Source: Promicromonospora sp. MEB111 (lineage in GTDB: Bacteria; Actinomycetota; Actinomycetes; Actinomycetales; Cellulomonadaceae). Taken from it: DNA of 64,000 bases. The position numbers were made by a program, and so were the translations under genes. The DNA is taken from the NCBI RefSeq assembly GCF_030209445.1, contig NZ_JARVSD010000014.1:310001-374000 (forward strand), written 5' to 3'. Position 1 is the first letter of the stretch. Every line of letters starts with the position of its first letter. The notes beneath the pieces are model-generated. The model was not told where the DNA came from. It was given only the letters and a program-made list of their open reading frames with translations, and made no database searches. Shown here piece after piece: positions 1-64,000 of this stretch.

Positions 1-1
1 C

Positions 2-55
2 TTCCCCGAGCTCATCTCGGTCCGCACCGAGATCGACGGCCCGCTCGGTGCCTGA
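2..55 (+). CDS. C-terminal end of an upstream gene, possibly tryptophan 2,3-dioxygenase (partial)
   Basis: Seventeen codons and a TGA stop are visible, ending in FPELISVRTEIDGPLGA. The FPEL-x2-VRT pattern resembles the C-terminus of bacterial tryptophan 2,3-dioxygenases, and a kynureninase reading frame lies a few kilobases downstream, so that identity is plausible. The fragment alone cannot prove it. The next gene starts inside these last codons (8-base overlap), so the two are translationally coupled. Confidence 0.4.
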   Translation, partial: FPELISVRTEIDGPLGA

Positions 56-917
56 GGCGGTCCGCGGCACGCTCCCTGGTACGACGCTCCCGGGCGTCGT
101 CGACCACCACGTGCACCTGGGCCTGGTCGACCGGGCGCTGCTGGCCGACGGCCCGGTCGTCGAGGTGCACGACCTGGGCTGGGACCCGCGCGAGGTGGCC
201 GCCTGGGCGGCCGCACCGCCGTCGGGCCTCCGGGTCCGGTACGCCGGGCCGTTCCACACCGCGCCCGGCGGGTACCCGACCGGCCGCTCGTGGGCGCCGG
301 ACGCCGCGGTGCGGCACGTCGTCTCACCGGATCACGCGACGGCGGCGGTGGCCGACGTCGTCGCCGCGGGCGGCTTCGCGGTCAAGGTAGCCCTCCACGC
401 GGGCATGTCCCTGCTGCCCGACGACGTGCTGCGCGCGCTCGTCGACGCGGCGCACGCGGCGGGGCTGCCGGTCCTCGTCCACGCCGAGGGCGCCGGCCAG
501 GCGGAGCGGGCGATCGACTCGGGTGCGGACACGCTGGTGCACGTGCCGTGGACGGAGCCGCTGCCGGCGGACGTGATCGCCCGCGCTGTCCACATGACCT
601 GGATCTCCACCCTCGCGATCCACGACGGACCCGGTGGCTCGGCCGGTCTGGAGCTGGCGCTCGACAACGCGCGGCGGTTCGTCGCGGCGGGCGGGCGGCT
701 CGTGTACGGCACGGACCTGGGCAACGGGCCTGCGCCGGCCGGGGTGAACGAGCGCGAGATCGAGCTGCTCGGCACGGTGCTCACGGGGGAGGCGCTGCGC
801 CGTGCCGTCCTCGGCCCGCTCGATGCGGCTCCCGCGTTGACCGCCGCGCTGCCCATGCCGGACACGGCGGCGGATCTGATCGCCTGGCTCCGCGCGTCCA
901 CCCGACTACCCCGCTGA
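48..917 (+). CDS. Metal-dependent amidohydrolase, candidate kynurenine-pathway hydrolase
   Basis: A 289-residue cytoplasmic TIM-barrel amidohydrolase starting at GTG 48, which overlaps the upstream stop. The expected metal-site residues are in order: H21-x-H23 in DHHVHLG, K113 in AVKVALHAG as a candidate carboxylated lysine, H145 (LVHAEG), H165 (LVHVPW) and D223 (YGTDLGNG). The protein is shorter than most dihydroorotase or imidazolonepropionase types and fits the general amidohydrolase_1 family. Its coupling to a possible tryptophan dioxygenase and its position before kynureninase suggest it might hydrolyse N-formylkynurenine in place of the usual KynB formamidase. That role is an inference. 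A tandem hairpin array follows the stop codon. Confidence 0.75.
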   Translation: MPEAVRGTLPGTTLPGVVDHHVHLGLVDRALLADGPVVEVHDLGWDPREVAAWAAAPPSGLRVRYAGPFHTAPGGYPTGRSWAPDAAVRHVVSPDHATAAVADVVAAGGFAVKVALHAGMSLLPDDVLRALVDAAHAAGLPVLVHAEGAGQAERAIDSGADTLVHVPWTEPLPADVIARAVHMTWISTLAIHDGPGGSAGLELALDNARRFVAAGGRLVYGTDLGNGPAPAGVNEREIELLGTVLTGEALRRAVLGPLDAAPALTAALPMPDTAADLIAWLRASTRLPR

Positions 918-1055
918 CTCGCCGCACGGGGTGCGACGAGTCAGCGGGTTGGTCGGACCACCCCACTGACTCGGCCGACGGGATGTGGCGAGTCAGTGGG
1001 GTAGTCCGACCATCTCGCTGACTCGGCCGACGGGCGATGGCGAGTCAGCGAGATG
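910..1055. repeat. Three tandem palindromes with TGACTCG/CGAGTCA arms
   Basis: Three hairpins follow one another at about 50-base intervals: arms 910-921/937-948, 961-973/989-1001 and 1011-1025/1041-1055. Each arm ends in the core TGACTCG and each loop is about 15 bases. The flanks of the units (GGTCGGACCA, TAGTCCGACCAT) also match one another, so this is a tandemly amplified unit. It lies between convergent genes and probably stops transcription from both sides. There are no U-tracts. Confidence 0.8.
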
Positions 1056-1064
1056 GTCGGTGAG

Positions 1065-4000
1065 CTAGTTGCGGTTGATCGTGAACGTCGAGGTCGGGTT
1101 CTCGATGTCGCGGTAGTTGTTCTGCAGCGTCAGGCCGTTGAACGTCGCCGACCCGACCGCCGGTCCCTGCCCCGCCTCCGGCAACGGGTTGGCCCAGATG
1201 CCGTAACCCGACTTGGCGTCGTACGCGTCGCCGCTGCGCTGGGCGCCGGTGATCGACACGTCGGTGAACACGGTGTCCTGCACCGGGTTGACCGGCTGCC
1301 CGCCGATGTACTGGGTCTGGAACATGATCCCGGAGTACGTCGGGTCCACGATGTCGAGGTCGTTCACCCGGATCGCGGTGAACGTCTTCGACGCCGAGAA
1401 CAGCCACACCGCCGGGAACACCTGCGCGCCCCAGAAGTGCCCGCCGGAGCGCACGACGGAGATGCCCTCGAAGACGGTCGGCGCGGGGCCGAACCCCTCC
1501 ATCGGGTACCCGAAGTCCAGCGAGCTGATGGTCACGCCCGAGTACACGAGCGTGTCGGCGATGTAGATGTTGCGGAACGTGTTGTCCTGCCCGCCGTAGA
1601 CGGCCAGGCCCGCCGCCCGCCAGGTGTTCGTGGACGTCAGGTTCTCGAACACGTTGCCGCGCTGGCCGCTGCCCCCGGCGTCGGTCGCCGCGAACAGGGC
1701 GAACGAGTCGTCCCCGGTACCCCGCGCCTGGTTGTTGTGCACGTGGTTGTTCGCGCTGCCGTTGGTCATGTTCAGCGCGTCGGCGAACGTGTTCCGGATC
1801 CGCGAGTCCTTGATCTCCGAGTCGTCCATGTTGGCCGCCCAGAACATGCAGATCATGTGCTCGACCCAGATGTTGTCGATCGTCATGTCCCGCACGTTGG
1901 CGAAGTCGAACACCTTGCCCGGACCGTCGATCCGCGACGTGTAGTTGCCGAAGTAGGCGAAGTCGCGGAACGTCGAGCCGTTCGCCGTCCCCTCGGCCCG
2001 GAAGCCGATGTCCGTGTTCTCCTGGCCCGCCGGGGCGAGGAACCGGGTGAACCACGGCCCGGCGCCCACGACGTCCACGGCCTTGCCGTAGACCTGGAAC
2101 TTGCTGGCCGTCTGGTAGTCGCCCGCAGGCAGGTAGACGCCGGCCAGGTTGCCGGTCGTGTCCATCCGGAACCGGTCGAGCGCGTTCTGCACGTCCTGGT
2201 GCGTGAACCCGGTGGGCTGCACGTACCGCGCCGGGTCCGGGTTGGCCTGCGGCGTCGCCTGCTCCAGGTCCACGAAGTCGACGGTGTACGGGCCGGGGTT
2301 GCTCGCCGTCTTCTGCAGGCGGATGGTCGAGCCCGCCGGGACGTTCCGCCCGAGCAGGGCGTTCGCCTCGTCGTAGATGTGCCGCGGGGCACCCTGGCCG
2401 GGCTGGTTGCCCGGGCTGGCCTCGTTGCCGTACAGCCAGGCGTAGCGCGAGGTCAGGTCGATGTTCTTGACGAACTGCCCGTCCACGTAGACCCCGAGCG
2501 AGCCGCTGGTGCCACCGCCGCCCGCGGCGTCGGGCATCGAGAACCGCACCACCAGGGAGTTGGTGGGCGCCCGCGTGGTCCACTCGACGTAGGAGCCGGT
2601 CTGCCCGAGCGTCACGGCCTTGCGGCCGGACGCCTCGCCGGCCAGGTCGCCGACCACCCGGTTGGGCCCGATCACGGTGGCGCCGCCGCCGGCCGCGCCG
2701 TCCTCCGCCTCGTAGGTGTCGAACGGCAGGTTCGCGCCGCGGCCGATGAACAGCGACCGGGTCACCTCGTTGTTCGCCCGCTTGGCCGCGACCTCGGTCG
2801 GGTCGGGGGCCGCCGTGACGGTCACGTCGTACGAGCCGTCGGCCGCCGTCCAGGTGCCCAGGTTCACGCTCTGGCTCGTGGCACCCGGTGCGATGGCCCC
2901 GGAGACCGAGCCGGTCAGGGTGCGCACCACCGCGCCGGAGCCGTTCCGCAGCACCACGGTGAGGCCGTGCGCGCCGGACGACGCGGCCACGGTGCCCCGG
3001 TTCGCGATCGTCGCCGAGAACGTGACCGTCTCGCCCGCGGCCGGGGTGCTCGGCGTCCACGACACGGTCGGCACCAGGTCGGAGCTGGCGATCTCCGTGA
3101 CCACCAGCGGGTCCGGCCGCGTGTAGCCGTTGTCGCTCTCGGACTGCTCGGCGACGCCGCCCGACGGGTCCGCCTCCGCGCCGATCTCGTACGACCCCGC
3201 CGGCAGCGCGCTGGCGCCCGCGCTGACCGTGGCCTGCGCACCCGCGGCGAGCGCGCCCACCTGGCCGGTGGCCACCTCGTCACCGTCGACCGTGAACGAC
3301 ACGTCGGTGGCCGCCGAGGCCCGGGTGCCGATGTTCTTCACGACGGCGGACAGCGTGACGTCGTCCGACTCCGTCGGCGATGCCGGGGTGGCCGTGACGC
3401 CCGTGACCACGAGGTTCGGGTTGGCCGCGGGCGTGCCGAACACCTGCAGCTCCGCCACCTGGCCGTTGCCCGAGCCCGTGTTCGCGGTGAACCGCAGGCG
3501 TACCTCCTGCGCGGTTCCCGTGACCGGCACGGTCACGGTGTTGCCCGTCGCGGGGGAGAAGGCACGTGCGGCGGACGGCGCGAGCGTGCTCCACGCGTCG
3601 CCGGACCCGGTCCGGCCCTGTACCTCGAAGGTCTGCGTGCGCGGTCCCCACGCGGTGGCCGGCGGCAGCTTCACGACGACGTCGCTCAGCTCGGCCGCGG
3701 ACTCCAGCGTCACCGCCAGGGTGCTCGGGTACTGCCCGCCCGCACCCTCCCAGTAGGTGCCGGTGTTGCCGTCCGTGGCGTTCGCGGCGACGTACGTCCA
3801 CTCCGTCGACGACGCCGCGGCCGGCCGGCCCGCCGCGAGGTCCGTGCCGTCGGCCGGCTCCTCCGGGTCGGGGGCGTCCCGCGTGCCGCGCACCTCCAGC
3901 TCCGAGAGCTGACCGGCCGGCCAGCCCGTGTTCGCCGTGATCGCGACCCGCACGTAGCGCGCGTCCGTGTTCGGCACGTCGATGGTCACCGTGTTGCCCG

Positions 4001-4415
4001 ACGCCGGGTCGAACCGGCGGGCGGCGCTCGCGGACAGCGTGGTGAAGGTGGAGCCGTCGGCGCCTGCCTGGACCGACAGGGTCTGCGTGCGGGCCTCCCA
4101 CCCGGCGGGCAGCTTGAGCACCACCTCCTCGACGGTGGCGCCGGAGCCGAGGTCGACCTGCGCCCACTGCGGCAGGCTGTTGTTGGTCGACTCCCAGTAC
4201 GTGGCGGGGTTCCCGTCGGTGAGGTTGTCGGCCAGGTAGGGGGCGTTGGCGCTGCTGGCCGCGGCGGCGGCGCCCGCGGACAGGACGGCGGGCGCGGCGG
4301 CGGCCGGCGTCGGTACGAGGACCACCGCGGCGAGGGCCGTGGTGGTGAGTGCTGACAGGAGCCCGGGGGCGAGCCCCCGTCGTGGTGCATGGCGTGCGGC
4401 GGAGCGGAACATCAT
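1065..4415 (-). CDS. Secreted multidomain alpha-1,3-glucanase/mycodextranase-like enzyme (GH87-like)
   Basis: A 1116-residue protein, started at the ATG at 4415 because GGGAG lies just upstream and a typical signal peptide follows (basic start, hydrophobic core, ending near residue 41 in PAAAAPA). An ATG 29 codons upstream is open but lacks these features. Domains in order: two F5/8-type C (discoidin) modules at about 46-180 and 191-330, two CARDB-like modules at about 331-560, a CBM6/35-like module beginning YEAEDG at about 567, and a right-handed beta-helix from about 733 to the end. D879, D902 and D903 (FADALN and GTGDDS) have the spacing I recall for the three catalytic aspartates of GH87 alpha-1,3-glucanases. 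Likely role: attack on fungal-wall alpha-1,3-glucan or mutan. No close neighbour shares this job, and it sits inside the kynurenine locus. Confidence 0.75.
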   Translation of the reverse strand: MMFRSAARHAPRRGLAPGLLSALTTTALAAVVLVPTPAAAAPAVLSAGAAAAASSANAPYLADNLTDGNPATYWESTNNSLPQWAQVDLGSGATVEEVVLKLPAGWEARTQTLSVQAGADGSTFTTLSASAARRFDPASGNTVTIDVPNTDARYVRVAITANTGWPAGQLSELEVRGTRDAPDPEEPADGTDLAAGRPAAASSTEWTYVAANATDGNTGTYWEGAGGQYPSTLAVTLESAAELSDVVVKLPPATAWGPRTQTFEVQGRTGSGDAWSTLAPSAARAFSPATGNTVTVPVTGTAQEVRLRFTANTGSGNGQVAELQVFGTPAANPNLVVTGVTATPASPTESDDVTLSAVVKNIGTRASAATDVSFTVDGDEVATGQVGALAAGAQATVSAGASALPAGSYEIGAEADPSGGVAEQSESDNGYTRPDPLVVTEIASSDLVPTVSWTPSTPAAGETVTFSATIANRGTVAASSGAHGLTVVLRNGSGAVVRTLTGSVSGAIAPGATSQSVNLGTWTAADGSYDVTVTAAPDPTEVAAKRANNEVTRSLFIGRGANLPFDTYEAEDGAAGGGATVIGPNRVVGDLAGEASGRKAVTLGQTGSYVEWTTRAPTNSLVVRFSMPDAAGGGGTSGSLGVYVDGQFVKNIDLTSRYAWLYGNEASPGNQPGQGAPRHIYDEANALLGRNVPAGSTIRLQKTASNPGPYTVDFVDLEQATPQANPDPARYVQPTGFTHQDVQNALDRFRMDTTGNLAGVYLPAGDYQTASKFQVYGKAVDVVGAGPWFTRFLAPAGQENTDIGFRAEGTANGSTFRDFAYFGNYTSRIDGPGKVFDFANVRDMTIDNIWVEHMICMFWAANMDDSEIKDSRIRNTFADALNMTNGSANNHVHNNQARGTGDDSFALFAATDAGGSGQRGNVFENLTSTNTWRAAGLAVYGGQDNTFRNIYIADTLVYSGVTISSLDFGYPMEGFGPAPTVFEGISVVRSGGHFWGAQVFPAVWLFSASKTFTAIRVNDLDIVDPTYSGIMFQTQYIGGQPVNPVQDTVFTDVSITGAQRSGDAYDAKSGYGIWANPLPEAGQGPAVGSATFNGLTLQNNYRDIENPTSTFTINRN

Positions 4416-4633
4416 CGTCCCCGATCTCCCGTCGTCGTCGACGGGGGTCGTCACCAGGATTGACCTTGGGTACTTGCCATGGTTCTGTACGTAAAAACGC
4501 ATACTCTTGTCGAGTTCTTGCGTTTGAATGGCACGGACTTTACTGATGCCGGGACTGGGGCGTCAAGGGCTCCGCGGGGTCGGCCGCTTGCAGGACGTAC
4601 GCTCGGGCCGGAACCGAACGACCTGGAGCCTCC

Positions 4634-5877
4634 GTGACCGACACCGCACCGTCCGCCGACCTGCCCGCGCCGCCGTCCGCCGCCCTGCCTACCGCGCTGC
4701 GCGACCGCGCCGCCGCCCTGGACGCCGCCGACCCGCTGGCGCGCTACCGCGACCTCTTCGCACCGAGCGAGGGCCTGATCGCATATCTCGACGGCAACTC
4801 ACTGGGCCGGCCGCTGACCGCCACCCGCGAGCGGCTGGCGTCGTTCGTGGACGGGCCGTGGGCAGCGCGCCTGATCCGGTCCTGGGACGAGGGCTGGATG
4901 GACGCGCCGACGGAGCTCGGCGACACGCTCGGCCGGGTCGCGCTGGGAGCGGCGCCGGGTCAGACCGTCGTCGCGGACTCGACGACCGTGCTGCTCTACA
5001 AGCTGGCCCGCGCCGCGGTCGACGCCCGCCCGGGCCGTCGGGTGATCGTCGCCGACACCGAGAACTTCCCCACGGACCGGTTCGTGCTGCAGGGCATCGC
5101 GGCCGAGCGTGGCCTGGAGCTCCGCTGGATCACGCCCGACGCCGAGGCGGGCGTGACGCCCGACGAGGTGGCGGCCGCCGTCGGGCCGGACACGGCGCTC
5201 GTGCTGCTCAGCCACGTCGCCTACAAGTCCGGCTACATCGCCGACCTGCCCGCCATCACGCGCATCGTGCACGACGCCGGGGCGCTGGTGCTCTGGGACC
5301 TGTGCCACTCGGCCGGCTCGGTGCCGTTGGCGTGGACATCGCCGTCGGCTGCACCTACAAGTACCTGAACGGCGGGCCGGGCTCGCCCGCCTTCGCCTAC
5401 CTGGCCGCCGGCCTGCAGGGCGAGGTGCGCCAGCCGGTCCAGGGCTGGATGGGCGCCGCCGACCCGTTCGCGATGGGCCCCGAGTACGAGCCCGCCACCG
5501 GGATCCGGCAGCTCGTCAGCGGCACGCCGCCCATCGTCGGCATGCTGCCGATGCGCGACATGCTCGCCCTGATCGAGGAGGCCGGCATGCCGGCCGTGCG
5601 CGAGAAGTCGCTCGCGCTGACCGCGTTCGCGCTGGAGGTCGCCGACGAGCACCTGCCGGGCGTGCGCGTGGCCTCGCCGCGCGACCCCGAGCGCCGCGGG
5701 AGCCACGTGATGCTCGACCACCCGGACTTCAAGCGCGTGGTCGCCCAAGCCTGGGAGCGGGGCGTGATCCCGGACTTCCGGCCTCCGCAGGGCCTCCGCG
5801 TGGGCCTCAGCCCGCTGAGCACGAGCTTCTCGGAGGTGGCGCACGGCCTCTGGACGATCCGGGAGCTCCTGGGCTGA
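4634..5877 (+). pseudogene. kynU: Kynureninase gene broken by a frameshifting deletion
   Basis: Kynureninase is a PLP enzyme that cleaves L-kynurenine to anthranilate and alanine. The first frame (GTG 4634, GGAG six bases upstream) encodes DGNSLGRPL, NFPTDR and the cofactor-binding DLCHSAG region, then runs off after GSVP into a stop at 5368. Homology resumes in another frame with GVDIAVGCTYKYLNGG, which holds the PLP lysine, and continues to a normal C-terminus at 5877. The break is at 5326/5327. Family members usually have about six residues (VDLDA-type) between GSVP and GVD, where only two bases remain here. A 16-base loss between two GCCG microrepeats would explain this exactly. The product is likely inactive unless the assembly is wrong. 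Confidence 0.85.
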
Positions 5878-5879
5878 CG
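5845..5879. repeat. Left copy of a 35-bp direct repeat (kynU 3' end)
   Basis: This stretch encodes the last codons and stop of kynureninase. It matches 7394-7428 at 33 of 35 positions; the only differences are AC versus CT at the tenth and eleventh bases. The two copies bracket the AbiE gene pair exactly. Confidence 0.85.
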
Positions 5880-5907
5880 GTTCGCGTGGGCGGTCAGCGG
5901 ATCCCGA

Positions 5908-6765
5908 TCATCTGCTGAATACCGGGTCGAGGACGGCGGCGACCAGCGCCATCTGGTCGTCCAGCTTCTCCTCACTGATCTCTTCGATCCGTTCCTTACG
6001 CCGCCAGGCTGCCCACTTGTCCTGCCCGACGCCGCCGTAGCCGGCCACGATCGGGCTAATCGGTCCGAGCTTGACGCCTCGATAGCCGGCGACCGACTCG
6101 ACGGCGCGGCGCAGTTCGGCACCGTCGATCGTGTGCCGGGCCGGCAGCTGCACGATGTCGACGTAGTCACGCCATCGAGTGCTGGTCGTCCCGCGTTCCA
6201 GGATCGTCACGCCCTTCTCCGCGATCACCGTCTCCGGGCGGTAACCGGTGACCGCGATCGGGTCGCCGATCACTCGCGGGATCCGGACGGTCCGGGGTGC
6301 GGGCACGATCGGATCGCCGGTCGAGATGTCCCAGGCGACCTTGCCCTGCCACGAGGCGAGCGTGACGGAGGTGCGCATCCGCAGGCCGGGGTACTCGGCG
6401 TCGTCCCGGATCTCCTGGATGGAGATCGAGTCGAGGTCGAAGGTGACTCCGTCGTCGGCGTCGACCGCGGCGGCGTCGTGCACCACCCGCAAGATGTGTA
6501 CAGGCGTGACGGACGCCCTGATCGCCTCGGCGTCCAGGTCCTTCGTCGGCCGACGCACGTCATAGGCCGTCAGCAGGATGCCACCCTTGAGGACGAAGGC
6601 GTCGGCGTGCGCCGTCTGCGTGATACGGAAGAGAAACGACTCGAGCGCATGGCGGGTCAGGTATTCGCCGGTCGCCACGGGCTTGCCCGTGCGGGCGGCG
6701 TCGCTGCGTGCCCTGGCCTGGATCGCGCGGTAGACCTCGGCGCTCCTTGTCATGGCAGCGGTCAT
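5908..6765 (-). CDS. abiEii: AbiEii-family nucleotidyltransferase toxin
   Basis: A 285-residue protein of the AbiEii/type IV toxin family, which share a DNA polymerase beta-like nucleotidyltransferase fold. Motif I is KGG at 60-62, followed by R-P-T-K-D-L-D at 72-78 with the two aspartates expected to bind metal and NTP. A further conserved block, EKGVTILERG with RWRDYVDI, follows in the second half. The start at 6765 forms an ATGA overlap with the abiEi stop; an in-frame ATG 33 codons upstream lies inside the antitoxin and is less likely. In characterised AbiE systems the toxin slows growth, in some cases by modifying tRNA, and can abort phage infection. Located in a cassette with direct repeats. 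Confidence 0.88.
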   Translation of the reverse strand: MTAAMTRSAEVYRAIQARARSDAARTGKPVATGEYLTRHALESFLFRITQTAHADAFVLKGGILLTAYDVRRPTKDLDAEAIRASVTPVHILRVVHDAAAVDADDGVTFDLDSISIQEIRDDAEYPGLRMRTSVTLASWQGKVAWDISTGDPIVPAPRTVRIPRVIGDPIAVTGYRPETVIAEKGVTILERGTTSTRWRDYVDIVQLPARHTIDGAELRRAVESVAGYRGVKLGPISPIVAGYGGVGQDKWAAWRRKERIEEISEEKLDDQMALVAAVLDPVFSR

Positions 6766-7322
6766 GCCAGCGCCTCCAGGGCGATCTCCAGCGGTCCACG
6801 GCTCCGCGGCAGCTGGGTCGCGATCGCCATGAGTCGCGCCGGCTTGCCGCCGCGTCGCAGCCACTCGCGCAGGGCGTCACGCCCGAGCTCGTAGCCGAGG
6901 GAGCCGCGGAGGCGGAACACGTCGGCGATGGTGCGCTCGGCGGAGTAGAGGCCGATCCGCAGGCCTGAACCCGGGATCACGATCTCGTCGCGGTCCAGCC
7001 CGAAGGTCGCTCGGTCGAAGAGATGCCACGCGATAGCCGAGTCGGTGGCCGGTCGTCGCGAGCCGCGGGGGACGGCAACGTCGAGCAGTGCGGGAATCGC
7101 ATCGGTCAGGTCGTAGTAGGCGAGCGCTGATGTCAGGCAGACCGTGGCGTCCGGGCGTCTGGCTGCTGCCTCGACCCATTCCCACTCGGCGGGTTCGGCG
7201 TCTGCCGCCCGATAGATGCCACGAGCGATGCGATCGAACCGTCCGTCGCGAGCGGCGCGGTAGAGGCTGCTACGGGACACACCAAGACGGTCGGCCTGCG
7301 ACACCCTGACCGCGTCAGTCAT
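6762..7322 (-). CDS. abiEi: AbiEi-family antitoxin and autorepressor
   Basis: A 186-residue protein beginning with a winged-helix DNA-binding region (about 5-55: RVSQADRLGVSRSSLYR, then ARGIYRAAD), followed by the AbiEi C-terminal domain (about 80-186), which neutralises the toxin in characterised systems. A strong GGAGGT lies six bases before the ATG. The gene overlaps abiEii by four bases, so the antitoxin is made first and coupled to the toxin. AbiEi proteins bind inverted repeats in their own promoter, and a perfect candidate lies at 7346-7379. Family assignment rests on gene order, the HTH and size. Confidence 0.87.
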   Translation of the reverse strand: MTDAVRVSQADRLGVSRSSLYRAARDGRFDRIARGIYRAADAEPAEWEWVEAAARRPDATVCLTSALAYYDLTDAIPALLDVAVPRGSRRPATDSAIAWHLFDRATFGLDRDEIVIPGSGLRIGLYSAERTIADVFRLRGSLGYELGRDALREWLRRGGKPARLMAIATQLPRSRGPLEIALEALA

Positions 7323-7345
7323 GCTGCACCTCCTGCATTGAGACG

Positions 7346-7379
7346 AACCGTATACAGATAACGGTATCTGTATACGGTT
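7346..7379. promoter_or_regulatory. Operator-like perfect inverted repeat upstream of abiEi
   Basis: Two 15-base arms (AACCGTATACAGATA and its exact complement) are separated by ACGG. The site is 23 bases upstream of the abiEi start and is much richer in AT than its surroundings. It is the natural target for AbiEi autoregulation and probably overlaps the promoter, since TATACGG and TATCTG hexamers lie inside it. Confidence 0.75.
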
Positions 7380-7393
7380 TGATTCGCGCGCCA

Positions 7394-7428
7394 GGCCTCT
7401 GGCTGATCCGGGAGCTCCTGGGCTGACG
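7394..7428. repeat. Right copy of the 35-bp direct repeat
   Basis: A near-identical copy (33/35) of the kynureninase 3' terminus at 5845-5879, including its TGA stop, here without an upstream coding region. It marks the right edge of the AbiE cassette. Confidence 0.85.
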
Positions 7429-7436
7429 ACGATCCC

Positions 7437-7498
7437 CTTCGAGGCCTAAGTTTCTTCGCTTTCAGGCCGCTGAAAGCGAAGAAACTTAGGCCTCGAAG
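7437..7498. terminator. Perfect 29-bp hairpin with a four-base loop
   Basis: Arms 7437-7465 and 7470-7498 are exact complements around GCCG. The stem contains an AT-rich core (AAGTTTCTTCG), unusual for this genome. It lies downstream of the acyl-CoA synthetase stop (7550, leftward gene) and next to the AbiE cassette. It probably acts as a terminator, though it is longer than needed for one. Confidence 0.65.
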
Positions 7499-7549
7499 AG
7501 AATCTGCCCGGGGGACGGCGGCGGCCGACCCGGCGGAGGGGTCCGCGGG

Positions 7550-9187
7550 TCAGGGGAGGTCGCGGCGGACGACCTTGCCCGTCGGGTTGCGGGGGAGCGA
7601 GTCGAGGAAGTGGACGTCGCGGGGGAGCGAGAAGCGCGGGAGCGTGTCCCGGAGCCGATCGACCAGGGCCTCGGCGGTGAGCGTCGCGCCCTCGCGCAGC
7701 ACCACGTAGGCGGCGAACCGGTGGCCGAACCTCTCGTCGGGCACACCGAACACCGCGACGTCCGCGACCTCGGGCAGGGCGGTGATCGCGTCCTCCACCG
7801 GGCGGGGGTAGACGTTCTCGCCGCCCGAGACGATCATGTCGTCGGCGCGGCCCACCACGTACAGCCGGCCCTCGGTGTCGAGGCGGCCGCGGTCGCCCGT
7901 GGCCATCAGGTCGCCAAACATCGGCTTGCCCGTGCCGTTGGTGTACCCCTCGAACAGCATGCCGTTGCCCACGCAGATCTGGCCGACGTCGCCCCGCGGG
8001 ACGGGCCGGCCGTCGTCGTCCAGGATGCCGATGCGGGTGCCCAGCGGCGGCCGCCCCGCCGTCGTCGGCTGCACGGCGAGGTCCGCGGGCGTGGAGATCG
8101 ACGCCCAGGAGGCCTCGGTCGAGCCGTACAGGCCGTAGAGCACCGGGCCGAACTCGTCCAGGAACTGGGTGATCCGTTCGGCGGGCATGGCCGAGCCGGA
8201 GTAGGCGACGACGCGCAGGGACGACGTGTCGTACCGGGCCTTCACCTCGGCGGGCAGGTCGAGGATGCGCTGCAGCATGACCGGCACCGCGATCAGCGCC
8301 GTCACCTGCTGCTCGGCGATCGTCCGGAGCGTCTGCTCGGCGTCGAACCGGCGCGGCAGCACCAGCTCCGCGTGCAGCGCCATACCGAGCTGCAGGGCCG
8401 CGAGCCCCCACGTGTGGAAGATCGGCGTGGTGATCATCATGCGGTCGCCGGCCCGCAGCGGGATGACCGACAGCAGTGAGGCGGCCTCGCTCAGGCCGTG
8501 CGGCTGCGGCCGGCGGGCGCCCTTCGGGGTGCTCGTGGTGCCCGACGTCATGACGACGGTCCGGCCCGGCTTGTCGGGGATCGGCACCCGAGCCGGGTCG
8601 CCGTTCGTGATGAGCCCGGCGAGGCCGGAGGCGCCGTCGTCGGCCCAGGTGGTGAGGACCGGCAGGTCGGCGGGCAGGTCGGGCTCCTGGTCCAGGAACT
8701 CCTGGTCGGCGAGGAGCAGCGCGGGCCGCTGCTCGGCGACGACGGCGGAGACCTGCGCGGGGGAGAGGCCCGAGTTGAGCAGCAGCGTGGTCGCGCCGAG
8801 CTTGGCCAGCGCCACCATGGTCTCGAGGAGGCCGCCGTGGTTGCGGCACAGCACGGCGACGGGCGTCCGCGGGCCGACGCCGCGGTCGCGCAGGGCGTTG
8901 GCCAGGCGGTTCGCGCGGTCGTCGAGCTCGCGGAAGGTCACGCTGCGCTGCTCGTCGGCGAACGCCGTCTGGTGCGGGGTGCGGACCGTGCTGGCGCGAT
9001 AGCCGCCGGCGATCGAGGGGCCCCACGTGACGAGCTGCCAGATCGCGCCGACGTCGCGGTGGATCCGCAGGCCCGGGGCGAGCACACCCGACCTGACGAG
9101 GTGGAAGCCCTGGTTGAGCAGGTTCTCCCTGCGGTCGACCTGCGCGAGTCCGCCGGGGCGGACCTCCGCGGCACTGGTGGTCAGCAC
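7550..9187 (-). CDS. Acyl-CoA synthetase (AMP-binding, FadD-like)
   Basis: A 545-residue ANL-superfamily ligase that activates a carboxylic acid as acyl-AMP and transfers it to CoA. Visible motifs: P-loop TSGTTSTPKG, YGSTEASW, the TGDRGRLD aspartate region, GGENVYP hinge, and C-terminal NPTGKVVRRDL with the catalytic lysine. The start is GTG 9187 with AAGGGGG just upstream. The gene is monocistronic and ends before a long hairpin. The chain length of the acid cannot be told from sequence; long-chain fatty acids are most usual. A CTATTG/CAATAG inverted repeat in its upstream region suggests TetR-type control. Confidence 0.85.
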   Translation of the reverse strand: MLTTSAAEVRPGGLAQVDRRENLLNQGFHLVRSGVLAPGLRIHRDVGAIWQLVTWGPSIAGGYRASTVRTPHQTAFADEQRSVTFRELDDRANRLANALRDRGVGPRTPVAVLCRNHGGLLETMVALAKLGATTLLLNSGLSPAQVSAVVAEQRPALLLADQEFLDQEPDLPADLPVLTTWADDGASGLAGLITNGDPARVPIPDKPGRTVVMTSGTTSTPKGARRPQPHGLSEAASLLSVIPLRAGDRMMITTPIFHTWGLAALQLGMALHAELVLPRRFDAEQTLRTIAEQQVTALIAVPVMLQRILDLPAEVKARYDTSSLRVVAYSGSAMPAERITQFLDEFGPVLYGLYGSTEASWASISTPADLAVQPTTAGRPPLGTRIGILDDDGRPVPRGDVGQICVGNGMLFEGYTNGTGKPMFGDLMATGDRGRLDTEGRLYVVGRADDMIVSGGENVYPRPVEDAITALPEVADVAVFGVPDERFGHRFAAYVVLREGATLTAEALVDRLRDTLPRFSLPRDVHFLDSLPRNPTGKVVRRDLP

Positions 9188-9208
9188 GTCGCCCCCTTTG
9201 GCTCGCCA

Positions 9209-9230
9209 CTATTGCACCCGCATTCAATAG
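9209..9230. promoter_or_regulatory. Possible TetR-type operator upstream of the acyl-CoA synthetase
   Basis: Half-sites CTATTG (9209-9214) and CAATAG (9225-9230) are perfect complements separated by ten bases, 22 bases upstream of the GTG start. A second partly overlapping pair GCACCCG/CGGGTGC lies at 9214-9220/9235-9241. No cognate regulator is adjacent. Confidence 0.4.
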
Positions 9231-9300
9231 GAAACGGGTGCGGGAGGCAACCCTCGGCAGCGCGGGGCCGGTCCGGCAGGAGCCGCGGCAAGGGCCCGCG

Positions 9301-10104
9301 TCAGGCCAGCGAGACCGCCAGGGCCCCCAGCGCCTTGAGCGTCTCCTCCGCGGCCTGCTCGTCGTAGCCGCGGGTGCACACCGCGATCACCAGGGCGTCT
9401 GGACCGGGCTCGCCCACGAACGCGACGTCGTGCCGGATGCCGTCCACCCAGCCGGACTTGGAGCCGAACGGGACGGCGCCCGGCTCACCCGGGCCGGGGA
9501 CGGCGGCCGTGAGCTGCCGGTCCGTCTGGCGGCCGAGCAGCTCGCACATCCAGGCGGTCCGCTCCGGGCCCGCGAGCGCGCCCGTGACCACGCCGGACAT
9601 GAGCAGGCACAGGTCGGCCGCCGTCGTGCGGTGCGAGGCGCCCGCCTTCTCGGCGGCCAGGTCCGAGTACTTGCGGCCGAACGTCGACCGCGTGGCCCCG
9701 GCGTCGGCCAGCACCTTGTTCACGGCGGGCAGGCCCACGCGCTCGGCGACCATGTTGGTCGCCTCGTTGGAGGAGACCGTGACCATCCGGTCGATCACGT
9801 CGCCCAGCGGCATCGGCGTGCCGTCGGGCGGCAGGCCCTCGTCGACGTCGTCGGGCTCGATCGTGTACTCGCCCGCGCCGGGCACCTGCGAGGTGAAGGT
9901 CCGGGTCGCGGTGCACGTCTCGTCGAGGCGCGCGGTGCCGGCGTCGAGCTCGCGTGCGGCCGCCACCAGCACCGCGAGCTTCACGGTCGAGGCGGCGTAG
10001 AAGTCCAGGTCGTCCTGGCGCGCGGCCAGCACCTCGCCCGAGGCCCGCGCGATCCGGTAGGCCACCACCGGCACCCCGTCGCTGTGCGTTCCTGTCGACA
10101 CCAT
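9301..10104 (-). CDS. Serine hydrolase of the penicillin-binding/class A beta-lactamase fold
   Basis: A 267-residue protein with the three active-site elements of the family: S39-T-V-K42, S111-S-N113 and K216-S-G218. No signal peptide or membrane segment is visible, so it should act in the cytoplasm, and I see no clear ExxLN (the class A Glu166 motif). It is therefore less likely to be a resistance beta-lactamase than an intracellular peptidase or amidase on cell-wall-like peptides. It is the last gene of the leftward peptide-importer operon, 22 bases after the amidotransferase gene. Substrate unknown. Confidence 0.75.
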   Translation of the reverse strand: MVSTGTHSDGVPVVAYRIARASGEVLAARQDDLDFYAASTVKLAVLVAAARELDAGTARLDETCTATRTFTSQVPGAGEYTIEPDDVDEGLPPDGTPMPLGDVIDRMVTVSSNEATNMVAERVGLPAVNKVLADAGATRSTFGRKYSDLAAEKAGASHRTTAADLCLLMSGVVTGALAGPERTAWMCELLGRQTDRQLTAAVPGPGEPGAVPFGSKSGWVDGIRHDVAFVGEPGPDALVIAVCTRGYDEQAAEETLKALGALAVSLA

Positions 10105-10126
10105 GTGCGTTCTCGTCCTCTCGTCG

Positions 10127-10840
10127 TCACTTCGCCGCGGCGTGCACGACGTCGGCCCAGGCGCGCACCAGCGCGCGCGACTGCGCCTCGTTCTCGTCCG
10201 CCCGGGCCAGCGCCGCCTCGGCCAGCGCCGCCCGGTCGATGCCCTGCTCCGAGAGCGCGGCCTCGTCCCAGGTCGCGACCCGCTCCGGCCGGGCCTCGGG
10301 ATGGAACTGCAGGCCCCAGGCGGCCTCGCCCACCCGGAACGCCTGGTTGCGGCAGGCCTCGCTCGTCACCAGCAGCGTGGCCGACGGCGGCAGCGTGGTC
10401 ACCGAGTCCTCGTGGTTCTCGATCATCCACAGCGGTCCGTCCGGCACTCCCGGCAGGTCGCCGAAGACCGGGTCGCCGGCGGCGGCCGGCAGCACCGTGA
10501 GCGGGCACATGCCGCGCTCCGTCTCGCCGGACCGCGCCGTCACGCCGCCGCCCGTGACGTGCGCCAGGAGCTGCCCGCCGAGGCACAGCCCGAGCAGCGG
10601 CACGCCGTCGGCCAGCGCCTGGAGCGTCAGCGCCCGCTCGCGGGCCAGGAACGGGTGGCCGGCGTCGTCGTCCGGCATGAAGCCGCCGCCCAGCAGGACC
10701 ACGCCCCCGAACCCGGCGAGGGTCTCGGGCAGCTCCGCGCCCGGGACGAGGGCCGGGTCGAGCCCGGCCTCGGGGAGCTGCTGCTCCAGCCGGCCCATGG
10801 AGCTGGTGGACGAGTTCAGGACCACCAGGACGCGCGTCAT
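10127..10840 (-). CDS. Class I glutamine amidotransferase-like protein
   Basis: A 237-residue stand-alone GATase1 domain. The catalytic triad is visible: C86 in LGLCLGGQ and H180/E182 in LQFHPEARPE. Such enzymes hydrolyse glutamine or gamma-glutamyl amides; stand-alone forms include gamma-glutamyl-polyamine hydrolases and GMP-synthetase-like proteins. The start at 10840 gives an ATGA overlap with the upstream ATPase gene; a longer open frame inside the ATPase gene is ignored. Being built into a peptide-uptake operon, it may process gamma-glutamyl peptides such as those from peptidoglycan. That is inference. Confidence 0.8.
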   Translation of the reverse strand: MTRVLVVLNSSTSSMGRLEQQLPEAGLDPALVPGAELPETLAGFGGVVLLGGGFMPDDDAGHPFLARERALTLQALADGVPLLGLCLGGQLLAHVTGGGVTARSGETERGMCPLTVLPAAAGDPVFGDLPGVPDGPLWMIENHEDSVTTLPPSATLLVTSEACRNQAFRVGEAAWGLQFHPEARPERVATWDEAALSEQGIDRAALAEAALARADENEAQSRALVRAWADVVHAAAK

Positions 10841-12040
10841 GCGCCGGTCCCGGGCGTGGCCAGCTCGCGCGCGAAGTGGCAGGCGGCGACGTGCGCCGCG
10901 GCTCCGGCGGCCCCTGCGTCCGCCGAACCCCGGGCGACCAGCGCGGGCACGTCCGTCTCGCACACCTGCGGGATCAGCCGCAGGCCGCGGACGGCGTCGG
11001 CGGAGGCCGCCTCGCGCCGTGCCTCCGGCAGCGTGGGCGCCAGCCAGCAGCGCGTGTGGAACGGGCAGCCCGACGGCGGGTCCACCGGGGAGGGCGGGTC
11101 GCCCTCCAGCACGATCCCGCCGACGCCGGGCTGCCCGGCGCCCGCGACGGCGCCATCGGACGAGCTCGCACCGACGGCCCCGCCCGCCGGGACGAGCCGC
11201 ACCGACGGGTCGGGAACGGGCACCGCGGAGAGCAGCGCCTGCGTGTACGGGTGCTGCGCGGCGTCGTACACCTCGGCCTCGGGCCCCTGCTCGACGATGC
11301 GGCCCAGGTACATGACGGCGACGTCGTGGGCGATGTGCCGCACCACGCCGAGGTCGTGCGCCACGAACAGGTAGGACAGGCCCAGCTCCTCCTGGAGGTC
11401 CTCCAGCAGGTTGATCACCTGGCCCTGCACGGACACGTCGAGCGCCGAGACCGGCTCGTCGCAGACCAGGATCTTGGGCCGCAGGGCGAGCGCGCGGGCG
11501 ATCCCGACCCGCTGCCGCTGCCCGCCCGAGAACTGGTGCGGGTACCGGTTCGCGTGGTCGGGGTCGAGGCCGACGAGCTCCAGCAGCTCGCCCACCGCGG
11601 CCCGCCGCCCGCCCGCCGGGTCGATGCCGTGGATCGCGAACGGCTCGCCCACGATCTCGTTCACCGACATCCGCGGGTTCAGCGACGTGTACGGGTCCTG
11701 GAAGACCATCTGCACGTCCCGGCGGAGCTGCTTGCGGCCCGCCCGGGACCGGCCCGTGACGTCCTCGCCGTCCACCAGCACCTGCCCGCTGGTCGGCGTC
11801 TCGACGCCGACGAGCACGCGGGCGAGCGTCGACTTGCCCGACCCGGACTCGCCGACCAGGCCGAGGGTGCGACCCCGGTCCAGGGTGAGCGAGACGCCGT
11901 CGACCGCCTTGACCGCGGCCGCCGAGCGGCGCAGCAGCCCGGAGCGCACCGGGTAGTGCTTGACGAGGTCGCGCACCTCGAGCACGGACTCGCCGGGCTC
12001 GGGCCGCTCGTCGACGAGACCGGCCCCCGCCGGTCGCGAC

Positions 12041-12048
<8 letters not shown>
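10837..12048 (-). CDS. Peptide ABC transporter ATPase (OppF/DppF type)
   Basis: A 403-residue ABC ATPase with Walker A GESGSGKST, Q-loop FQDPYTSLNPRM, signature FSGGQRQR, Walker B ILVCDEPVSALD and switch HDLG. The YDAAQHPYTQALLSAVP segment and the Cys-containing C-terminal oligopeptide domain (PFHTRCW) identify the Opp/Dpp family; a low-complexity insert (residues about 275-310) lies within that tail. It overlaps dppD-like by eight bases and the amidotransferase gene by four. It powers import with the neighbouring ATPase, two permeases and lipoprotein. Confidence 0.92.
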
Positions 12049-13182
<1,134 letters not shown>

Positions 13183-13186
<4 letters not shown>

Positions 13187-14115
13187 GCGGAGAGCCTCGG
13201 GTCGAGGGCGTCACGCAGGGCGTCGCCGAGCACGACCAGCGCGAGGACGGTCGCGACCAGGCAGATCAGGGGCGCGAGCAGGATGTGCGGGGCGCCGCCG
13301 AGCACCCATTCCGAGCCCTGCTCGATCTGGATGCCCCAGCTCGTCGCCGGTGGACGGACGCCGATGCCCAGGAAGGACAGCACGGCCTCCGCGCTGATCA
13401 CCCCGGCCACGGAGGTGGGCAGCAGCGCGGTGACGGTGCCGATGGCGTTGGGGAGCACATGCCGGACCATGATGCGCAGGTCCGACGCGCCCAGCGAACG
13501 CGCGGCGGTCACGTAGTCCAGGTTCTTCGCCTCCAGGGTGCTGGCCCGCACGTAGCGGGCGTACGGCATCCAGCCGAACAGGATGAGCACCACCGCGGGC
13601 AGCAGGATCACGTTGAACGTGCCGGTGCCCAGGTCGACGCCCTTGAACAGGGACAGCACCAGGAGTGCGGCCAGCAGCAGCGGGATCACCAGGAAGACCT
13701 CGACGGCACGGGAGACCAGGTAGTCCACCCAGCCGAGGTGGTACCCGGCGAGCAGGCCGAGGGTGACACCGATCAGCAGCGAGACGCTGACCACGACGAC
13801 GGCCAGCAGCAGCGACGGCCGGATGCCGTGCACCAGCGTGGCCAGCACGTCGCAGCCGAGCGCGTCGGTGCCCAGCGGGTGCTCGCCGCCCCAGCCCTGT
13901 GGTGTCGTCCGGGCCTCCCGGATCGGGCACGTCCGGGGGCTGGTGGTCGTGAACAGCGTGGGGAACGCCGCCATCAGCCCGAAGAAGGCGAGCACGACGG
14001 CCGCGGCGATCGTGTCGGGCCGGCGGCGGAGCCGGCGCCAGGCGTCGGCGAGCGGGCTCGACGGTGCGCCTCCCGGGCGCCGCGCGGTCGGTGCGGGTGT
14101 CACGGCGTCACTCAT
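13183..14115 (-). CDS. Peptide ABC transporter permease (DppC/OppC type)
   Basis: A 310-residue inner-membrane permease with one N-terminal transmembrane helix (about 37-57), then the BPD_transp_1 domain with about five helices. The family EAA-loop AARSLGASDLRIMVRHVLPN is split here by coordinates about 170-190. The GTDALGCDVLATLVHG motif near residue 80 is typical of DppC. It overlaps dppB-like by eight bases and dppD-like by four. It forms the membrane channel together with the DppB-type subunit. Confidence 0.92.
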
Positions 14116-15112
14116 AGCGGATCCTCGGGTCGAGCAGGGCGTAGGCGATGTCGACGACGATCATCACCACGACGGTCACCGCGGCCAGCAGGGTCACGAC
14201 GCCGAGCACGAGCCCGACGTCGTCGTTCCGGACGGCTTCCCACAGGACGCCGCCCATCCCGTAGATGTTCATCAGCCCCTCGGTGATCACGGCCCCGCCG
14301 AGCGCCTCGGCGAAGGTCAGGCCGACGGCGGTGACCACGGGGACCGACGAGTTGCGCACCACGTGGTGCACGACGACGCGCCTCTCGGTCAGGCCCTTCG
14401 ACCGGGCCGTACGCACGTGGTCGCCCTGGTAGGACTCGAGCTGGCTGGCCCGGACCAGACGGATGAACGCCGCCGACCCGGCCAGGCCGAGCAGGATCCC
14501 GGGGACGACCACGGTCGCCCACGGGTGGTCGGGGTCGAAGGACGGCTTGAACCAGTACGGCGGCCAGCTGTTCTCGCCGAACGTGTCCTCCGCCCAGCCG
14601 TTCAGGGGCACGGCGACGACGTACCGGTAGACGATCAGCAGCACGAACACCGGGAAGGCGTCGATCAGCACCGACGTGAGCCGGATGCCGTGGTCCCCGG
14701 CCGAGCCGCGCCAGCGGGCGGCGGCCGAGCCGAGCAGCATGCCGAGCGCCAGCCAGGTGACCAGCACGACGCAGAACAGGCGGAGGGTGTTCGGCGCCGC
14801 CGTGGCGACGATCTCCGAGACCTCACGACCGCGCAGGTTGGTGCCGAAGTCGCCCTGGGCGTACTGGCCGAGGCGCTCGACGAACGGCCCGAGGCACGGG
14901 TTGCCCACCTGGTCGTAGCAGGGGTCGTCGAGGTTGAAGCGTTGCTCGACGGCGGCGATCTGCGCCGGGGTGGCGACCTTGTCGCCGAAGAACGCCTGCG
15001 CCGGGTTGCCGTTGAGCTGGATCGCGACGGTCGTGAGCAGGTGCAGCAGGAACATCACGAGCAGCAGGGTGCCGACCGCCTGGACGGCGCGGCGAAGGAT
15101 GTAGCGCCCCAT
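14108..15112 (-). CDS. Peptide ABC transporter permease (DppB/OppB type)
   Basis: A 334-residue permease starting MGRYILRRAVQAV, the usual DppB/OppB start, with an N-terminal helix and a core of about five more helices. The coupling loop RTARSKGLTERRVVVHH lies around residue 235. The periplasm-like outer loop (about 35-110) contains FFGDKVATPAQI and RFNLDDPC, typical for actinobacterial members. It is the first cytoplasmic-membrane gene after the binding protein; the 121-base gap between them has only GC-rich short stems. Confidence 0.92.
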   Translation of the reverse strand: MGRYILRRAVQAVGTLLLVMFLLHLLTTVAIQLNGNPAQAFFGDKVATPAQIAAVEQRFNLDDPCYDQVGNPCLGPFVERLGQYAQGDFGTNLRGREVSEIVATAAPNTLRLFCVVLVTWLALGMLLGSAAARWRGSAGDHGIRLTSVLIDAFPVFVLLIVYRYVVAVPLNGWAEDTFGENSWPPYWFKPSFDPDHPWATVVVPGILLGLAGSAAFIRLVRASQLESYQGDHVRTARSKGLTERRVVVHHVVRNSSVPVVTAVGLTFAEALGGAVITEGLMNIYGMGGVLWEAVRNDDVGLVLGVVTLLAAVTVVVMIVVDIAYALLDPRIRYE

Positions 15113-15233
15113 GGGGTCCTTCCGGGGGGTATGGGGACGCGCGGACGGCGGGCGGGCGCCGGCCGGGCCCGGCGGGATCGGTGTCCCGTCAGGCCCGGCC
15201 GGCGGTGCCGCTCCGGTCCGGCGTGGTGGTTCG

Positions 15234-16871
15234 TTACGCCGTGACCTCGATCTTGCGGAGGATCGGCGCGCCCGAGAACGGGTTGAGGATCACGTTGTCC
15301 AGCCGGTCGCTGTAGTAGGTGGCGCTGAAGCTCCAGCGGAACGGGATGGTCGGGAACTCCTCGGCGAGGATGGCCTCGGCCTCCTGGTAGAGAGCCACCG
15401 ACTCGTCGAGCGACGGCGCGGCCGCCGCCTCGTCCAGCTTGGCCTCGAAGTCCTCGCTGTACCAGCCCCAGTGCCCGGCGCCGGGCTCGCCCGAGGCGTA
15501 GAAGCTGAGGTAGTTCTCGTTCAGCGGGTAGTCCGGGAACCAGTTGTTCCGGAACATGCCGTCGAAGCCCTGCGCCGCACGGGTCGAGAAGTAGTCGTCG
15601 CTCGACACGATGTTGAGCTCGTACGGGATGCCGAGCACCTCCTCGATCGAGTTGCCGATGGCGGTGAAGTACTCCACCTCGGCGTCGTCGTCACCCAGGC
15701 TGATCTGCAGCTTCTCGCCCTCGGGCCAGCCGCCGGCCTTCTCGAGCGCCGCCTTGGCCGCCTCGGGGTCGAACACGCACCACTCGCACGTGCCCGCCTC
15801 GCCGCCGGGCACGCCGCCCGGGACCACCCAGGAGTCGGCGGGCGTGGCCTGACCGCTGCCCAGCGAGGAGATGATGCCCTCGCGGTCGATCGCCATCGAG
15901 ATCGCCTTGCGGAACTCGATGTCGTTCCACGGGCCCTCGGTGTAGCCGGAGAAGCCGAGGTACGTGAGGGAGGCACCGGGGCGCTCGACGTAGCGCTCGG
16001 AGAGCTCCGGGTCGTTCTTCGCGGACTCGACCTCGGCGGTCGGCGGGTACGAAAGGTCGAGGTCGCCGGCCTTGAAGTCAGCCCACCCGGCGGTCTCGCC
16101 CGCCGCGTACTCGGTCCAGTGGATGGCGTCATAGTCCGGCGTCTCGTCGAGCGGGTAGTCCGCCCACTTCTCGACGGTGAGCTCCTGGCTCTGCTGCCAG
16201 TCGGTCACCTGGAAGGGGCCGTTGCCGATCGGCTCGAGCGCGCACTTCTCGACGTCGTCGAGGCACTCCTGCGCGATCGGGAAGAAGCCGGTGTAGCCGA
16301 GCATCGTCGCGAAGCCGGCGAACGGCGAGCTGAGGGTGACCTCGAGCGTCAGGTCGTCGGTGACCTTCAGCCCGGACAGCTCGTCGGCGGCGCCCTCGGC
16401 GGTGATGTTGCCGTCGTCGTCGGTCGTGGGCTGCATCTCGTCGTAGCCCTCGAAGATGCCGAAGAAGTAGTTGGAGTACAGACCGTTGTCGCCGTCGGCC
16501 GTGTAGTTCCAGGAGCGGGCGAACGCCTCGGCGTCGACGGGCTCGCCGTTCTGGAACGTGAGGTCCGGCTTGATCTTGATGGTCCAGACGGTGTTGTCGT
16601 CGTTGGGCTCGATGGACTCGGCCACGTAGTTGTACGGCTCGGTGGTCTCCGGGTCGTACCGGACCAGACCGTCGTAGACAACGTCGAGGACGCTGATGTT
16701 GTCGTAGGCCCCGGCGTCGCCGGGGAACAACGTCTCCATGTCCTGGCTGATCCAGGTCTCCAGGGTGACCGGCCCGTCGGCCTCGACGGTGTCGCTCGGG
16801 GTACACCCGGCCACGGTCAGGGCCACCACGGCCGCCCCCGCGGCCAAGGTGGTGATGCGTGCTTGCCTCAC
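15234..16871 (-). CDS. Peptide-binding lipoprotein of the importer (solute-binding family 5)
   Basis: A 545-residue lipoprotein. The GTG at 16871 is chosen because GGGGAGG sits seven bases upstream and a signal peptide begins at once; an in-frame ATG 18 codons earlier has neither. The lipobox is LTVAGC. The family 5 core follows, with VYDGLVRYDP, the AEAFARSWNYT region, and RKAISMAIDRE. Its acidic surface and GC-biased codons match the neighbours. It captures peptides or similar solutes at the cell surface and feeds the DppBCDF-like complex. The downstream gene order implies the whole set is one leftward operon. Confidence 0.92.
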   Translation of the reverse strand: MRQARITTLAAGAAVVALTVAGCTPSDTVEADGPVTLETWISQDMETLFPGDAGAYDNISVLDVVYDGLVRYDPETTEPYNYVAESIEPNDDNTVWTIKIKPDLTFQNGEPVDAEAFARSWNYTADGDNGLYSNYFFGIFEGYDEMQPTTDDDGNITAEGAADELSGLKVTDDLTLEVTLSSPFAGFATMLGYTGFFPIAQECLDDVEKCALEPIGNGPFQVTDWQQSQELTVEKWADYPLDETPDYDAIHWTEYAAGETAGWADFKAGDLDLSYPPTAEVESAKNDPELSERYVERPGASLTYLGFSGYTEGPWNDIEFRKAISMAIDREGIISSLGSGQATPADSWVVPGGVPGGEAGTCEWCVFDPEAAKAALEKAGGWPEGEKLQISLGDDDAEVEYFTAIGNSIEEVLGIPYELNIVSSDDYFSTRAAQGFDGMFRNNWFPDYPLNENYLSFYASGEPGAGHWGWYSEDFEAKLDEAAAAPSLDESVALYQEAEAILAEEFPTIPFRWSFSATYYSDRLDNVILNPFSGAPILRKIEVTA

Positions 16872-16984
16872 TGATTGCCTCCCCAGTTCGTCTCCCCGGT
16901 CAACTGGCGGGGAGGTTTGGACCATATCGCCACGGAAGTGGGGCCGCCTGGAAAGTCGTGTTAACCGTCTGTAACGATTCGTCA

Positions 16985-17029
16985 GGTCTCCTTCCTTGCG
17001 AGCGGCCAGCGCTCACGCGGAAGGAGACC
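16985..17029. terminator. Terminator hairpin after the xylanase gene
   Basis: Arms GGTCTCCTTCC (16985-16995) and GGAAGGAGACC (17019-17029) pair perfectly and the loop can pair further (GCGAGC/GCTCACGC). It lies 17 bases beyond the xylanase stop codon. Confidence 0.75.
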
Positions 17030-17045
17030 CGACGAACGGCGGGTG

Positions 17046-20000
17046 TCAGCAGGCGCCGAGGTCCCGCCACGGACCCCACGGCGTGGCCGAGGGCTCCTGG
17101 TTCCGGCTGTACCACTGGGCGGTCCAGCGGTGGCCGTCGTGCACCGCCGACTCGCCGCCGTCGTACACCCAGGTGGACGTCCAGGCCGGGTACGTGCCGC
17201 CGGCGCAGGCCTGCGGAGCGCCCACCTCGGCCCACGGTCCCCACGGCGTGGCGCCCGGGGTCTGACCGCGTGTCCACCACAGCGCGGTGAACACCGCGCC
17301 GTCGTGGCTCACCTGGTCGCCCGCCGTGTACACGGCGCTCGCGGACCAGGCCGGGGCCGCCGGTGCCGCCGGCTCGACGAGCCGTCCCACGCCCCAGCGG
17401 GCGGTGGACTGGTAGCCCGTGCCCGTGGGGTCGGCCCAGTTGCGGACGGCGGTCCGCGCGCCGCCGGTCGCGTCGTTGACCTGGAAGTCCAGACCGTGGA
17501 ACGTGCCCGGGCCGCCGTAGGACAGCAGGTCGACCGACGCCTCGACGCGGTACCCGCCGTCCGTCGCCGTGGCGGCGCTGGACACGCGGGCGCGCTGCGC
17601 CGCCTCGTCCCCGGTCCCGAACGACACGGCGCCCAGCGCGGAGACGCGGATCTGCGTGTCGTCGGCCCGGTAGCCGCCGTTCTTCGCGTTGCCGCCGTCC
17701 ACGTAGATCTCCACCGAGTCCTGGATCCACGGGTCCGAGCCGGAGACGTCGACCACGGGGTCGGCGACGTCCGCCAGGACAAACAGCGTGCCGTCCCTCC
17801 ACAGGGTGCGGACGGTCGCGACGGCGCCGCCCGCACCCTCGACCTGCTTGGTGGTGGTCACCGCGGGACCCGCCGTGTCCCACACGCCGTCCACGTCGCC
17901 GTCGACCACCGGTGCCCGCGCGGCCTGGGCGACCTCCAGGTACGACAGCTCCTCGACCAGCGTGAGCGTGCCCGCGGCACCCGGCGAGTTCCACGCGGTG
18001 GTCTCGTCGCCGCTGGTCACCCGGGCGTCGAACGTGGCGGTCGCACCTTCGGCGAGGGTCGCGGGCAGGTGCACGACGACGTCGTAGCCGCCCTCCCGCT
18101 CGCTCACCTCCGCGTCCGCGCCGTCGCCCGTCGACCCGTCCCGGCCCACCACGTACTCGGCGTCGTCAAGCACCAGGGTGACGGCGTCACCGGCGTCCGC
18201 CGCGGCGTCGTCCACCGCGACGAACGCCGTCAGGCGGTCGGCCGCCCAGCGGAGCTGGAAGGCGACCGCGCCGCCGTCCGGTGCGTCGAACGTGTGCCGC
18301 GGCAGGCGGTCCCACTGCGGGGACGCCGCGGCCGAACCGTCCAGCGGCACGTCCCCCGCGAACACGTTCGCCGTGCGCAGGCGGGCCGGCAGCTCCGCCC
18401 CGGCCGCGCCGTGGTAGGCGGGCTTTGCCTGGAACCGGTCGTCGAAGAGCAGCGGCGCGCCGCTGTCGACCCGCCACGACCGGCCGTCGGTCAGGCCCCA
18501 CGCGGTCACGCTGAACAGGTCCTCGGCGTGCGCGCGGAACACGTCGAACGCGTCGCGGTAGTAGTAGCCCTGGTCCACCAGCCGGGCCCGGCTGACCGGC
18601 GTCCCCGTGGTGACGTCCAGCTCCGTGACCGCCTGCGTGACCGGCAGGTCCGCGAACCGCTCGATCGCGCCCTCCAGCGCGCTGACCGGCATGGCGAGCG
18701 ACACGTGGAACTGGTGCCCCACGCCGTCCACCGGCACGCCGCGCTCCAGCAGCCGGTCCACCAGCGCGCGGTACCGGTCCTGCTTGCCGCCCTGCTCCGT
18801 GTTGTAGTCGTTGATGAACAGGGTCACCGGCCGCTCGGCCACCGTGTCCGACGGCGGGGCGGCGTATGTCTCGTTGAACGCCTCGTCCGCGTACTCGAAC
18901 GCGAGGTCGATGTACTCCTCGCCCAGGATGCGGAACCACTCGCTGCGGCGCAGGCCGTCCGGGTTCTCCGCGCCGTCCGAGACCACCTCGTTGACCACGT
19001 CGAACGCCACGAGCGGGTTCGTGTCCGAGCCGAAGAGCCCGTAGTCGTCGCTCAGGTTCTCCGCGATGCCGAAGACGTGGGCGCGCAGGCGCTCGCGGAG
19101 CACCGCCCGGCCCGCCTCGTCGGCCGCGAGCGGTTCGCCGGCGTCGTCCTGGAAGAACCAGTCCGGCGTCTGGCTGTGCCACACCAGCACGTGGCCGTAG
19201 ACCCGCAGGTCGTCCTCCTGCGCGAAGTCCATCAGCGCCGTCGCCTCGGGGTGCCGGCGCAGCGTGCCGTCGGCGTCGTACCAGGCCTCGGGCTTCATGT
19301 GGTTCTCGGGCGTGATCTGGCCGAAGTGCCTCCTCAGCAGCTGCGCGGCCGCCCCCGACGTCTCGCGGCTGTCGATCGCGACGCCCACCGGGAAGCCGAC
19401 CGTCTCCTGCAGGCCGGTCAGGTCCTCGATCAGCGGCGGCTCCGGGACGGAGACCACGATGTCGTCGATCAGCCAGTCGCTGGTGTTGCCGCCGTTGTAC
19501 GCCGTCTCGAAGTAGAGCAGCGCGCTGTCGTGGTCCGGCATGGTGAACGTGGCGGTCACCTCGGTCCAGCCGCTGCTGGTCAGGCCCGTGAACTGGCCGA
19601 GCGTCGAGAACGTCTGGGTGCCGTCCACGGTGCTGGCCAGGCTCAGCCAGACGTCGCCCGGCGTCTGCCCCACGGGGAAGCGCACCCAGGCGGAGACGTC
19701 GTAGGTGACGCCGGCCCGCAGCACGCCGGTGACGTCCCGGCCGATGCCGTCGCCCGTGGCGTCGCGGCCGGTGACCGCGGCCGCCCAGGTGCCCCCGTGC
19801 GCGTCGGCGTCCGTGGCCGCGAGCGTGAAGTCGGAGGCGTCGGTGCCGTTGCGCGGCGCCCACCCGCCGAGGGTGCCGTCCTCGAAGTCGGTGCCGAGCA
19901 CCGTGCCCGACGCCGGGGGCGTGCCCTGCGGGAACGTGAACTCCCAGCCGTCGGCGAGGCGCTCGCTGACGACCGTCCGCACCGCGGCGAGCGTGCCGGA

Positions 20001-21203
20001 CCGGTCGCCGCCGCCGTCGTGCGTCAGGACCAGCTCGCCCGGGACCATGGCGGTGCGCAGGTTGGCGGTGAGGGTCGGGACGTCCTGGGTCTCCCAGTCG
20101 GCGATCGTGTTGCGGACGGCGAGCGGCTGCATGCCCAGCTCGACCGCGACGCCGGGCGTGACGCCCCAGGAGCCGTTCGGGGCGCGCCAGAAGGGGACCT
20201 TCTGGTTCGGGTCGCCCAGTGCGTCGCGGATGATCCCCAGGTTCGCGACCAGGTCGGCGCGCACCTGCTCCTGCGTCCAGGAGCCCATGTCGGCGTACGA
20301 CGTCGAGTGGTTGCACAGGACGTGGCCCTCGGCGACGATCCGGCGCAGCAGCGCGGCGCCGCCGTCGGCCTGGATGTTCTGCCCGATCACGCAGAAGACG
20401 GCCTTGAGGTCGTGCTCGGCGAGGAAGTCCAGCAGGGCGGGCGTGGTGCCGGGGTTCGGGCCGTCGTCGAAGGTCAGGGCGGACACGTCACCGCTGCCCT
20501 CGGCCGCGTGGACGGGAGTGGGTACGGGATCGATCGCGCCGCCGGGCACGACGTCGTCCGGGGGAACCGTGTCGGCGGTGGTCACCATGATGTCGTCCAC
20601 AAGGATGGTGTAGGGGGCGTCCTGGTCGGTGCTGCCGAGGTAGGCCTGCAGCTCGGCCGGGTCGGCGTCGGCGTCGGCGGTGTACGTGCCGGTCACCGTG
20701 GTCCACCCGGTGCCGACCGTGGTGTTCCCGACCCAGGTGTAGGCCGGCTTCACGACGAACCGGACGCCGGTGCTGGTGGGGGCGGGCGGGTCGGTGGGTT
20801 CCGCCGGCTCGGCGAGGCGGGCGCGCATGCTGAACGTGTAGGTGAGGCCGGGGCGGAAGATCCCGGTGGGGGACTGGATGCCCTCGTAGTCGGCGGCCCG
20901 GGTGATCGCGAGCACGCTGCCCGCGCCGTCGGGGTCCGCGACGACGTCGAGGCCCGCGCCGCCGCTGGGGGTCCAGGTGCCGGTGGTGCCGTCCTCGAAG
21001 TCGACGGCGGTGACGACGGTGGCGGCGTTCGCGGCCCCGGCGGGTGCTGTCGCGGCCGTGGTGGCGGGCGCGGCGATCAGGGCGCCGGCGGCGACGAGCG
21101 CGGCGGCGCCGAGGCCGGCGGCCGAGCGGTGTGTGAAACGGCGTGTGAAACGATTTCTGCCGGGCGAGCGATCTCGGGCGATGAAACGATTTCGACGAGG
21201 CAT
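17046..21203 (-). CDS. Secreted multidomain xylanase with a polysaccharide deacetylase domain (CE4-GH10)
   Basis: A 1385-residue exoenzyme; the start has AAGGGAG seven bases upstream and a long basic signal peptide (cleavage near residue 57). Domains: carbohydrate-binding module (CBM4/22-like, about 60-225), NodB/CE4 deacetylase (about 240-430), second CBM22-like module (about 440-590), GH10 catalytic domain (about 592-930), CBM9-like module (about 1091-1285), and two C-terminal CBM5/12 modules rich in Trp (1286-1385). GH10 acid/base is E739 (DVVNEVV) and the nucleophile E861 (VTELDV). In CE4, D246/D247 of TFDDGP are present, but motif 2 reads H299-S-T-S-Y303, with Tyr where a second metal-binding His is usual. 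It should bind xylan, cleave its backbone and perhaps remove acetyl groups. Confidence 0.93.
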   Translation of the reverse strand: MPRRNRFIARDRSPGRNRFTRRFTHRSAAGLGAAALVAAGALIAAPATTAATAPAGAANAATVVTAVDFEDGTTGTWTPSGGAGLDVVADPDGAGSVLAITRAADYEGIQSPTGIFRPGLTYTFSMRARLAEPAEPTDPPAPTSTGVRFVVKPAYTWVGNTTVGTGWTTVTGTYTADADADPAELQAYLGSTDQDAPYTILVDDIMVTTADTVPPDDVVPGGAIDPVPTPVHAAEGSGDVSALTFDDGPNPGTTPALLDFLAEHDLKAVFCVIGQNIQADGGAALLRRIVAEGHVLCNHSTSYADMGSWTQEQVRADLVANLGIIRDALGDPNQKVPFWRAPNGSWGVTPGVAVELGMQPLAVRNTIADWETQDVPTLTANLRTAMVPGELVLTHDGGGDRSGTLAAVRTVVSERLADGWEFTFPQGTPPASGTVLGTDFEDGTLGGWAPRNGTDASDFTLAATDADAHGGTWAAAVTGRDATGDGIGRDVTGVLRAGVTYDVSAWVRFPVGQTPGDVWLSLASTVDGTQTFSTLGQFTGLTSSGWTEVTATFTMPDHDSALLYFETAYNGGNTSDWLIDDIVVSVPEPPLIEDLTGLQETVGFPVGVAIDSRETSGAAAQLLRRHFGQITPENHMKPEAWYDADGTLRRHPEATALMDFAQEDDLRVYGHVLVWHSQTPDWFFQDDAGEPLAADEAGRAVLRERLRAHVFGIAENLSDDYGLFGSDTNPLVAFDVVNEVVSDGAENPDGLRRSEWFRILGEEYIDLAFEYADEAFNETYAAPPSDTVAERPVTLFINDYNTEQGGKQDRYRALVDRLLERGVPVDGVGHQFHVSLAMPVSALEGAIERFADLPVTQAVTELDVTTGTPVSRARLVDQGYYYRDAFDVFRAHAEDLFSVTAWGLTDGRSWRVDSGAPLLFDDRFQAKPAYHGAAGAELPARLRTANVFAGDVPLDGSAAASPQWDRLPRHTFDAPDGGAVAFQLRWAADRLTAFVAVDDAAADAGDAVTLVLDDAEYVVGRDGSTGDGADAEVSEREGGYDVVVHLPATLAEGATATFDARVTSGDETTAWNSPGAAGTLTLVEELSYLEVAQAARAPVVDGDVDGVWDTAGPAVTTTKQVEGAGGAVATVRTLWRDGTLFVLADVADPVVDVSGSDPWIQDSVEIYVDGGNAKNGGYRADDTQIRVSALGAVSFGTGDEAAQRARVSSAATATDGGYRVEASVDLLSYGGPGTFHGLDFQVNDATGGARTAVRNWADPTGTGYQSTARWGVGRLVEPAAPAAPAWSASAVYTAGDQVSHDGAVFTALWWTRGQTPGATPWGPWAEVGAPQACAGGTYPAWTSTWVYDGGESAVHDGHRWTAQWYSRNQEPSATPWGPWRDLGAC
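21147..21193. promoter_or_regulatory. Two GAAACGATTTC inverted repeats in the xylanase signal-peptide region
   Basis: Identical 11-base sites at 21147-21157 and 21183-21193, centres 36 bases apart, each GAAA-CGA-TTTC. They lie within the first codons of the xylanase gene and encode Arg-Phe pairs. Their symmetry recalls LacI-type sugar operators of actinobacteria, but chance codon repetition is possible. Confidence 0.3.
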
Positions 21204-21370
21204 GCTGCGCTCCCTTGCGCGTGTCTCCGGTGGGGCGAACGCCGGAGCGACGGTGCCGCGGCGAACGTAGGGGCAGCGTAGCCAGCCTGCCCGGATGCCG
21301 TCGAGACCCGGCCGAACAGATCAGCCGACCGCTGAGGTGGACGCATGCCCAAGGCGCCACGCCCACGAGA

Positions 21371-21428
21371 TCGGCACCTTGCATCGAGATCGGCACAGGC
21401 CTGTGCCGATCTCGATGCAAGGTGCCGA
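21371..21428. repeat. 58-bp perfect palindrome without a loop
   Basis: Bases 21371-21399 are the exact reverse complement of 21400-21428, with the centre at CACAGG/CCTGTG. It lies between the 5' end of the xylanase gene and the 3' end of the MacB-type ATPase gene. It may terminate leftward transcription from the latter, but a loop-free palindrome of this length is unusual and could extrude as a cruciform. Confidence 0.8.
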
Positions 21429-21471
21429 CTCGCTGAGGGAACTGCCGACCTCGCTGAGGGGACTGCCGACC
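21429..21471. repeat. Two tandem 21-bp repeats
   Basis: The unit CGCTGAGGGAACTGCCGACCT is followed by a second copy with three differences, right beside the 58-bp palindrome, whose right arm shares the TGCCGAC word. Function not evident. Confidence 0.55.
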
Positions 21472-21478
21472 CGGGGCG

Positions 21479-22156
21479 TCAGGCCGCCGTCAGGTCCTTG
21501 ACCGCGCCCTTGGCGATGCGCAGGCGGCGCGGCGTGCGCTGTGCGACCACCGAGTCGTGCGTGACCAGCACGATCGTCAGCCCCTGGTCCTTCCACAGGC
21601 CCACGATGAGGTCGACGATCTCGTCGCGGGTCTCCTCGTCGAGGTTGCCGGTGGGCTCGTCCGCCAGCAGCACCTTCGGGTTCTTCACCAGCGCCCGCGC
21701 GATCGCGACGCGCTGCTGCTGCCCGCCCGAGAGCTCGCCCGGGAGGTGGTCCCCGCGGTCGCCGAGCCCGACGGACTCCAGCGCGGCCAGCGCCCGCGCC
21801 GTCCTGGTCTGCCGCGGGATCTTGGCCGGCACGAGCGCCGTCTCCACGTTCTCCAGCGCGGTGAGCGTGGGGATGAGGTTGAAGTTCTGGAACACGAAGC
21901 CGATGGTCTCGGCCCGCGCGGCGGTGAGCTGCGCGTCGCTCATCCCGGCGAGGTCGGTCCCGTCGAGCTTGACGGTGCCCGACGTCGGCCGGTCGAGCCC
22001 GCCGAGCATCTGCAGCAGCGTGGACTTGCCGCCGCCGGTCGGTCCCTGGACGGCGACCAGCTCGCCGTCGCCGATGGTCAGGGAGACCCCCTTGAGCGCG
22101 CGCACCACGCGCTTGCCCTGCTGGTACGTCTTGGTCAGGTCGTCGATCTGATACAT
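21479..22156 (-). CDS. ABC transporter ATPase (MacB/LolD family)
   Basis: A 225-residue ATPase beginning MYQIDDLTKTY at 22156, eight bases after AAAGG. Walker A is GPTGGGKST, Q-loop VFQNFNLIP, signature LSGGQQQR, Walker B VLLADEPTGNLD and switch THD. ILIPTLTALENVE-type segments are typical of the MacB/LolD group, which works with FtsX-like permeases. The matching permease gene is immediately upstream. In Gram-positive bacteria such pairs are often involved in peptide or antibiotic export or envelope stress rather than lipoprotein transport. Confidence 0.9.
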   Translation of the reverse strand: MYQIDDLTKTYQQGKRVVRALKGVSLTIGDGELVAVQGPTGGGKSTLLQMLGGLDRPTSGTVKLDGTDLAGMSDAQLTAARAETIGFVFQNFNLIPTLTALENVETALVPAKIPRQTRTARALAALESVGLGDRGDHLPGELSGGQQQRVAIARALVKNPKVLLADEPTGNLDEETRDEIVDLIVGLWKDQGLTIVLVTHDSVVAQRTPRRLRIAKGAVKDLTAA

Positions 22157-22189
22157 GGGTAGACCTTTCAGTTCACGCTCTGCTTGGTG

Positions 22190-22270
22190 TCGCGTGAGCC
22201 TGCGGCTCCGCTGCGGGCGCGTGCCTCGTTCCTCGGCCCGCACCCTGCGCTGCGCCTCCGGCTCACGCGA
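22190..22270. repeat. Dispersed repeat, copy B, within a long hairpin
   Basis: The 40-base match to 13121-13160 is at 22215-22254. Here it is enclosed by perfect outer arms, TCGCGTGAGCC at 22190-22200 and GGCTCACGCGA at 22260-22270. The right arm overlaps the last codons and stop of the permease gene, so the hairpin lies between the two genes of the transporter and may reduce expression of the distal ATPase. Confidence 0.65.
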
Positions 22271-23783
22271 GGGAACGAAGGGCTTCGACCGGGCGCAGGC
22301 GCGCGGCGCGCTGTCCGCCGACCACACCCGCGATCAGCCCGCCCAGCACGGCGAGGCCGACGGCGGCCAGCACGATCCACAGGCTGACCGGGGCCTGGAG
22401 GGCGACGTCGACGGCGCTGCTCGCGGCGTCGGCCAGACCGCCCGGACGTGCCCCGCCGAAGCCGCCGGCCGCCCCGGTCTGCCCGCCGGCGTCCTGCATC
22501 GCGCCGGCGGGGCCGCCGCCCGGGCCGCCCATCGTGAAGCCGCCGCCCGAGGTGCCGCCGCTGAGCGTGATGCCCGCCAGGTTCACGGCCCACACGGCCA
22601 GCGCACCGATCGCGAGGCCGGCCACACCGCCGATCAGGCCCTGCACCACGGACTCGCCGGCCACCTGGCCCACCACGCGGCCCTTGCTCCAGCCGATCGC
22701 CTTGAGGGTGCCGAGCTCGCGCGTCCGCCGGTTCACGCCGGAGACGGTGAACAGGATCGCGAGGCCGAAGGCCGCCGCCAGCACGATGACGCTCAGCCAG
22801 GTGCCGAGCGTGCCGATCAGGTTGGACGCCGTCGAGAGGGACCCGGTGACGTTCTCCGCGAGGTCGGACTGGGTGCTCACCGAGGCGTCGGGGAGCTCGG
22901 TCTCGATCGCGGCCGCCACGGCGTCCACGTTCTCGGCCGAGTCGACCTGCACGTAGACGTCGGTGACCTGGTCGGCGAGGTCCGCGAGGGTCTGGGCCGT
23001 GGCGAGCGGCACGTAGACGTCCGACGCCGTCGCGACGTCGTCGCCCGTCGTGGAGGTGACGGTGCCGACGATCTCCAGCTTCTCGCCGCCGGTGGTGATG
23101 GTGTCGCCGACGGCGAGCTCCTGCTGCTCGGCGTACGTGGCGTCCAGGACGGCGACGTTCTCGTCGCCCGTCTCCAGCGTCCGGCCGTCGGCCACCGTGG
23201 CGGTGGTCAGCGGCCCGACGGCGGTGGCGTCCGGGTCCACGCCCGTGACCGAGAACTGCTCGATCTCGAAGGACGACCCGCCGGCCGTCCCCTCGCCGCT
23301 GCCGTCCGGCCCCATCTGCATGGTGACCGGGCCGTCACCCTCCTGCATCGCCTCGAAGTCCGGCATCTCGCCGGAGAAGGACATGTTCTGCAGGTCGAGG
23401 GTCGCGGCGACGCCGGACACGTGGTCCAGCCCGGAGACGGACTCCAGGGCGGAGGCGTCGAACGACGTCGAGCCCATGGCCGTGCTGAGGCGGTCCTGCG
23501 CGAGGCTGCGGGTGCCGTCCTCGCTCGCCTCGCCCTCGCCCTCGCCGAAGTCGAAGCGGCCCGGGCCGCCGCCCTCGCCCGGCCCCTCGCTCGCCTGGGT
23601 GACGGTGATGTCGGTACCCACGCCGTAGACGGACTCGAGCACCTCGGACTGGGCGTTCCTGACGCCGGTCGAGACCGCGTTGACGACGATGACCAGCGCG
23701 ATCGCGACCGCGAGACCGATCGCGACCACCACCGTCTGCTTGCGTCGGTTGCGCAGCTCTCTGCGCAGATAGGTGAAGAACAT
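22263..23783 (-). CDS. FtsX-like ABC permease (MacB type)
   Basis: A 506-residue permease starting MFFTYLRRELRNRRKQT, with GGAG five bases upstream; the longer open frame has no start support. One N-terminal helix (about 18-38) is followed by a long extracytoplasmic MacB-PCD domain (about 40-330) that includes a Gly/Glu-rich stretch, then three helices of the FtsX domain with the TRELGTLKAIGWS coupling motif. A Gly/Met-rich loop (GGSGGGF-type) separates the second and third C-terminal helices. It pairs with the adjacent ATPase, but the 106-base spacer with a hairpin means the genes are not overlapping. Confidence 0.88.
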   Translation of the reverse strand: MFFTYLRRELRNRRKQTVVVAIGLAVAIALVIVVNAVSTGVRNAQSEVLESVYGVGTDITVTQASEGPGEGGGPGRFDFGEGEGEASEDGTRSLAQDRLSTAMGSTSFDASALESVSGLDHVSGVAATLDLQNMSFSGEMPDFEAMQEGDGPVTMQMGPDGSGEGTAGGSSFEIEQFSVTGVDPDATAVGPLTTATVADGRTLETGDENVAVLDATYAEQQELAVGDTITTGGEKLEIVGTVTSTTGDDVATASDVYVPLATAQTLADLADQVTDVYVQVDSAENVDAVAAAIETELPDASVSTQSDLAENVTGSLSTASNLIGTLGTWLSVIVLAAAFGLAILFTVSGVNRRTRELGTLKAIGWSKGRVVGQVAGESVVQGLIGGVAGLAIGALAVWAVNLAGITLSGGTSGGGFTMGGPGGGPAGAMQDAGGQTGAAGGFGGARPGGLADAASSAVDVALQAPVSLWIVLAAVGLAVLGGLIAGVVGGQRAARLRPVEALRSLA

Positions 23784-23942
23784 GGGCTCCTGCCTCGGGT
23801 CCTGAGGTACGTGCGGGGACGTTGGTGTCCGCGCAGACCGCCACGCGGGCTGTGTCGCCACGCCGAAGGGGAGGGGGCGAGCGGCGTGCGGGTCGCACCG
23901 CGGGCGGTCTGCGCCGGACGATCGGGACGCTAGGCAGGCACG

Positions 23943-23979
23943 CTGTGGTGGCGCTGTCGCAAACCTGTGGTGGCGCTGT
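23943..23979. repeat. Pair of 15-bp direct repeats upstream of eno
   Basis: CTGTGGTGGCGCTGT occurs at 23943-23957 and again at 23965-23979, 22 bases apart, about two helical turns. The region lies between the divergent permease and eno genes, 95-130 bases before eno. It could bind a regulator. A TAGGCT hexamer at 24026-24031 is a possible -10 element for eno. Confidence 0.4.
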
Positions 23980-24028
23980 GAACCGCGGCCCGGTGGACGG
24001 TTCCGCGCCCCCTCGCCCGACGTCCTAG

Positions 24029-25354
<1,326 letters not shown>

Positions 25355-25371
25355 GCTGGTCCGCCCGCACT

Positions 25372-25459
25372 GAGCTGTCAGACACGCGCTGCCGTGTCAG
25401 ACGTACAGGTCACCGGAGTGATCTGTACGTCTGACACGTCCACTCGGGTCTGACAGCTC
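25372..25459. terminator. Nested palindrome after eno (GTCAGAC family)
   Basis: Outer arms GAGCTGTCAGAC (25372-25383) and GTCTGACAGCTC (25448-25459), inner arms GTGTCAGACGTACAG (25394-25408) and CTGTACGTCTGACAC (25423-25437). It probably stops eno transcription. A related element lies after ndh at 29804-29869, with the same GTCAGAC and CAGGTCAC words. Confidence 0.75.
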
Positions 25460-25538
25460 TTGTGTTCCACGGGATCGACACACGGCGCGCCGGAGGTAAT
25501 GCCGGTACAAAGGACCGGCGAATCGGCACAATCGACCC

Positions 25539-26504
25539 ATGCCTTCCTCACGTCGCCCGGCGCGGCCCTCGGGTTCGGCGCGCGGCTCGGGTGCGCGCCC
25601 GTCGTCGACCCCGCGCACGGGCTCCGGCACGGGTTCCTCCGGCGCGAAGGGCGCCACAGGGAGCACACCGGCGAAGGGGAGGGCGGCGGCGAAGAAGCAG
25701 GCCGGGTCGGGGGCGAAAGGTTCGCCGGCGAAGGGTTCCTCGGGCAAGGGAACGAAGGCGGCCACCGCGAAGGGGTCCGCGGCCAAGAAGGCAGGCACGG
25801 CCGGGACGACGGCGGCCAGGTCGGCCGCGAAGCCGGCGCCGGCCCGCTCGATGCCGGGCACGTCGACCGCACGCAAGCCCGCCGCACCGTCGGCGTCGTC
25901 GGGCCGCCGCGCGCCCGCACCCCGGACCGCTCCAGGACGGCCGGCCGCGCGCCCGGCGGGTGCCGCCGCCCGTGGTGCGCGGCCGACGTCGGGCAGCGGG
26001 GCGAAGCGGCCGGCGCAGCCGCGCCGCCGGAGCACGGCCACCGGCAGCGTCGCGCCGCCCACCCGCCCGGCACGCGCGGACCGCAAGCGCGGCAGCTACG
26101 GGCTCGTGGTGCCCGAGGTGCTCACCGTCCGCGCCATGGTGCTGTCCGTGGTGGTGCTCCTCGCGGTGGTGCTGCTGCTCCCGACGGTGCGCGCGGTCAT
26201 CACGCAGCAGGCCGAGCTGCGCGAGCTGCGCTCCGAGCTGAGCCAGCAGCAGGACCAGAAGGCCGAGCTCGAGACCGAGCTGGCCCGCTGGGACGACCGG
26301 TCGTACGTGATCGAGCAGGCGCGGTCGCGTCTGCGGTTCGTCATGCCGGGGGACAAGGTGTGGCGCCCGCTGGACACGGACTCGGTCGAGCAGGAGGAGC
26401 CGGAGCCCGGCGTCGTCGAACCGTCGCCGGGTGCGTCCGAGGACGAGGACGTGCCCTGGTACACGAACGTGTGGGACTCCGTGCGGATCGCGGACGGCGA
26501 GTAG
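25539..26504 (+). CDS. FtsB/DivIC-family septum formation initiator with a long basic N-terminal region
   Basis: A 321-residue bitopic membrane protein. Residues 1-185 are low complexity, rich in Ala, Lys, Gly, Pro and Ser, and likely disordered in the cytoplasm. A single transmembrane helix (about 198-218, AMVLSVVVLLAVVLLLP) is followed by a coiled coil (QQAELRELRSELSQQQDQ) and the conserved RLRFVMPGDKVW segment of the FtsB/DivIC family. It acts at the division septum with FtsL and FtsQ in known systems. Its place between eno and DUF501 is the usual actinobacterial order. The start has no strong ribosome binding site. Confidence 0.9.
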   Translation: MPSSRRPARPSGSARGSGARPSSTPRTGSGTGSSGAKGATGSTPAKGRAAAKKQAGSGAKGSPAKGSSGKGTKAATAKGSAAKKAGTAGTTAARSAAKPAPARSMPGTSTARKPAAPSASSGRRAPAPRTAPGRPAARPAGAAARGARPTSGSGAKRPAQPRRRSTATGSVAPPTRPARADRKRGSYGLVVPEVLTVRAMVLSVVVLLAVVLLLPTVRAVITQQAELRELRSELSQQQDQKAELETELARWDDRSYVIEQARSRLRFVMPGDKVWRPLDTDSVEQEEPEPGVVEPSPGASEDEDVPWYTNVWDSVRIADGE

Positions 26505-26579
26505 GCGGCGCCTGCCGGTGTCGCACGGCCCGGGACGGCGCCGCTCCGCGTCGGTCGCGCGCTGGGAGACAATGGAGCG

Positions 26580-27080
26580 GTGAACACCGCGACTGAGACC
26601 GTGTCCGACGACGACCTGCGCGTCCTGGCCGAGCAGCTCGGCCGCGAGCCGCGCGGCGTCGCGGGGATCGCGGCGCGCTGCGTGTGCGGCCGTCCGACGG
26701 TGGCGCGCACCGCGCCCCGCCTGCCCGATGGCACCCCGTTCCCGACCGTCTTCTACCTGACGCACCCCGGTGCGGTCGCCGCCGCCTCGACCCTGGAGGC
26801 GAACGGCGTGATGAAGGAGATGACGGCACGGCTCGAGACCGACGAGGACCTGGCCGCCGCCTACCGCACGGCGCACGAGCACTACCTGGCGCAGCGCGAG
26901 GCGATCGGGCACGTGGACGAGATCGACGGCATCTCCGCGGGCGGCATGCCGACGCGGGTCAAGTGCCTGCACGTGCTGTTCGCGCACGCGCTGGCCGCCG
27001 GCCCGGGCGTGAACCCGCTCGGCGACGAGGCGCTCGCGCTGGCCCGGGACACGTGGCGCCCGGACCGCTGCACCTGCTGA
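26580..27080 (+). CDS. DUF501 family protein
   Basis: A 166-residue cytoplasmic protein of unknown function found almost only in actinobacteria, next to ftsB-like and ppx genes as here. Conserved-looking parts: RCVCGRPTV, FPTVFYLTHP, MPTRVKCLHVLFAH and the C-terminal CTC. Five cysteines (CVCG, VKCLH, RCTC) could bind a metal. The GTG at 26580 is chosen because GGAG lies three bases upstream and the family starts near here. It is cotranscribed with neighbours, with 75 bases to the upstream gene. Confidence 0.88.
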   Translation: MNTATETVSDDDLRVLAEQLGREPRGVAGIAARCVCGRPTVARTAPRLPDGTPFPTVFYLTHPGAVAAASTLEANGVMKEMTARLETDEDLAAAYRTAHEHYLAQREAIGHVDEIDGISAGGMPTRVKCLHVLFAHALAAGPGVNPLGDEALALARDTWRPDRCTC

Positions 27081-27171
27081 GGCCCGTACCCGTCCCGGGC
27101 CGGGAGTGAGGTTTCTCGCGAACCGGCACGTCCGGCGCCCCGGCGGCAGGGGCGCCTGGGAGAATCCTCGC

Positions 27172-28122
27172 GTGACTTCCTCTCGCGTAGCCGCGATCGA
27201 CTGCGGCACCAACTCGATCCGCCTGCTGGTCGCGGACGTCGACGCCGCCGGAAACCTCACGGAGCTCGACCGCCGCATGGAGGTGGTGCGGCTCGGCCAG
27301 GGTGTGGACCGCACCGGCGAGCTCGCGCCGGAGGCCCTCGCGCGGACCCTCGCGGCGACCCGTGCGTACGCGGCGGCGATCGACGCCGCCGGGGCGGAGC
27401 GGGTGCGGTTCGTGGCCACGTCGGCCACCCGGGACGCGCGTAACCGGGACGCGTTCTTCGACGGCGTCCGCGCCGCGCTCGGCGTCGACGTCGAGGTGAT
27501 CAGCGGCCACGAGGAGGCGCAGCTGTCGTTCACCGGCGCCACCGGCGCCGCCGCGGCGGCGCACGCCGGCCCCTTCCTCGTCGTCGACCTCGGCGGGGGC
27601 TCCACGGAGCTGGTGCTCGGCACGAGCGCGGTGGACGCGAGCGTCTCGATGGACATCGGCTCGGTGCGGATGACCGAACGGCACCTGCACGGCGATCCGC
27701 CGTCCGCGGCCGAGATCGAGGCCGCCCGCGCCGACGTCCGGGCCCACCTGGACGACGCCGCGCGCGTGGTCCCGCTCGGGAAGACCACCACCCTGGTGGG
27801 GCTGGCAGGCTCGATCACCACCGTCACGGCGCACGCCCTGGGCCTGACCGAGTACCAGCGGGAGCGGGTGAACCAGGCGGAGCTGCCGGTCGAGACTGTG
27901 CTGGCGTCGTGCGCGGCGCTGCTGGCGGCACCGCGCGCCGAGCGGACGGCGATGGGCTTCCTGCACCCGGGCCGCGTCGACGTGATCGCGGCGGGGGCGC
28001 TCGTGTGGTCCGAGGTGATCCAGCGCGTCGTGGCCGACGTCCGGACCGCGGGCGGGTCGCTGACCCACGTGGTGACCAGCGAGCACGACATCCTGGACGG
28101 GATCGCGCTGGCGATGGCCTGA
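27172..28122 (+). CDS. ppx: Exopolyphosphatase / guanosine pentaphosphate phosphohydrolase family
   Basis: A 316-residue Ppx/GppA protein of the ASKHA fold that hydrolyses inorganic polyphosphate or pppGpp. The GTG at 27172 gives the usual start VAAIDCGTNSIRLLVAD with the phosphate-1 motif. VVDLGGGSTELVLG is the phosphate-2 motif and GLAGSITTVTA the adenosine-side motif. It is shorter than the E. coli enzyme because it lacks the C-terminal HD region, as is usual for actinobacterial Ppx1/2. An upstream in-frame ATG at 27106 is rejected since it adds residues unlike the family. Confidence 0.93.
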   Translation: MTSSRVAAIDCGTNSIRLLVADVDAAGNLTELDRRMEVVRLGQGVDRTGELAPEALARTLAATRAYAAAIDAAGAERVRFVATSATRDARNRDAFFDGVRAALGVDVEVISGHEEAQLSFTGATGAAAAAHAGPFLVVDLGGGSTELVLGTSAVDASVSMDIGSVRMTERHLHGDPPSAAEIEAARADVRAHLDDAARVVPLGKTTTLVGLAGSITTVTAHALGLTEYQRERVNQAELPVETVLASCAALLAAPRAERTAMGFLHPGRVDVIAAGALVWSEVIQRVVADVRTAGGSLTHVVTSEHDILDGIALAMA

Positions 28123-28274
28123 TCTCCCGACATTCCGCACCGGCGGATTTCCCTCGGTCGGGAACTCCCGTCCCAGGTGGTCCGTTGACCGGGCACGATA
28201 CGCAGCGAAGCGGCGTGGTGGGCGTCACGCACCCGCCGCTCTTTGCCATGTGAAGAAACACGCTTAGGGCGCGG

Positions 28275-28288
28275 TACCCTGGGAATCA
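28275..28288 (+). promoter_or_regulatory. Possible -10 element of a leaderless ndh transcript
   Basis: TACCCT at 28275-28280 ends seven bases before the ndh ATG, and no ribosome binding site is visible between them. This spacing would start transcription at or next to the A of the ATG, a common arrangement in actinobacteria. No good -35 hexamer is visible. Confidence 0.35.
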
Positions 28289-29742
28289 TGCCTCAGAACG
28301 ACCTGACCTCGGTCAGCCATGCTTCCGACCCGGTGACGCCGCGCGCGCGGAAGGTGCCGCGCATCGTGGTGCTCGGCGGCGGGTCCGTCGGCCTCTACGT
28401 GGCGCGCCGCCTGCGAAAGAAGCTGAAGAAGCGGGAGGCGGCCATCGTCGTCGTCGACCCGCGCCCGTACATGACGTACGCACCCTTCCTGCCCGAGGCG
28501 GGTGCGGGCTCCATCGACGCCCGCGACGTCGTCGCGCCGCACCGGAAGGCCCTCAAGGGCATCGACGTGCTCCAGGGCAAGGTCACCACGATCGAGCACG
28601 GGCGCAAGGCCGTGAAGATCCAGCCCGAGGAGGGCGACGAGTACGAGGTGACCTACGACCAGCTGGTCGTCGGCCTCGGCTCGGTCTCCCGCACGCTGCC
28701 CATCCCGGGTCTCGCGGAGGCCGCGATCGGGTTCAAGAACGTGGAAGAGGCCATCGCGGTCCGCAACCACGTCATCAACCGCATGGACGTCGCGTCCTCG
28801 ACGTGGGACGCCGACCTGCGCAAGCGCATGCTCACGTTCACGTTCGTGGGCGGCGGGTTCGCCGGCATCGAGGCGCTCGCCGAGATCGAGGACATGGCGC
28901 GCTACGCGACGCGGCAGTACAACACCATCGAGCCGTCCGACCTGCGGTTCGTCATGATCGAGGGTGCCGGGCGCATCCTGCCCGAGGTCACGGAGCCGAT
29001 GGGCGAGTACGCCCTCGCCGAGCTGAAGAAGCGCGGCATCGAGTTCCACCTCAACACGTTCCTCTCGTCCTGCGTGGACGGGCACGTCGTGACCTCGACC
29101 GGCGTCGAGTTCGACACCGAGACCATCGTGTGGACCGCGGGCGTCAAGGCGAACCCGGTCATCAAGGAGGCCTCGGACCTCCCGTTCGACAAGCTGGGCC
29201 GCGTCATCGTGCTCCCCACGCTGCAGGTCGCCACGGAGGACGGCGAGATCGTGGACGGCGCCTGGGCCGCGGGCGACTGCGCCGCCGTGCCGGACGTGCT
29301 CAACCCGGGCAAGTTCTGCCCGCCGAACGCGCAGCACGCGATCCGCGAGGCCGTGCGCCTGGCCGACAACATCGTGGCGCTCTACAAGGACAAGCCCGCC
29401 GTCGAGTACAACCACAAGAACCTCGGTGTGGTCGCGTCGCTGGGCCTCTACAAGGGTGTCGCCGAGCTGTTCGGCTTCATCAAGCTGCGCGGGTTCCTCG
29501 CCTGGGTCGCGCACCGCGGCTACCACGTCATGGCGATGCCGACCGGCAACCGCAAGGCGCGCATCCTGGTCGGCTGGATCGGCCAGTTCCTGATGGGCCG
29601 CGAGCTCGTCTCGCTCGGTTCGCTGCACGACCCGCGGCAGGAGTTCCGCAACGCGTCGGTGCCGCCGAAGCCCGTGGGCGAGAAGGTCGAGCAGACGGCC
29701 GAGTCGTCCGCCGCGCGCGCGGAGTCGGGCTCGAAGGCCTGA
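28288..29742 (+). CDS. ndh: Type II NADH dehydrogenase
   Basis: A 484-residue single-subunit, non-proton-pumping NADH:quinone oxidoreductase attached to the inner face of the membrane. The FAD motif is VVLGGGSVGLYVARR and the NAD motif TFVGGGFAGIEALAE. AAGDCAAVP binds the FAD tail, and NAQHAIREA with the amphipathic KLRGFLAW region near residue 400 fits quinone and membrane contact. The ATG at 28288 is the first in frame to give the family N-terminus; 16 extra upstream residues are dismissed. It is monocistronic, with its own probable promoter and a large palindrome after it. Confidence 0.93.
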   Translation: MPQNDLTSVSHASDPVTPRARKVPRIVVLGGGSVGLYVARRLRKKLKKREAAIVVVDPRPYMTYAPFLPEAGAGSIDARDVVAPHRKALKGIDVLQGKVTTIEHGRKAVKIQPEEGDEYEVTYDQLVVGLGSVSRTLPIPGLAEAAIGFKNVEEAIAVRNHVINRMDVASSTWDADLRKRMLTFTFVGGGFAGIEALAEIEDMARYATRQYNTIEPSDLRFVMIEGAGRILPEVTEPMGEYALAELKKRGIEFHLNTFLSSCVDGHVVTSTGVEFDTETIVWTAGVKANPVIKEASDLPFDKLGRVIVLPTLQVATEDGEIVDGAWAAGDCAAVPDVLNPGKFCPPNAQHAIREAVRLADNIVALYKDKPAVEYNHKNLGVVASLGLYKGVAELFGFIKLRGFLAWVAHRGYHVMAMPTGNRKARILVGWIGQFLMGRELVSLGSLHDPRQEFRNASVPPKPVGEKVEQTAESSAARAESGSKA

Positions 29743-29770
29743 AGACCCCGCACCCAGGGCAGGCACCGAG

Positions 29771-29882
29771 CCCCCGGCTCCGGGCCGTCGGAAGCTCCCG
29801 TCGAGCTGTCAGACGCACAGGTCACTTCGGTGACCTGCACGTCTGACAGGTCCGCGAGGTTCTGACAGGTCGGAGCCGGGGG
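29771..29882. terminator. Nested palindrome after ndh (GTCAGAC family)
   Basis: Outer arms CCCCCGGCTCCG (29771-29782) and CGGAGCCGGGGG (29871-29882) pair perfectly. Inside is a 20-bp stem (29806-29825 and 29830-29849, two mismatches) closed by a TTCG tetraloop. It shares GAGCTGTCAGAC and the following words with the element after eno. Probably the ndh terminator. Confidence 0.75.
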
Positions 29883-29920
29883 CTCCGTCGTCGGGTGCCG
29901 CTCGGTAGTCTCTGGGGTGC

Positions 29921-29994
29921 GCCCCCATAGCCCAACTGGCAGAGGCAGCCGGCTTAAACCCGGCCCAGTCCCGGTTCGAACCCGGGTGGGGGCA
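29921..29994 (+). tRNA. tRNA with anticodon UAA (Leu by code) but a short variable loop
   Basis: All four helices fold: acceptor GCCCCCA/TGGGGGC with discriminator A at 29994, a three-base-pair D stem with a GG-containing loop, anticodon stem GCCGG/CCGGC around CTTAAAC, and T stem CCCGG/CCGGG around TTCGAAC. The anticodon is TAA at 29955-29957, which reads UUA. The variable region is only five bases (CCAGT). Normal leucine tRNAs have a long variable arm, so this is a class I molecule with a leucine anticodon. The D loop (AACTGGCAGA) and A73 do look leucine-like. CCA is not encoded. TAGTCT at 29906-29911 is a possible -10 element. Confidence 0.85.
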
Positions 29995-30027
29995 CGATGG
30001 CGGCCTCAGGAGGTGCCGGTGCTGGCC

Positions 30028-32277
<2,250 letters not shown>

Positions 32278-32432
32278 TGTCCTCTCCTGGTCGGTGGTCC
32301 CATGGTGCCAGGAGCCACTGACACGCACCCGGGTTCGGGGTCACGCCGTTACGCCAGCAGCAGACAGCGGAACGACCCGGCATGTCAGTGGGGTTGGGTA
32401 CCGTGACGGGTACCAACGGCGGGAGTGGGCAC

Positions 32433-32927
32433 ATGGCGATGATCTCGACAGCTACTGCGGGCCCCGCTGGGCCCGGTACCACCAGCGACGGCGCGCCGGG
32501 CGCGAGGTCCGGCACCCTGGAGCACACGCGCGAACCGCTGCTGCGCGACCTCGTGGGCGGCATCCTGCGGCGCGCGCGCCGGGAGCAGCGCCGCACCCTG
32601 GCCGACGTCGCCACGGACGCCCGGGTCTCGACCGCCTACCTCTCGGAGGTGGAACGGGGGCGCAAGGAGGCGTCCTCCGAGGTGCTCGCCGCGGTGTGCG
32701 AGGCGCTCGGCATGCGGCTCGTCGACCTGGTGGAGCGCGCGTGGGCCGATCTCGCGATCGCCCTCGCCGCGCAGGAGGAGGGCCGACGGATCCGCGTCCT
32801 GTCGTCCGCGGCCCGCCGTTCGGCCGGCTTCTCCTCCTCGCGGCACCCGTTGCAGGCCCCTCAGGCGGCGCCGGCCGGCAGCTCCGCCGTCGGGCGACGA
32901 GGGGACGCCGTGCTGCTGGCGGCGTGA
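32433..32927 (+). CDS. clgR: ClgR-family transcriptional regulator (XRE HTH)
   Basis: A 164-residue protein with a Cro/C1-type HTH (about 35-90: [36 protein letters not shown]). This is the pattern of ClgR, the actinobacterial activator of Clp protease and other proteolysis genes. The ATG at 32433 follows GGGAG; an upstream in-frame start at 32382 has no such site. The C-terminus ends VLLAA. ClgR and PopR of Streptomyces are themselves degraded by Clp through a terminal Ala-Ala, so this one is probably unstable. A clpP gene ends 21 bases away on the other strand. Confidence 0.85.
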
Positions 32928-32948
32928 GCCGCCGGAGACCGGGCGGCG

Positions 32949-33551
32949 TCAGAGCCCCGCGCGCCGCTTGCCACCCGGGCGCACGTCGTTGACCCGGTCC
33001 ACGACCTTGTCGATCATGCCGTAGGCCAGTGCCTGCTCCGCGGTGAACCAGCGGTCGCGCTCGGAGTCCGCCGCGATCGTCTCCACCGTCTGGCCGGTGT
33101 GCTCGGCCTGCAGCCGCGTCACGACGTCCTTGACGTGCCGGATGTTCTCGGCCTGGATCACCACGTCCGTCGTCGTGCCGCCCACCCCGCCCGCGGGCTG
33201 GTGCATCATGATCCGCGCGTGCGGCAGCGCGTACCGCTTGCCGGCCGTGCCGGCGGCGAGCAGGAACTGCCCCATGCTGCCCGCGAACCCGACGGCCACG
33301 GTGGAGACCGCGTTCGGCAGCAGCTTCATCGTGTCGTGGACGGCGAGGCCCGCGCTGATGGAGCCGCCGGGGGAGTTGATGTAGAGGCTGATGTCGGCGG
33401 CCGGGTCCTCCGCCGAGAGCAGCAGGAGCTGCGAGGTCACGCGGTTGGCGACGGCGTCGTCGATCTCGCTGCCGATCAGCACGATCCGCTGGTGCAGCAG
33501 CCGCGTGGCGAGATGGTCGTCGAGGGGCTGGGTCTGGATGGTCTCGGTCAT
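32949..33551 (-). CDS. clpP: ATP-dependent Clp protease proteolytic subunit (orphan copy)
   Basis: A 200-residue serine peptidase forming the heptameric chamber of the Clp protease. The catalytic triad is S92 (GFAGSMGQ), H117 (MMHQP) and D166 (SERDRW). Only one clpP is present, with no second clpP or clpX, although actinobacteria normally carry a clpP1-clpP2-clpX operon. This is therefore probably an extra paralogue. The start at 33551 is preceded by GGAGAC. It converges with clgR, leaving 21 bases between stop codons with no visible terminator. Confidence 0.93.
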   Translation of the reverse strand: MTETIQTQPLDDHLATRLLHQRIVLIGSEIDDAVANRVTSQLLLLSAEDPAADISLYINSPGGSISAGLAVHDTMKLLPNAVSTVAVGFAGSMGQFLLAAGTAGKRYALPHARIMMHQPAGGVGGTTTDVVIQAENIRHVKDVVTRLQAEHTGQTVETIAADSERDRWFTAEQALAYGMIDKVVDRVNDVRPGGKRRAGL

Positions 33552-33643
33552 GTCTCCACGATCGTCCGACCGGGGCCACCCGGACAGCCGTCTCTGCCCG
33601 CCGCAGATCTGCTCATGGCAGAGGCCCGACGAGTCGCGGCTGA

Positions 33644-34351
33644 TCAGAGCGGGTTGCCCGCCGGGTCGATCGTCGGGAACGCATCGAAGTGCACCTCGAA
33701 CGGGATGGCCCCGGGCACGTCCTCCTGCCCGCTGAGCGGGTCGATGTGCTCGGCCGTGAACTGCTCCCACGCCACCACGATCGCCCGCATCTGCTCGGGC
33801 GTGGCCCACTTGTTGGAGGCGAAGAACGTCGTCGTCCCGTCCCAGGCCTTCAGGGTCTCCTCGTCGGCCCCCTGCCCCGCGCGGACGAAGGCCATCACCC
33901 GTTCGTGGCGCAGGCGGAGGAACTCGATGTTGACGGCCTCGGCGGTCTGCCGGGCGGCGGGGGAGTCCTTGCCCAGCGTGGAGATGCTGAACCCGCCGGG
34001 GGTGCGTTCCCACCAGCGTTCCCGTGCGGTGCCCCTGCCCTCGACCTCACGGACGAGGCCGTGCTTGGCGAGCTGGCGCAGGTGGTAGCTCGTCGAGCCG
34101 CTGGACTCGCCGACGATCTCGCCGAGCTTGCTGGCGGTGAGCGGACCGTGGCTCGGCAGCAGGTCGAGGATGCGGATGCGGAGCGGGTGCGAGAGGGCGC
34201 GCAGCGCCGCCGGGCCCAGCTCCGCCGGTGGGCCGGCGGCCTCGGGCGTCGGGGCGGAGCCGGCAGCGGAGGAGCCGGCTGCGGGTGACGCCGGGGAAGC
34301 ACCGCCCCGGTCCGCCTCGTGCCCCGGGGAGTCCTCACGCGCAGTCGCCAT
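33644..34351 (-). CDS. ArsR-like winged-helix transcriptional regulator
   Basis: A 235-residue regulator. Residues about 1-45 are a low-complexity Ala/Ser/Pro/Gly linker. A winged helix follows (about 50-115) with ALSHPLRIRILDLL, TASKLGEIVGESSGSTSYHLRQLAKHGLV and the wing GRGTARERWW. The C-terminal half (about 120-235) is predicted helical, common in HTH_20 family proteins of actinobacteria, and its ligand is unknown. An in-frame ATG six codons upstream (34369) is possible. It is 30 bases downstream of a 70-residue protein gene and is likely cotranscribed with it. Confidence 0.82.
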   Translation of the reverse strand: MATAREDSPGHEADRGGASPASPAAGSSAAGSAPTPEAAGPPAELGPAALRALSHPLRIRILDLLPSHGPLTASKLGEIVGESSGSTSYHLRQLAKHGLVREVEGRGTARERWWERTPGGFSISTLGKDSPAARQTAEAVNIEFLRLRHERVMAFVRAGQGADEETLKAWDGTTTFFASNKWATPEQMRAIVVAWEQFTAEHIDPLSGQEDVPGAIPFEVHFDAFPTIDPAGNPL

Positions 34352-34381
34352 AGGCAGGACGTTACCCACTGCGTGCCGAGT

Positions 34382-34594
34382 TCAGCGCAGCGCGAGCGGG
34401 TGGCGCGCCGCCGCGTTGTCACGGGCGCGCTCGGCCTGGGCCCGCTGGCGGGCGACGCGCTCGGCCTCCCTGCGCTGCGCCTCGCGGGCGATGGCGGGGG
34501 CTTCGGGACGGCGGCCCGGGGTCGCCGTCGCGAGCGTACGCGGTGCGAGGAGGTGGCGGACCTGCGGGAGGGCGGTGGGGGCGAAGGTGCTCAT
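34382..34594 (-). CDS. Small basic protein of unknown function (70 residues)
   Basis: A 70-residue reading frame with its own signals: AGGAG nine bases before the ATG and a good promoter at 34637-34665. The N-terminal half is rich in Thr, Ala and Pro. The C-terminal half (AREAQRREAERVARQRAQAERARD) is probably one charged, arginine-rich helix. I do not recognise a family. It sits directly upstream of the ArsR-like regulator in the same direction, so it may be cotranscribed with it. Its product could bind nucleic acid or another protein; no function is claimed. Confidence 0.6.
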   Translation of the reverse strand: MSTFAPTALPQVRHLLAPRTLATATPGRRPEAPAIAREAQRREAERVARQRAQAERARDNAAARHPLALR

Positions 34595-34636
34595 CGTGGC
34601 TGCTCCTGGCTCGGTGTGGGGTAGCTCGTGCGACCC

Positions 34637-34665
34637 ACCCTACGCATGCCAACACACCTTTGCAA
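34637..34665 (-). promoter_or_regulatory. Promoter of the 70-residue protein gene, with repeated TTGCAA boxes
   Basis: On the minus strand TTGCAA (34665-34660) and TAGGGT (34642-34637) are separated by 17 bases, as in a sigma-70-type promoter, placing the start near 34630. A second TTGCAA lies at 34674-34679 and a TTCTTTGG variant at 34684-34691. These repeated CTTTGCAA words could be a binding site for one of the adjacent regulators. Confidence 0.55.
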
Positions 34666-34701
34666 GGCTTTCTTTGCAACCAGTTCTTTGGAAGTGGTGC
34701 C

Positions 34702-35193
34702 TCACTCCTCCGGGTCGCGCCGGAACGCGTCCAGGTCGTGGTTCAGGCGCTCCAGCAGCTCGGCGAGCAGGGACCGCTCGAAGGGGGACCAGTCGGTGAG
34801 GATCTGGTCGTACATCGCGCTGCGCCGGGCGCGCTCGCGCTCCAGCTGGGCCTTGCCGGACTCCGTCGCCTCCACCCGGACCGCCCGCCCGTCGAGCGGG
34901 TCACGGCTGCGCCGCGCGAACCCGGCCTTCTCCAGGCTGACCACCTGGCGGGTCACGGTCGAGGCGTCGAGTCCCTGGCGTGCGGCGAGCGCGTTGATGC
35001 CGAGCGGGCCCTCGGCGCTGAGGACCTGGAGCAGCAGGTAGCCCGACCGTTCCAGCGTGGGGGTGTGGCCGGCGCGGACGGCGCCCGTGCGCTCCGCCCG
35101 GCGCAGCAGGAGTGCGAGCTGGAGCTCGACGCGCGACAGCGGGGCCTCGCCGGGGTGGTCGTCGCCGGCGTTCTCTTCCGTCTCCTTCGACAT
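34702..35193 (-). CDS. MarR-family transcriptional regulator
   Basis: A 163-residue regulator: dimerisation helices at both ends and a central winged helix (about 60-125) with INALAARQGLDASTVTRQVVSLEKAGFARR, DPLDGRAVRV wing containing the family's conserved Asp-x-Arg. MarR proteins usually repress a neighbouring transporter gene and are released by a small ligand. The divergent gene encodes an MFS transporter, and a palindrome lies between them, which supports this pairing. Confidence 0.9.
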   Translation of the reverse strand: MSKETEENAGDDHPGEAPLSRVELQLALLLRRAERTGAVRAGHTPTLERSGYLLLQVLSAEGPLGINALAARQGLDASTVTRQVVSLEKAGFARRSRDPLDGRAVRVEATESGKAQLERERARRSAMYDQILTDWSPFERSLLAELLERLNHDLDAFRRDPEE

Positions 35194-35204
35194 AGGTGTA
35201 GCCT

Positions 35205-35220
35205 ACAGGCATATACCTGT
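35205..35220. promoter_or_regulatory. MarR-type operator between the divergent regulator and MFS genes
   Basis: ACAGGCATATACCTGT is a 16-base palindrome with a single mismatched pair, placed 11 bases from the marR-like start. A poorer half copy (TACAGATAAATCCTG) follows at 35224-35238. Size and symmetry fit MarR binding. Confidence 0.65.
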
Positions 35221-35249
35221 GTGATACAGATAAATCCTGAGGAGGCCGC

Positions 35250-36485
35250 GTGGCCAGCGCGCGCAACGAACCGAACAAGACAGCCATCTACGCCACCGCG
35301 CTCACCGCGTTCTTCGCGATCGCCGGCATCGCCGTCGTCGACCCGATCCTGCCCGTCATCGGTGCGGAGATCGGCGCCACCACCTGGGAGATCGAGCTCC
35401 TGTTCACCGCGTACATCGCGGTCATGGCCATCGGCATGATCCCCGCCGTGATGGCCACGGGGAAGTTCGGGTACAAGAAGATCCTGGCGACCGGCGTCAC
35501 GCTCGTCGCCATCGCCGCCGTGCTGGCCGCGCTGAGCGGAAACATCGTCCAGCTCGCGGTGCTCCGCGGCGTGTGGGGCCTCGGCAACGCGATGTTCTTC
35601 GCCACCGCCATGGTGCTGCTCGTCGCCCTCGCCAAGGACCGCGAGTGGGTGGTCGGCCTGTTCGAGACCTGCGTGGGGCTCGGCTTCGCCGTCGGGCCGC
35701 TGATCGGCGGGCTGCTCGGGCACATCAGCTGGCGGGTGCCGTTCTTCGTCTGCGGCCTGCTCATGGTCGTCGCCCTGCTGGTCTCCGCCACCCGGCTCAA
35801 GGACCCGGCCGAGAAGCCCGCGCCGCTCAAGCTCGGACAGGTCTTCGGCCTGTTCCGCAAGCCGGGCTTCCTGGCACTCGCGGTCGTGACGGCCGCCTAC
35901 AACTTCGTGTTCTTCGTGGTGCTCGGCTACGTGCCGGTGTTCCTCGGCCTCGACGTCGTGCCGCTCGGCCTGGTGTTCACCGCCTGGGGCATCGGCGTGG
36001 CCGTCGGCATCCTCGCTGTGGGCCACAGGCTCGCGCACCGGATCGGGTTCGTGCAGACGCTCGGCGTCGCCGTCGCGGGCGTGCTGGTGTGCGTGGCGCT
36101 GCTCGCGATCGGCGTCGGCACGGCGGGCTCCATCGTCGTGACCATCGTGGCCGGTGTGTTCATGGGTATCGCCAACGCGAACCTCACCGACCTGTCGCTC
36201 GCGCTCGGCGACCCGGACCGCCGCGTCACGACCGGCGCGTTCAACCTCGTCCGCTGGGGCTTCGCGGCTCCCGCCCCGGTCGTGGCCGGCCTGCTCGCCG
36301 AGGGCGTCAGCCCCGCGTCGCCGTTCTGGGTGGCGTCGGCGGTGCTGTTCGTCGGCGTGGTCGTCTTCCTGGTGACGGCGCACCTCATGGCCCGGCCGAT
36401 CGGGGAGCGCGTGCTCTGGCAGCGCTGGAACAGGGCGGCCAAGGTGGCCGAGCACACGCCCGAGGAGGCCATGTCCGAGCTGTGA
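35250..36485 (+). CDS. MFS drug/metabolite exporter (DHA1 type)
   Basis: A 411-residue integral membrane protein with twelve predicted helices. The GTG start has GAGGAGG five bases upstream. Motif A-like ATGKFGYKKIL follows helix 2, and the helix 4-5 region has VGLFETCVGLGFAVGPLIGGLLG, a motif C pattern of proton-driven exporters. The cytoplasmic tail (WNRAAKVAEHTPEE) is short. It is divergent from a MarR-family regulator and is probably induced by its substrate, which cannot be inferred. A hairpin terminator follows. Confidence 0.9.
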   Translation: MASARNEPNKTAIYATALTAFFAIAGIAVVDPILPVIGAEIGATTWEIELLFTAYIAVMAIGMIPAVMATGKFGYKKILATGVTLVAIAAVLAALSGNIVQLAVLRGVWGLGNAMFFATAMVLLVALAKDREWVVGLFETCVGLGFAVGPLIGGLLGHISWRVPFFVCGLLMVVALLVSATRLKDPAEKPAPLKLGQVFGLFRKPGFLALAVVTAAYNFVFFVVLGYVPVFLGLDVVPLGLVFTAWGIGVAVGILAVGHRLAHRIGFVQTLGVAVAGVLVCVALLAIGVGTAGSIVVTIVAGVFMGIANANLTDLSLALGDPDRRVTTGAFNLVRWGFAAPAPVVAGLLAEGVSPASPFWVASAVLFVGVVVFLVTAHLMARPIGERVLWQRWNRAAKVAEHTPEEAMSEL

Positions 36486-36492
36486 CGTGGAG

Positions 36493-36521
36493 CCCTGACC
36501 CGTCGTGCGGACGGGCCAGGG
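36493..36521 (+). terminator. Terminator of the MFS gene
   Basis: CCCTGACCCGT (36493-36503) pairs with ACGGGCCAGGG (36511-36521) with one mismatch around a seven-base loop, eight bases beyond the stop codon. Confidence 0.7.
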
Positions 36522-36569
36522 CACGCGGTACGGGACGGAATTCGAGCGCCTGTCAATGTCCCCGACGGC

Positions 36570-36600
36570 TTGCAGGCGGTGTGGCGTACTGCCCTACTCT
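36570..36600 (+). promoter_or_regulatory. Probable promoter of the RND exporter gene
   Basis: TTGCAG (36570-36575) and TACTCT (36595-36600) with a 19-base spacer fit a vegetative promoter. The 5' leader would be about 90 bases long. Confidence 0.5.
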
Positions 36601-36695
36601 GTGACTTCGGTCTGATTTCACCCCGTTGGTCCCGCCAGATCACGACGGCGGCGTCGCGCCGTACGCCCGATCCTCGCCCGCACCGTGGAGTCCTC

Positions 36696-39600
36696 GTGTT
36701 CCGTCTCGCCCGGCTGTCCCTCGCGAACCGAGCCGTCGTAGCACTGGTGACGATCGCGATAGCGGTGTTCGGGGTGCTGAGCATGACCTCCCTGAAGCAG
36801 GAGCTCATCCCGTCGCTCCAGCTCCCGACCGGCATCGTGAGCGCGCAGTACCAGGGCTCCTCGCCCGAGGTCGTGGAGGAGCAGGTCACCGACGTGATCG
36901 AAGAGGCCATCGCCTCGGTCGACGGGGTCGCGTCGGTACGTTCGACGGCGTCCACCGGCATCTCCCTGACCACGGTCGAGTTCACCTACGGCACCGACAT
37001 GGAGTCGGCCACCCAGCGCCTCCAGACCGCCGTTGCCGGGGTGCAGCAGGTCCTGCCCGAGGACGTCGAGCCGCAGGTCACGACCGGCTCCGTCGACGAC
37101 GTGCCCGTGGTCCAGATGGCGGTGTCGGGCGACAAGAGCCCCAACGCCCTCGCCGGAACCGTCGAGGACGTCGTGGTGCCGGCGCTCAAGGAGGTCGACG
37201 GCGTCCGCTCCGTCGCCGTGACCGGCCAGAGCGAGACCGAGGTCCGCATCCTGCCGGACCAGGACAAGCTCGCCGCGGCCGGCCTCACGACCGAGGACCT
37301 GACCACCGTGCTGCAGGACAACGGCGTGGTCATCCCGGCGGGGGAGATCACCGAGGGCGGCCGTGCGTGGTCGGTCCAGCTCGGCAAGCCGGTCGACATG
37401 GTCGACCAGCTCAAGCAGCTTCCCGTGCTGCCCGGAGGCGCGGCGGCCGGCGGCACCGCGACCGGGGGTACCGGAGCGGCCGGGGGTGCGACGACGCAGG
37501 ACCCGGCCGCCGGCGGTCTGCCGGCCGAGCCGGCCGCACCGGTGGAGCTGGGCCAGGTCGCGTCCGTGGAGCTCAAGCCGGTCGAGGCGACGTCCTACTC
37601 CCGGCTCGACGGCTCGCCGTCCCTGGGCCTGGCCATCACCAAGACGCCGGAGGCCAACACCGTCGAGGTGTCCCACGCGATCGAGGACGCGCTCGCGGAG
37701 CCCGAGGTCGCGGACACGCTGACCGAACGCGCCATCGCGACGGCGGTCGTCTTCGACCAGGCCCCGTTCATCGAGGACTCGATCCACGGTCTGGCCACCG
37801 AGGGCGGCCTCGGCCTGCTGTTCGCGGTGCTCGTCATCCTGGTCTTCCTGATGTCGATGCGGTCGACGCTCGTGTCCGCGATCTCCATCCCGCTGTCGCT
37901 CGCGGTGACGTTCATCGCGATGGACGCGGGCGGCTACACGCTGAACATCCTCACGCTCGGCGCGCTCACCATCTCGATCGGCCGCGTGGTCGACGACGCG
38001 ATCGTGGTGATCGAGAACATCAAGCGGCACATGTCGTACGGCGAGGAGCGCGGGCCGGCGATCCTCGCGGCGGTGCGCGAGGTCGGTGGGGCCATCGCCG
38101 CCTCCACGATCTGCACCGTCGCCGTGTTCCTGCCGATCGCGCTGGTGGGCGGCATGGTGGGCGAGCTGTTCCGGCCGTTTGCGCTGACCGTCTCCATCGC
38201 GATGCTGGCCTCGCTCGTCGTGGCCCTGACGATCGTGCCGGTGCTGGCCTACTGGTTCATCCGGCCGCCGAGGAAGGCCCGGCGCGGCGGGGCGGTCGAC
38301 CGCGAGGCCGCCGAGGAGAAGGAGAGCCGAGGGGTCTGGCAGCGTATCTACGTGCCGACCCTGAACGGCGCGCTGCGGCTGCCCGCCGTCACCATCGGCG
38401 TGGCCGTGGCGATCCTCGGCGGCACGGCCGCCCTGGTCCCGAACATGGAGACCAGCTTTCTCGGCGACAGCGGTCAGGACACCGTGACCGTCACGCAGCA
38501 CTACGCGCCCGGCACCTCGCTCAAGGGCCAGGACGAGGCGGCGCAGGAGGTGGAGGCCGCGCTGGCGGGCGTGGACGCCGTCGACAGCGTGCAGGCCACG
38601 GTCGGCAGCGGCGGCGACATGTCGATGGCGGCCTTCGGCGGCGCGAGCGCCGGGCTCAAGGCCAGCTTCGCGATCACTCTCGACGAGGACGCCGACGGCG
38701 AGCAGGCCGCCGCGGACATCCGCGCCGCCGTCGTCGACCTGACCGAGGCGCCCGCGACGGAGGTCTCCGTGTCCGCCGGCGACTCCGTGGGCACGTCCTC
38801 GATCGACCTCCTCGTCCGCGCCCGCGACGTCGAGACGCTGACGGCGGCCACGAACCAGCTCCAGGAGGCGATGGGCGCCCTGAAGGGTTCGGCCGAGGTC
38901 GCCAACGACCTGGCTGCCGCCCAGGAGATCGTCGAGGTGACCGTCGACCGCAAGGCCGCGGCGCAGTTCGGGCTCACCGAGACGCAGGTCTCCGGGATCG
39001 CGTCGGCGGCGATGACAGGCGCGCGGGACGTCGGCGAGCTGCAGACCGCGGAGGGGCCGGTGGGCGTCACGCTCTCCGCCGGCGCCGTCCCGACGACGAT
39101 GGCCGAGATCGGCGAGATCCCCGTCCCGACCGCGGCCGGCGCTGTCCCGCTGAGCGACGTGGCACAGGTGAAGATCGCCAGCTCGCCGACGTCGATCACG
39201 CGGATCGACGGCGAGCGGTCGGCCACCGTCTCCGTGACGCCCGCCGGTGACGACCTCGGGGCGGTCACGGACGAGGTCGACGCCGAGATCGCGGCGATCG
39301 ACCTGCCGGCCGGGGCCACGGTGTCGGTAGGCGGCGCGGCCGCCGACCAGGCCGAGGCCTTCAGCGACCTGGGCCTGGCGCTGGTGGCGGCGATCGCCCT
39401 CGTGTTCGTGGTCATGGTCGCGACGTTCCGGAGCCTGGCGCAGCCGTTCATCCTGCTGGTGTCCGTCCCGTTCGCCGCGGTGGGCGCCCTGGTCGCGCTG
39501 GTGGCGACGAACACCCCGCTGGGGGTGCCCGCCCTGATCGGCACGCTGCTGCTGGTGGGCATCGTGGTGTCGAACGCGATCGTGCTCATCGACCTCATCA

Positions 39601-40658
39601 ACCAGTACCGCGTGCGCGGCATGGGGCTCGACGAGGCCGTGCGCGAGGGCGCTCGCAAGCGGCTGCGGCCGATCGTCATGACGGCCCTGGCCACGGTCTT
39701 CGCGCTCACCCCCATGGGGATCGGCGTGACCGGCGGGGGCGCGTTCATCTCGCAGCCGCTCGCGCTGGTCGTGATCGGCGGCCTGGTGTCCTCGACGCTG
39801 CTGACGCTGTACGTGGTGCCCGTGATCTACACGCTCTTCGAGCGCCGGGCGGAGCGTCGCCGGGCGGCGGACGAGGCCGCCGGCCGGGTCCGCCGCCCGC
39901 TGACGGGTGCGCTGGTCAGCGTGGCGACGGGGGCGCTCCGGGCCGTCGGACAGCCGGCCGGAGCGCGGCCGGTGCCCGGCGGTGCGGCGGGGCAGGGCTG
40001 GCCTCCGGTCGGGGAGACGTCTTCGCCTCCGCCCGCGACCCAGCGTGCGGCGCACTACGAGGGGCCCCGCCACGGGGGAGCCGACCGGTACGCCCGGCAG
40101 CCACAGGCGCCGCAGGCCTGGCCGGACCAGGCCGCGCCGTTCCCGACGGCGGCCTCGCCGCAACAGCCTCCGGCTTCCCCGCCGCAGACGCCCCGACGGC
40201 CGGCCGCCCAGCAGCCGGTTCCGCCGCAGTTCGCGCCGCAGCAGCGTGCGCCGCAGCAGCGTGCGCCGCAGCAGGGCGCCGCGCAGCAGAGCGCCCCGCG
40301 GGAGCCGCACCACGCGCCGCGGCAACCAGTGCCGCAGCAGAGTTCGCCGTACGCGCCACAGCAGACGGCGTCACGACAGGACTCGCCGTATGCGCCGCAG
40401 CAGCCAGCGCCGCAGGCGGCACCGCAGCAGCCCGTGCCGCAACGGCCCGGCCCACAGCAGCCGGCGTCGCAGTACGTACCGCAGTTCGTGCCGGAGCAGC
40501 GTGCGCCGAACAACCCGCAGCAGCCGTACGCCCCGCAGCGGCAGCCGGCGTCGCACGCCGAGCTGCCCCAGCGCCGTCAGGACCCGGAACCGCAGCCGGA
40601 GCGCCGGCAACAGAGTCCGCCCCCGATCTGGCCGCACCCGCTCGACCCGATGGACTGA
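36696..40658 (+). CDS. RND-family efflux permease with a Pro/Gln-rich C-terminal tail
   Basis: A 1320-residue HAE1/AcrB-type proton-driven exporter. The GTG at 36696 has GGAG six bases upstream and gives the normal start FRLARLSLANRAVVAL. Two halves each have one helix, a large extracytoplasmic domain and a bundle of five helices. The helix-4 motif GRVVDDAIVVIENIKRH contains the proton-relay Asp pair. A Gly/Ala-rich insert (about residues 245-275) interrupts the first outer domain. The last 200 or so residues are a low-complexity tail of PQQ, APQ and YAP units, predicted cytoplasmic. No membrane-fusion or outer-membrane partner is near, as expected in a single-membrane bacterium. Confidence 0.92.
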   Translation: MFRLARLSLANRAVVALVTIAIAVFGVLSMTSLKQELIPSLQLPTGIVSAQYQGSSPEVVEEQVTDVIEEAIASVDGVASVRSTASTGISLTTVEFTYGTDMESATQRLQTAVAGVQQVLPEDVEPQVTTGSVDDVPVVQMAVSGDKSPNALAGTVEDVVVPALKEVDGVRSVAVTGQSETEVRILPDQDKLAAAGLTTEDLTTVLQDNGVVIPAGEITEGGRAWSVQLGKPVDMVDQLKQLPVLPGGAAAGGTATGGTGAAGGATTQDPAAGGLPAEPAAPVELGQVASVELKPVEATSYSRLDGSPSLGLAITKTPEANTVEVSHAIEDALAEPEVADTLTERAIATAVVFDQAPFIEDSIHGLATEGGLGLLFAVLVILVFLMSMRSTLVSAISIPLSLAVTFIAMDAGGYTLNILTLGALTISIGRVVDDAIVVIENIKRHMSYGEERGPAILAAVREVGGAIAASTICTVAVFLPIALVGGMVGELFRPFALTVSIAMLASLVVALTIVPVLAYWFIRPPRKARRGGAVDREAAEEKESRGVWQRIYVPTLNGALRLPAVTIGVAVAILGGTAALVPNMETSFLGDSGQDTVTVTQHYAPGTSLKGQDEAAQEVEAALAGVDAVDSVQATVGSGGDMSMAAFGGASAGLKASFAITLDEDADGEQAAADIRAAVVDLTEAPATEVSVSAGDSVGTSSIDLLVRARDVETLTAATNQLQEAMGALKGSAEVANDLAAAQEIVEVTVDRKAAAQFGLTETQVSGIASAAMTGARDVGELQTAEGPVGVTLSAGAVPTTMAEIGEIPVPTAAGAVPLSDVAQVKIASSPTSITRIDGERSATVSVTPAGDDLGAVTDEVDAEIAAIDLPAGATVSVGGAAADQAEAFSDLGLALVAAIALVFVVMVATFRSLAQPFILLVSVPFAAVGALVALVATNTPLGVPALIGTLLLVGIVVSNAIVLIDLINQYRVRGMGLDEAVREGARKRLRPIVMTALATVFALTPMGIGVTGGGAFISQPLALVVIGGLVSSTLLTLYVVPVIYTLFERRAERRRAADEAAGRVRRPLTGALVSVATGALRAVGQPAGARPVPGGAAGQGWPPVGETSSPPPATQRAAHYEGPRHGGADRYARQPQAPQAWPDQAAPFPTAASPQQPPASPPQTPRRPAAQQPVPPQFAPQQRAPQQRAPQQGAAQQSAPREPHHAPRQPVPQQSSPYAPQQTASRQDSPYAPQQPAPQAAPQQPVPQRPGPQQPASQYVPQFVPEQRAPNNPQQPYAPQRQPASHAELPQRRQDPEPQPERRQQSPPPIWPHPLDPMD

Positions 40659-40807
40659 CGGCGCGGCGGCTCCGGCGGCGCGGTGAGCGGTCCCGGAAAC
40701 ACGTACTCCCCGAGGCGTGTTGCCGCCGGCAGACAGTGTCTACTCGGAGCTGCACGACTCGGGGAGCACCCGTTCTCCCGCCAGGGAAGGCCCGCGGGCC
40801 GAGGACG

Positions 40808-41695
40808 CTACGCGTCCTGCAGCTTGAGCCGCGCCGACGCGCCGACCAGCACGAGCAGGGTGTATCCGGCGAGCACGCTGATCCCCACCCATGGGTCGAG
40901 CACGTCAGGGAACGCGCCTGCGTTCGGCGTGATCTGCGCTCCCGCCACGCTCGGCAGCAGCTTGTTCACCACGCCGACCCACTCCAGCTGGGCGGCCGCG
41001 AGGGTCGCGATCTGGAAGATCGTGGGGATCACGAGGAAGATCGCCACCACGGTGAAGATCGCGCCCGCCGTGTGTCGCAGCAGGGCACCGAGGCCCAGGG
41101 CGAACAGCGCCACGAGCGTCACGTACAGCACCGTGCCCAGCAGGGCGCGTATCTGGTCGCTGTCCCCGAAGTCCACGGTCGCGTCGTTGGCGTTCAGCAG
41201 CGGGTAGGTGACCAGCCAGCTCAGCGCGAGCGACACGACGGTGAGCACCGCGGTCACGAGCACGAGCACCACGGCCTTGCCGAAGAACGCCGGGAGGCGT
41301 CCGGGCACCGCCGCGAACGTGGACCGGATCATGCCGGTGGAGTACTCACCGGTGATCATCAGGGCGCCGAGCACCGCGACCACGAGGGCCGCCATCTCGA
41401 ACCCCGCGGCCACCACGGTGGTCCCGCCGAGCACGCCGCCCATCGCGGCCTGGTCCTCGGGCGAGGCACCCTCCATCTCGTTCCCGACGAGCTGCACGAT
41501 GAACGCCAGCAGCAGCGCGAAACCGACCATCACCACGACGGTCGCCGCGAGCGTCCACCACGTCGAGCGCAGCGTCCACAGCTTGATCCACTCCGAGCGC
41601 AGCACACGCCAGAAGGTGACGTTGTGCACCGGGGTGTGCTCCGTCGTCGGGCCCGACGCCGCTCCGCCTGCCGGGGCGGTGACCGTCGCGCTCAT
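40808..41695 (-). CDS. ABC-2 type permease
   Basis: A 295-residue membrane protein with about six predicted helices after a cytoplasmic start of 30 residues (VTFWRVLRSEWIKLWTLRSTWW, typical of actinobacterial ABC-2 exporters). GEYSTGMIRSTFAAVP is the conserved ABC-2 segment. The ATG at 41695 overlaps the stop of the ATPase gene (ATGA). Together they form an exporter of unknown substrate; such pairs often export drugs, lantibiotics or lipids. The convergent RND gene ends 150 bases away with no clear terminator between. Confidence 0.9.
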   Translation of the reverse strand: MSATVTAPAGGAASGPTTEHTPVHNVTFWRVLRSEWIKLWTLRSTWWTLAATVVVMVGFALLLAFIVQLVGNEMEGASPEDQAAMGGVLGGTTVVAAGFEMAALVVAVLGALMITGEYSTGMIRSTFAAVPGRLPAFFGKAVVLVLVTAVLTVVSLALSWLVTYPLLNANDATVDFGDSDQIRALLGTVLYVTLVALFALGLGALLRHTAGAIFTVVAIFLVIPTIFQIATLAAAQLEWVGVVNKLLPSVAGAQITPNAGAFPDVLDPWVGISVLAGYTLLVLVGASARLKLQDA

Positions 41696-42645
41696 GCCTT
41701 GCTCCCCTCGTGGTGGGACGTCGCGGCCGCGACGGCGGCGAGGTCCTCGGACTGGTACTCCACCGAGTCGGCGGTGAGCGACATGTACGCCTCCTCGAGC
41801 GTGGACGCGACGGGCGTGAGCTCGTGCAGCACGATCCGTGAGGTGGCGGCCAGCTCGCCGACGGCGGACGCCTCGGCGCCGCGGACCTCCAGCAGGCCGG
41901 GCTCGACGTCCTCGACCTCGGCGTTCTTGGCCTTCAGGAGGTCGGCGAGCTCCGTGGCCTGCGGCGACCGGACGCGCACGACCTTGCGGGCGGCGCCGTC
42001 CACGAACTCCGCGACCGGCGAGTCGGCGAGGATGCGGCCCTTGCCGATCACGATCACGTGGTCGGCGGTGAGGGCGACCTCGCTCATGAGGTGGCTGGAC
42101 AGGAAGACCGTACGGCCCTCGGACGCCAGGTACTTCGCGATGTTGCGGACCCAGAGCACGCCCTCCGGGTCGAGGCCGTTGACGGGCTCGTCCAGGATCA
42201 GGGTGCGCGGGTCGCCGAGCAGGGCCGCTGCGATACCGAGGCGCTGGCCCATGCCGAGCGAGAAGCCGCCCACACGCTTGCTCGCGACGGACTGGAGACC
42301 GGTGAGCTCGATCACCTCGTCGACACGCTTGGTGGCGATGCCGTGCGTGGCGGCCATGGCGAGCAGGTGGTTGCGTGCGGTGCGGCCGGTGTGCACGGCC
42401 TTCGCGTCGAGCAGGGCGCCGACCTCGGCCAGCGGACGGCGGTGCGCCGTGTACGGCTTGCCGTTCACCGTGACCGAGCCGGCCGTGGGCCGGTCGAGGC
42501 CCACGATCATGCGCATGGTGGTCGACTTGCCGGCGCCGTTGGGGCCGAGGAAGCCCGTCACCTGGCCCGGCTGGACGGTGAACGTGACGTCGTTCACGGC
42601 GGTCTTGGCGCCGTACCTCTTCAACAGGCCTCTGGCCTCGATCAT
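41692..42645 (-). CDS. ABC transporter ATPase (DrrA/CcmA-like)
   Basis: A 317-residue ATPase started at MIEARGLLKRYG (42645, GGAAGGG upstream). Walker A is GPNGAGKST, signature FSLGMGQR, Walker B LILDEPVNGLDP, switch SSHLMSE. The signature is SLGMGQR, as in many ABC-2 exporter ATPases of actinobacteria. A C-terminal regulatory domain (about 225-317) follows. It is the first gene of a two-gene exporter operon, with a small palindrome in its promoter region. Confidence 0.92.
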   Translation of the reverse strand: MIEARGLLKRYGAKTAVNDVTFTVQPGQVTGFLGPNGAGKSTTMRMIVGLDRPTAGSVTVNGKPYTAHRRPLAEVGALLDAKAVHTGRTARNHLLAMAATHGIATKRVDEVIELTGLQSVASKRVGGFSLGMGQRLGIAAALLGDPRTLILDEPVNGLDPEGVLWVRNIAKYLASEGRTVFLSSHLMSEVALTADHVIVIGKGRILADSPVAEFVDGAARKVVRVRSPQATELADLLKAKNAEVEDVEPGLLEVRGAEASAVGELAATSRIVLHELTPVASTLEEAYMSLTADSVEYQSEDLAAVAAATSHHEGSKA

Positions 42646-42664
42646 CACTTGCCCTTCCAGGAGA

Positions 42665-42678
42665 CTCGTAACTACGAG
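42665..42678. promoter_or_regulatory. Short palindrome in the exporter promoter
   Basis: CTCGTA-AC-TACGAG, 20 bases upstream of the ATPase start. On the minus strand TACTCT (42683-42678) adjoins it and could be a -10 element, which would put the palindrome at the start site. No regulator is adjacent. Confidence 0.4.
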
Positions 42679-42822
42679 AGTAGGTAGGGGACATGGCCGG
42701 CGCACCCAATACCGGCCCTGATCATCCTGTGGTCGGACCTACTTCATCCGTTGGTATGACCTGGGAACTCCTGGAGTGTCTGCGGCGTTCCCTAGGATGG
42801 TCAGACAGACCAGGAGGAGCAG

Positions 42823-43704
42823 ATGAGCAACCCCGTCTTTTCTAGAAGCGACGTCTTCGGTGAGCCCCGTCGCACCGGCGCTGCCGGTGCACGCCGCGGC
42901 GGCACCGCCACCTACCCCAACCAGACTCCCGCATACGGCACTCCGCCGCAGCCTGGCCAGTACGGCCAGTACGGCGCCGCGGGACAGCAGGCGATGGACG
43001 CGTCGCAGCTCGACGCGATGTACCAGTCGCCGTCCGCCACCACGGCGGACACCAAGCGACTGACCTACGACGACGTGATCATCAAGACCGGTGGGCTGCT
43101 CGCCCTCCTGGTCGTGGTGGGCGCGGCGACGTGGACGCTCGCGCCGGGCCTGTGGGTCTTCGGCATGATCGCGGGTCTTGTGCTGGGCCTGGTCAACGCG
43201 TTCAAGCGCAACCCGAGCCCCGTGCTGATCATCCTGTACACCGTCGCCCAGGGCATGTTCCTCGGTGGCATCTCGGCGTTCTACGAGGCCCAGTTCAGCG
43301 GGATCGTCCTGCAGGCGGTGCTCGCGACGGTCGCGACCTTCGCCGGCGCGCTCTTCCTGTTCAAGTCGGGCAAGGTGCGGGTCACCCCCAAGTTCACGCG
43401 CTGGCTGATCATCGCGATGGTCGGCTACGCGGCCTTCTCGCTGATCAACCTGGTCCTGGTGTGGACCGGCGTGCTCAGCGGGTGGGGCATGCGTGGTGGC
43501 GTGTGGGGCATCGTCATCGGCCTGGTGGCCGTCGGTCTCGCCGCCGCGTCGCTGATCGTCGACTTCGACTCCATCAAGCGTGGTGTCGAGGCGGGCGCCC
43601 CGGCCAAGATGGCGTGGGCCGCGGCCTTCGGTCTGCTGGTGACGCTGATCTGGCTGTACCTGGAGTTCCTGCGTCTGCTCGCGATCTTCAACAGCAGCGA
43701 CTGA
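42823..43704 (+). CDS. Bax inhibitor-1/YccA family membrane protein
   Basis: A 293-residue protein with AGGAGGAGC seven bases before the ATG. Residues 1-80 are a hydrophilic region rich in Gly, Pro, Gln and Tyr (QYGQYG). Seven predicted helices follow (about 85-290), and the conserved SLIVDFDSIKRGVEAGAPAKMAW stretch occurs around residues 245-268, typical of the actinobacterial YccA branch. The exact function is not known in actinobacteria; relatives act as pH-sensitive calcium leak channels or modulate membrane proteolysis. Monocistronic, followed by a strong terminator. Confidence 0.93.
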   Translation: MSNPVFSRSDVFGEPRRTGAAGARRGGTATYPNQTPAYGTPPQPGQYGQYGAAGQQAMDASQLDAMYQSPSATTADTKRLTYDDVIIKTGGLLALLVVVGAATWTLAPGLWVFGMIAGLVLGLVNAFKRNPSPVLIILYTVAQGMFLGGISAFYEAQFSGIVLQAVLATVATFAGALFLFKSGKVRVTPKFTRWLIIAMVGYAAFSLINLVLVWTGVLSGWGMRGGVWGIVIGLVAVGLAAASLIVDFDSIKRGVEAGAPAKMAWAAAFGLLVTLIWLYLEFLRLLAIFNSSD

Positions 43705-43740
43705 CGCTCCTCCGGCCGCTGACGCGGTCGGTGCAGGCAT

Positions 43741-43781
43741 GACAGAGGCGTGAACCCCCGTCCGGGGTTCACGCCTCTGTC
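43741..43781. terminator. Perfect 18-bp terminator hairpin
   Basis: Arms 43741-43758 and 43764-43781 are exact complements around CGTCC. It lies between the convergent Bax-inhibitor-like gene and a leftward membrane-protein gene and can serve both. Confidence 0.85.
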
Positions 43782-43830
43782 GTGTCCGGCTGCCGTCGTG
43801 CCCGCCGGCTGTCCACAGCGGTTTCCACAG

Positions 43831-44604
43831 CTAGGGGGTCGGCGCCGGCGTCCGGCGGCTCCACACCGCACCGGCGACCAGCAGGCAACCCGCCGCGACG
43901 AGAGAGCCGTGCGCGATCCGCAGCTCCGGGCCGCCGAAGAACTGCGGGAGCACCAGCACCAGGCCGAGCGCGAGCGGCAGCCCGATCCACCGCGGGTGCG
44001 CACCCGTGCCCCGCGCACCCGAACGCCACAGCGCGACGGCGACGAGCACCCCGGACGCCGCGAGCAGGATCAGCCCGGTGCCGAACGCCGTCACGGCCCA
44101 CGGCTGCATGCGCAGCACCTCGACCTCGGCGAGCAGACCGAGGTCGCCGTCGCGCAGCGCCGCCTCGGCGAGGGTGCGGATACCGAAGATCTCGGCCCCG
44201 AAGTAGAGCGCGGCGAACCCGGCTCCGGCCCAGGCGGTGATCAGCGCCCAGGTCGCGCTCCGGACGCCCGCGCCGCGCCCGTCCCCGGCACGGGCACCAG
44301 CGCCAGGACCCGCACCGACGAGGACCGTCCGCAGGCCGAGCAGCGCGGGCGCCATCAGGCCCAGGCCGAGGATGCCGCAGAGGTGCGCCACGACCCAGCG
44401 GTCGGAGGCGAACGCGGTGGCCAGGTCGGCGTTCGCCACGGTCTCGTCCGGCCAGGGGCGCAGCACGGGGAAGAGCAGAAAGGCGAGCCCCGCCGCCACG
44501 AAGGCGACGGCGGTCCAGCGCGCGGTGGTCGAGCGCCCGGCAGCCGGGTGCGCGGTGCGGCCCGTGCCGGAAGAGCGAGCGGTGGTGCCCTGAGCGGTGG
44601 TCAT
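43831..44604 (-). CDS. Predicted multi-pass membrane protein of unknown function
   Basis: A 257-residue protein with a 28-residue hydrophilic start and about six hydrophobic segments, including WTAVAFVAAGLAFLLFPVL, AHLCGILGLGLMAPALLGL, ITAWAGAGFAALYFGAEIFGI and IGLPLALGLVLVLPQFF. I do not recognise a named family. The ATG at 44604 overlaps the tetR-like stop by four bases, and the tetR-like gene in turn overlaps a hydrolase gene. The three are therefore one operon, and this protein may be a target of the TetR regulator. Confidence 0.75.
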   Translation of the reverse strand: MTTAQGTTARSSGTGRTAHPAAGRSTTARWTAVAFVAAGLAFLLFPVLRPWPDETVANADLATAFASDRWVVAHLCGILGLGLMAPALLGLRTVLVGAGPGAGARAGDGRGAGVRSATWALITAWAGAGFAALYFGAEIFGIRTLAEAALRDGDLGLLAEVEVLRMQPWAVTAFGTGLILLAASGVLVAVALWRSGARGTGAHPRWIGLPLALGLVLVLPQFFGGPELRIAHGSLVAAGCLLVAGAVWSRRTPAPTP

Positions 44605-45248
44605 CGGTGGCTCCCAGCGGTGTCGTGGTCGAGCACGGTGTCGGGTGCGGCAGGCGCGGTGTCCCGAGCGGCGAGTGCGGTGACCCCCGCGACGAGCATG
44701 TCGAGCAGCACGGCGAAGCTCTGGTCGACGTCCTCCCGCATCCGGAAGCCGCCCCCGAGCTCCAGCACGACGAAGCCGTGGAAGCCGGCCCGGACCGCGC
44801 GGATGGCATCGATCAGGCGCTCGTCGGGCAGGCCGAAGCCGTGCAGCACGGCGCCGATCACCTGGACGCTCTCGGCGGCCGCCTCGCGCAGGCCCGCGTC
44901 GGCCGGGTCCTCCGGGTCGGGACCGACCTGGGTGGCCCCGTACCTGCCGGGGTGGGCGTGCGCGTAGGTGCGCCACGAGGTCGCCAGAGCGCGCAGGGCG
45001 TCGCTCCCGGCCCGGCCGACGGTCGCCGACGTCGCGGCGGCCGTGACCTCCCGGACGGCGATCAGCGCGACCTCGCGGCGCAGGTCTGCCAGCGAGCCGA
45101 CGTGCTTGTAGAGGCTGGGGGCCGCGACCCCGGCCTTCGCGGCGACCTTGGCGAGGGTCAGGTCCGCATAGCCGCGCGCCCCGCCGTCGTCGACCACCTC
45201 CAGCGCCAGGCGCACCACGGCGTCGTGCGACAGGCCCGCCCTAGGCAT
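44601..45248 (-). CDS. TetR/AcrR-family transcriptional regulator
   Basis: A 215-residue regulator. The N-terminal HTH (about 5-50) reads LSHDAVVRLALEVVDDGG, LTLAKVAAKAGVAAPSLYKHVGSL. The C-terminal part, with WRTYAHAHPGRY around residue 90, matches the TetR_C_33/WHG-domain group of ligand-binding domains. The ATG at 45248 overlaps the hydrolase stop by eight bases. Middle gene of hydrolase-tetR-membrane protein operon, so it probably regulates its own operon. Confidence 0.88.
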   Translation of the reverse strand: MPRAGLSHDAVVRLALEVVDDGGARGYADLTLAKVAAKAGVAAPSLYKHVGSLADLRREVALIAVREVTAAATSATVGRAGSDALRALATSWRTYAHAHPGRYGATQVGPDPEDPADAGLREAAAESVQVIGAVLHGFGLPDERLIDAIRAVRAGFHGFVVLELGGGFRMREDVDQSFAVLLDMLVAGVTALAARDTAPAAPDTVLDHDTAGSHR

Positions 45249-46146
45249 TCCGGCCGCCGTCCGCGACGTCGCCGGCACCGCCGGCCGCGGCCCCGTTCGC
45301 GCTCTCGGCCGGCAGGCCCGGGAGCCCGGCGAGGAAGTCGAGCACGGCCGGCACCACGACGTCGGGCGCCTGGTGCTGCGGGTAGTGCCCCACCTCGTCG
45401 ACCAGGACGCCGCGCGAGCCGATCGTCTCCGTGATCCAGGCGAGCTCCGCCGCGGGGTCCGCGAAGTCGGGGTCGAGCGTGCCGACCACGGCCAGCGACG
45501 GCGCCGCGACGTCGGACAGCCGGGCCTCGACCACCGAGTGGTCGAGCGCCAGGGAGAGGTCGCGGAAGGAGCGCAGGTGTCCCGGCTCGCGCAGGCTCTG
45601 CCGGACGGCGGCGACGTGCTCGGCGTGCCGGGCCGAGCGGCGGCCCTTGCTGATCGACGAGTAGTAGGCGCCCCAGAACGCGGGGCCCCAGGGCCGGGCG
45701 AGGAGCACGCGGAGGGCGAGCCGCATGGTCCGCTGCATCGCCGGGGAGCCCGGCTGGCGCAGGAGCGGGCTGAGCAGCACGAGCCCGCGCACGAGCTCAG
45801 GACGCTCGGCGGCCGCCCAGGCGGCGGCGGACGCCGCCATCGAGTTACCGAGCAGCACGGCCGGCCCGGCGCCGAGGTGCTCGACGAGGGCGAGGAAGTC
45901 CGTGCCGGTGGCGTCGTCGCCGTGCGTGCGGAACGTGGTGTCGGAGTCACCGTGGCCGCGCAGGTCCGCGACGACCACGCGGTAGCCGGCGTCGACGAGC
46001 GCGGGCGCGAGGTCGTCGTAGGTGGACCGCAGGTCGCCCATGCCGGGCATGGCGACGACGAGGGGGCCGGACCCCGAGTCGGTGTACGCGATGTTGCCCT
46101 CTGGCCGTGCGAGGGCGGCCACCTGGTTGCTCTGGCTGGTTGTCAT
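45241..46146 (-). CDS. Alpha/beta-fold hydrolase
   Basis: A 301-residue enzyme starting MTTSQSNQVAAL. The fold's landmarks are present: oxyanion region MPGMGDLRSTYDDLAP, DLRGHGDSDT, nucleophile elbow GNSMAASAA with Ser, acid in VGTLDPDFADP and His in VDEVGHYPQHQ. The elbow is G-N-S-M-A rather than GxSxG. Residues after 275 are Gly/Ala-rich. The physiological ester or epoxide substrate is unknown. First gene of a three-gene overlapping operon with a TetR regulator. Confidence 0.88.
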   Translation of the reverse strand: MTTSQSNQVAALARPEGNIAYTDSGSGPLVVAMPGMGDLRSTYDDLAPALVDAGYRVVVADLRGHGDSDTTFRTHGDDATGTDFLALVEHLGAGPAVLLGNSMAASAAAWAAAERPELVRGLVLLSPLLRQPGSPAMQRTMRLALRVLLARPWGPAFWGAYYSSISKGRRSARHAEHVAAVRQSLREPGHLRSFRDLSLALDHSVVEARLSDVAAPSLAVVGTLDPDFADPAAELAWITETIGSRGVLVDEVGHYPQHQAPDVVVPAVLDFLAGLPGLPAESANGAAAGGAGDVADGGRNA

Positions 46147-46200
46147 AGCTGCAAAGCTACGCCCATTAGCCAACCGGCGCAAGGCCCTCCGAAAACAAGA

Positions 46201-46257
46201 TGAGTGCGGGATCTTCGCCCTCGGCCGGGGCCGGCCAGGGCGAAGATCCCGCACTCA
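46201..46257. terminator. Perfect 21-bp palindrome after the GH15 gene (TGAGTGC family)
   Basis: Arms 46201-46221 and 46237-46257 are exact complements around a 15-base GGCC-rich loop. The arm sequence (TGAGTGC, GGAT, TTCGCCCT) recurs after the ECF42 gene at 50262-50327. It lies 18 bases past the GH15 stop codon and likely terminates that gene. Confidence 0.8.
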
Positions 46258-46274
46258 GCGGGGGATACGACGGA

Positions 46275-48302
46275 TCACATCGGGCGGGGCACCCCGAAGT
46301 AGCCCTTCTCGGCCTCGCCGCTCTCCGCCTTGATCACGTGCATCACGGCGTTGATCAGGGCCAGGTGCGTGAACGCCTGCGGGAAGTTGCCCAGGTGCCG
46401 GCCGCTGCCGGGATCGATCTCCTCGGCGTACAGGTCCAGCGAGGACGCGTAGCCGAGCAGCCGCTCGCACAGCGCCCGGGCCCGCTCCACCTCGCCGATC
46501 TCGACCAGCGCGGACACCAGCCAGAACGAGCAGATGGTGAAGGAGCCCTCCTCGCCGCGCAGGCCGTCGTCGGTCTCGTCCGTGCGGTACCGCAGCACCA
46601 GGCCGTCCTCGGTGAGCTCGTCCGCGATCGCCAGGACGGTCGCCCGCACGCGCTCGTCGTCCGGCGGCAGGAACCGCAGCAGCGGCACCAGCAGCAGCGA
46701 CGCGTCCAGCGCCGGGTCGCCGTAGCGCTGCGTGAAGACGCCGCGGTCGTCCACGCCCTTGGTGCAGATGTCGTCGGCGATCTCGTCGGCGATCTTCTGC
46801 CACGCCTTGGCGTAGTCGGGCTCGTCGTACAGCCGGGCGAGCTTGGCGCCGCGGTCCATCGCCACCCAGCACATGAGCTTGGAGCTGGTGAAGTGCTGCG
46901 GCTCGCCGCGCACCTCCCAGATGCCCCGGTCTGGCTCGTGCCAGTGCTTCATGGCCTCCTCGACCTGCCGCTTGAGGATGGGCCACAGGGACTCGGGAAG
47001 CTGGTCGCGCGACTTCGCGTGCAGCCACACGGAGTCCAGCACCGCGCCCCACACGTCGTGCTGGCGCTGGTCGTACGCGGCGTTGCCGATCCGGACGGGC
47101 TGGGCGCCCTCGTAGCCGGACAGGTGCGGCAGCTCGAACTCCTCCAGCGTCTCCTCGCCGCCCACCCCGTACATGATCTGGAGCTGCCGGTTGTCGCGGC
47201 AGACGTCCTGGATGAAGGCGAAGAAGTCGTTGGCCTCGCGCTCCAGGCCCAGCGTGTACAGGCCCCACAGCGCGAAGGTCGAGTCGCGGATCCACGCGTA
47301 CCGGTAGTCCCAGTTGCGCTCGCCGCCCGGCGTCTCGGGCAGCGACGTCGTCGCCGCGGCGATCAGCGCGCCCGTGGGGGAGTAGGTCAGCCCCTTCAGG
47401 GTGAGTGCGGAGCGCTGCAGGTAGACGCGCCACGGGTGGTCCGGGAACGTGCCCTGCGTGATCCAGTCGCGCCAGAACCGCTCGGTGCGCCACATGGCGT
47501 CGAGGGCTTCCTTGTAGCTGGTCGGCGGGTCCTGCGAGCCCCAGGACATCGCCACGAAGTGCTCGTCGCCCTGCGACATCCGCGTGCGCGCCGTCGCCCG
47601 CTTGCCCTCCAGCCCGAACCGCAGGCTGGACCGCAGGTGCACGTCCGGGGTGGCGTCGCCGATCTTGGCGACGACCGCGGAGTAGCCGCTGTTCTCGTAC
47701 TCCCAGTCCACCTCGGACCGTGCGTAGTCGGGGCGCGGCTCGCACTCGACCTCGACCTCGACCGTGCCCGACACGCACTTGATGGTGCGCAGCAGGATGT
47801 GCTCGGCGTCGTCGTCGGTGGGGGTGCGACGGTGCGTCCCGGACCGCGACTCCAGGTCGTGCCACGGCCCCATCAGCATGGCGTCGCGCACCACGAGCCA
47901 GCCGGTCTCCGTCTGCCACGTGGTCTCGAGGATGAGCGTGCCGGGCAGGTAGCGGCGCGCGCTGGGCACGCGGACGCCGTGCGGGCCCACGCGGAAGTGG
48001 CCGGCTCCCCGGTCGAGGATCTTGGCGAAGATGCTGGGCGAGTCGGGGCGGGGGATGCACATCCACTCCACGCTGCCCGACGGCGCGATCAGCGCGTTGG
48101 CCTCGCAGTCCGACAGGAACCCGTACTCGCCGATGTGCGGGAACTTGCTGCGCCCGTCCCACGCCTGCGGGGAGGCGCCGTCGCTCGACGTGTGCCGTTT
48201 CACCGGGCCCGGACTCGCGGGCGTCGGCTTCTGGTTGCGCCGGGAGGGCTTGCCGGCGGCAGGGGCGCCGGCCCCCTGCGCGTCAATCGATTCGAGCGTC
48301 AT
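46275..48302 (-). CDS. GH15 glycosidase, trehalase or glucoamylase type
   Basis: A 675-residue cytoplasmic enzyme without a signal peptide. An N-terminal basic linker (1-45) precedes the trehalase-like N domain (IGEYGFLSDCEANALIAPSGSVEWMCIPR) and an (alpha/alpha)6 barrel from about residue 290. Landmarks: ERNWDYRYAWIRDSTF with the catalytic acid region, and GNFPQAFTHLALI close to the C-terminus. The length and the N domain match the mycobacterial GH15 trehalases as well as intracellular glucoamylases; sequence alone does not decide. The promoter region is shared with the divergent YCII-ECF42 operon. Confidence 0.9.
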   Translation of the reverse strand: MTLESIDAQGAGAPAAGKPSRRNQKPTPASPGPVKRHTSSDGASPQAWDGRSKFPHIGEYGFLSDCEANALIAPSGSVEWMCIPRPDSPSIFAKILDRGAGHFRVGPHGVRVPSARRYLPGTLILETTWQTETGWLVVRDAMLMGPWHDLESRSGTHRRTPTDDDAEHILLRTIKCVSGTVEVEVECEPRPDYARSEVDWEYENSGYSAVVAKIGDATPDVHLRSSLRFGLEGKRATARTRMSQGDEHFVAMSWGSQDPPTSYKEALDAMWRTERFWRDWITQGTFPDHPWRVYLQRSALTLKGLTYSPTGALIAAATTSLPETPGGERNWDYRYAWIRDSTFALWGLYTLGLEREANDFFAFIQDVCRDNRQLQIMYGVGGEETLEEFELPHLSGYEGAQPVRIGNAAYDQRQHDVWGAVLDSVWLHAKSRDQLPESLWPILKRQVEEAMKHWHEPDRGIWEVRGEPQHFTSSKLMCWVAMDRGAKLARLYDEPDYAKAWQKIADEIADDICTKGVDDRGVFTQRYGDPALDASLLLVPLLRFLPPDDERVRATVLAIADELTEDGLVLRYRTDETDDGLRGEEGSFTICSFWLVSALVEIGEVERARALCERLLGYASSLDLYAEEIDPGSGRHLGNFPQAFTHLALINAVMHVIKAESGEAEKGYFGVPRPM

Positions 48303-48322
48303 GAGGATCAAGGGTTCCGCAC

Positions 48323-48365
48323 GTTCCGCGCGCCTGGCAAGCCGGATCTGTGTGACGCGCGGAAC
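48323..48365. promoter_or_regulatory. Inverted repeat in the GH15 / YCII intergenic region
   Basis: GTTCCGCGCG (48323-48332) and CGCGCGGAAC (48356-48365) are perfect complements 23 bases apart, just upstream of the GH15 ATG. It could be a regulator site or a leader hairpin. Confidence 0.4.
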
Positions 48366-48401
48366 CTGTCCGCATGCTCCACGAAACAGATTCGCGGGTC
48401 G

Positions 48402-48428
48402 TGTCGATCCACCTGTTTCCTGTTCGAC
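48402..48428 (+). promoter_or_regulatory. Candidate ECF42 autoregulated promoter
   Basis: TGTCGA (48402-48407) and CGAC (48425-48428) are separated by 17 bases. This matches, as I recall it, the TGTCGA / CGA promoter motif linked to ECF42 sigma factors. It lies about 55 bases before the DGPF-type gene that precedes the sigma factor, the usual position for such a promoter. Confidence 0.6.
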
Positions 48429-48482
48429 CTGTGGATGAGAAGGTCCCACCAGGGACCGGAAAACCACGGAGGAGAAGAAGCC

Positions 48483-48905
48483 ATGGCGAAGTACATGCTG
48501 ATCATGCGAGCGACCGACGAGACGGTGGTTGCCTACCAGAACATGGACTTCCAGAAGATCATCAACGACATGGGCGCGTTCAACGAGGAGATGATCAAGG
48601 CCGGCGTGCTCGTGGCCGGTGAGGGGCTCGAGGATGCCGCCGACTCCGTCGTCGTCGACTACTCCACCGAGACGCCGGTCGTGACCGACGGGCCGTACGG
48701 CGAGACCAAGGAGCTGTTCAACGGCTTCTGGATCCTCGACGTGGCCTCGAAGGAGGAGGCCGTCGAGTGGGCCAAGCGCGCACCGCTCGCCGGGCCCGGC
48801 AGCAAGGCGGAGATCCGCAAGGTCACCGAGCTCGACCAGTTCCCGCAGGACAACGAGCACATCCAGAACGAGCGGGCCTGGCGCGAGTCCACCGGCCAGC
48901 TCTGA
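48483..48905 (+). CDS. YCII-related (DGPF) protein
   Basis: A 140-residue protein with AGGAGAAGAA just before the ATG. It contains the DGPY-G-E-TKELFNGFWIL segment that defines DGPF/YCII proteins associated with sigma factors, with a ferredoxin-like alpha/beta fold expected. KYMLIMRATDE is the usual N-terminus. The function is not established; such proteins are nearly always encoded beside ECF42-type sigma factors and may be their targets. The sigma gene starts 38 bases later in the same transcript. Confidence 0.9.
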   Translation: MAKYMLIMRATDETVVAYQNMDFQKIINDMGAFNEEMIKAGVLVAGEGLEDAADSVVVDYSTETPVVTDGPYGETKELFNGFWILDVASKEEAVEWAKRAPLAGPGSKAEIRKVTELDQFPQDNEHIQNERAWRESTGQL

Positions 48906-48943
48906 GGCCGGGCCGGCAGGACAGCGCCAGGGAGGGCGGGGAG

Positions 48944-50242
48944 ATGGACGGCGACGCCGCACGGCGGGCCGTCGAGGCGGTCTGGCGGATCGAGTCCGCG
49001 CGCATCGTCGGCGCGCTCACCCGCTACACCCGCGACTTCGAGCTCGCCGAGGACGTGGCCCAGGAGGCGCTCGCCGCGGCGCTCGTCTCCTGGCCCCGCG
49101 ACGGCACGCCGCGCGACCCCGCGGCGTGGCTCATCGCGACGGCCCGGCGCCGGGCGATCGACGCCTACCGGCGTCGGGCCGGGCGGGACGAGCGGTATGC
49201 CGCGCTCGCGCACGGCCTGGCCGAGGGCGAGGTGGTGGTGGGCGGCCCGACGGCGCCCGGGGCCGGCGCCGGTGCGGGCGACCCGGGCGCCGAGCCGGCA
49301 CTGCTCGACCCCGAGCGGATCGACGACGACGTGCTCGCCCTCATGTTCGTCTCGTGCCACCCGGTGCTGTCCCGGGAGGCGCGGATCGCGCTGACCCTGC
49401 GTGTCGTGGGTGGTCTGACCAGCGAGGAGATCGCCCGCGCCTTTCTCGTGCCCGTCGCGACGGTCCAGGCGCGCATCACACGCGCCAAGAAGACCATCGC
49501 GGCGGCTCAGGTCCCGTTCGAGGTGCCCGACGGCGAGGACCGGGTCGCCCGGCTCTCGTCGGTGCGGAACGTGCTGTACGTGATCTTCACGGAGGGCTCG
49601 TCGGCGACGTCGGGCGACGACTGGATCCGGCACGACCTGGCGCGCGAGGCCGTGCGCCTGACCCGGGTGCTGACCCGGCTGGCCCCCGAGCCCGAGACGT
49701 TCGGCCTGCTCGCGCTGCTGGAGCTGACCGCTGCCCGGTTCCCGGCCCGGACGGGGCCCTCGGGGGAGCCGATCCTCCTGGAGGACCAGGACCGGCGCCG
49801 CTGGGACCGCGCGGCGATCACCCGCGGCCGGGCGGCGCTCCGGCGCGGCGTGGGCCCGGCGGGCATGGGCAGCTACGCGCTGCAGGCGGCGATCGCCGAG
49901 TGTCACGCGGTGGCCGCCTCCGTGCCGGAGACCGACTGGGAGCGGATCGTGGTGCTCTACGAGGCGCTGGGCCGTATCGCGCCGTCGCCCGTGGTGGACC
50001 TGAACCGGGCCGTGGCCGTCGCGATGGCGCACGGGCCCGACCTGGGGCTGCGGGTCGTGGACGGCCTGGCCGACCAGGGTGTGCTCGCCGGGTCGCACCT
50101 CCTGCCCGGCGTCCGGGGCGAGCTGCTGTCGCGGCTCGGCCGCACCGCCGAGGCCCGTGGCGAGTACCTCCACGCGGCGGAGCTCTGCGGCAACGCCGCG
50201 GAACGCGGAGTCCTGGAGGCCAAGGCGGCAGCCCTCCCGTGA
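48944..50242 (+). CDS. ECF42-type RNA polymerase sigma factor with a C-terminal TPR-like domain
   Basis: A 432-residue sigma factor, GGGCGGGGAG just upstream of the ATG. Region sigma-2 (about 10-80: ARIVGALTRYTRDFELAEDVAQEAL) and sigma-4 (about 130-185: VVGGLTSEEIARAFLVPVATVQARITRAKKTI) are followed by about 220 helical residues with TPR character (NRAVAVAMAHGPDLGL, LPGVRGELLSRLGRTAEARGEYLHAAEL). No anti-sigma gene is nearby, as is usual for ECF42, where the C-terminal domain is thought to regulate activity. Cotranscribed with the DGPF protein. Confidence 0.92.
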   Translation: MDGDAARRAVEAVWRIESARIVGALTRYTRDFELAEDVAQEALAAALVSWPRDGTPRDPAAWLIATARRRAIDAYRRRAGRDERYAALAHGLAEGEVVVGGPTAPGAGAGAGDPGAEPALLDPERIDDDVLALMFVSCHPVLSREARIALTLRVVGGLTSEEIARAFLVPVATVQARITRAKKTIAAAQVPFEVPDGEDRVARLSSVRNVLYVIFTEGSSATSGDDWIRHDLAREAVRLTRVLTRLAPEPETFGLLALLELTAARFPARTGPSGEPILLEDQDRRRWDRAAITRGRAALRRGVGPAGMGSYALQAAIAECHAVAASVPETDWERIVVLYEALGRIAPSPVVDLNRAVAVAMAHGPDLGLRVVDGLADQGVLAGSHLLPGVRGELLSRLGRTAEARGEYLHAAELCGNAAERGVLEAKAAALP

Positions 50243-50261
50243 CCCGCCCGCCCCGCGAGCA

Positions 50262-50327
50262 CCGTTGAGTGCTGGATATTCGCCCTCGCGAAACGTTGTC
50301 GAAGGGCGAATACCCAGCACTCAACGG
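50262..50327. terminator. 25-bp palindrome between the ECF42 and isomerase genes (TGAGTGC family)
   Basis: Arms 50262-50286 and 50303-50327 pair with one mismatch around a 16-base loop. The arms share TGAGTGCxGGATxTTCGCCC with the element at 46201-46257. It lies between convergent genes and can terminate both; the isomerase stop is two bases away. Confidence 0.8.
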
Positions 50328-50328
50328 T

Positions 50329-51108
50329 CTAGGGGGTGGGGAGCCAGGCGAGGGTCTGCTCCGTTTCCGTCGTGGGGCGGTACTCGCAGCCGACCCAGCC
50401 GGTGTAGCCCGTCGCGTCGAGCGCGCGGAAGAAGGCCCCGAAGTCGATCGTCCCCGTCCCCGGCTCGCCACGGCCGGGGGAGTCGGCGACCTGCACGTGG
50501 CCGACGGCGCCGGCCACGCGACCGATGTCCACCACCACGTCCGCGCCGTTGTTGTGCAGGTGGTAGGCGTCGAAGAGGACGGCGGCGCCGTCGCCCACGC
50601 GGTCGACCACGGCCAGCGCGTCGTCCAGGGTCCGCACGGGGTAGTCCCCGTTCTCGCCGCGCGTCAGGGGCTCGACCAGCACGGTCGCGCCGAGCGCGTC
50701 GACCGCGCGGCGCAGGTTGCGTGTCGCGACCTCGTCCTGGGCCTCGCCCGGGACGCCCGGCAGGCGCTGCCCGTACAGCGCGTTGACGCACGCACAGCCG
50801 GTCGCCTCGACGATCGTGCGGACCACGGCGAGGTTCGCCGCAAGCTCATCGGCCCGGCCGGGGTGCGACACGATGCCGCGCTCACCGCCCGGCATGTCCC
50901 CGGCGAACAGGTTGATCCCCGTCAGCCGCACCTCCGCGTCGTCCAGCGCCCGGACGAACGCGCCGACCTGGGCGGCGGAGGGCTCCGGCGTCTCGAACGG
51001 CCACCAGCACTCCACCGCCTGGAACCCGGCGGCCCGGGCACGGGCGAACCGTTCCGGCAGCGGCACCTCGCTGAACAGGAGGGAGACGTTGGCGGCGAAC
51101 CTGGGCAT
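50329..51108 (-). CDS. hyi: Hydroxypyruvate isomerase-like TIM-barrel protein
   Basis: A 259-residue protein of the xylose isomerase-like/AP-endonuclease-2 TIM-barrel family, closest in pattern to Hyi: MPRFAANVSLLFSEVP, ECWWPFE, a NLFAGDMPGGERG loop, LVEPLTRGENG and LFDAYHLHNNGADV with likely metal ligands. Hyi interconverts hydroxypyruvate and tartronate semialdehyde. GGAGAG lies five bases upstream of the ATG. It is divergent from the GarR-like gene, whose product would use tartronate semialdehyde, so the two could act in sequence. Alternatively it is an isomerase or epimerase for another sugar acid, since this family is broad. Confidence 0.82.
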   Translation of the reverse strand: MPRFAANVSLLFSEVPLPERFARARAAGFQAVECWWPFETPEPSAAQVGAFVRALDDAEVRLTGINLFAGDMPGGERGIVSHPGRADELAANLAVVRTIVEATGCACVNALYGQRLPGVPGEAQDEVATRNLRRAVDALGATVLVEPLTRGENGDYPVRTLDDALAVVDRVGDGAAVLFDAYHLHNNGADVVVDIGRVAGAVGHVQVADSPGRGEPGTGTIDFGAFFRALDATGYTGWVGCEYRPTTETEQTLAWLPTP

Positions 51109-51142
51109 CGAGCTCTCCGATCTTCGGGCATTGACCACGACA

Positions 51143-51158
51143 GGTATATCGAAATACC
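51143..51158. promoter_or_regulatory. Palindrome in the divergent hyi/garR promoter region
   Basis: GGTATATCGAAATACC, a 16-base palindrome with one mismatched pair, centred on TCGA, 35 bases from the isomerase start. Candidate operator for the locus regulator. Confidence 0.5.
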
Positions 51159-51198
51159 CTTCCTCAGGCCAGGGTCGATGCGCAAGCAGGATCGCAGT

Positions 51199-51214
51199 GA
51201 TCAATCGATAGATC
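51199..51214. promoter_or_regulatory. LacI-like operator before the catabolic operon
   Basis: GATCAATCGATAGATC, a palindrome with one mismatched pair and a central CG, 24 bases before the garR-like start. Its TCAATCG-x-TA word recurs upstream of the lacI-like gene at 61818-61827, which suggests both are bound by that regulator. Confidence 0.55.
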
Positions 51215-51237
51215 ATCGAACGAGGGAGTTCGGTCAT

Positions 51238-52122
51238 ATGGCAGTCGTGGGCTTTGTCGGGCTGGGCGTCATGGGGCGGCCGATGGCGGCCAACCTCGTC
51301 CGCGCCGGGCACGAGGTGCGGGCGTTCAGCCGGGGAGCGGCCGGCCGGGCGAGTGCCGCCGAGCTCGGGGTACCGGTCGTGGCGAGCGTGGTCGAGGCGG
51401 TCCGGGGCGCCGACGTCGTGCTCACGATGCTCCCCGACACCCCCGACGTCCGCGCCGTCGCGCTCGGGCCGGACGGCGTGCTGGAGCACCTCGCGCCGTC
51501 GGGCGCCTACATCGACCTGAGCACCATCGAGCCCGGGGCCGCGCGCGAGATCGCGGCACGGTTCACGGAGGCGGGACACGACGTGCTCGACGCCCCCGTC
51601 TCCGGCGGCGAGGCCGGGGCCCGCGAGGGCACGCTCTCGATCATGGTCGGCGGGCCGGCCGACGTGGCCGAGCGGTGGCGCGGCCTGCTCGGCGCGATGG
51701 GCACCACCGTCGTGCGCGTGGGCGAGGCGGGCGGGGGACAGGTGGTCAAGGCCGCCAACCAGCTCGTGGTCGCCGCCCACCTTCAGGCGCTCGCCGAGGC
51801 CGTGGTCTTCCTGGAGGCGCACGACGCCGACGTCGCCACGGGGCTCTCCGTCATCGCGCGCGGGCTCGGCGGCAGCACCGTCATCGACCGCAAGGCGGGC
51901 GGCGTGCTGGCCGGGGACTACACGCCGGGCTTCCGCCTGGAGCTGCACCACAAGGACCTCGGCATCGTCGAGGGTGCCGCGCGCGCCCGCGGGGCGGTGC
52001 TCCCGGTGACCGCCCTGGTCGGCCGGCTCGTCCAGTCGCTGGTGCAGCGCGGGGACGGCGGCCGCGACCACTCGGCGCTGGTGGCGCTGGCCCGCGAGCT
52101 CAACGGGACGGAGGCGCGATGA
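51238..52122 (+). CDS. NAD(P)-dependent 2-hydroxy-3-oxopropionate (tartronate semialdehyde) reductase-like enzyme
   Basis: A 294-residue beta-hydroxyacid dehydrogenase. Rossmann motif VGLGVMGRP (7-15), substrate motif DAPVSGGEAGA (118-128) and catalytic K171 in VVKAANQ are all in place. The family includes GarR/GlxR, which reduce tartronate semialdehyde to glycerate, and 3-hydroxyisobutyrate dehydrogenase; the neighbouring hydroxypyruvate isomerase gene favours the first. Start at 51238, with GAGGGAG about ten bases upstream. First gene of a seven-gene operon and overlaps the next by four bases (ATGA). Confidence 0.85.
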   Translation: MAVVGFVGLGVMGRPMAANLVRAGHEVRAFSRGAAGRASAAELGVPVVASVVEAVRGADVVLTMLPDTPDVRAVALGPDGVLEHLAPSGAYIDLSTIEPGAAREIAARFTEAGHDVLDAPVSGGEAGAREGTLSIMVGGPADVAERWRGLLGAMGTTVVRVGEAGGGQVVKAANQLVVAAHLQALAEAVVFLEAHDADVATGLSVIARGLGGSTVIDRKAGGVLAGDYTPGFRLELHHKDLGIVEGAARARGAVLPVTALVGRLVQSLVQRGDGGRDHSALVALARELNGTEAR

Positions 52123-54218
52123 GCCTGACCACGCAGCAGCCCGGCACCGGCGAACAGGTCCGCCCCGGCTGGTGGGACGAGCCGTTCCAGGTGTTCCAGA
52201 CCAACCTCCGCGAGATCGACGCGGGGCTCGACGTCGAGCGCACGCTGGACGACGTCGAGCGGCACGGCGCGAACGTCTGGCTGCTCAACGTGGGCGGCAT
52301 CCTCTCGCACTACCCGACCGGGCTCGACTTCCAGACCCGCAACCCGCACCTCGCCGGGCGCCCCGGGGGCGACCTCGTCGGGGACGCGCTGGCGGCCGCC
52401 CGGCGCCGGGGCGTCCGGCTGCTGGCCCGGATGGACTTCTCCAAGGTGGCCCCCGCGATCGCCGACGCGCACCCGGACTGGCTCTACGTCTCGCCGGCGG
52501 GCGAGCGGCAGGTCTTCGAGGGGCTGGTCAGCGTCTGCCCCAGCGCCGGGTACTACCAGGAGCGGATCTTCGACGTCCTCGACGAGGTCCTCGACCGCTA
52601 CGCCGTGGACGGCTTCTTCTTCAACTGGTTCGGCTTCAACGAGCGGGACTACGCCGGCCGGGTGCACGGCGTCTGCCACTGCGCGGCGTGCGTCGTGGGG
52701 TTCCGGGAGCACACCGGGCTCGACCGGCTGCCGGACCGCGCGGGCGACGACGGTTACCGGCGCTGGCGCGGCTACGCCACCGCCACCATCGAGGCGCTGA
52801 CGGCGCGGGTGCGGGCCCACATCGCCGCGCGCCGCCCCGACGCCGGGCTGATCCTCGGCACGGCCGCGGACGTGCTGTTCCACGAGGCGAACAACGCGAT
52901 CGGCCGCACGCTGTGGCCGTACGCCACCGGCGAGGCGGTCAGCGCGCTGCGCTCGTCCCGGCCCGGCAAGCCGGTCCTGGTCAACGCCGTCGCGTTCTGG
53001 GACATGCCGTACCGGCTCGCCGACGAGCAGCCCGAGATGCTCGGCCAGTACCTCGCGCAGGCGATCTCGCGCGGCGCCAACCCGTCGACCTACATCATGG
53101 GCCCCACCGGCGGCATCGCCTACGGCGGGCTGGACTCCGCGGCCGCGGTCACGCGGTTCCACCGCGATCATCGGCGCGAGTACACGGGGCTGGCGCCAGC
53201 GGCCGAGGTGGGCCTGGTGCGCCCCGACCCCCTGGACGACGACGGCCGCCACGGCACCGGCACGGCCGAGCACCGCGGCCTGCTCACCGGCCTCGTCGAG
53301 CGGCACGTTCCGTTCGACGTGGTGCCCGTGGGGGCACTGGAGACGCAGGACGTGGACGCGCGGTTCCGGGTGCTCGTGCTGCCCGACCTGCCCTCTCTGC
53401 CGCCGGGCGTCGTCGCGGCGCTCGACCGGTTCGTCCGCGGCGGTGGCTCCCTCGTGGCGACCGGCCGGAGCGGGATCGGCGCCGACGGGTCGGTGGTCGA
53501 CTGGTTCCCCGGGGAGCGGCAGGTCGAGGTGGTCGTCGACCGGGACGCGCTGAAGTCGAGCTACGTGCGGCTCGACGGCGCCGCCCAGGAGGCCGGGGGC
53601 CGGGCCGCCGACGAGGTCGAGGGCGCCGTGCTGGTCCCGCGGCACGGCCGGCACCACCGGCTCGCGTGGCGGTCCGACGTCGTCGGCAGGCATCTGCTGA
53701 TCGAGAGCGCTCCCTACGGGCCGCCGGAGAAGGCGTACGGGCACGTGCCCGGTACCGACCACGTGGCCGGGGAGCGTCGGCACGGCGCCGGCACGGTGGT
53801 CCAGCTGTCCTGGGTCGCCGGCACCGCCTACCTGGACACCCGGCTGACCCGGATCCGGGACGTGGCGGTGGACCTCGTGGTCGAGCGCCTCCTGGACCGG
53901 CCCGAGGGGCGCCTGCCGGTCACGGTCGAGGCCCCGGAGCAGGTCGAGGTCGTCGTCGGACGCTCGGCGGCGGGGCTCGTGGTGCACCTGCTCAACCACT
54001 CCGGCCAGCGCGGCAACGGGTACGGCCCGGCGGTCCCGGTGCACCACGTCACGGTGCGCGCGGCAGGGCTGGCCGGGCGCGCGGCGCGCGCCCTGGCGGG
54101 CGCCGCGTCCGTGCTGGACGACGGCGAGGACCTGCTGGTCCGGATCGCCGACGTGGCCGAGCTCGAGGTGGTCGTGATCGAGGACGGCGGCCCGGCGGCC
54201 CACGGGGGGCTCTCATGA
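52119..54218 (+). CDS. Uncharacterised TIM-barrel glycoside hydrolase-like protein (GHL6/beta-galactosidase-trimerisation type), paralogue A
   Basis: A 699-residue cytoplasmic protein with no signal peptide. The N-terminal half looks like an alpha-amylase-related TIM barrel of the hypothetical glycosyl hydrolase group: GGILSHYPTG (59-68), ARMDFS (103-108), PDWLYVS, YAVDGFFFNWFGFNE (161-175) with D164 as a candidate catalytic residue, and a C-H-C-x2-C cluster (186-191). The middle (about 370-560) resembles the class I glutamine-amidotransferase-like trimerisation domain of GH42 enzymes, and a beta-sandwich follows. Overlaps both neighbours by ATGA. Likely hydrolyses the sugar imported by the operon's ABC transporter. 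Substrate unknown. Confidence 0.7.
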   Translation: MSLTTQQPGTGEQVRPGWWDEPFQVFQTNLREIDAGLDVERTLDDVERHGANVWLLNVGGILSHYPTGLDFQTRNPHLAGRPGGDLVGDALAAARRRGVRLLARMDFSKVAPAIADAHPDWLYVSPAGERQVFEGLVSVCPSAGYYQERIFDVLDEVLDRYAVDGFFFNWFGFNERDYAGRVHGVCHCAACVVGFREHTGLDRLPDRAGDDGYRRWRGYATATIEALTARVRAHIAARRPDAGLILGTAADVLFHEANNAIGRTLWPYATGEAVSALRSSRPGKPVLVNAVAFWDMPYRLADEQPEMLGQYLAQAISRGANPSTYIMGPTGGIAYGGLDSAAAVTRFHRDHRREYTGLAPAAEVGLVRPDPLDDDGRHGTGTAEHRGLLTGLVERHVPFDVVPVGALETQDVDARFRVLVLPDLPSLPPGVVAALDRFVRGGGSLVATGRSGIGADGSVVDWFPGERQVEVVVDRDALKSSYVRLDGAAQEAGGRAADEVEGAVLVPRHGRHHRLAWRSDVVGRHLLIESAPYGPPEKAYGHVPGTDHVAGERRHGAGTVVQLSWVAGTAYLDTRLTRIRDVAVDLVVERLLDRPEGRLPVTVEAPEQVEVVVGRSAAGLVVHLLNHSGQRGNGYGPAVPVHHVTVRAAGLAGRAARALAGAASVLDDGEDLLVRIADVAELEVVVIEDGGPAAHGGLS

Positions 54219-55183
54219 CCGACGTGGTGATCGTCCGGGGCGGTCAGGGCGAACGGGTCGTGGACCAGGTCCGCGCCGTCCACCCCGGGCTCGTCGTCGC
54301 CACCGCGGACGACGCCGGTGCGCTGCGCGCGGCGACGGTCGCGGCGGGCCGCCTCACGGACGACGAGGTCGCGGCGATGCCGCGCCTGGCCTGGGTGCAC
54401 TCCTGGGCGGCGGGCGTGGAGTCCGACGTCGGGCCGGCGCTGCGGCGTCGCGCGACGGGACCTTCCGCGAGGCCGGGCGCGCCGGCAGAGGTGACCGTGA
54501 CGTCGTCGGCCGGGAACGGGGCGGTCCCCCTGGCCGAGCACGCGCTCATGCTCATGCTGATGCTGAGCCGGCAGGCCCTGCGTTGGGGCGACGCTCAGCG
54601 GGGGCACCGCTGGGAGCGGTTCACACACGGCGAGCTCGCCGGACGGACCGTGGGCATCTACGGCTACGGCAACGTCGGGCGCGAGCTCGCGGTGCGGGCG
54701 CGGGCGTTCGGCATGCGCGTGGTGGCGCTCCGTCGTCGGCCCGCGGAGCCCGGCGACCCGGTGGACCGCATGCTGCCCCCGGACGCGGTGGACGAGCTGG
54801 CCGCCGTCAGCGACTTCCTGGTCGTGGCCGCGCCGCTCACCGACCAGACGGCCGGGGCGATCGGGCTGCGGACCTTGCGCGTGCTGGGCCCGGAGGGGCA
54901 CCTCGTGGTGGTCTCGCGCGGCGGGATCGTGCGCGAGGCCGACCTGGTCGCCGCCGTCCGCGACGGTGTGGTCGCCGGGGCAGGCCTGGACGCTCACGCC
55001 ACCGAGCCGTTGCCCCCGGACTCACCCCTGTGGGACCTGCCCCGCACCATCGTCACCCCGCACAACGGGGCCACGACGGCCGCCACCGCGGACCGCGGCA
55101 CGGCGATCTTCCTCGACAACCTGGACCGATGGCTCGCGCGGCGGCCGCTGCGCAACGTCGTCGACGTCGGGCGCCTGCCCTGA
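54215..55183 (+). CDS. D-isomer-specific 2-hydroxyacid dehydrogenase
   Basis: A 322-residue NAD(P)-dependent enzyme. The Rossmann motif IYGYGNVGRE (148-157) and the catalytic residues R235 (VVSRGG), E264 (HATEPLP) and H283 (TPHNG) are present. A typical member reduces hydroxypyruvate, glyoxylate or a sugar-derived 2-keto acid. The catalytic His is followed by N-G rather than the common I-A/V-G, so substrate choice may differ. Fully embedded in the operon by ATGA overlap upstream, with 65 bases before the binding-protein gene. Confidence 0.88.
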   Translation: MTDVVIVRGGQGERVVDQVRAVHPGLVVATADDAGALRAATVAAGRLTDDEVAAMPRLAWVHSWAAGVESDVGPALRRRATGPSARPGAPAEVTVTSSAGNGAVPLAEHALMLMLMLSRQALRWGDAQRGHRWERFTHGELAGRTVGIYGYGNVGRELAVRARAFGMRVVALRRRPAEPGDPVDRMLPPDAVDELAAVSDFLVVAAPLTDQTAGAIGLRTLRVLGPEGHLVVVSRGGIVREADLVAAVRDGVVAGAGLDAHATEPLPPDSPLWDLPRTIVTPHNGATTAATADRGTAIFLDNLDRWLARRPLRNVVDVGRLP

Positions 55184-55248
55184 CACCGCGCCCCGCACGC
55201 ACGCACTCCGTACCACCTCGTACAACGACGTACTGAAAGAAGGACACC

Positions 55249-56535
55249 ATGTCAGACCTCACTCGCCGGTCGTTCCTCACCTGGACGGGGATGGGCGCGC
55301 TCTCGGTCGCTGCGCTCGCCCTCGCCGGCTGCTCCCCGTCCGGCTCCGGAGGGGACGGCTCGATCCGCTTCGCCTGGTGGGGCGGCTCGGACCGGCAGCG
55401 CGCCTACCTGGCGGCGCTCGACGCGTTCACCGCGGAGCACCCCGAGATCAAGGTCGCCCCGGAGTTCGGCGACTACGACGCCTACCAGGAGCGCATGACC
55501 ACACAGATGGCGGCGCGCGACGTGCCCGACGTCTTCTGGATCCCGTCACCCGCCGTCCTGACCTACCGCGACGCGGGGCTGTACCGCGACCTCGACGGCA
55601 TCGGAGGCCTGGACCTCGGCGCGTTCGGTGCGGAGCAGGTCGAGACCTTCCGGCTCGGCGGCGAGCTCAACACGCTGCCCAAGTCGATCTTCAGCCCCGT
55701 GGTGCGCTGGAACACGACGTTCCAGGAGGAGGACGGGGTGTCGCTGCCCGACCAGCTCACCTGGGACGGCCTGGCCGAGCTGCTGGTCGACTACTCGAAG
55801 AACAACGCCGGCGGCCGCAAGGGCACCACCTACGGGCCGTACCACGACATGCCGTTCGAGTCGTTCCTGCGCCAGCGCGGCGAGGACCTGTGGACCGAGG
55901 ACGGCCGGCTCGGGGCGAGCGTGGACGGCGTCGCCGCCTGGATCGACTGGTGGGAGAAGCTGCGGCTCGCGGGCGCGACGACGAGCGTGAGCGAGCAGGA
56001 CGGCATCGAGCCGTCCTGGGCCCAGGTGGGCGACAAGGTGCTGCTCACCTTCGCGAACTCCAACCACATCGTCGACGACGCCCAGGCGTTCCCCGACCAC
56101 GTGTTCGACCAGCGCGACGTGCCGGCCGCCGAGGACGCCGCGGCGGGCTACCACTTCACCTACTACAGCCGGTTCGCCATGTACTCGGGCGTGCCGGACG
56201 ACCGGGTCGAGGCGGCCGCCGCGCTGATGAGCTTCAACCTCAACTCGCCCGAGCTGCTGAGCCTGGTCGGCCTGTCGGCCGGGGCGCCGCCCAACGCGGA
56301 CCTGCTCGACGCGTACGAGCCCGACGCCACGCCCGACGAGCAGAAGGTCATCGCCATCACCCGCGAGATCGCCGGCACGGAGCAGCGTCCGCGGTACGAG
56401 GCGCCCGCCGGGTCGGGCAGCTGGCGTGACCTCATGATCCGCGAGCTCGAGGAGGTGACGCTCGGCCAGAAGAGCGTGCCCGACGCCGCGGCGGCCTTCG
56501 TCGAGGCCGTCGAGGGCGAGATCGCGGGCGCATGA
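55249..56535 (+). CDS. Sugar ABC transporter substrate-binding lipoprotein (family 1, Tat-type signal)
   Basis: A 428-residue binding protein with GAAAGAAGGA before the ATG. The signal begins LTRRSFLTWTG, a twin-arginine motif, and ends with lipobox LALAGC. The mature part shows the CUT1 pattern: IRFAWWGGSDRQRAYLAALDAF, a central DVPDVFWIPSP, and a hinge region with WEKLRLAG. CUT1 binding proteins take oligosaccharides or sugar derivatives. The Tat route suggests it folds before export. It feeds the two permeases that follow; no ATPase gene is here, so a shared MsiK-type ATPase is expected. Confidence 0.92.
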   Translation: MSDLTRRSFLTWTGMGALSVAALALAGCSPSGSGGDGSIRFAWWGGSDRQRAYLAALDAFTAEHPEIKVAPEFGDYDAYQERMTTQMAARDVPDVFWIPSPAVLTYRDAGLYRDLDGIGGLDLGAFGAEQVETFRLGGELNTLPKSIFSPVVRWNTTFQEEDGVSLPDQLTWDGLAELLVDYSKNNAGGRKGTTYGPYHDMPFESFLRQRGEDLWTEDGRLGASVDGVAAWIDWWEKLRLAGATTSVSEQDGIEPSWAQVGDKVLLTFANSNHIVDDAQAFPDHVFDQRDVPAAEDAAAGYHFTYYSRFAMYSGVPDDRVEAAAALMSFNLNSPELLSLVGLSAGAPPNADLLDAYEPDATPDEQKVIAITREIAGTEQRPRYEAPAGSGSWRDLMIRELEEVTLGQKSVPDAAAAFVEAVEGEIAGA

Positions 56536-57512
56536 TGACCCTGACGTCGTCGAAGGACACCGGGCGCCGGGTGCGGGGAGCGCCCGCCGCGGCCGGAGTG
56601 AAGCCGCCGCGGGGCAGGGCCAAACCGTCGGGCGGTACCCGGGGCCAGGGCCTGGTGGCCCACGTCTTCCTGCTGCCGTGGATGATCGGGATGGTCGCCG
56701 TCACCGCCGGCCCGCTGATCGCCTCGGCCGTGCTCGCGTTCACCGACTACGACCTGCTGAGCCCGCCGCAGTTCATCGGGCTCGACAACTTCGTGCGGAT
56801 GGCGGGGGACGAACGGTTCTGGGCCGCGGTCCGCGTGACGCTCGTCTACGTGCTCGTCTCGGTGCCGCTGCAGCTCGGGTTCGCGCTGTTCCTGGCGGTC
56901 GTGCTCGACAAGGGGCTGCGCGGCCTGTCGCTCTACCGCAGCGCCTTCTACCTGCCCTCCCTGCTCGGCGGCAGCGTGGCCATCGCGATCCTGTGGCGAC
57001 AGATCTTCGGCGAGAACGGCCTGGTCAACCACGTCCTGGGCTGGTTCGGCCTGGAGCTGGGCTCGTGGCTGCAGGACCCGTCGCTGGCGCTGTCCACCCT
57101 GGTGGTGCTCAACGTCTGGACGTTCGGCTCGCCGATGGTGATCTTCCTGGCGGGGCTGCGGCAGATCCCCGAGGAGCTGTACGAGGCCTCGATGATCGAC
57201 GGCGCCGGCCGCGTGCGGCGGTTCTGGTCGATCACCATCCCGCTGCTCACGCCGATCATCTTCCTGAACCTCGTGCTGCAGATGATCAGCGCCTTCCAGG
57301 CCTTCACGCAGGCGCACGTGGTCAGCGGCGGCAGCGGCGGGCCCCTGGACTCGACCCTCTTCTACACCCTCTACATCTACCAGCGCGGCTTCGTGAACTT
57401 CGACATGGGGTACGCGTCCGCGATGGCGTGGGTGCTGCTCCTGGTCATCGCCGCCGCCACCGCCGCGAACTTCATCGTGTCGCGGCGCTGGGTCTACTAC
57501 GGAGACGAATGA
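56532..57512 (+). CDS. Sugar ABC transporter permease (MalF/UgpA type)
   Basis: A 326-residue membrane protein. A 40-residue cytoplasmic start rich in Lys, Arg and Pro is followed by six predicted helices (from about residue 45). The EAA loop EASMIDGAGRVRRFWSITIPLL lies near residues 217-238 and contacts the ATPase. ATGA overlaps with the binding-protein gene upstream and the second permease downstream show one transcript. Confidence 0.93.
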   Translation: MMTLTSSKDTGRRVRGAPAAAGVKPPRGRAKPSGGTRGQGLVAHVFLLPWMIGMVAVTAGPLIASAVLAFTDYDLLSPPQFIGLDNFVRMAGDERFWAAVRVTLVYVLVSVPLQLGFALFLAVVLDKGLRGLSLYRSAFYLPSLLGGSVAIAILWRQIFGENGLVNHVLGWFGLELGSWLQDPSLALSTLVVLNVWTFGSPMVIFLAGLRQIPEELYEASMIDGAGRVRRFWSITIPLLTPIIFLNLVLQMISAFQAFTQAHVVSGGSGGPLDSTLFYTLYIYQRGFVNFDMGYASAMAWVLLLVIAAATAANFIVSRRWVYYGDE

Positions 57513-58345
57513 TGGCTGCTTCTTCCCTCAGCCGCGCGGTGCGGCACGTGGTGCTCGTCGTGTTCGTGCTGCTCATGATCTATCCGCTGCTGTGGATGCT
57601 CGTGAGCTCGTTCAAGCCGAGCAACCTCATCCTCTCCCAGACCGGGCTGTTCCCCGCCGAGATCACGCTGGAGAACTACGCCGACGGCTGGGACGCGCTC
57701 GGCTCCCCGTTCAGCCTGTTCCTGGGCAACTCGCTGCTGATCGGCGTCGGCTCCGTGATCGGCAACCTGTTCTCGTGCTCGCTCACGGCCTACGCACTGG
57801 CCCGGCTCAACTTCAGGATGAGCAAGGTCTACCTCGCGCTCACCCTGATGACGATCATGCTGCCGTTCCACGTGCTCGTGATCCCGCAGTACATCCTGTT
57901 CGCGGAGCTGGGGTGGATCAACACCTACATCCCGTTGCTGCTGCCCAAGTTCCTGGCCACGGACGCGGTGTTCATCTTTCTGATGGTGCAGTTCATCCGG
58001 TCCCTGCCTCGGGAGCTCGACCAGGCCGCGATGATCGACGGCGCCGGGCCGTTCCGCATCTTCTGGTCGGTGATCCTGCCGCTGATGCAGCCGGCGCTCA
58101 TCACCACCACCATCTTCACCTTCATCTGGACGTGGAACGACTACTTCGGCCCGCTGCTGTACCTGACCCGGACCGAGCTGTACACGGTCCCGGTGGCGCT
58201 GAAGTCGCTGGTCGACACCGAGACGCAGAGCGGCATCGGCACGATGTTCGCCATGTCGCTGCTGTCCCTGGTGCCGATCGTCCTGTTCTTCGTCTTCGCT
58301 CAGCGCTACATCATCAAGGGCATCGCGACGACGGGAATCAAATGA
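57509..58345 (+). CDS. Sugar ABC transporter permease (MalG/UgpE type)
   Basis: A 278-residue membrane protein with six predicted helices. FVLLMIYPLLWMLVSSFK is the usual first helix and QAAMIDGAGPFRIFWSVILPLM the EAA loop; the end RYIIKGIATTGIK is typical of MalG-type subunits. ATG at 57509 overlaps the upstream stop, a second ATG follows directly. Overlaps the second hydrolase gene by ATGA. Confidence 0.93.
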   Translation: MMAASSLSRAVRHVVLVVFVLLMIYPLLWMLVSSFKPSNLILSQTGLFPAEITLENYADGWDALGSPFSLFLGNSLLIGVGSVIGNLFSCSLTAYALARLNFRMSKVYLALTLMTIMLPFHVLVIPQYILFAELGWINTYIPLLLPKFLATDAVFIFLMVQFIRSLPRELDQAAMIDGAGPFRIFWSVILPLMQPALITTTIFTFIWTWNDYFGPLLYLTRTELYTVPVALKSLVDTETQSGIGTMFAMSLLSLVPIVLFFVFAQRYIIKGIATTGIK

Positions 58346-60450
58346 CTGCTGCGCGCTCAGGACTGGACGGCACGCACCGCTGGACCCAGCTCACCTTCGT
58401 GGAGAACGACCCGCTGGACTTCGACCTCGACGAGTGGGCCGACGTCATCGAGCGGACGGCGTCCACCGCGGTCTGCATCAGTGCGGGCGGCTACGTCGCG
58501 TACTACCCGACCAAGGTGCCGCTGCACCACCGCAGCGCGTACCTGGGCGACCGCGACCTGCTCGGCGAGGTGGTCGACCTCGCCCGCTCGCGGGGGATGG
58601 CCGTGATGGCCCGCGTGGACCCGCACGCCGTGCACCGCGACGTCGTCGAGCAGCGGCCGGACTGGATCGCGCGGACCGAGGACGGCGAGCTCCAGGAGCA
58701 CTGGGCGATGCCCGGCATCTACCTCACCGACGCGTTCGGCGGGTACAGCTGGGAGCTGACCACGGAGGTGCTGCGCGAGATCGCGCGCGACTACGACGTC
58801 GACGCGCTGTTCGCGAACCGGTGGCAGGGGCACGGGCCCGGCTACACCGAGACGGCGGCGGCGGACTTTCGGGCGGCGACAGGGCGCTCGCTGCCGACCA
58901 CGGCCGATCCCGCCGGGGGCGAGGCGTGGGCGACCTACCGCGCCTGGCGGCGCTCGCGGCTCAGCGACCTCGTGGCGCACTGGGACCGGGCCGTGCAGGA
59001 GGTGGCGCCGGCCGTGCGGTTCGTGCCGAACCTCGGCTCGTTCACCGCCGCCGACCTGGAGCCCCGGGTCGCGCGGGCCGTGCCGTTCCTGCTGGTGGAC
59101 CACCAGGCCCGGGGCGACGGCGAGGCGCTCTGGGCGGCGGGCCGGGACGCCAAGCGGGTGCGCGCGCTGCATCCCGGCAAGCCGGTCGGGCTCATCACCT
59201 CGGTGGGGCCGGAGTCCCACGACTTCCGCTGGAAGGACTCGGTCAACGCGGCGGTCGAGACCACGGGGTGGATCGTCGACGGGTTCGTGCACGGCGCCTT
59301 CCCGTGGTTCACCAAGTTCGCCGCCAAGATCCACGACCCGCGCTGGATACCCGCGGTGGAGCGGGCGTTCGGGCTGCACCGAGCGGTGGCCGGCGGGCTC
59401 GCCGGCGCGCGACCTGTCGCGGAGGTGCTCGTGTGGGACGCGGACGAGCGCGCGGCGTCCGAGCGGGTGCGGGACGCGGCGTCCGGCGTCTACCAGGTGC
59501 TGGTCGAGCTGGGCGTCCCGTTCGAGTACGTGGGGCCGGGGTCGCTGTCGACACTGTCGCGCCCCGGCGTCCGGCTCGTGGTCGTGCCCGAGGTACCCGT
59601 GCTCGACGCCGCGGCGGCGGACGCCCTGCGGGCGTTCGCCGAGGGCGGCGGCGCGCTGCTGCTCACCGGCGGCGGGCCGGACGTCCCGGGCCGCGGGCCG
59701 CTGGTCCGGGACCTGCTGGGGGTCGACGTCGTCGAGCGGCGCGGTGGGGTCGTGCGCAACAACTACGTGCAGCGCGAGCCGGGCGGCGCGCTCCAGGACG
59801 GCTTCGGCGACGCCCGCAGGGTCGTGGGCGGTACCCGGCTGGTCCGGTTCGGCGTGCCGGACGGCGCGAGCGGTATCGACGTCTCGTGGCGCTTCGTGCC
59901 GGACCACCCGGACCTGCCGATGGAGGAGGTCTACCCGAGGTCGGCAGCGACGGACCCGGCGGTCCTCGGCGGCGCCGTCGGCGCGGGCCGGGCCGACGTC
60001 GTCGGCTTCAACGTCACCGAGCTGTACTGGCAGGCGCTCCAGGCCGACCACCTGACGCTGCTGGACAACCTCGTGCGCCGCGGGCTGGGCGGGGGCCGGG
60101 CCGCCGAGGTGCGCGGTCCGGGCGTGCTCGACGTCGCCACCTGGGCCGGCGACCGATCGTTCACCGTGCTGGCCGCCAACCTGACCGACCCGATGATGAT
60201 GCGCGGGCAGCGCCGGGCGGTCTCGCCGATCGACGGCGTGCGGGCCGTGTTCGACCTCGACCGGGTCGGCGCACTGGCCGGTTCGCCCGTGCCGCAGGAG
60301 CCGGCCGACGCCGGACCGGGCGCCGGGCTCCGGGTGGAAGTGCTGGTCGGGGAGGTCTGGGAGCGGGCGGACGTGACCGCGTCCGCCAGACGGATCGAGG
60401 TGTCGCTGCCGCCGGTCCGGGAGCTCGCCGCGGTCCACCTGACCTGGTGA
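58342..60450 (+). CDS. Uncharacterised TIM-barrel glycoside hydrolase-like protein, paralogue B
   Basis: A 702-residue cytoplasmic protein, no signal peptide. It lines up with the operon's other hydrolase: GGYVAYYPTK (49-58) against GGILSHYPTG, ARVDPH against ARMDFS, RPDWIA against HPDWLY, and YDVDALFANRW (151-161) against YAVDGFFFNWF, with D154 matching D164. It lacks the C-x-C-x2-C cluster. A C-terminal GATase-like region (about 370-560, VVVPEVPVLDAAAADALRAF, GGALLLTGGG) and a beta domain follow. Two diverged paralogues in one operon suggest two linkages or two steps on one substrate. Family function is not established. Confidence 0.7.
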   Translation: MTAARSGLDGTHRWTQLTFVENDPLDFDLDEWADVIERTASTAVCISAGGYVAYYPTKVPLHHRSAYLGDRDLLGEVVDLARSRGMAVMARVDPHAVHRDVVEQRPDWIARTEDGELQEHWAMPGIYLTDAFGGYSWELTTEVLREIARDYDVDALFANRWQGHGPGYTETAAADFRAATGRSLPTTADPAGGEAWATYRAWRRSRLSDLVAHWDRAVQEVAPAVRFVPNLGSFTAADLEPRVARAVPFLLVDHQARGDGEALWAAGRDAKRVRALHPGKPVGLITSVGPESHDFRWKDSVNAAVETTGWIVDGFVHGAFPWFTKFAAKIHDPRWIPAVERAFGLHRAVAGGLAGARPVAEVLVWDADERAASERVRDAASGVYQVLVELGVPFEYVGPGSLSTLSRPGVRLVVVPEVPVLDAAAADALRAFAEGGGALLLTGGGPDVPGRGPLVRDLLGVDVVERRGGVVRNNYVQREPGGALQDGFGDARRVVGGTRLVRFGVPDGASGIDVSWRFVPDHPDLPMEEVYPRSAATDPAVLGGAVGAGRADVVGFNVTELYWQALQADHLTLLDNLVRRGLGGGRAAEVRGPGVLDVATWAGDRSFTVLAANLTDPMMMRGQRRAVSPIDGVRAVFDLDRVGALAGSPVPQEPADAGPGAGLRVEVLVGEVWERADVTASARRIEVSLPPVRELAAVHLTW

Positions 60451-60559
60451 CGGCGGCAGTGGTGGCGCGGCCGGCGGGCCGGAGGCGGCGCCCTCTCGGG
60501 CGAGAAGGTGCGTGGAGGACCACTCGCACCTACGGTAGGTGCCGGCTGGGCTGAACTGC

Positions 60560-60634
60560 GTTCGGCTGAAGCACGGCTGATTCACCCGGGCCGGATTGTC
60601 CAGCCTGAGTGAATCGGCCGTGCCCAGGCCGAAC
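60560..60634. terminator. Imperfect 26-bp hairpin between convergent genes
   Basis: Arms 60560-60585 and 60609-60634 pair with five mismatches; the inner eleven bases pair almost fully (CGGCTGATTCAC region). It ends the seven-gene operon and can also stop the convergent lacI-like gene. The rest of the 272-base gap holds nothing else that I can identify. Confidence 0.65.
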
Positions 60635-60722
60635 GAAATGCGGCTGTGCCGGCCACCCTTGCCGGAGGTGTGCTCACCTGCTCGCCTCCCCTCAGGCGGC
60701 TCTACGGCGTCCGCCGATGGTG

Positions 60723-61784
60723 TTACTGCCCGGGTGCCCGTCCGGTCGAGCCGCGGACGATCAGCGCGGGGCGCTCCAGCGGCACGGGCTCCTCGACGGT
60801 CTCGCCCAGCAGGGTCAGCAGCTTGGCCGCCGCCGCGCGGCCGCGCTGGAACGCGAACCGCTGGACCGTCGTCAGCGGCGGGTCCACCCACTCGCCGAGC
60901 GTGAGGCCCTCGAAGCCCACCACGGAGATGTCGTCGGGCACCCGGAGGCCCGTCGCCTGGATCGTCCGCATCCCGGCGATCGCCATGGTGTCGGTGCCGT
61001 ACAGGATCGCCGTCGGCCGCACCGGGCCGGCCAGCAGGGCCGAGGTCTCCTCCGCCGCGCGCGCCGGCGAGTACTCGACCGGGACCACGGCGTGCGGTCG
61101 CAGCCCGTGGTCCGCCAGGCGCTGGACGAAGGCCTCGCGGCGGAGCTCCGGCAGCACGAAGTGCCGGGGCCCGCTGATGAACGCGACGCGCTCGTGGCCC
61201 AGGGACACGAGGTGGTCCACGGTCTCCGCGATGCCGGCGCTCGGCGGGTCGGCGTCGACGTACTCGATGGCGCCGGGCTGCCACGGGGCCCCGACGAGCA
61301 CCGCGGGGAGGCCGAGCCGGGACATGAGCTCGGGCCGGGTGTCGCTGACCCGGGAGTTGGTGAGGATGATCCCGTCCATCCGCTGGCGCTCGGCGAGCGT
61401 GCGGTAGAAGTGGTCCTCGTCGTGCTGGCCGGTGATGAAGACGTTCAGCAGCAGCCCGTACTCCCGCGGGCTGAGCACCGACTCGATGCCGGAGATGAAG
61501 TCCATGTTCCCGGCGCCGACGCCCGGCACCTTGCTGTCGCTCGTCAGCACCAGCCCGATCGCCTGCGAGCGTGCCGTGCGCAGCGCGATGGCGGCGGCGT
61601 TGGGGCGCCAGTTGAGCTTGCGGGCGGCCTCGCGGATCCGCTCCGACGTCGCCTCCGAGATGCGGCCGTTCCCGTTGAAGACCTTGGAGACGGCCCCCGG
61701 CGAGACGCCAGCCAGCGCGGCCACGTCGCTGATGGTCACACGGCCGCTTCCCCGCGATCGGGGCGTTGTCCTGGGTGTTGTCAT
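60723..61784 (-). CDS. LacI-family transcriptional regulator
   Basis: A 353-residue repressor. Residues about 15-65 form the LacI HTH: RVTISDVAALAGVSPGAVSKVFNGNGRISEATSERIREAARKLNW, read here in two parts around residue 35, with the minor-groove hinge helix after it. The rest is a periplasmic-binding-protein-like effector domain (GLVLTSD, DGIILTNSR, FISGPRHF, ILYGTDTMAIAG, DDISVVGFEG). It is convergent with the catabolic operon and shares a TCAATCG-x-TA word between its own promoter and the operon's, so it probably controls both in response to the imported sugar. Confidence 0.93.
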   Translation of the reverse strand: MTTPRTTPRSRGSGRVTISDVAALAGVSPGAVSKVFNGNGRISEATSERIREAARKLNWRPNAAAIALRTARSQAIGLVLTSDSKVPGVGAGNMDFISGIESVLSPREYGLLLNVFITGQHDEDHFYRTLAERQRMDGIILTNSRVSDTRPELMSRLGLPAVLVGAPWQPGAIEYVDADPPSAGIAETVDHLVSLGHERVAFISGPRHFVLPELRREAFVQRLADHGLRPHAVVPVEYSPARAAEETSALLAGPVRPTAILYGTDTMAIAGMRTIQATGLRVPDDISVVGFEGLTLGEWVDPPLTTVQRFAFQRGRAAAAKLLTLLGETVEEPVPLERPALIVRGSTGRAPGQ

Positions 61785-61813
61785 GGGGCGCTCATCTCGA
61801 GCGCCATCCTACG

Positions 61814-61831
61814 TGGTCAATCGGTAAACCA
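61814..61831. promoter_or_regulatory. Candidate LacI operator in the regulator's own promoter
   Basis: TGGT-N10-ACCA with a central CG (61814-61831), about 30 bases upstream of the regulator ATG. The internal TCAATCGGTA matches TCAATCGATA before the catabolic operon at nine of ten positions. Confidence 0.5.
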
Positions 61832-61851
61832 AGCGGTTCGGCGGAGCCTGT

Positions 61852-62856
61852 TCAGCGGAGCCTGAGCGTGGCCACCAGGACGCCCGCCAGGCACAGGCCG
61901 CCGCCGATCAGCGCGACCGGCGTCGGAACCTCGCCGAGCAGCGCCCAGGACATCAGGACCGCCAGGGGCGCAGCGGCGTAGGTCGCGGCGCCGAGCCGGC
62001 CCGCCGTCGTCCGCGTGAGGGCGAAGCCCCAGGTGACGAACGCGATCGCGGTGGGGAAGACGCCCAGGTACACCACGCTCAGGGTGGCCGAAGCCGGGGC
62101 TGCGGCGAGCTCGTGCAGGAGCACGGGCGCGAACGGCAGGCAGGCGATCGTCCCGGCCAGGCAGCCCAGCCAGGTCATGGTCAGCGAGTCGACCTGGGGC
62201 AGCAGCCGCTTCTGCAGGATGGTGCTCCCGGCGTAGACGACGGCGGCGACCAGCCCGAGGAGCACGCTGACGACGTCGGACGCCCCGCTCGAGGTGGCCA
62301 GCGCGATGCCGGCGACGCCCGTGAACGCGATGCCGATGCCCACCAGGAGCCGTGCGGGGAAGCCCTCGCCCAGCGAGATGCCGGCGAACACCGCGATGAG
62401 GATCGGCGCGAGGCCGACCAGGAGCGACGCGGTGCCGGCGTCGAGGGTGCGCTCCGCCGCGTTGAGCGCGAGGTTGTAGAGCCCGAACCAGAGCACGCCC
62501 CAGACGGCGACCCCCACCAGGGTCCGGCCCCGGGGCAGCCGCAGCTTGCCGGCCAGGGCGGCGATCACGGTGAGCGCGAGGGTGCCCACGAGGATGCGGC
62601 CCAGGGCGAGGGCGCCCGGCGAGTAGTCGAAGCCCGCGGACCGGATGCCGATGAACGCCGAGCCCCACAGCACCACGGTGACCGCGGCGGCGGCCGGGAC
62701 CAGGAGGCGGTGCGTGGCCGGCGGCGCGCTCGCGCCCGGTGCGGGCGTGGAGGCGGCGGGCGGGGCGGCCGGGGTCGTGGCGGTCGGGGTCATGCCCGCA
62801 ACACTGCCCGGCGCGAGCGGCGGCGTCTGGCGGCTATCGGCCATGGCGTTGGTCAT
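61852..62856 (-). CDS. EamA/DMT-family transporter
   Basis: A 334-residue membrane protein with ten predicted helices in two EamA repeats (about 55-185 and 195-330). Landmarks are LWGSAFIGIRSAGFDYSP in the first helix and TRTTAGRLGAATYAAAPLAVLMSW in the second repeat. The ATG at 62856 follows GAGGA; the first 45 residues are low-complexity Thr/Pro/Ala. It probably exports a metabolite or amino acid. It is divergent from a LysR regulator, a usual pairing for such exporters. Confidence 0.9.
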   Translation of the reverse strand: MTNAMADSRQTPPLAPGSVAGMTPTATTPAAPPAASTPAPGASAPPATHRLLVPAAAAVTVVLWGSAFIGIRSAGFDYSPGALALGRILVGTLALTVIAALAGKLRLPRGRTLVGVAVWGVLWFGLYNLALNAAERTLDAGTASLLVGLAPILIAVFAGISLGEGFPARLLVGIGIAFTGVAGIALATSSGASDVVSVLLGLVAAVVYAGSTILQKRLLPQVDSLTMTWLGCLAGTIACLPFAPVLLHELAAAPASATLSVVYLGVFPTAIAFVTWGFALTRTTAGRLGAATYAAAPLAVLMSWALLGEVPTPVALIGGGLCLAGVLVATLRLR

Positions 62857-62938
62857 GGTGCGATCCTCGTCCGAACCACTGTGAAGCACCAGCGACTGTT
62901 CCTACATCTGGATTCAGTCTGGCTGTACAGTGGAGCGC

Positions 62939-63850
62939 ATGCTCGACGTCCACCGCCTCCGCGTCTTCCGCTCCGTCGTCGCGTCCGGATCCATCGGCGC
63001 CGCGGCGGCGAACCTCGGCTACACACCGTCGGCCGTCAGCCAGCACGTCTCCGCGCTCCAGCGCGAGACCGGCCTCAAGCTGCTGGCCCGGCACGGCCGG
63101 GGCATCCGGCCCACCGCCGCCGGGCGGGCCCTGGCCGCCCAGGCCGACGGCGTGCTGGAACGGCTCGGCGAGGCCGAGTCCATGGTCGCCGACCTGCGTG
63201 CCGGCCGTACCGGCTCGCTCTCGATCGCCTACTTCGCGTCCGTGGGCTCGGCCTGGCTGCCCGACGTCGTCCGGGTGATCACCAGGGACTTTCCCGGCGT
63301 CCGCCTGGACCTGGAGCTCGCCGAACACATCCCGGACAAGACCGAGGACCGGGCCGACCTCCAGGTGGCCGTCGCCCAGACGGGGTTCGACGCCGGCAGC
63401 GGGTTCACCGCGCACCACCTGCTCGACGACCCGTACGTCGCCGTGCTGCCGCGCAACCACCGGCTCGCCGACCAGGACGAGATCGAGCTCGCCGAGCTGG
63501 CGGACGAGTCGTGGGTCGACAACGACTTCGCGCGCGGCTGGTGCCGCCGCAACCTGCTGGAGGCGTGCACGGCCGCCGGGTTCAGCCCCACGTTCCACGT
63601 CGAGGCGCACGACTACCCGACGGCCGTCGCGTTCGTCGAGGCCGGCATCGGCATGACCGTGCTGCCCGAGCTCGGCGCCGTCCAGCTCCCGGCCGGCACC
63701 GTGGCCGTGCCCGTGGTGCGGCCCGCCCCGGTGCGCTCGATCTACGCGGTGCTGCAGGACGCCGTCGCGCACACCCCGCCCGCGATCGCCGCGCTGGAGG
63801 CCCTGCGCCAGGCCGCCGTCGCTTCGCGGGCAGCGGTGGTCGCCGCATAG
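62939..63850 (+). CDS. LysR-family transcriptional regulator
   Basis: A 303-residue regulator: N-terminal winged HTH (about 1-60: LDVHRLRVFRSVVASGSIGAAAANLGYTPSAVSQHVSALQRETG across residues 2-44) and a two-lobed effector domain (about 90-295). The ATG at 62939 has GGAG four bases upstream; a GTG three codons earlier is also in frame. It is divergent from the EamA gene and probably controls it. The 82-base gap between them contains CTGTACAG at 62923-62930, a palindrome close to its own start. Confidence 0.92.
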   Translation: MLDVHRLRVFRSVVASGSIGAAAANLGYTPSAVSQHVSALQRETGLKLLARHGRGIRPTAAGRALAAQADGVLERLGEAESMVADLRAGRTGSLSIAYFASVGSAWLPDVVRVITRDFPGVRLDLELAEHIPDKTEDRADLQVAVAQTGFDAGSGFTAHHLLDDPYVAVLPRNHRLADQDEIELAELADESWVDNDFARGWCRRNLLEACTAAGFSPTFHVEAHDYPTAVAFVEAGIGMTVLPELGAVQLPAGTVAVPVVRPAPVRSIYAVLQDAVAHTPPAIAALEALRQAAVASRAAVVAA

Positions 63851-63908
63851 GGTGGGCAGGTACCCGACGCCGGGCGACCGGCGTCATCCCGAGCGAGAGG
63901 CAATCCTC

Positions 63909-64000
63909 GTGACCACGCTTCCTACCGCCTCCGGGTCCTTCGGTGACAAGCCGGAGCTGACCTTCCCCGAGGGTGGCGCACCCGCCGGCCTGCAGGTGCA
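63909..64000 (+). CDS. FKBP-type peptidyl-prolyl isomerase (5' end only)
   Basis: The first 30 codons, running off the window: GTG start, then TTLPTASGSFGDKPELTFPEGGAPAGLQV shortened here to its key parts GSFGDKPELTFP and GGAPAGLQV. This N-terminus is typical of the small actinobacterial FKBP proteins. GAGAGG lies about ten bases upstream. Only the family call is possible. Confidence 0.7.
   Translation, partial: MTTLPTASGSFGDKPELTFPEGGAPAGLQV

Follow-up and report, generated by a model that had tools for sequence, protein, structure and literature searches.

A LacI-associated operon of Promicromonospora sp. MEB111 combines two GHL6 enzymes related to GH151 with predicted enzymes of C3-acid metabolism

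Organization of the locus and its promoter

The window analyzed here, a stretch of 64,000 nucleotides from the soil actinobacterium Promicromonospora sp. MEB111, harbors a locus of nine intact genes, in which an operon of seven genes is flanked by a divergently transcribed isomerase gene on one side and a convergent gene for a LacI-family regulator on the other. Coordinate ranges of the genes include the stop codon.

50329-51108, minus strand: hydroxypyruvate-isomerase-like (Hyi-like) protein, 259 aa (PF01261, 127.6 bits)
51238-52122, plus strand: GarR-like tartronate semialdehyde reductase of the beta-hydroxyacid dehydrogenase family (best NCBIfam model TIGR01505, 306.6 bits; cut-off 340.75)
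52119-54218, plus strand: HydA, GHL6 enzyme, 699 aa (PF14871, 87.8 bits; cut-off 35)
54215-55183, plus strand: D-2-hydroxyacid dehydrogenase, candidate hydroxypyruvate reductase (PF02826, 160.1 bits)
55249-56535, plus strand: CUT1-type sugar-binding lipoprotein (SBP_bac_8, 73.3 bits)
56532-57512, plus strand: ABC sugar permease 1 (PF00528, 49.5 bits)
57509-58345, plus strand: ABC sugar permease 2 (PF00528, 64.7 bits)
58342-60450, plus strand: HydB, GHL6 enzyme, 702 aa (PF14871, 61.9 bits; cut-off 35)
60723-61784, minus strand: LacI-family regulator (PF00356 and PF13377 above cut-off)

Five of the six operon junctions are 4-base overlaps (ATGA), and the dehydrogenase and lipoprotein genes are separated by a gap of 65 bases. 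The family of every locus gene is backed by Pfam profile matches; intact genes, junction overlaps and families agree with the arrangement given in a preliminary description of this DNA. Because all nine genes are found in unchanged order in six further loci (L004, L005, L008-L011), the locus is more than a chance assembly.

The following elements were located around the isomerase gene, none with a strand assignment.

51143..51158: predicted LacI operator O1, GGTATATCGAAATACC, a palindrome with a central CG in the divergent promoter
51198..51215: predicted second LacI-type palindrome O2, TGATCAATCGATAGATCA, in the Hyi/GarR promoter
50261..50328: palindromic hairpin in the space that separates the Hyi gene from a convergent sigma factor gene, ECF-like by eye

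O1 was present in all nine aligned divergent promoters (exact in five, with one or two changes in four) and absent from five other loci inspected; with as many as 3 mismatches allowed, the chance expectation is 0.04 per window. Searching the genome gave a single O1 site at up to 2 mismatches and one more at 3, compared to one for the reversed control. A wider LacI regulon was not seen, as no second genome site was obtained at up to 2 mismatches. The O2 palindrome occurs in the window and in L005, L007 and L008, is imperfect in L004 and is not listed in L009-L011 or L082; when as many as 3 mismatches are tolerated, its chance expectation is 0.01 per window. Judged from these sequences, LacI would bind at the predicted operators in the Hyi/GarR promoter.

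The hairpin has arms of 26 bases that are 96% complementary, and the RNA fold of the region 50255-50334 has an energy of -51.1 kcal/mol (z -8.2). Its arm pattern was encountered in the genome 45 times in forward and 42 times in reverse orientation at up to 2 mismatches, and not at all with a reversed-pattern control. The hairpin is one copy of a genome-wide repeat family, and it may act as a terminator.

HydA and HydB in comparison with GH151 and GH42

HydA and HydB share 27% identity across 402 aligned residues (E 1e-19), and both belong to Pfam family GHL6 (PF14871, "hypothetical glycosyl hydrolase 6") with 87.8 and 61.9 bits at a curated cut-off of 35. Neither protein displays a signal peptide when inspected by eye, and an open-access library contained no paper naming PF14871. 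The initial view of two related enzymes of an uncharacterized kind lacking signal peptides is supported. For the predicted models (pLDDT 89.0 for HydA and 86.6 for HydB), the first-ranked Foldseek match was in both cases the GH151 alpha-L-fucosidase ALfuk2 (6tvk), above GH42, with E values of 1.6e-34 and 3.4e-33, TM scores of 0.72-0.80 and a sequence identity of 16-17%. A profile match (E 7.2e-28) and a common domain order are in line with this result, and PMC4723247 reports that Mfuc3, likewise of GH151, matches GHL6.

An architecture resembling GH42 had been suggested before, and the TIM barrel plus GH42M-type pair is indeed present, although the closest fold is that of GH151. With GH42 beta-galactosidases the two enzymes have the TIM barrel and the trimerization domain in common, and HydA, in addition, a C-x-C-x2-C motif and PF08532, which is above cut-off in HydA only. 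However, GH42 membership was rejected because the GH42 catalytic domain, PF02449, reaches just 17.3 bits in HydA (cut-off 21) and has no entry for HydB. Real GH42 genes stand separately beside HydB orthologs. The cysteine cluster (C186-H-C188-x2-C191) is present in HydA and absent from HydB, as described earlier, but is no hallmark of HydA, since it is also found in one GH151 and one GH42 chain and since four HydB orthologs (L016, L035, L127, L129) carry Cys at the C188 column.

In GH151, the acid/base is a Glu (E235) at the end of strand b6, and H503 is supplied by the neighboring monomer. The nucleophile of ALfuk2 is D154 according to PMC10154630. Three sequence alignments place an Asn in both HydA and HydB at this position at the end of strand b4 (with the 6tvk chain numbering offset by +29, as H503 confirmed). 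The A1 profile alignment ends just short of D154. The pattern Asp(b3)-Asn(b4)-Glu/Asp(b6) is found in 68 of 68 N-type aligned rows, with a three-row D-type outgroup set aside. In place of H503, HydA and HydB have the Glu of a PPE/PME motif, and Glu occupies this position in 66 of the 68 N-type rows. Active-site candidates from alignment are D106, N169, E256 and E537 in HydA and D93, N159, D253 and E528 in HydB; by our own strand count, E256 and D253 fall within barrel strand six of the predicted structures, and no alignment reached GH151 E235. D164/D154 of the two hydrolases, near which a search for paired carboxylates had been proposed, do not stand out as a catalytic pair; the residues just listed are the notable ones. 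Profile searches put both proteins into GHL6, and judged by these residues the pair lies outside GH151, the nearest characterized family.

A recent duplication is unsupported, as HydA and HydB fall into different clades, both of which contain actinobacterial as well as alphaproteobacterial sequences, in a quick tree supported by SH-aLRT only, with long branches flagged by the program. Group A of this tree needs 4 label changes because a few other rows lie inside the group. HydA and HydB are best read as two ancient GHL6 branches that are related to GH151. No HydB relatives were detected in phage records (tblastn with an Agrobacterium ortholog), and no close relatives of the window HydB in viral contigs.

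Association with C3-acid enzymes

A clear HydB ortholog was present in 16 of the 396 genomes searched; HydA lies at most 12 kb away in all 16, and Hyi plus GarR are in the cluster in 15, in varying orders, which upholds the early connection of the hydrolases with enzymes for hydroxypyruvate, tartronate semialdehyde and glycerate. Among 38 HydA loci, tblastn gave GarR matches in 29 and Hyi matches in 12. Among 46 matching records of alphaproteobacterial plasmid HydB loci, 12 were examined; Hyi occurs in all 12 and GarR in 10, the set is reassembled with other transporters, and GH42 genes separate from the HydB orthologs are found in 7. Several observations count against a C3-acid product: nine of the 38 HydA loci, some of them short or broken, are without GarR, GarR is missing from two Neorhizobium galegae loci, and one genome (G245) has kept HydA and HydB but lacks both Hyi and GarR within 20 kb. 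Nevertheless, the linkage recurs across phyla, and an unlinked outcome did not appear. HydA and HydB are strongly linked to C3-acid enzymes. We found no paper on the combinations of partner enzymes in an open-access library.

Paralogues of GarR-like proteins and of 2-hydroxyacid dehydrogenases occur frequently, and some neighborhood tblastn matches are just 33-40% identical, as might be expected if HydA and HydB were ordinary fucosidase- or galactosidase-type enzymes in chance company of C3-acid genes for general metabolism. We consider this extremely improbable, because the partnership outlasts rearrangement and a switch of transporter, regulator and phylum.

Instead of Hyi and GarR, G245 has a gene of the dihydroxyacetone kinase family, situated in the same gene run as HydA and HydB, and a different protein that by eye has an isomerase fold. 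Such a kinase would be expected for a dihydroxyacetone co-product if HydA and HydB were lyases or retro-aldolases that split a C6 keto-uronate or similar sugar acid directly into C3 units. Since the GH151 nucleophile is lost, every one of the 68 rows other than the three of the D-type outgroup having Asn instead, the two proteins could be non-hydrolases, which again speaks against a hydrolytic release of C3 acid. However, their fold and domain order are those of true glycosidases, 7 of the 12 alphaproteobacterial loci also encode GH42 glycosidases and the kinase evidence stems from one genome, so that we regard this activity as quite unlikely.

Regarding the specificity of the partner enzymes, the best NCBIfam model for the window Hyi is TIGR03234 (hydroxypyruvate isomerase) with 251.1 bits, under the cut-off of 353.45. 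All four other actinobacterial Hyi scanned are also under this cut-off; among nine relatives scanned, four pass (L125, L126, L129, L146) and L005, L012, L035, L074 and L151 (348.4) do not. The window GarR, likewise under cut-off for TIGR01505 (tartronate semialdehyde reductase), scores 198.5 bits with the 3-hydroxyisobutyrate dehydrogenase model, and seven of eight relatives scanned pass TIGR01505 (L012, L074, L125, L126, L129, L146, L151), whereas L009 fails with 309.6. The sub-threshold scores of the window Hyi and GarR count against their assignment to C3-acid conversion. For the D-2-hydroxyacid dehydrogenase, no NCBIfam model was above cut-off among the 25 matches listed. The reactions of Hyi, GarR and the dehydrogenase in the pathway below are predicted ones.

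A C4 acid was also considered, where Hyi would be a 2-oxo-tetronate isomerase, GarR a tetronate dehydrogenase and the fragment threonate- or erythronate-like. The OtnI model NF043033 is passed by five of nine relatives' Hyi, and L151 passes it without passing TIGR03234. However, the window Hyi reaches 251 with the hydroxypyruvate isomerase model versus 198 with OtnI, the scores of GarR homologues with tartronate semialdehyde models greatly exceed those with L-threonate models, and the kinases found belong to glycerate-kinase families, which makes a C4 route very unlikely.

The earlier statement that a kinase is missing is correct for the window, but the host genome encodes one glycerate kinase above cut-off elsewhere, and some relatives' clusters contain glycerate kinases of two Pfam families (PF02595 and DUF4147/MOFRL). 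Clusters with such a kinase are a minority, a further point against C3-acid release. A glyoxylate carboligase above cut-off was absent from the host genome (best 374.5 versus 711.2 bits), which disfavors a glyoxylate/allantoin role of Hyi and GarR. The locus and the host kinase have enzyme families (Hyi, GarR/GlxR, glycerate kinase) in common with the glyoxylate/glucarate C3 pathway, but differ from it in the missing carboligase of the host, in lacking an aldolase gene and in combining GHL6 enzymes with a sugar importer.

Proposed pathway and possible substrates

On balance, and with modest confidence, we favor a scheme in which the LacI-controlled operon is dedicated to the catabolism of one compound and frees a C3 hydroxy or keto acid from an imported carbohydrate conjugate and converts it to glycerate. 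LacI would repress the operon from the operators in the Hyi/GarR divergent promoter, and the lipoprotein and two permeases would bring in the compound with the aid of an ATPase encoded elsewhere. Cytoplasmic HydA and HydB would cleave it to a three-carbon hydroxy or keto acid, most likely hydroxypyruvate. In this step the b6 Glu/Asp might be the general acid, while the b3 Asp might act either as the base or as the nucleophile; the active site would be shaped by the b4 Asn together with the Glu from the Rossmann-like domain of the neighboring subunit. Hyi might then convert hydroxypyruvate to tartronate semialdehyde and GarR the latter to D-glycerate, the 2-hydroxyacid dehydrogenase might alternatively turn hydroxypyruvate into glycerate directly, and the sole chromosomal glycerate kinase would pass glycerate into glycolysis. 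That no natural glycoside of hydroxypyruvate is known to us counts against this scheme.

GH151, the only characterized relative met, shares fold and domain order with HydA and HydB, but depends on an Asp that is missing from the Asn-type branch and has His instead of Glu at position 503; HydA and HydB further differ by their C3-acid gene neighbors. More tentatively, and rather less probably than not, Asn-type GHL6 might be a new family distinct from GH151, with an unusual active site of Asp, Asn, Glu/Asp and a neighbor-subunit Glu, that frees a C3 acid, for instance hydroxypyruvate, from a widespread, unrecognized class of plant or soil carbohydrate, in modules built repeatedly in several lineages. 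The partnership with C3 enzymes, remade with different transporters and kinases, offers a concrete prediction of the GHL6 product and opens GHL6 function to a simple product assay. Soils and plants may, as the partnership could further suggest, contain carbohydrates with C3 acids that have so far escaped recognition as a class.

As to the imported compound, the binding lipoprotein has, by eye, a twin-arginine-like start and a lipobox. The CUT1 parts in the locus are this protein and two permeases, with no ABC ATPase among the locus genes. The closest solved chain to the lipoprotein is YesO (5z6b, E 1.6e-20), with 2uvg, which we take to be TogB, among the next (E 1.7e-17). For the binding protein of an Agrobacterium cluster, which belongs to a different transporter type, the closest solved one is SPH1118 (1.6e-94). 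YesO and SPH1118 are both described as pectic binding proteins in PMC7596534 and PMC9314435, respectively. Pectic oligosaccharides are a weak lead as putative substrate. The resemblance to the pectin-oligosaccharide importers YesOPQ/TogMNAB is distant, and a distinct RG-I locus elsewhere in the host encodes another binding protein.

A galacturonate oligosaccharide might be taken up, HydA and HydB releasing uronate that would be converted via hexarate and an aldolase to pyruvate and tartronate semialdehyde, the substrate of GarR. Besides the pectic binding proteins of two transporter types, this would fit the GH42 genes carried by seven of the twelve alphaproteobacterial loci examined, the RG-I lyase, UxaC and rhamnose genes of the host on another contig, and enolase-superfamily genes near HydA or HydB in L036, L081 (both with RraA-like genes) and L128. 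No specific function emerged for these enolase-superfamily genes, and the SDR genes of L080/L081 might at most be candidate uronate dehydrogenases, which are listed among their matches but not top-ranked. Some clusters contain sugar-acid dehydratase-like and aldolase-like genes, by which tartronate semialdehyde could arise in another way than through Hyi, a further argument against hydroxypyruvate release. We judge this uronate route unlikely, however, as there would be no need for Hyi, the window locus has no dehydratase or aldolase gene, none was recognized in the majority of the remaining clusters, the host lacks GH28 and has no GH88/105 above cut-off, and the binding protein of its RG-I locus is only 24% identical to the window lipoprotein. 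Also, in Sphingobium, HydA-like and HydB-like proteins with export signals are encoded alongside a cyclase, an SDR, GlxR, Hyi, a MOFRL kinase and a lactate-type LctP permease, which would be ill-suited to uronate; exported GHL6 enzymes together with such a permease point to a small acid as product.

The locus and its two GHL6 enzymes

The locus lies on contig C29 of the 6.23-Mb host genome, of which the window spans bases 310001-374000, and comprises nine genes, all of them intact: a divergent hydroxypyruvate-isomerase-like gene (Hyi), a seven-gene operon and a convergent LacI gene. The operon runs in the order GarR-like (tartronate-semialdehyde-reductase-like), HydA, 2-hydroxyacid dehydrogenase, binding lipoprotein, two permeases and HydB; five of its six junctions are 4-base overlaps and the remaining one is a 65-base gap. 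The operon is established by sequence, and each gene family named in the preliminary description was backed by Pfam. The closest HydA loci found belong to Promicromonospora (78-85% identity). The two hydrolases are:

52119..54218, forward strand, HydA (699 aa)
58342..60450, forward strand, HydB (702 aa)

HydA and HydB had been likened to hypothetical glycosyl hydrolase groups, and in the profile search both scored above the cut-off of PF14871; judged by profile, both are members of GHL6. This family is rare, with matches at E 1e-9 in 4 of 246 genomes of the phylum, the host included. For the AlphaFold models (pLDDT 89.0 for HydA and 86.6 for HydB), the best Foldseek match was in both cases the GH151 alpha-L-fucosidase 6tvk, with TM values of 0.72/0.76 at 17% identity for HydA and of 0.75/0.80 at 16% identity for HydB, followed by GH42 enzymes and, lower, by GH164. 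A profile built from both subfamilies also recovered 6tvk (E 7.2e-28).

The literature on 6tvk (PMC10154630) gives D154 on barrel strand b4 as the nucleophile, E235 on b6 as the acid/base, and H503 as supplied by the neighbouring subunit. In contrast to D154, HydA has N169 and HydB N159 in the same column of three alignments, by which the GH151 nucleophile is lost from both enzymes. In one alignment, H503 (residue 532 in the chain numbering used there, which is shifted by +29) is replaced by the glutamate of a PPE/PME motif (HydA E537, HydB E528); E235 lies outside the reach of all alignments. Catalytic roles for these residues of HydA and HydB are putative.

A pattern of b3 Asp, b4 Asn and either Glu or Asp at b6 was shared by 68 rows, near copies included, of a 77-row alignment, the count leaving aside four GH42 proteins and two rows that were duplicates; 66 of these 68 rows had the PPE-type Glu. 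The pattern is general among the aligned relatives. Three rows from a single genus, with Tyr in the b3 and Asp in the b4 column, look GH151-like. In a quick tree of 73 rows, this trio stood apart from all others and HydA and HydB formed distinct clades, with deep placements uncertain owing to long branches flagged by the program. There is a fair chance that HydA/HydB-type enzymes merit a separate enzyme family. In three genomes of one genus (L113, L114, L115) a single TAG lay within the HydA match of the genome search; for one of them, gene calling gave an open frame of 693 aa at that position (L074).

Linkage of the GHL6 genes to C3-acid genes

The HydB profile matched 20 of 396 genomes of the order at E 1e-40, and 16 of the 396 hold orthologs, with E no higher than 1.6e-227 against 3.2e-101 for the match that follows. 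By coordinates, HydA stands less than 12 kb from HydB in all 16; HydA without a HydB ortholog occurred in seven more genomes. Hyi and GarR were both present in the cluster in 15 of the 16, and neither was found within 20 kb in the remaining genome, G245. Since these clusters differ in how their genes are ordered and oriented and in whether the regulator is of the LacI or the GntR type, the linkage of HydA/HydB to C3-acid genes, as read from gene neighbourhoods, is more than shared order. Among the relatives scanned, 7 of 8 GarR proteins scored above the TIGR01505 cut-off and 4 of 9 Hyi proteins above that of TIGR03234. Of 38 loci with a HydA relative, 29 gave a tblastn match for GarR, 29 for a 2-hydroxyacid dehydrogenase and 12 for Hyi. 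Some of the matches, at about 33-40% identity, may represent paralogues, and some of the loci are short or disrupted. The acid that HydA and HydB release would most likely be hydroxypyruvate.

The G245 cluster (L079) has GH3, a dihydroxyacetone-kinase-family gene and a 3-hydroxyacyl-CoA-dehydrogenase-like gene where Hyi and GarR otherwise stand, and an isomerase-fold protein assigned by eye. ThuA and Gfo/Idh/MocA genes, known from 3-keto-sugar pathways, occur close to HydA at L080 (by Pfam) and at L022, L028 and L030 (by similarity).

In the Alphaproteobacteria, rhizobial plasmids and those of Agrobacterium, Martelella and Roseinatronobacter also carry HydB orthologs (about 38-43% identity), with matches to 46 plasmid records altogether. 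In 12 loci compared, using tblastn where annotation was poor, Hyi was present in all (in pieces at L134), GarR in 10, a GH42 gene in seven, a MOFRL glycerate kinase in two and neither of the latter two in three. GarR was not found by tblastn in the Neorhizobium galegae HydB loci L134 and L149; at L134, both Hyi and GH42 are fragmentary. In Ensifer (L135), a MOFRL kinase lies 2.6 kb from the HydA relative.

A PF02595 glycerate kinase gene stands beside HydA/HydB-type clusters at L029 and L075, and by sequence similarity at L076; L022 and L028 have more members of the same kinase cluster at their margins. Kinases of a different family, DUF4147/MOFRL, occur in Agrobacterium vaccinii, Sinorhizobium medicae and Sphingobium. 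The host genome has one PF02595 kinase above cut-off (C29:406747-407865, about 33 kb past the window) and no glyoxylate carboligase above cut-off.

Clues to product and substrate

Two Sphingobium plasmids (L150, L151), out of ten matching records, were inspected. Between the HydB-like and HydA-like genes both carry a cyclase, SDR, GlxR, Hyi, MOFRL glycerate kinase and LctP-family permease, and at L151 both GHL6 proteins have twin-arginine-like starts, which we take to be export signals. Should the two enzymes act outside the cytoplasm, with a lactate-type permease as the next step, their useful product would likely be a small acid; this arrangement is the strongest single hint to the product.

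The window importer is of the CUT1 type, whereas the annotated alphaproteobacterial importers are oligopeptide-type ABC systems (L125 binding protein, PF00496). The nearest solved relative of the window binding protein was YesO, a distant one, followed by an unnamed solute-binding protein and, lower, by TogB (2uvg). For the Agrobacterium binding protein it was SPH1118, a clear match. The nearest solved relatives are thus pectic-oligosaccharide binders for two different transporter types, an RG-I trisaccharide being described as bound to YesO, and pectin as the ligand of SPH1118 (PMC7596534, PMC9314435, PMC7055323). Host contig C12 carries, within 40 kb (L142, L143), GH67, UxaC, a mannitol-dehydrogenase family gene, an RG-I lyase and rhamnose mutarotase/isomerase genes, and from this content is a putative pectin/glucuronate/rhamnose region. 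GH28 had no match in the host genome, and GH88/105 a sub-threshold one only. The host RG-I locus, however, encodes a separate binding protein that shares 24% identity with that of the window, and a pectic substrate for the window operon is kept as a lead only. With the enolase-superfamily, RraA-like and SDR genes that accompany some relatives' loci, a uronate route for the substrate is a possible alternative.

Regulatory sites and a hairpin repeat

A predicted LacI operator, O1 (51143-51158), in the Hyi/GarR divergent promoter was exact in five of nine aligned promoters and had one or two changes in the other four; it was absent from L006, L012, L013, L023 and L035 when looked for. Its chance expectation within the window is 0.04. 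The host genome has one site at up to two mismatches and one more at three, with one match for the reversed control pattern. Since O1 is near-unique in the genome, the LacI regulon looks local. A second palindrome, O2 (51198-51215), is retained in three further loci.

A palindromic hairpin lies between convergent genes at 50261-50328 and likewise at 46199-46259. Its arm had 45 forward and 42 reverse matches in the host genome, many paired about 42 bases apart, and none for the reversed control; the RNA fold z was -8.2. The repeat may be a REP-like element or a terminator that acts in both directions, and a looser pattern also matched L007 and L008.
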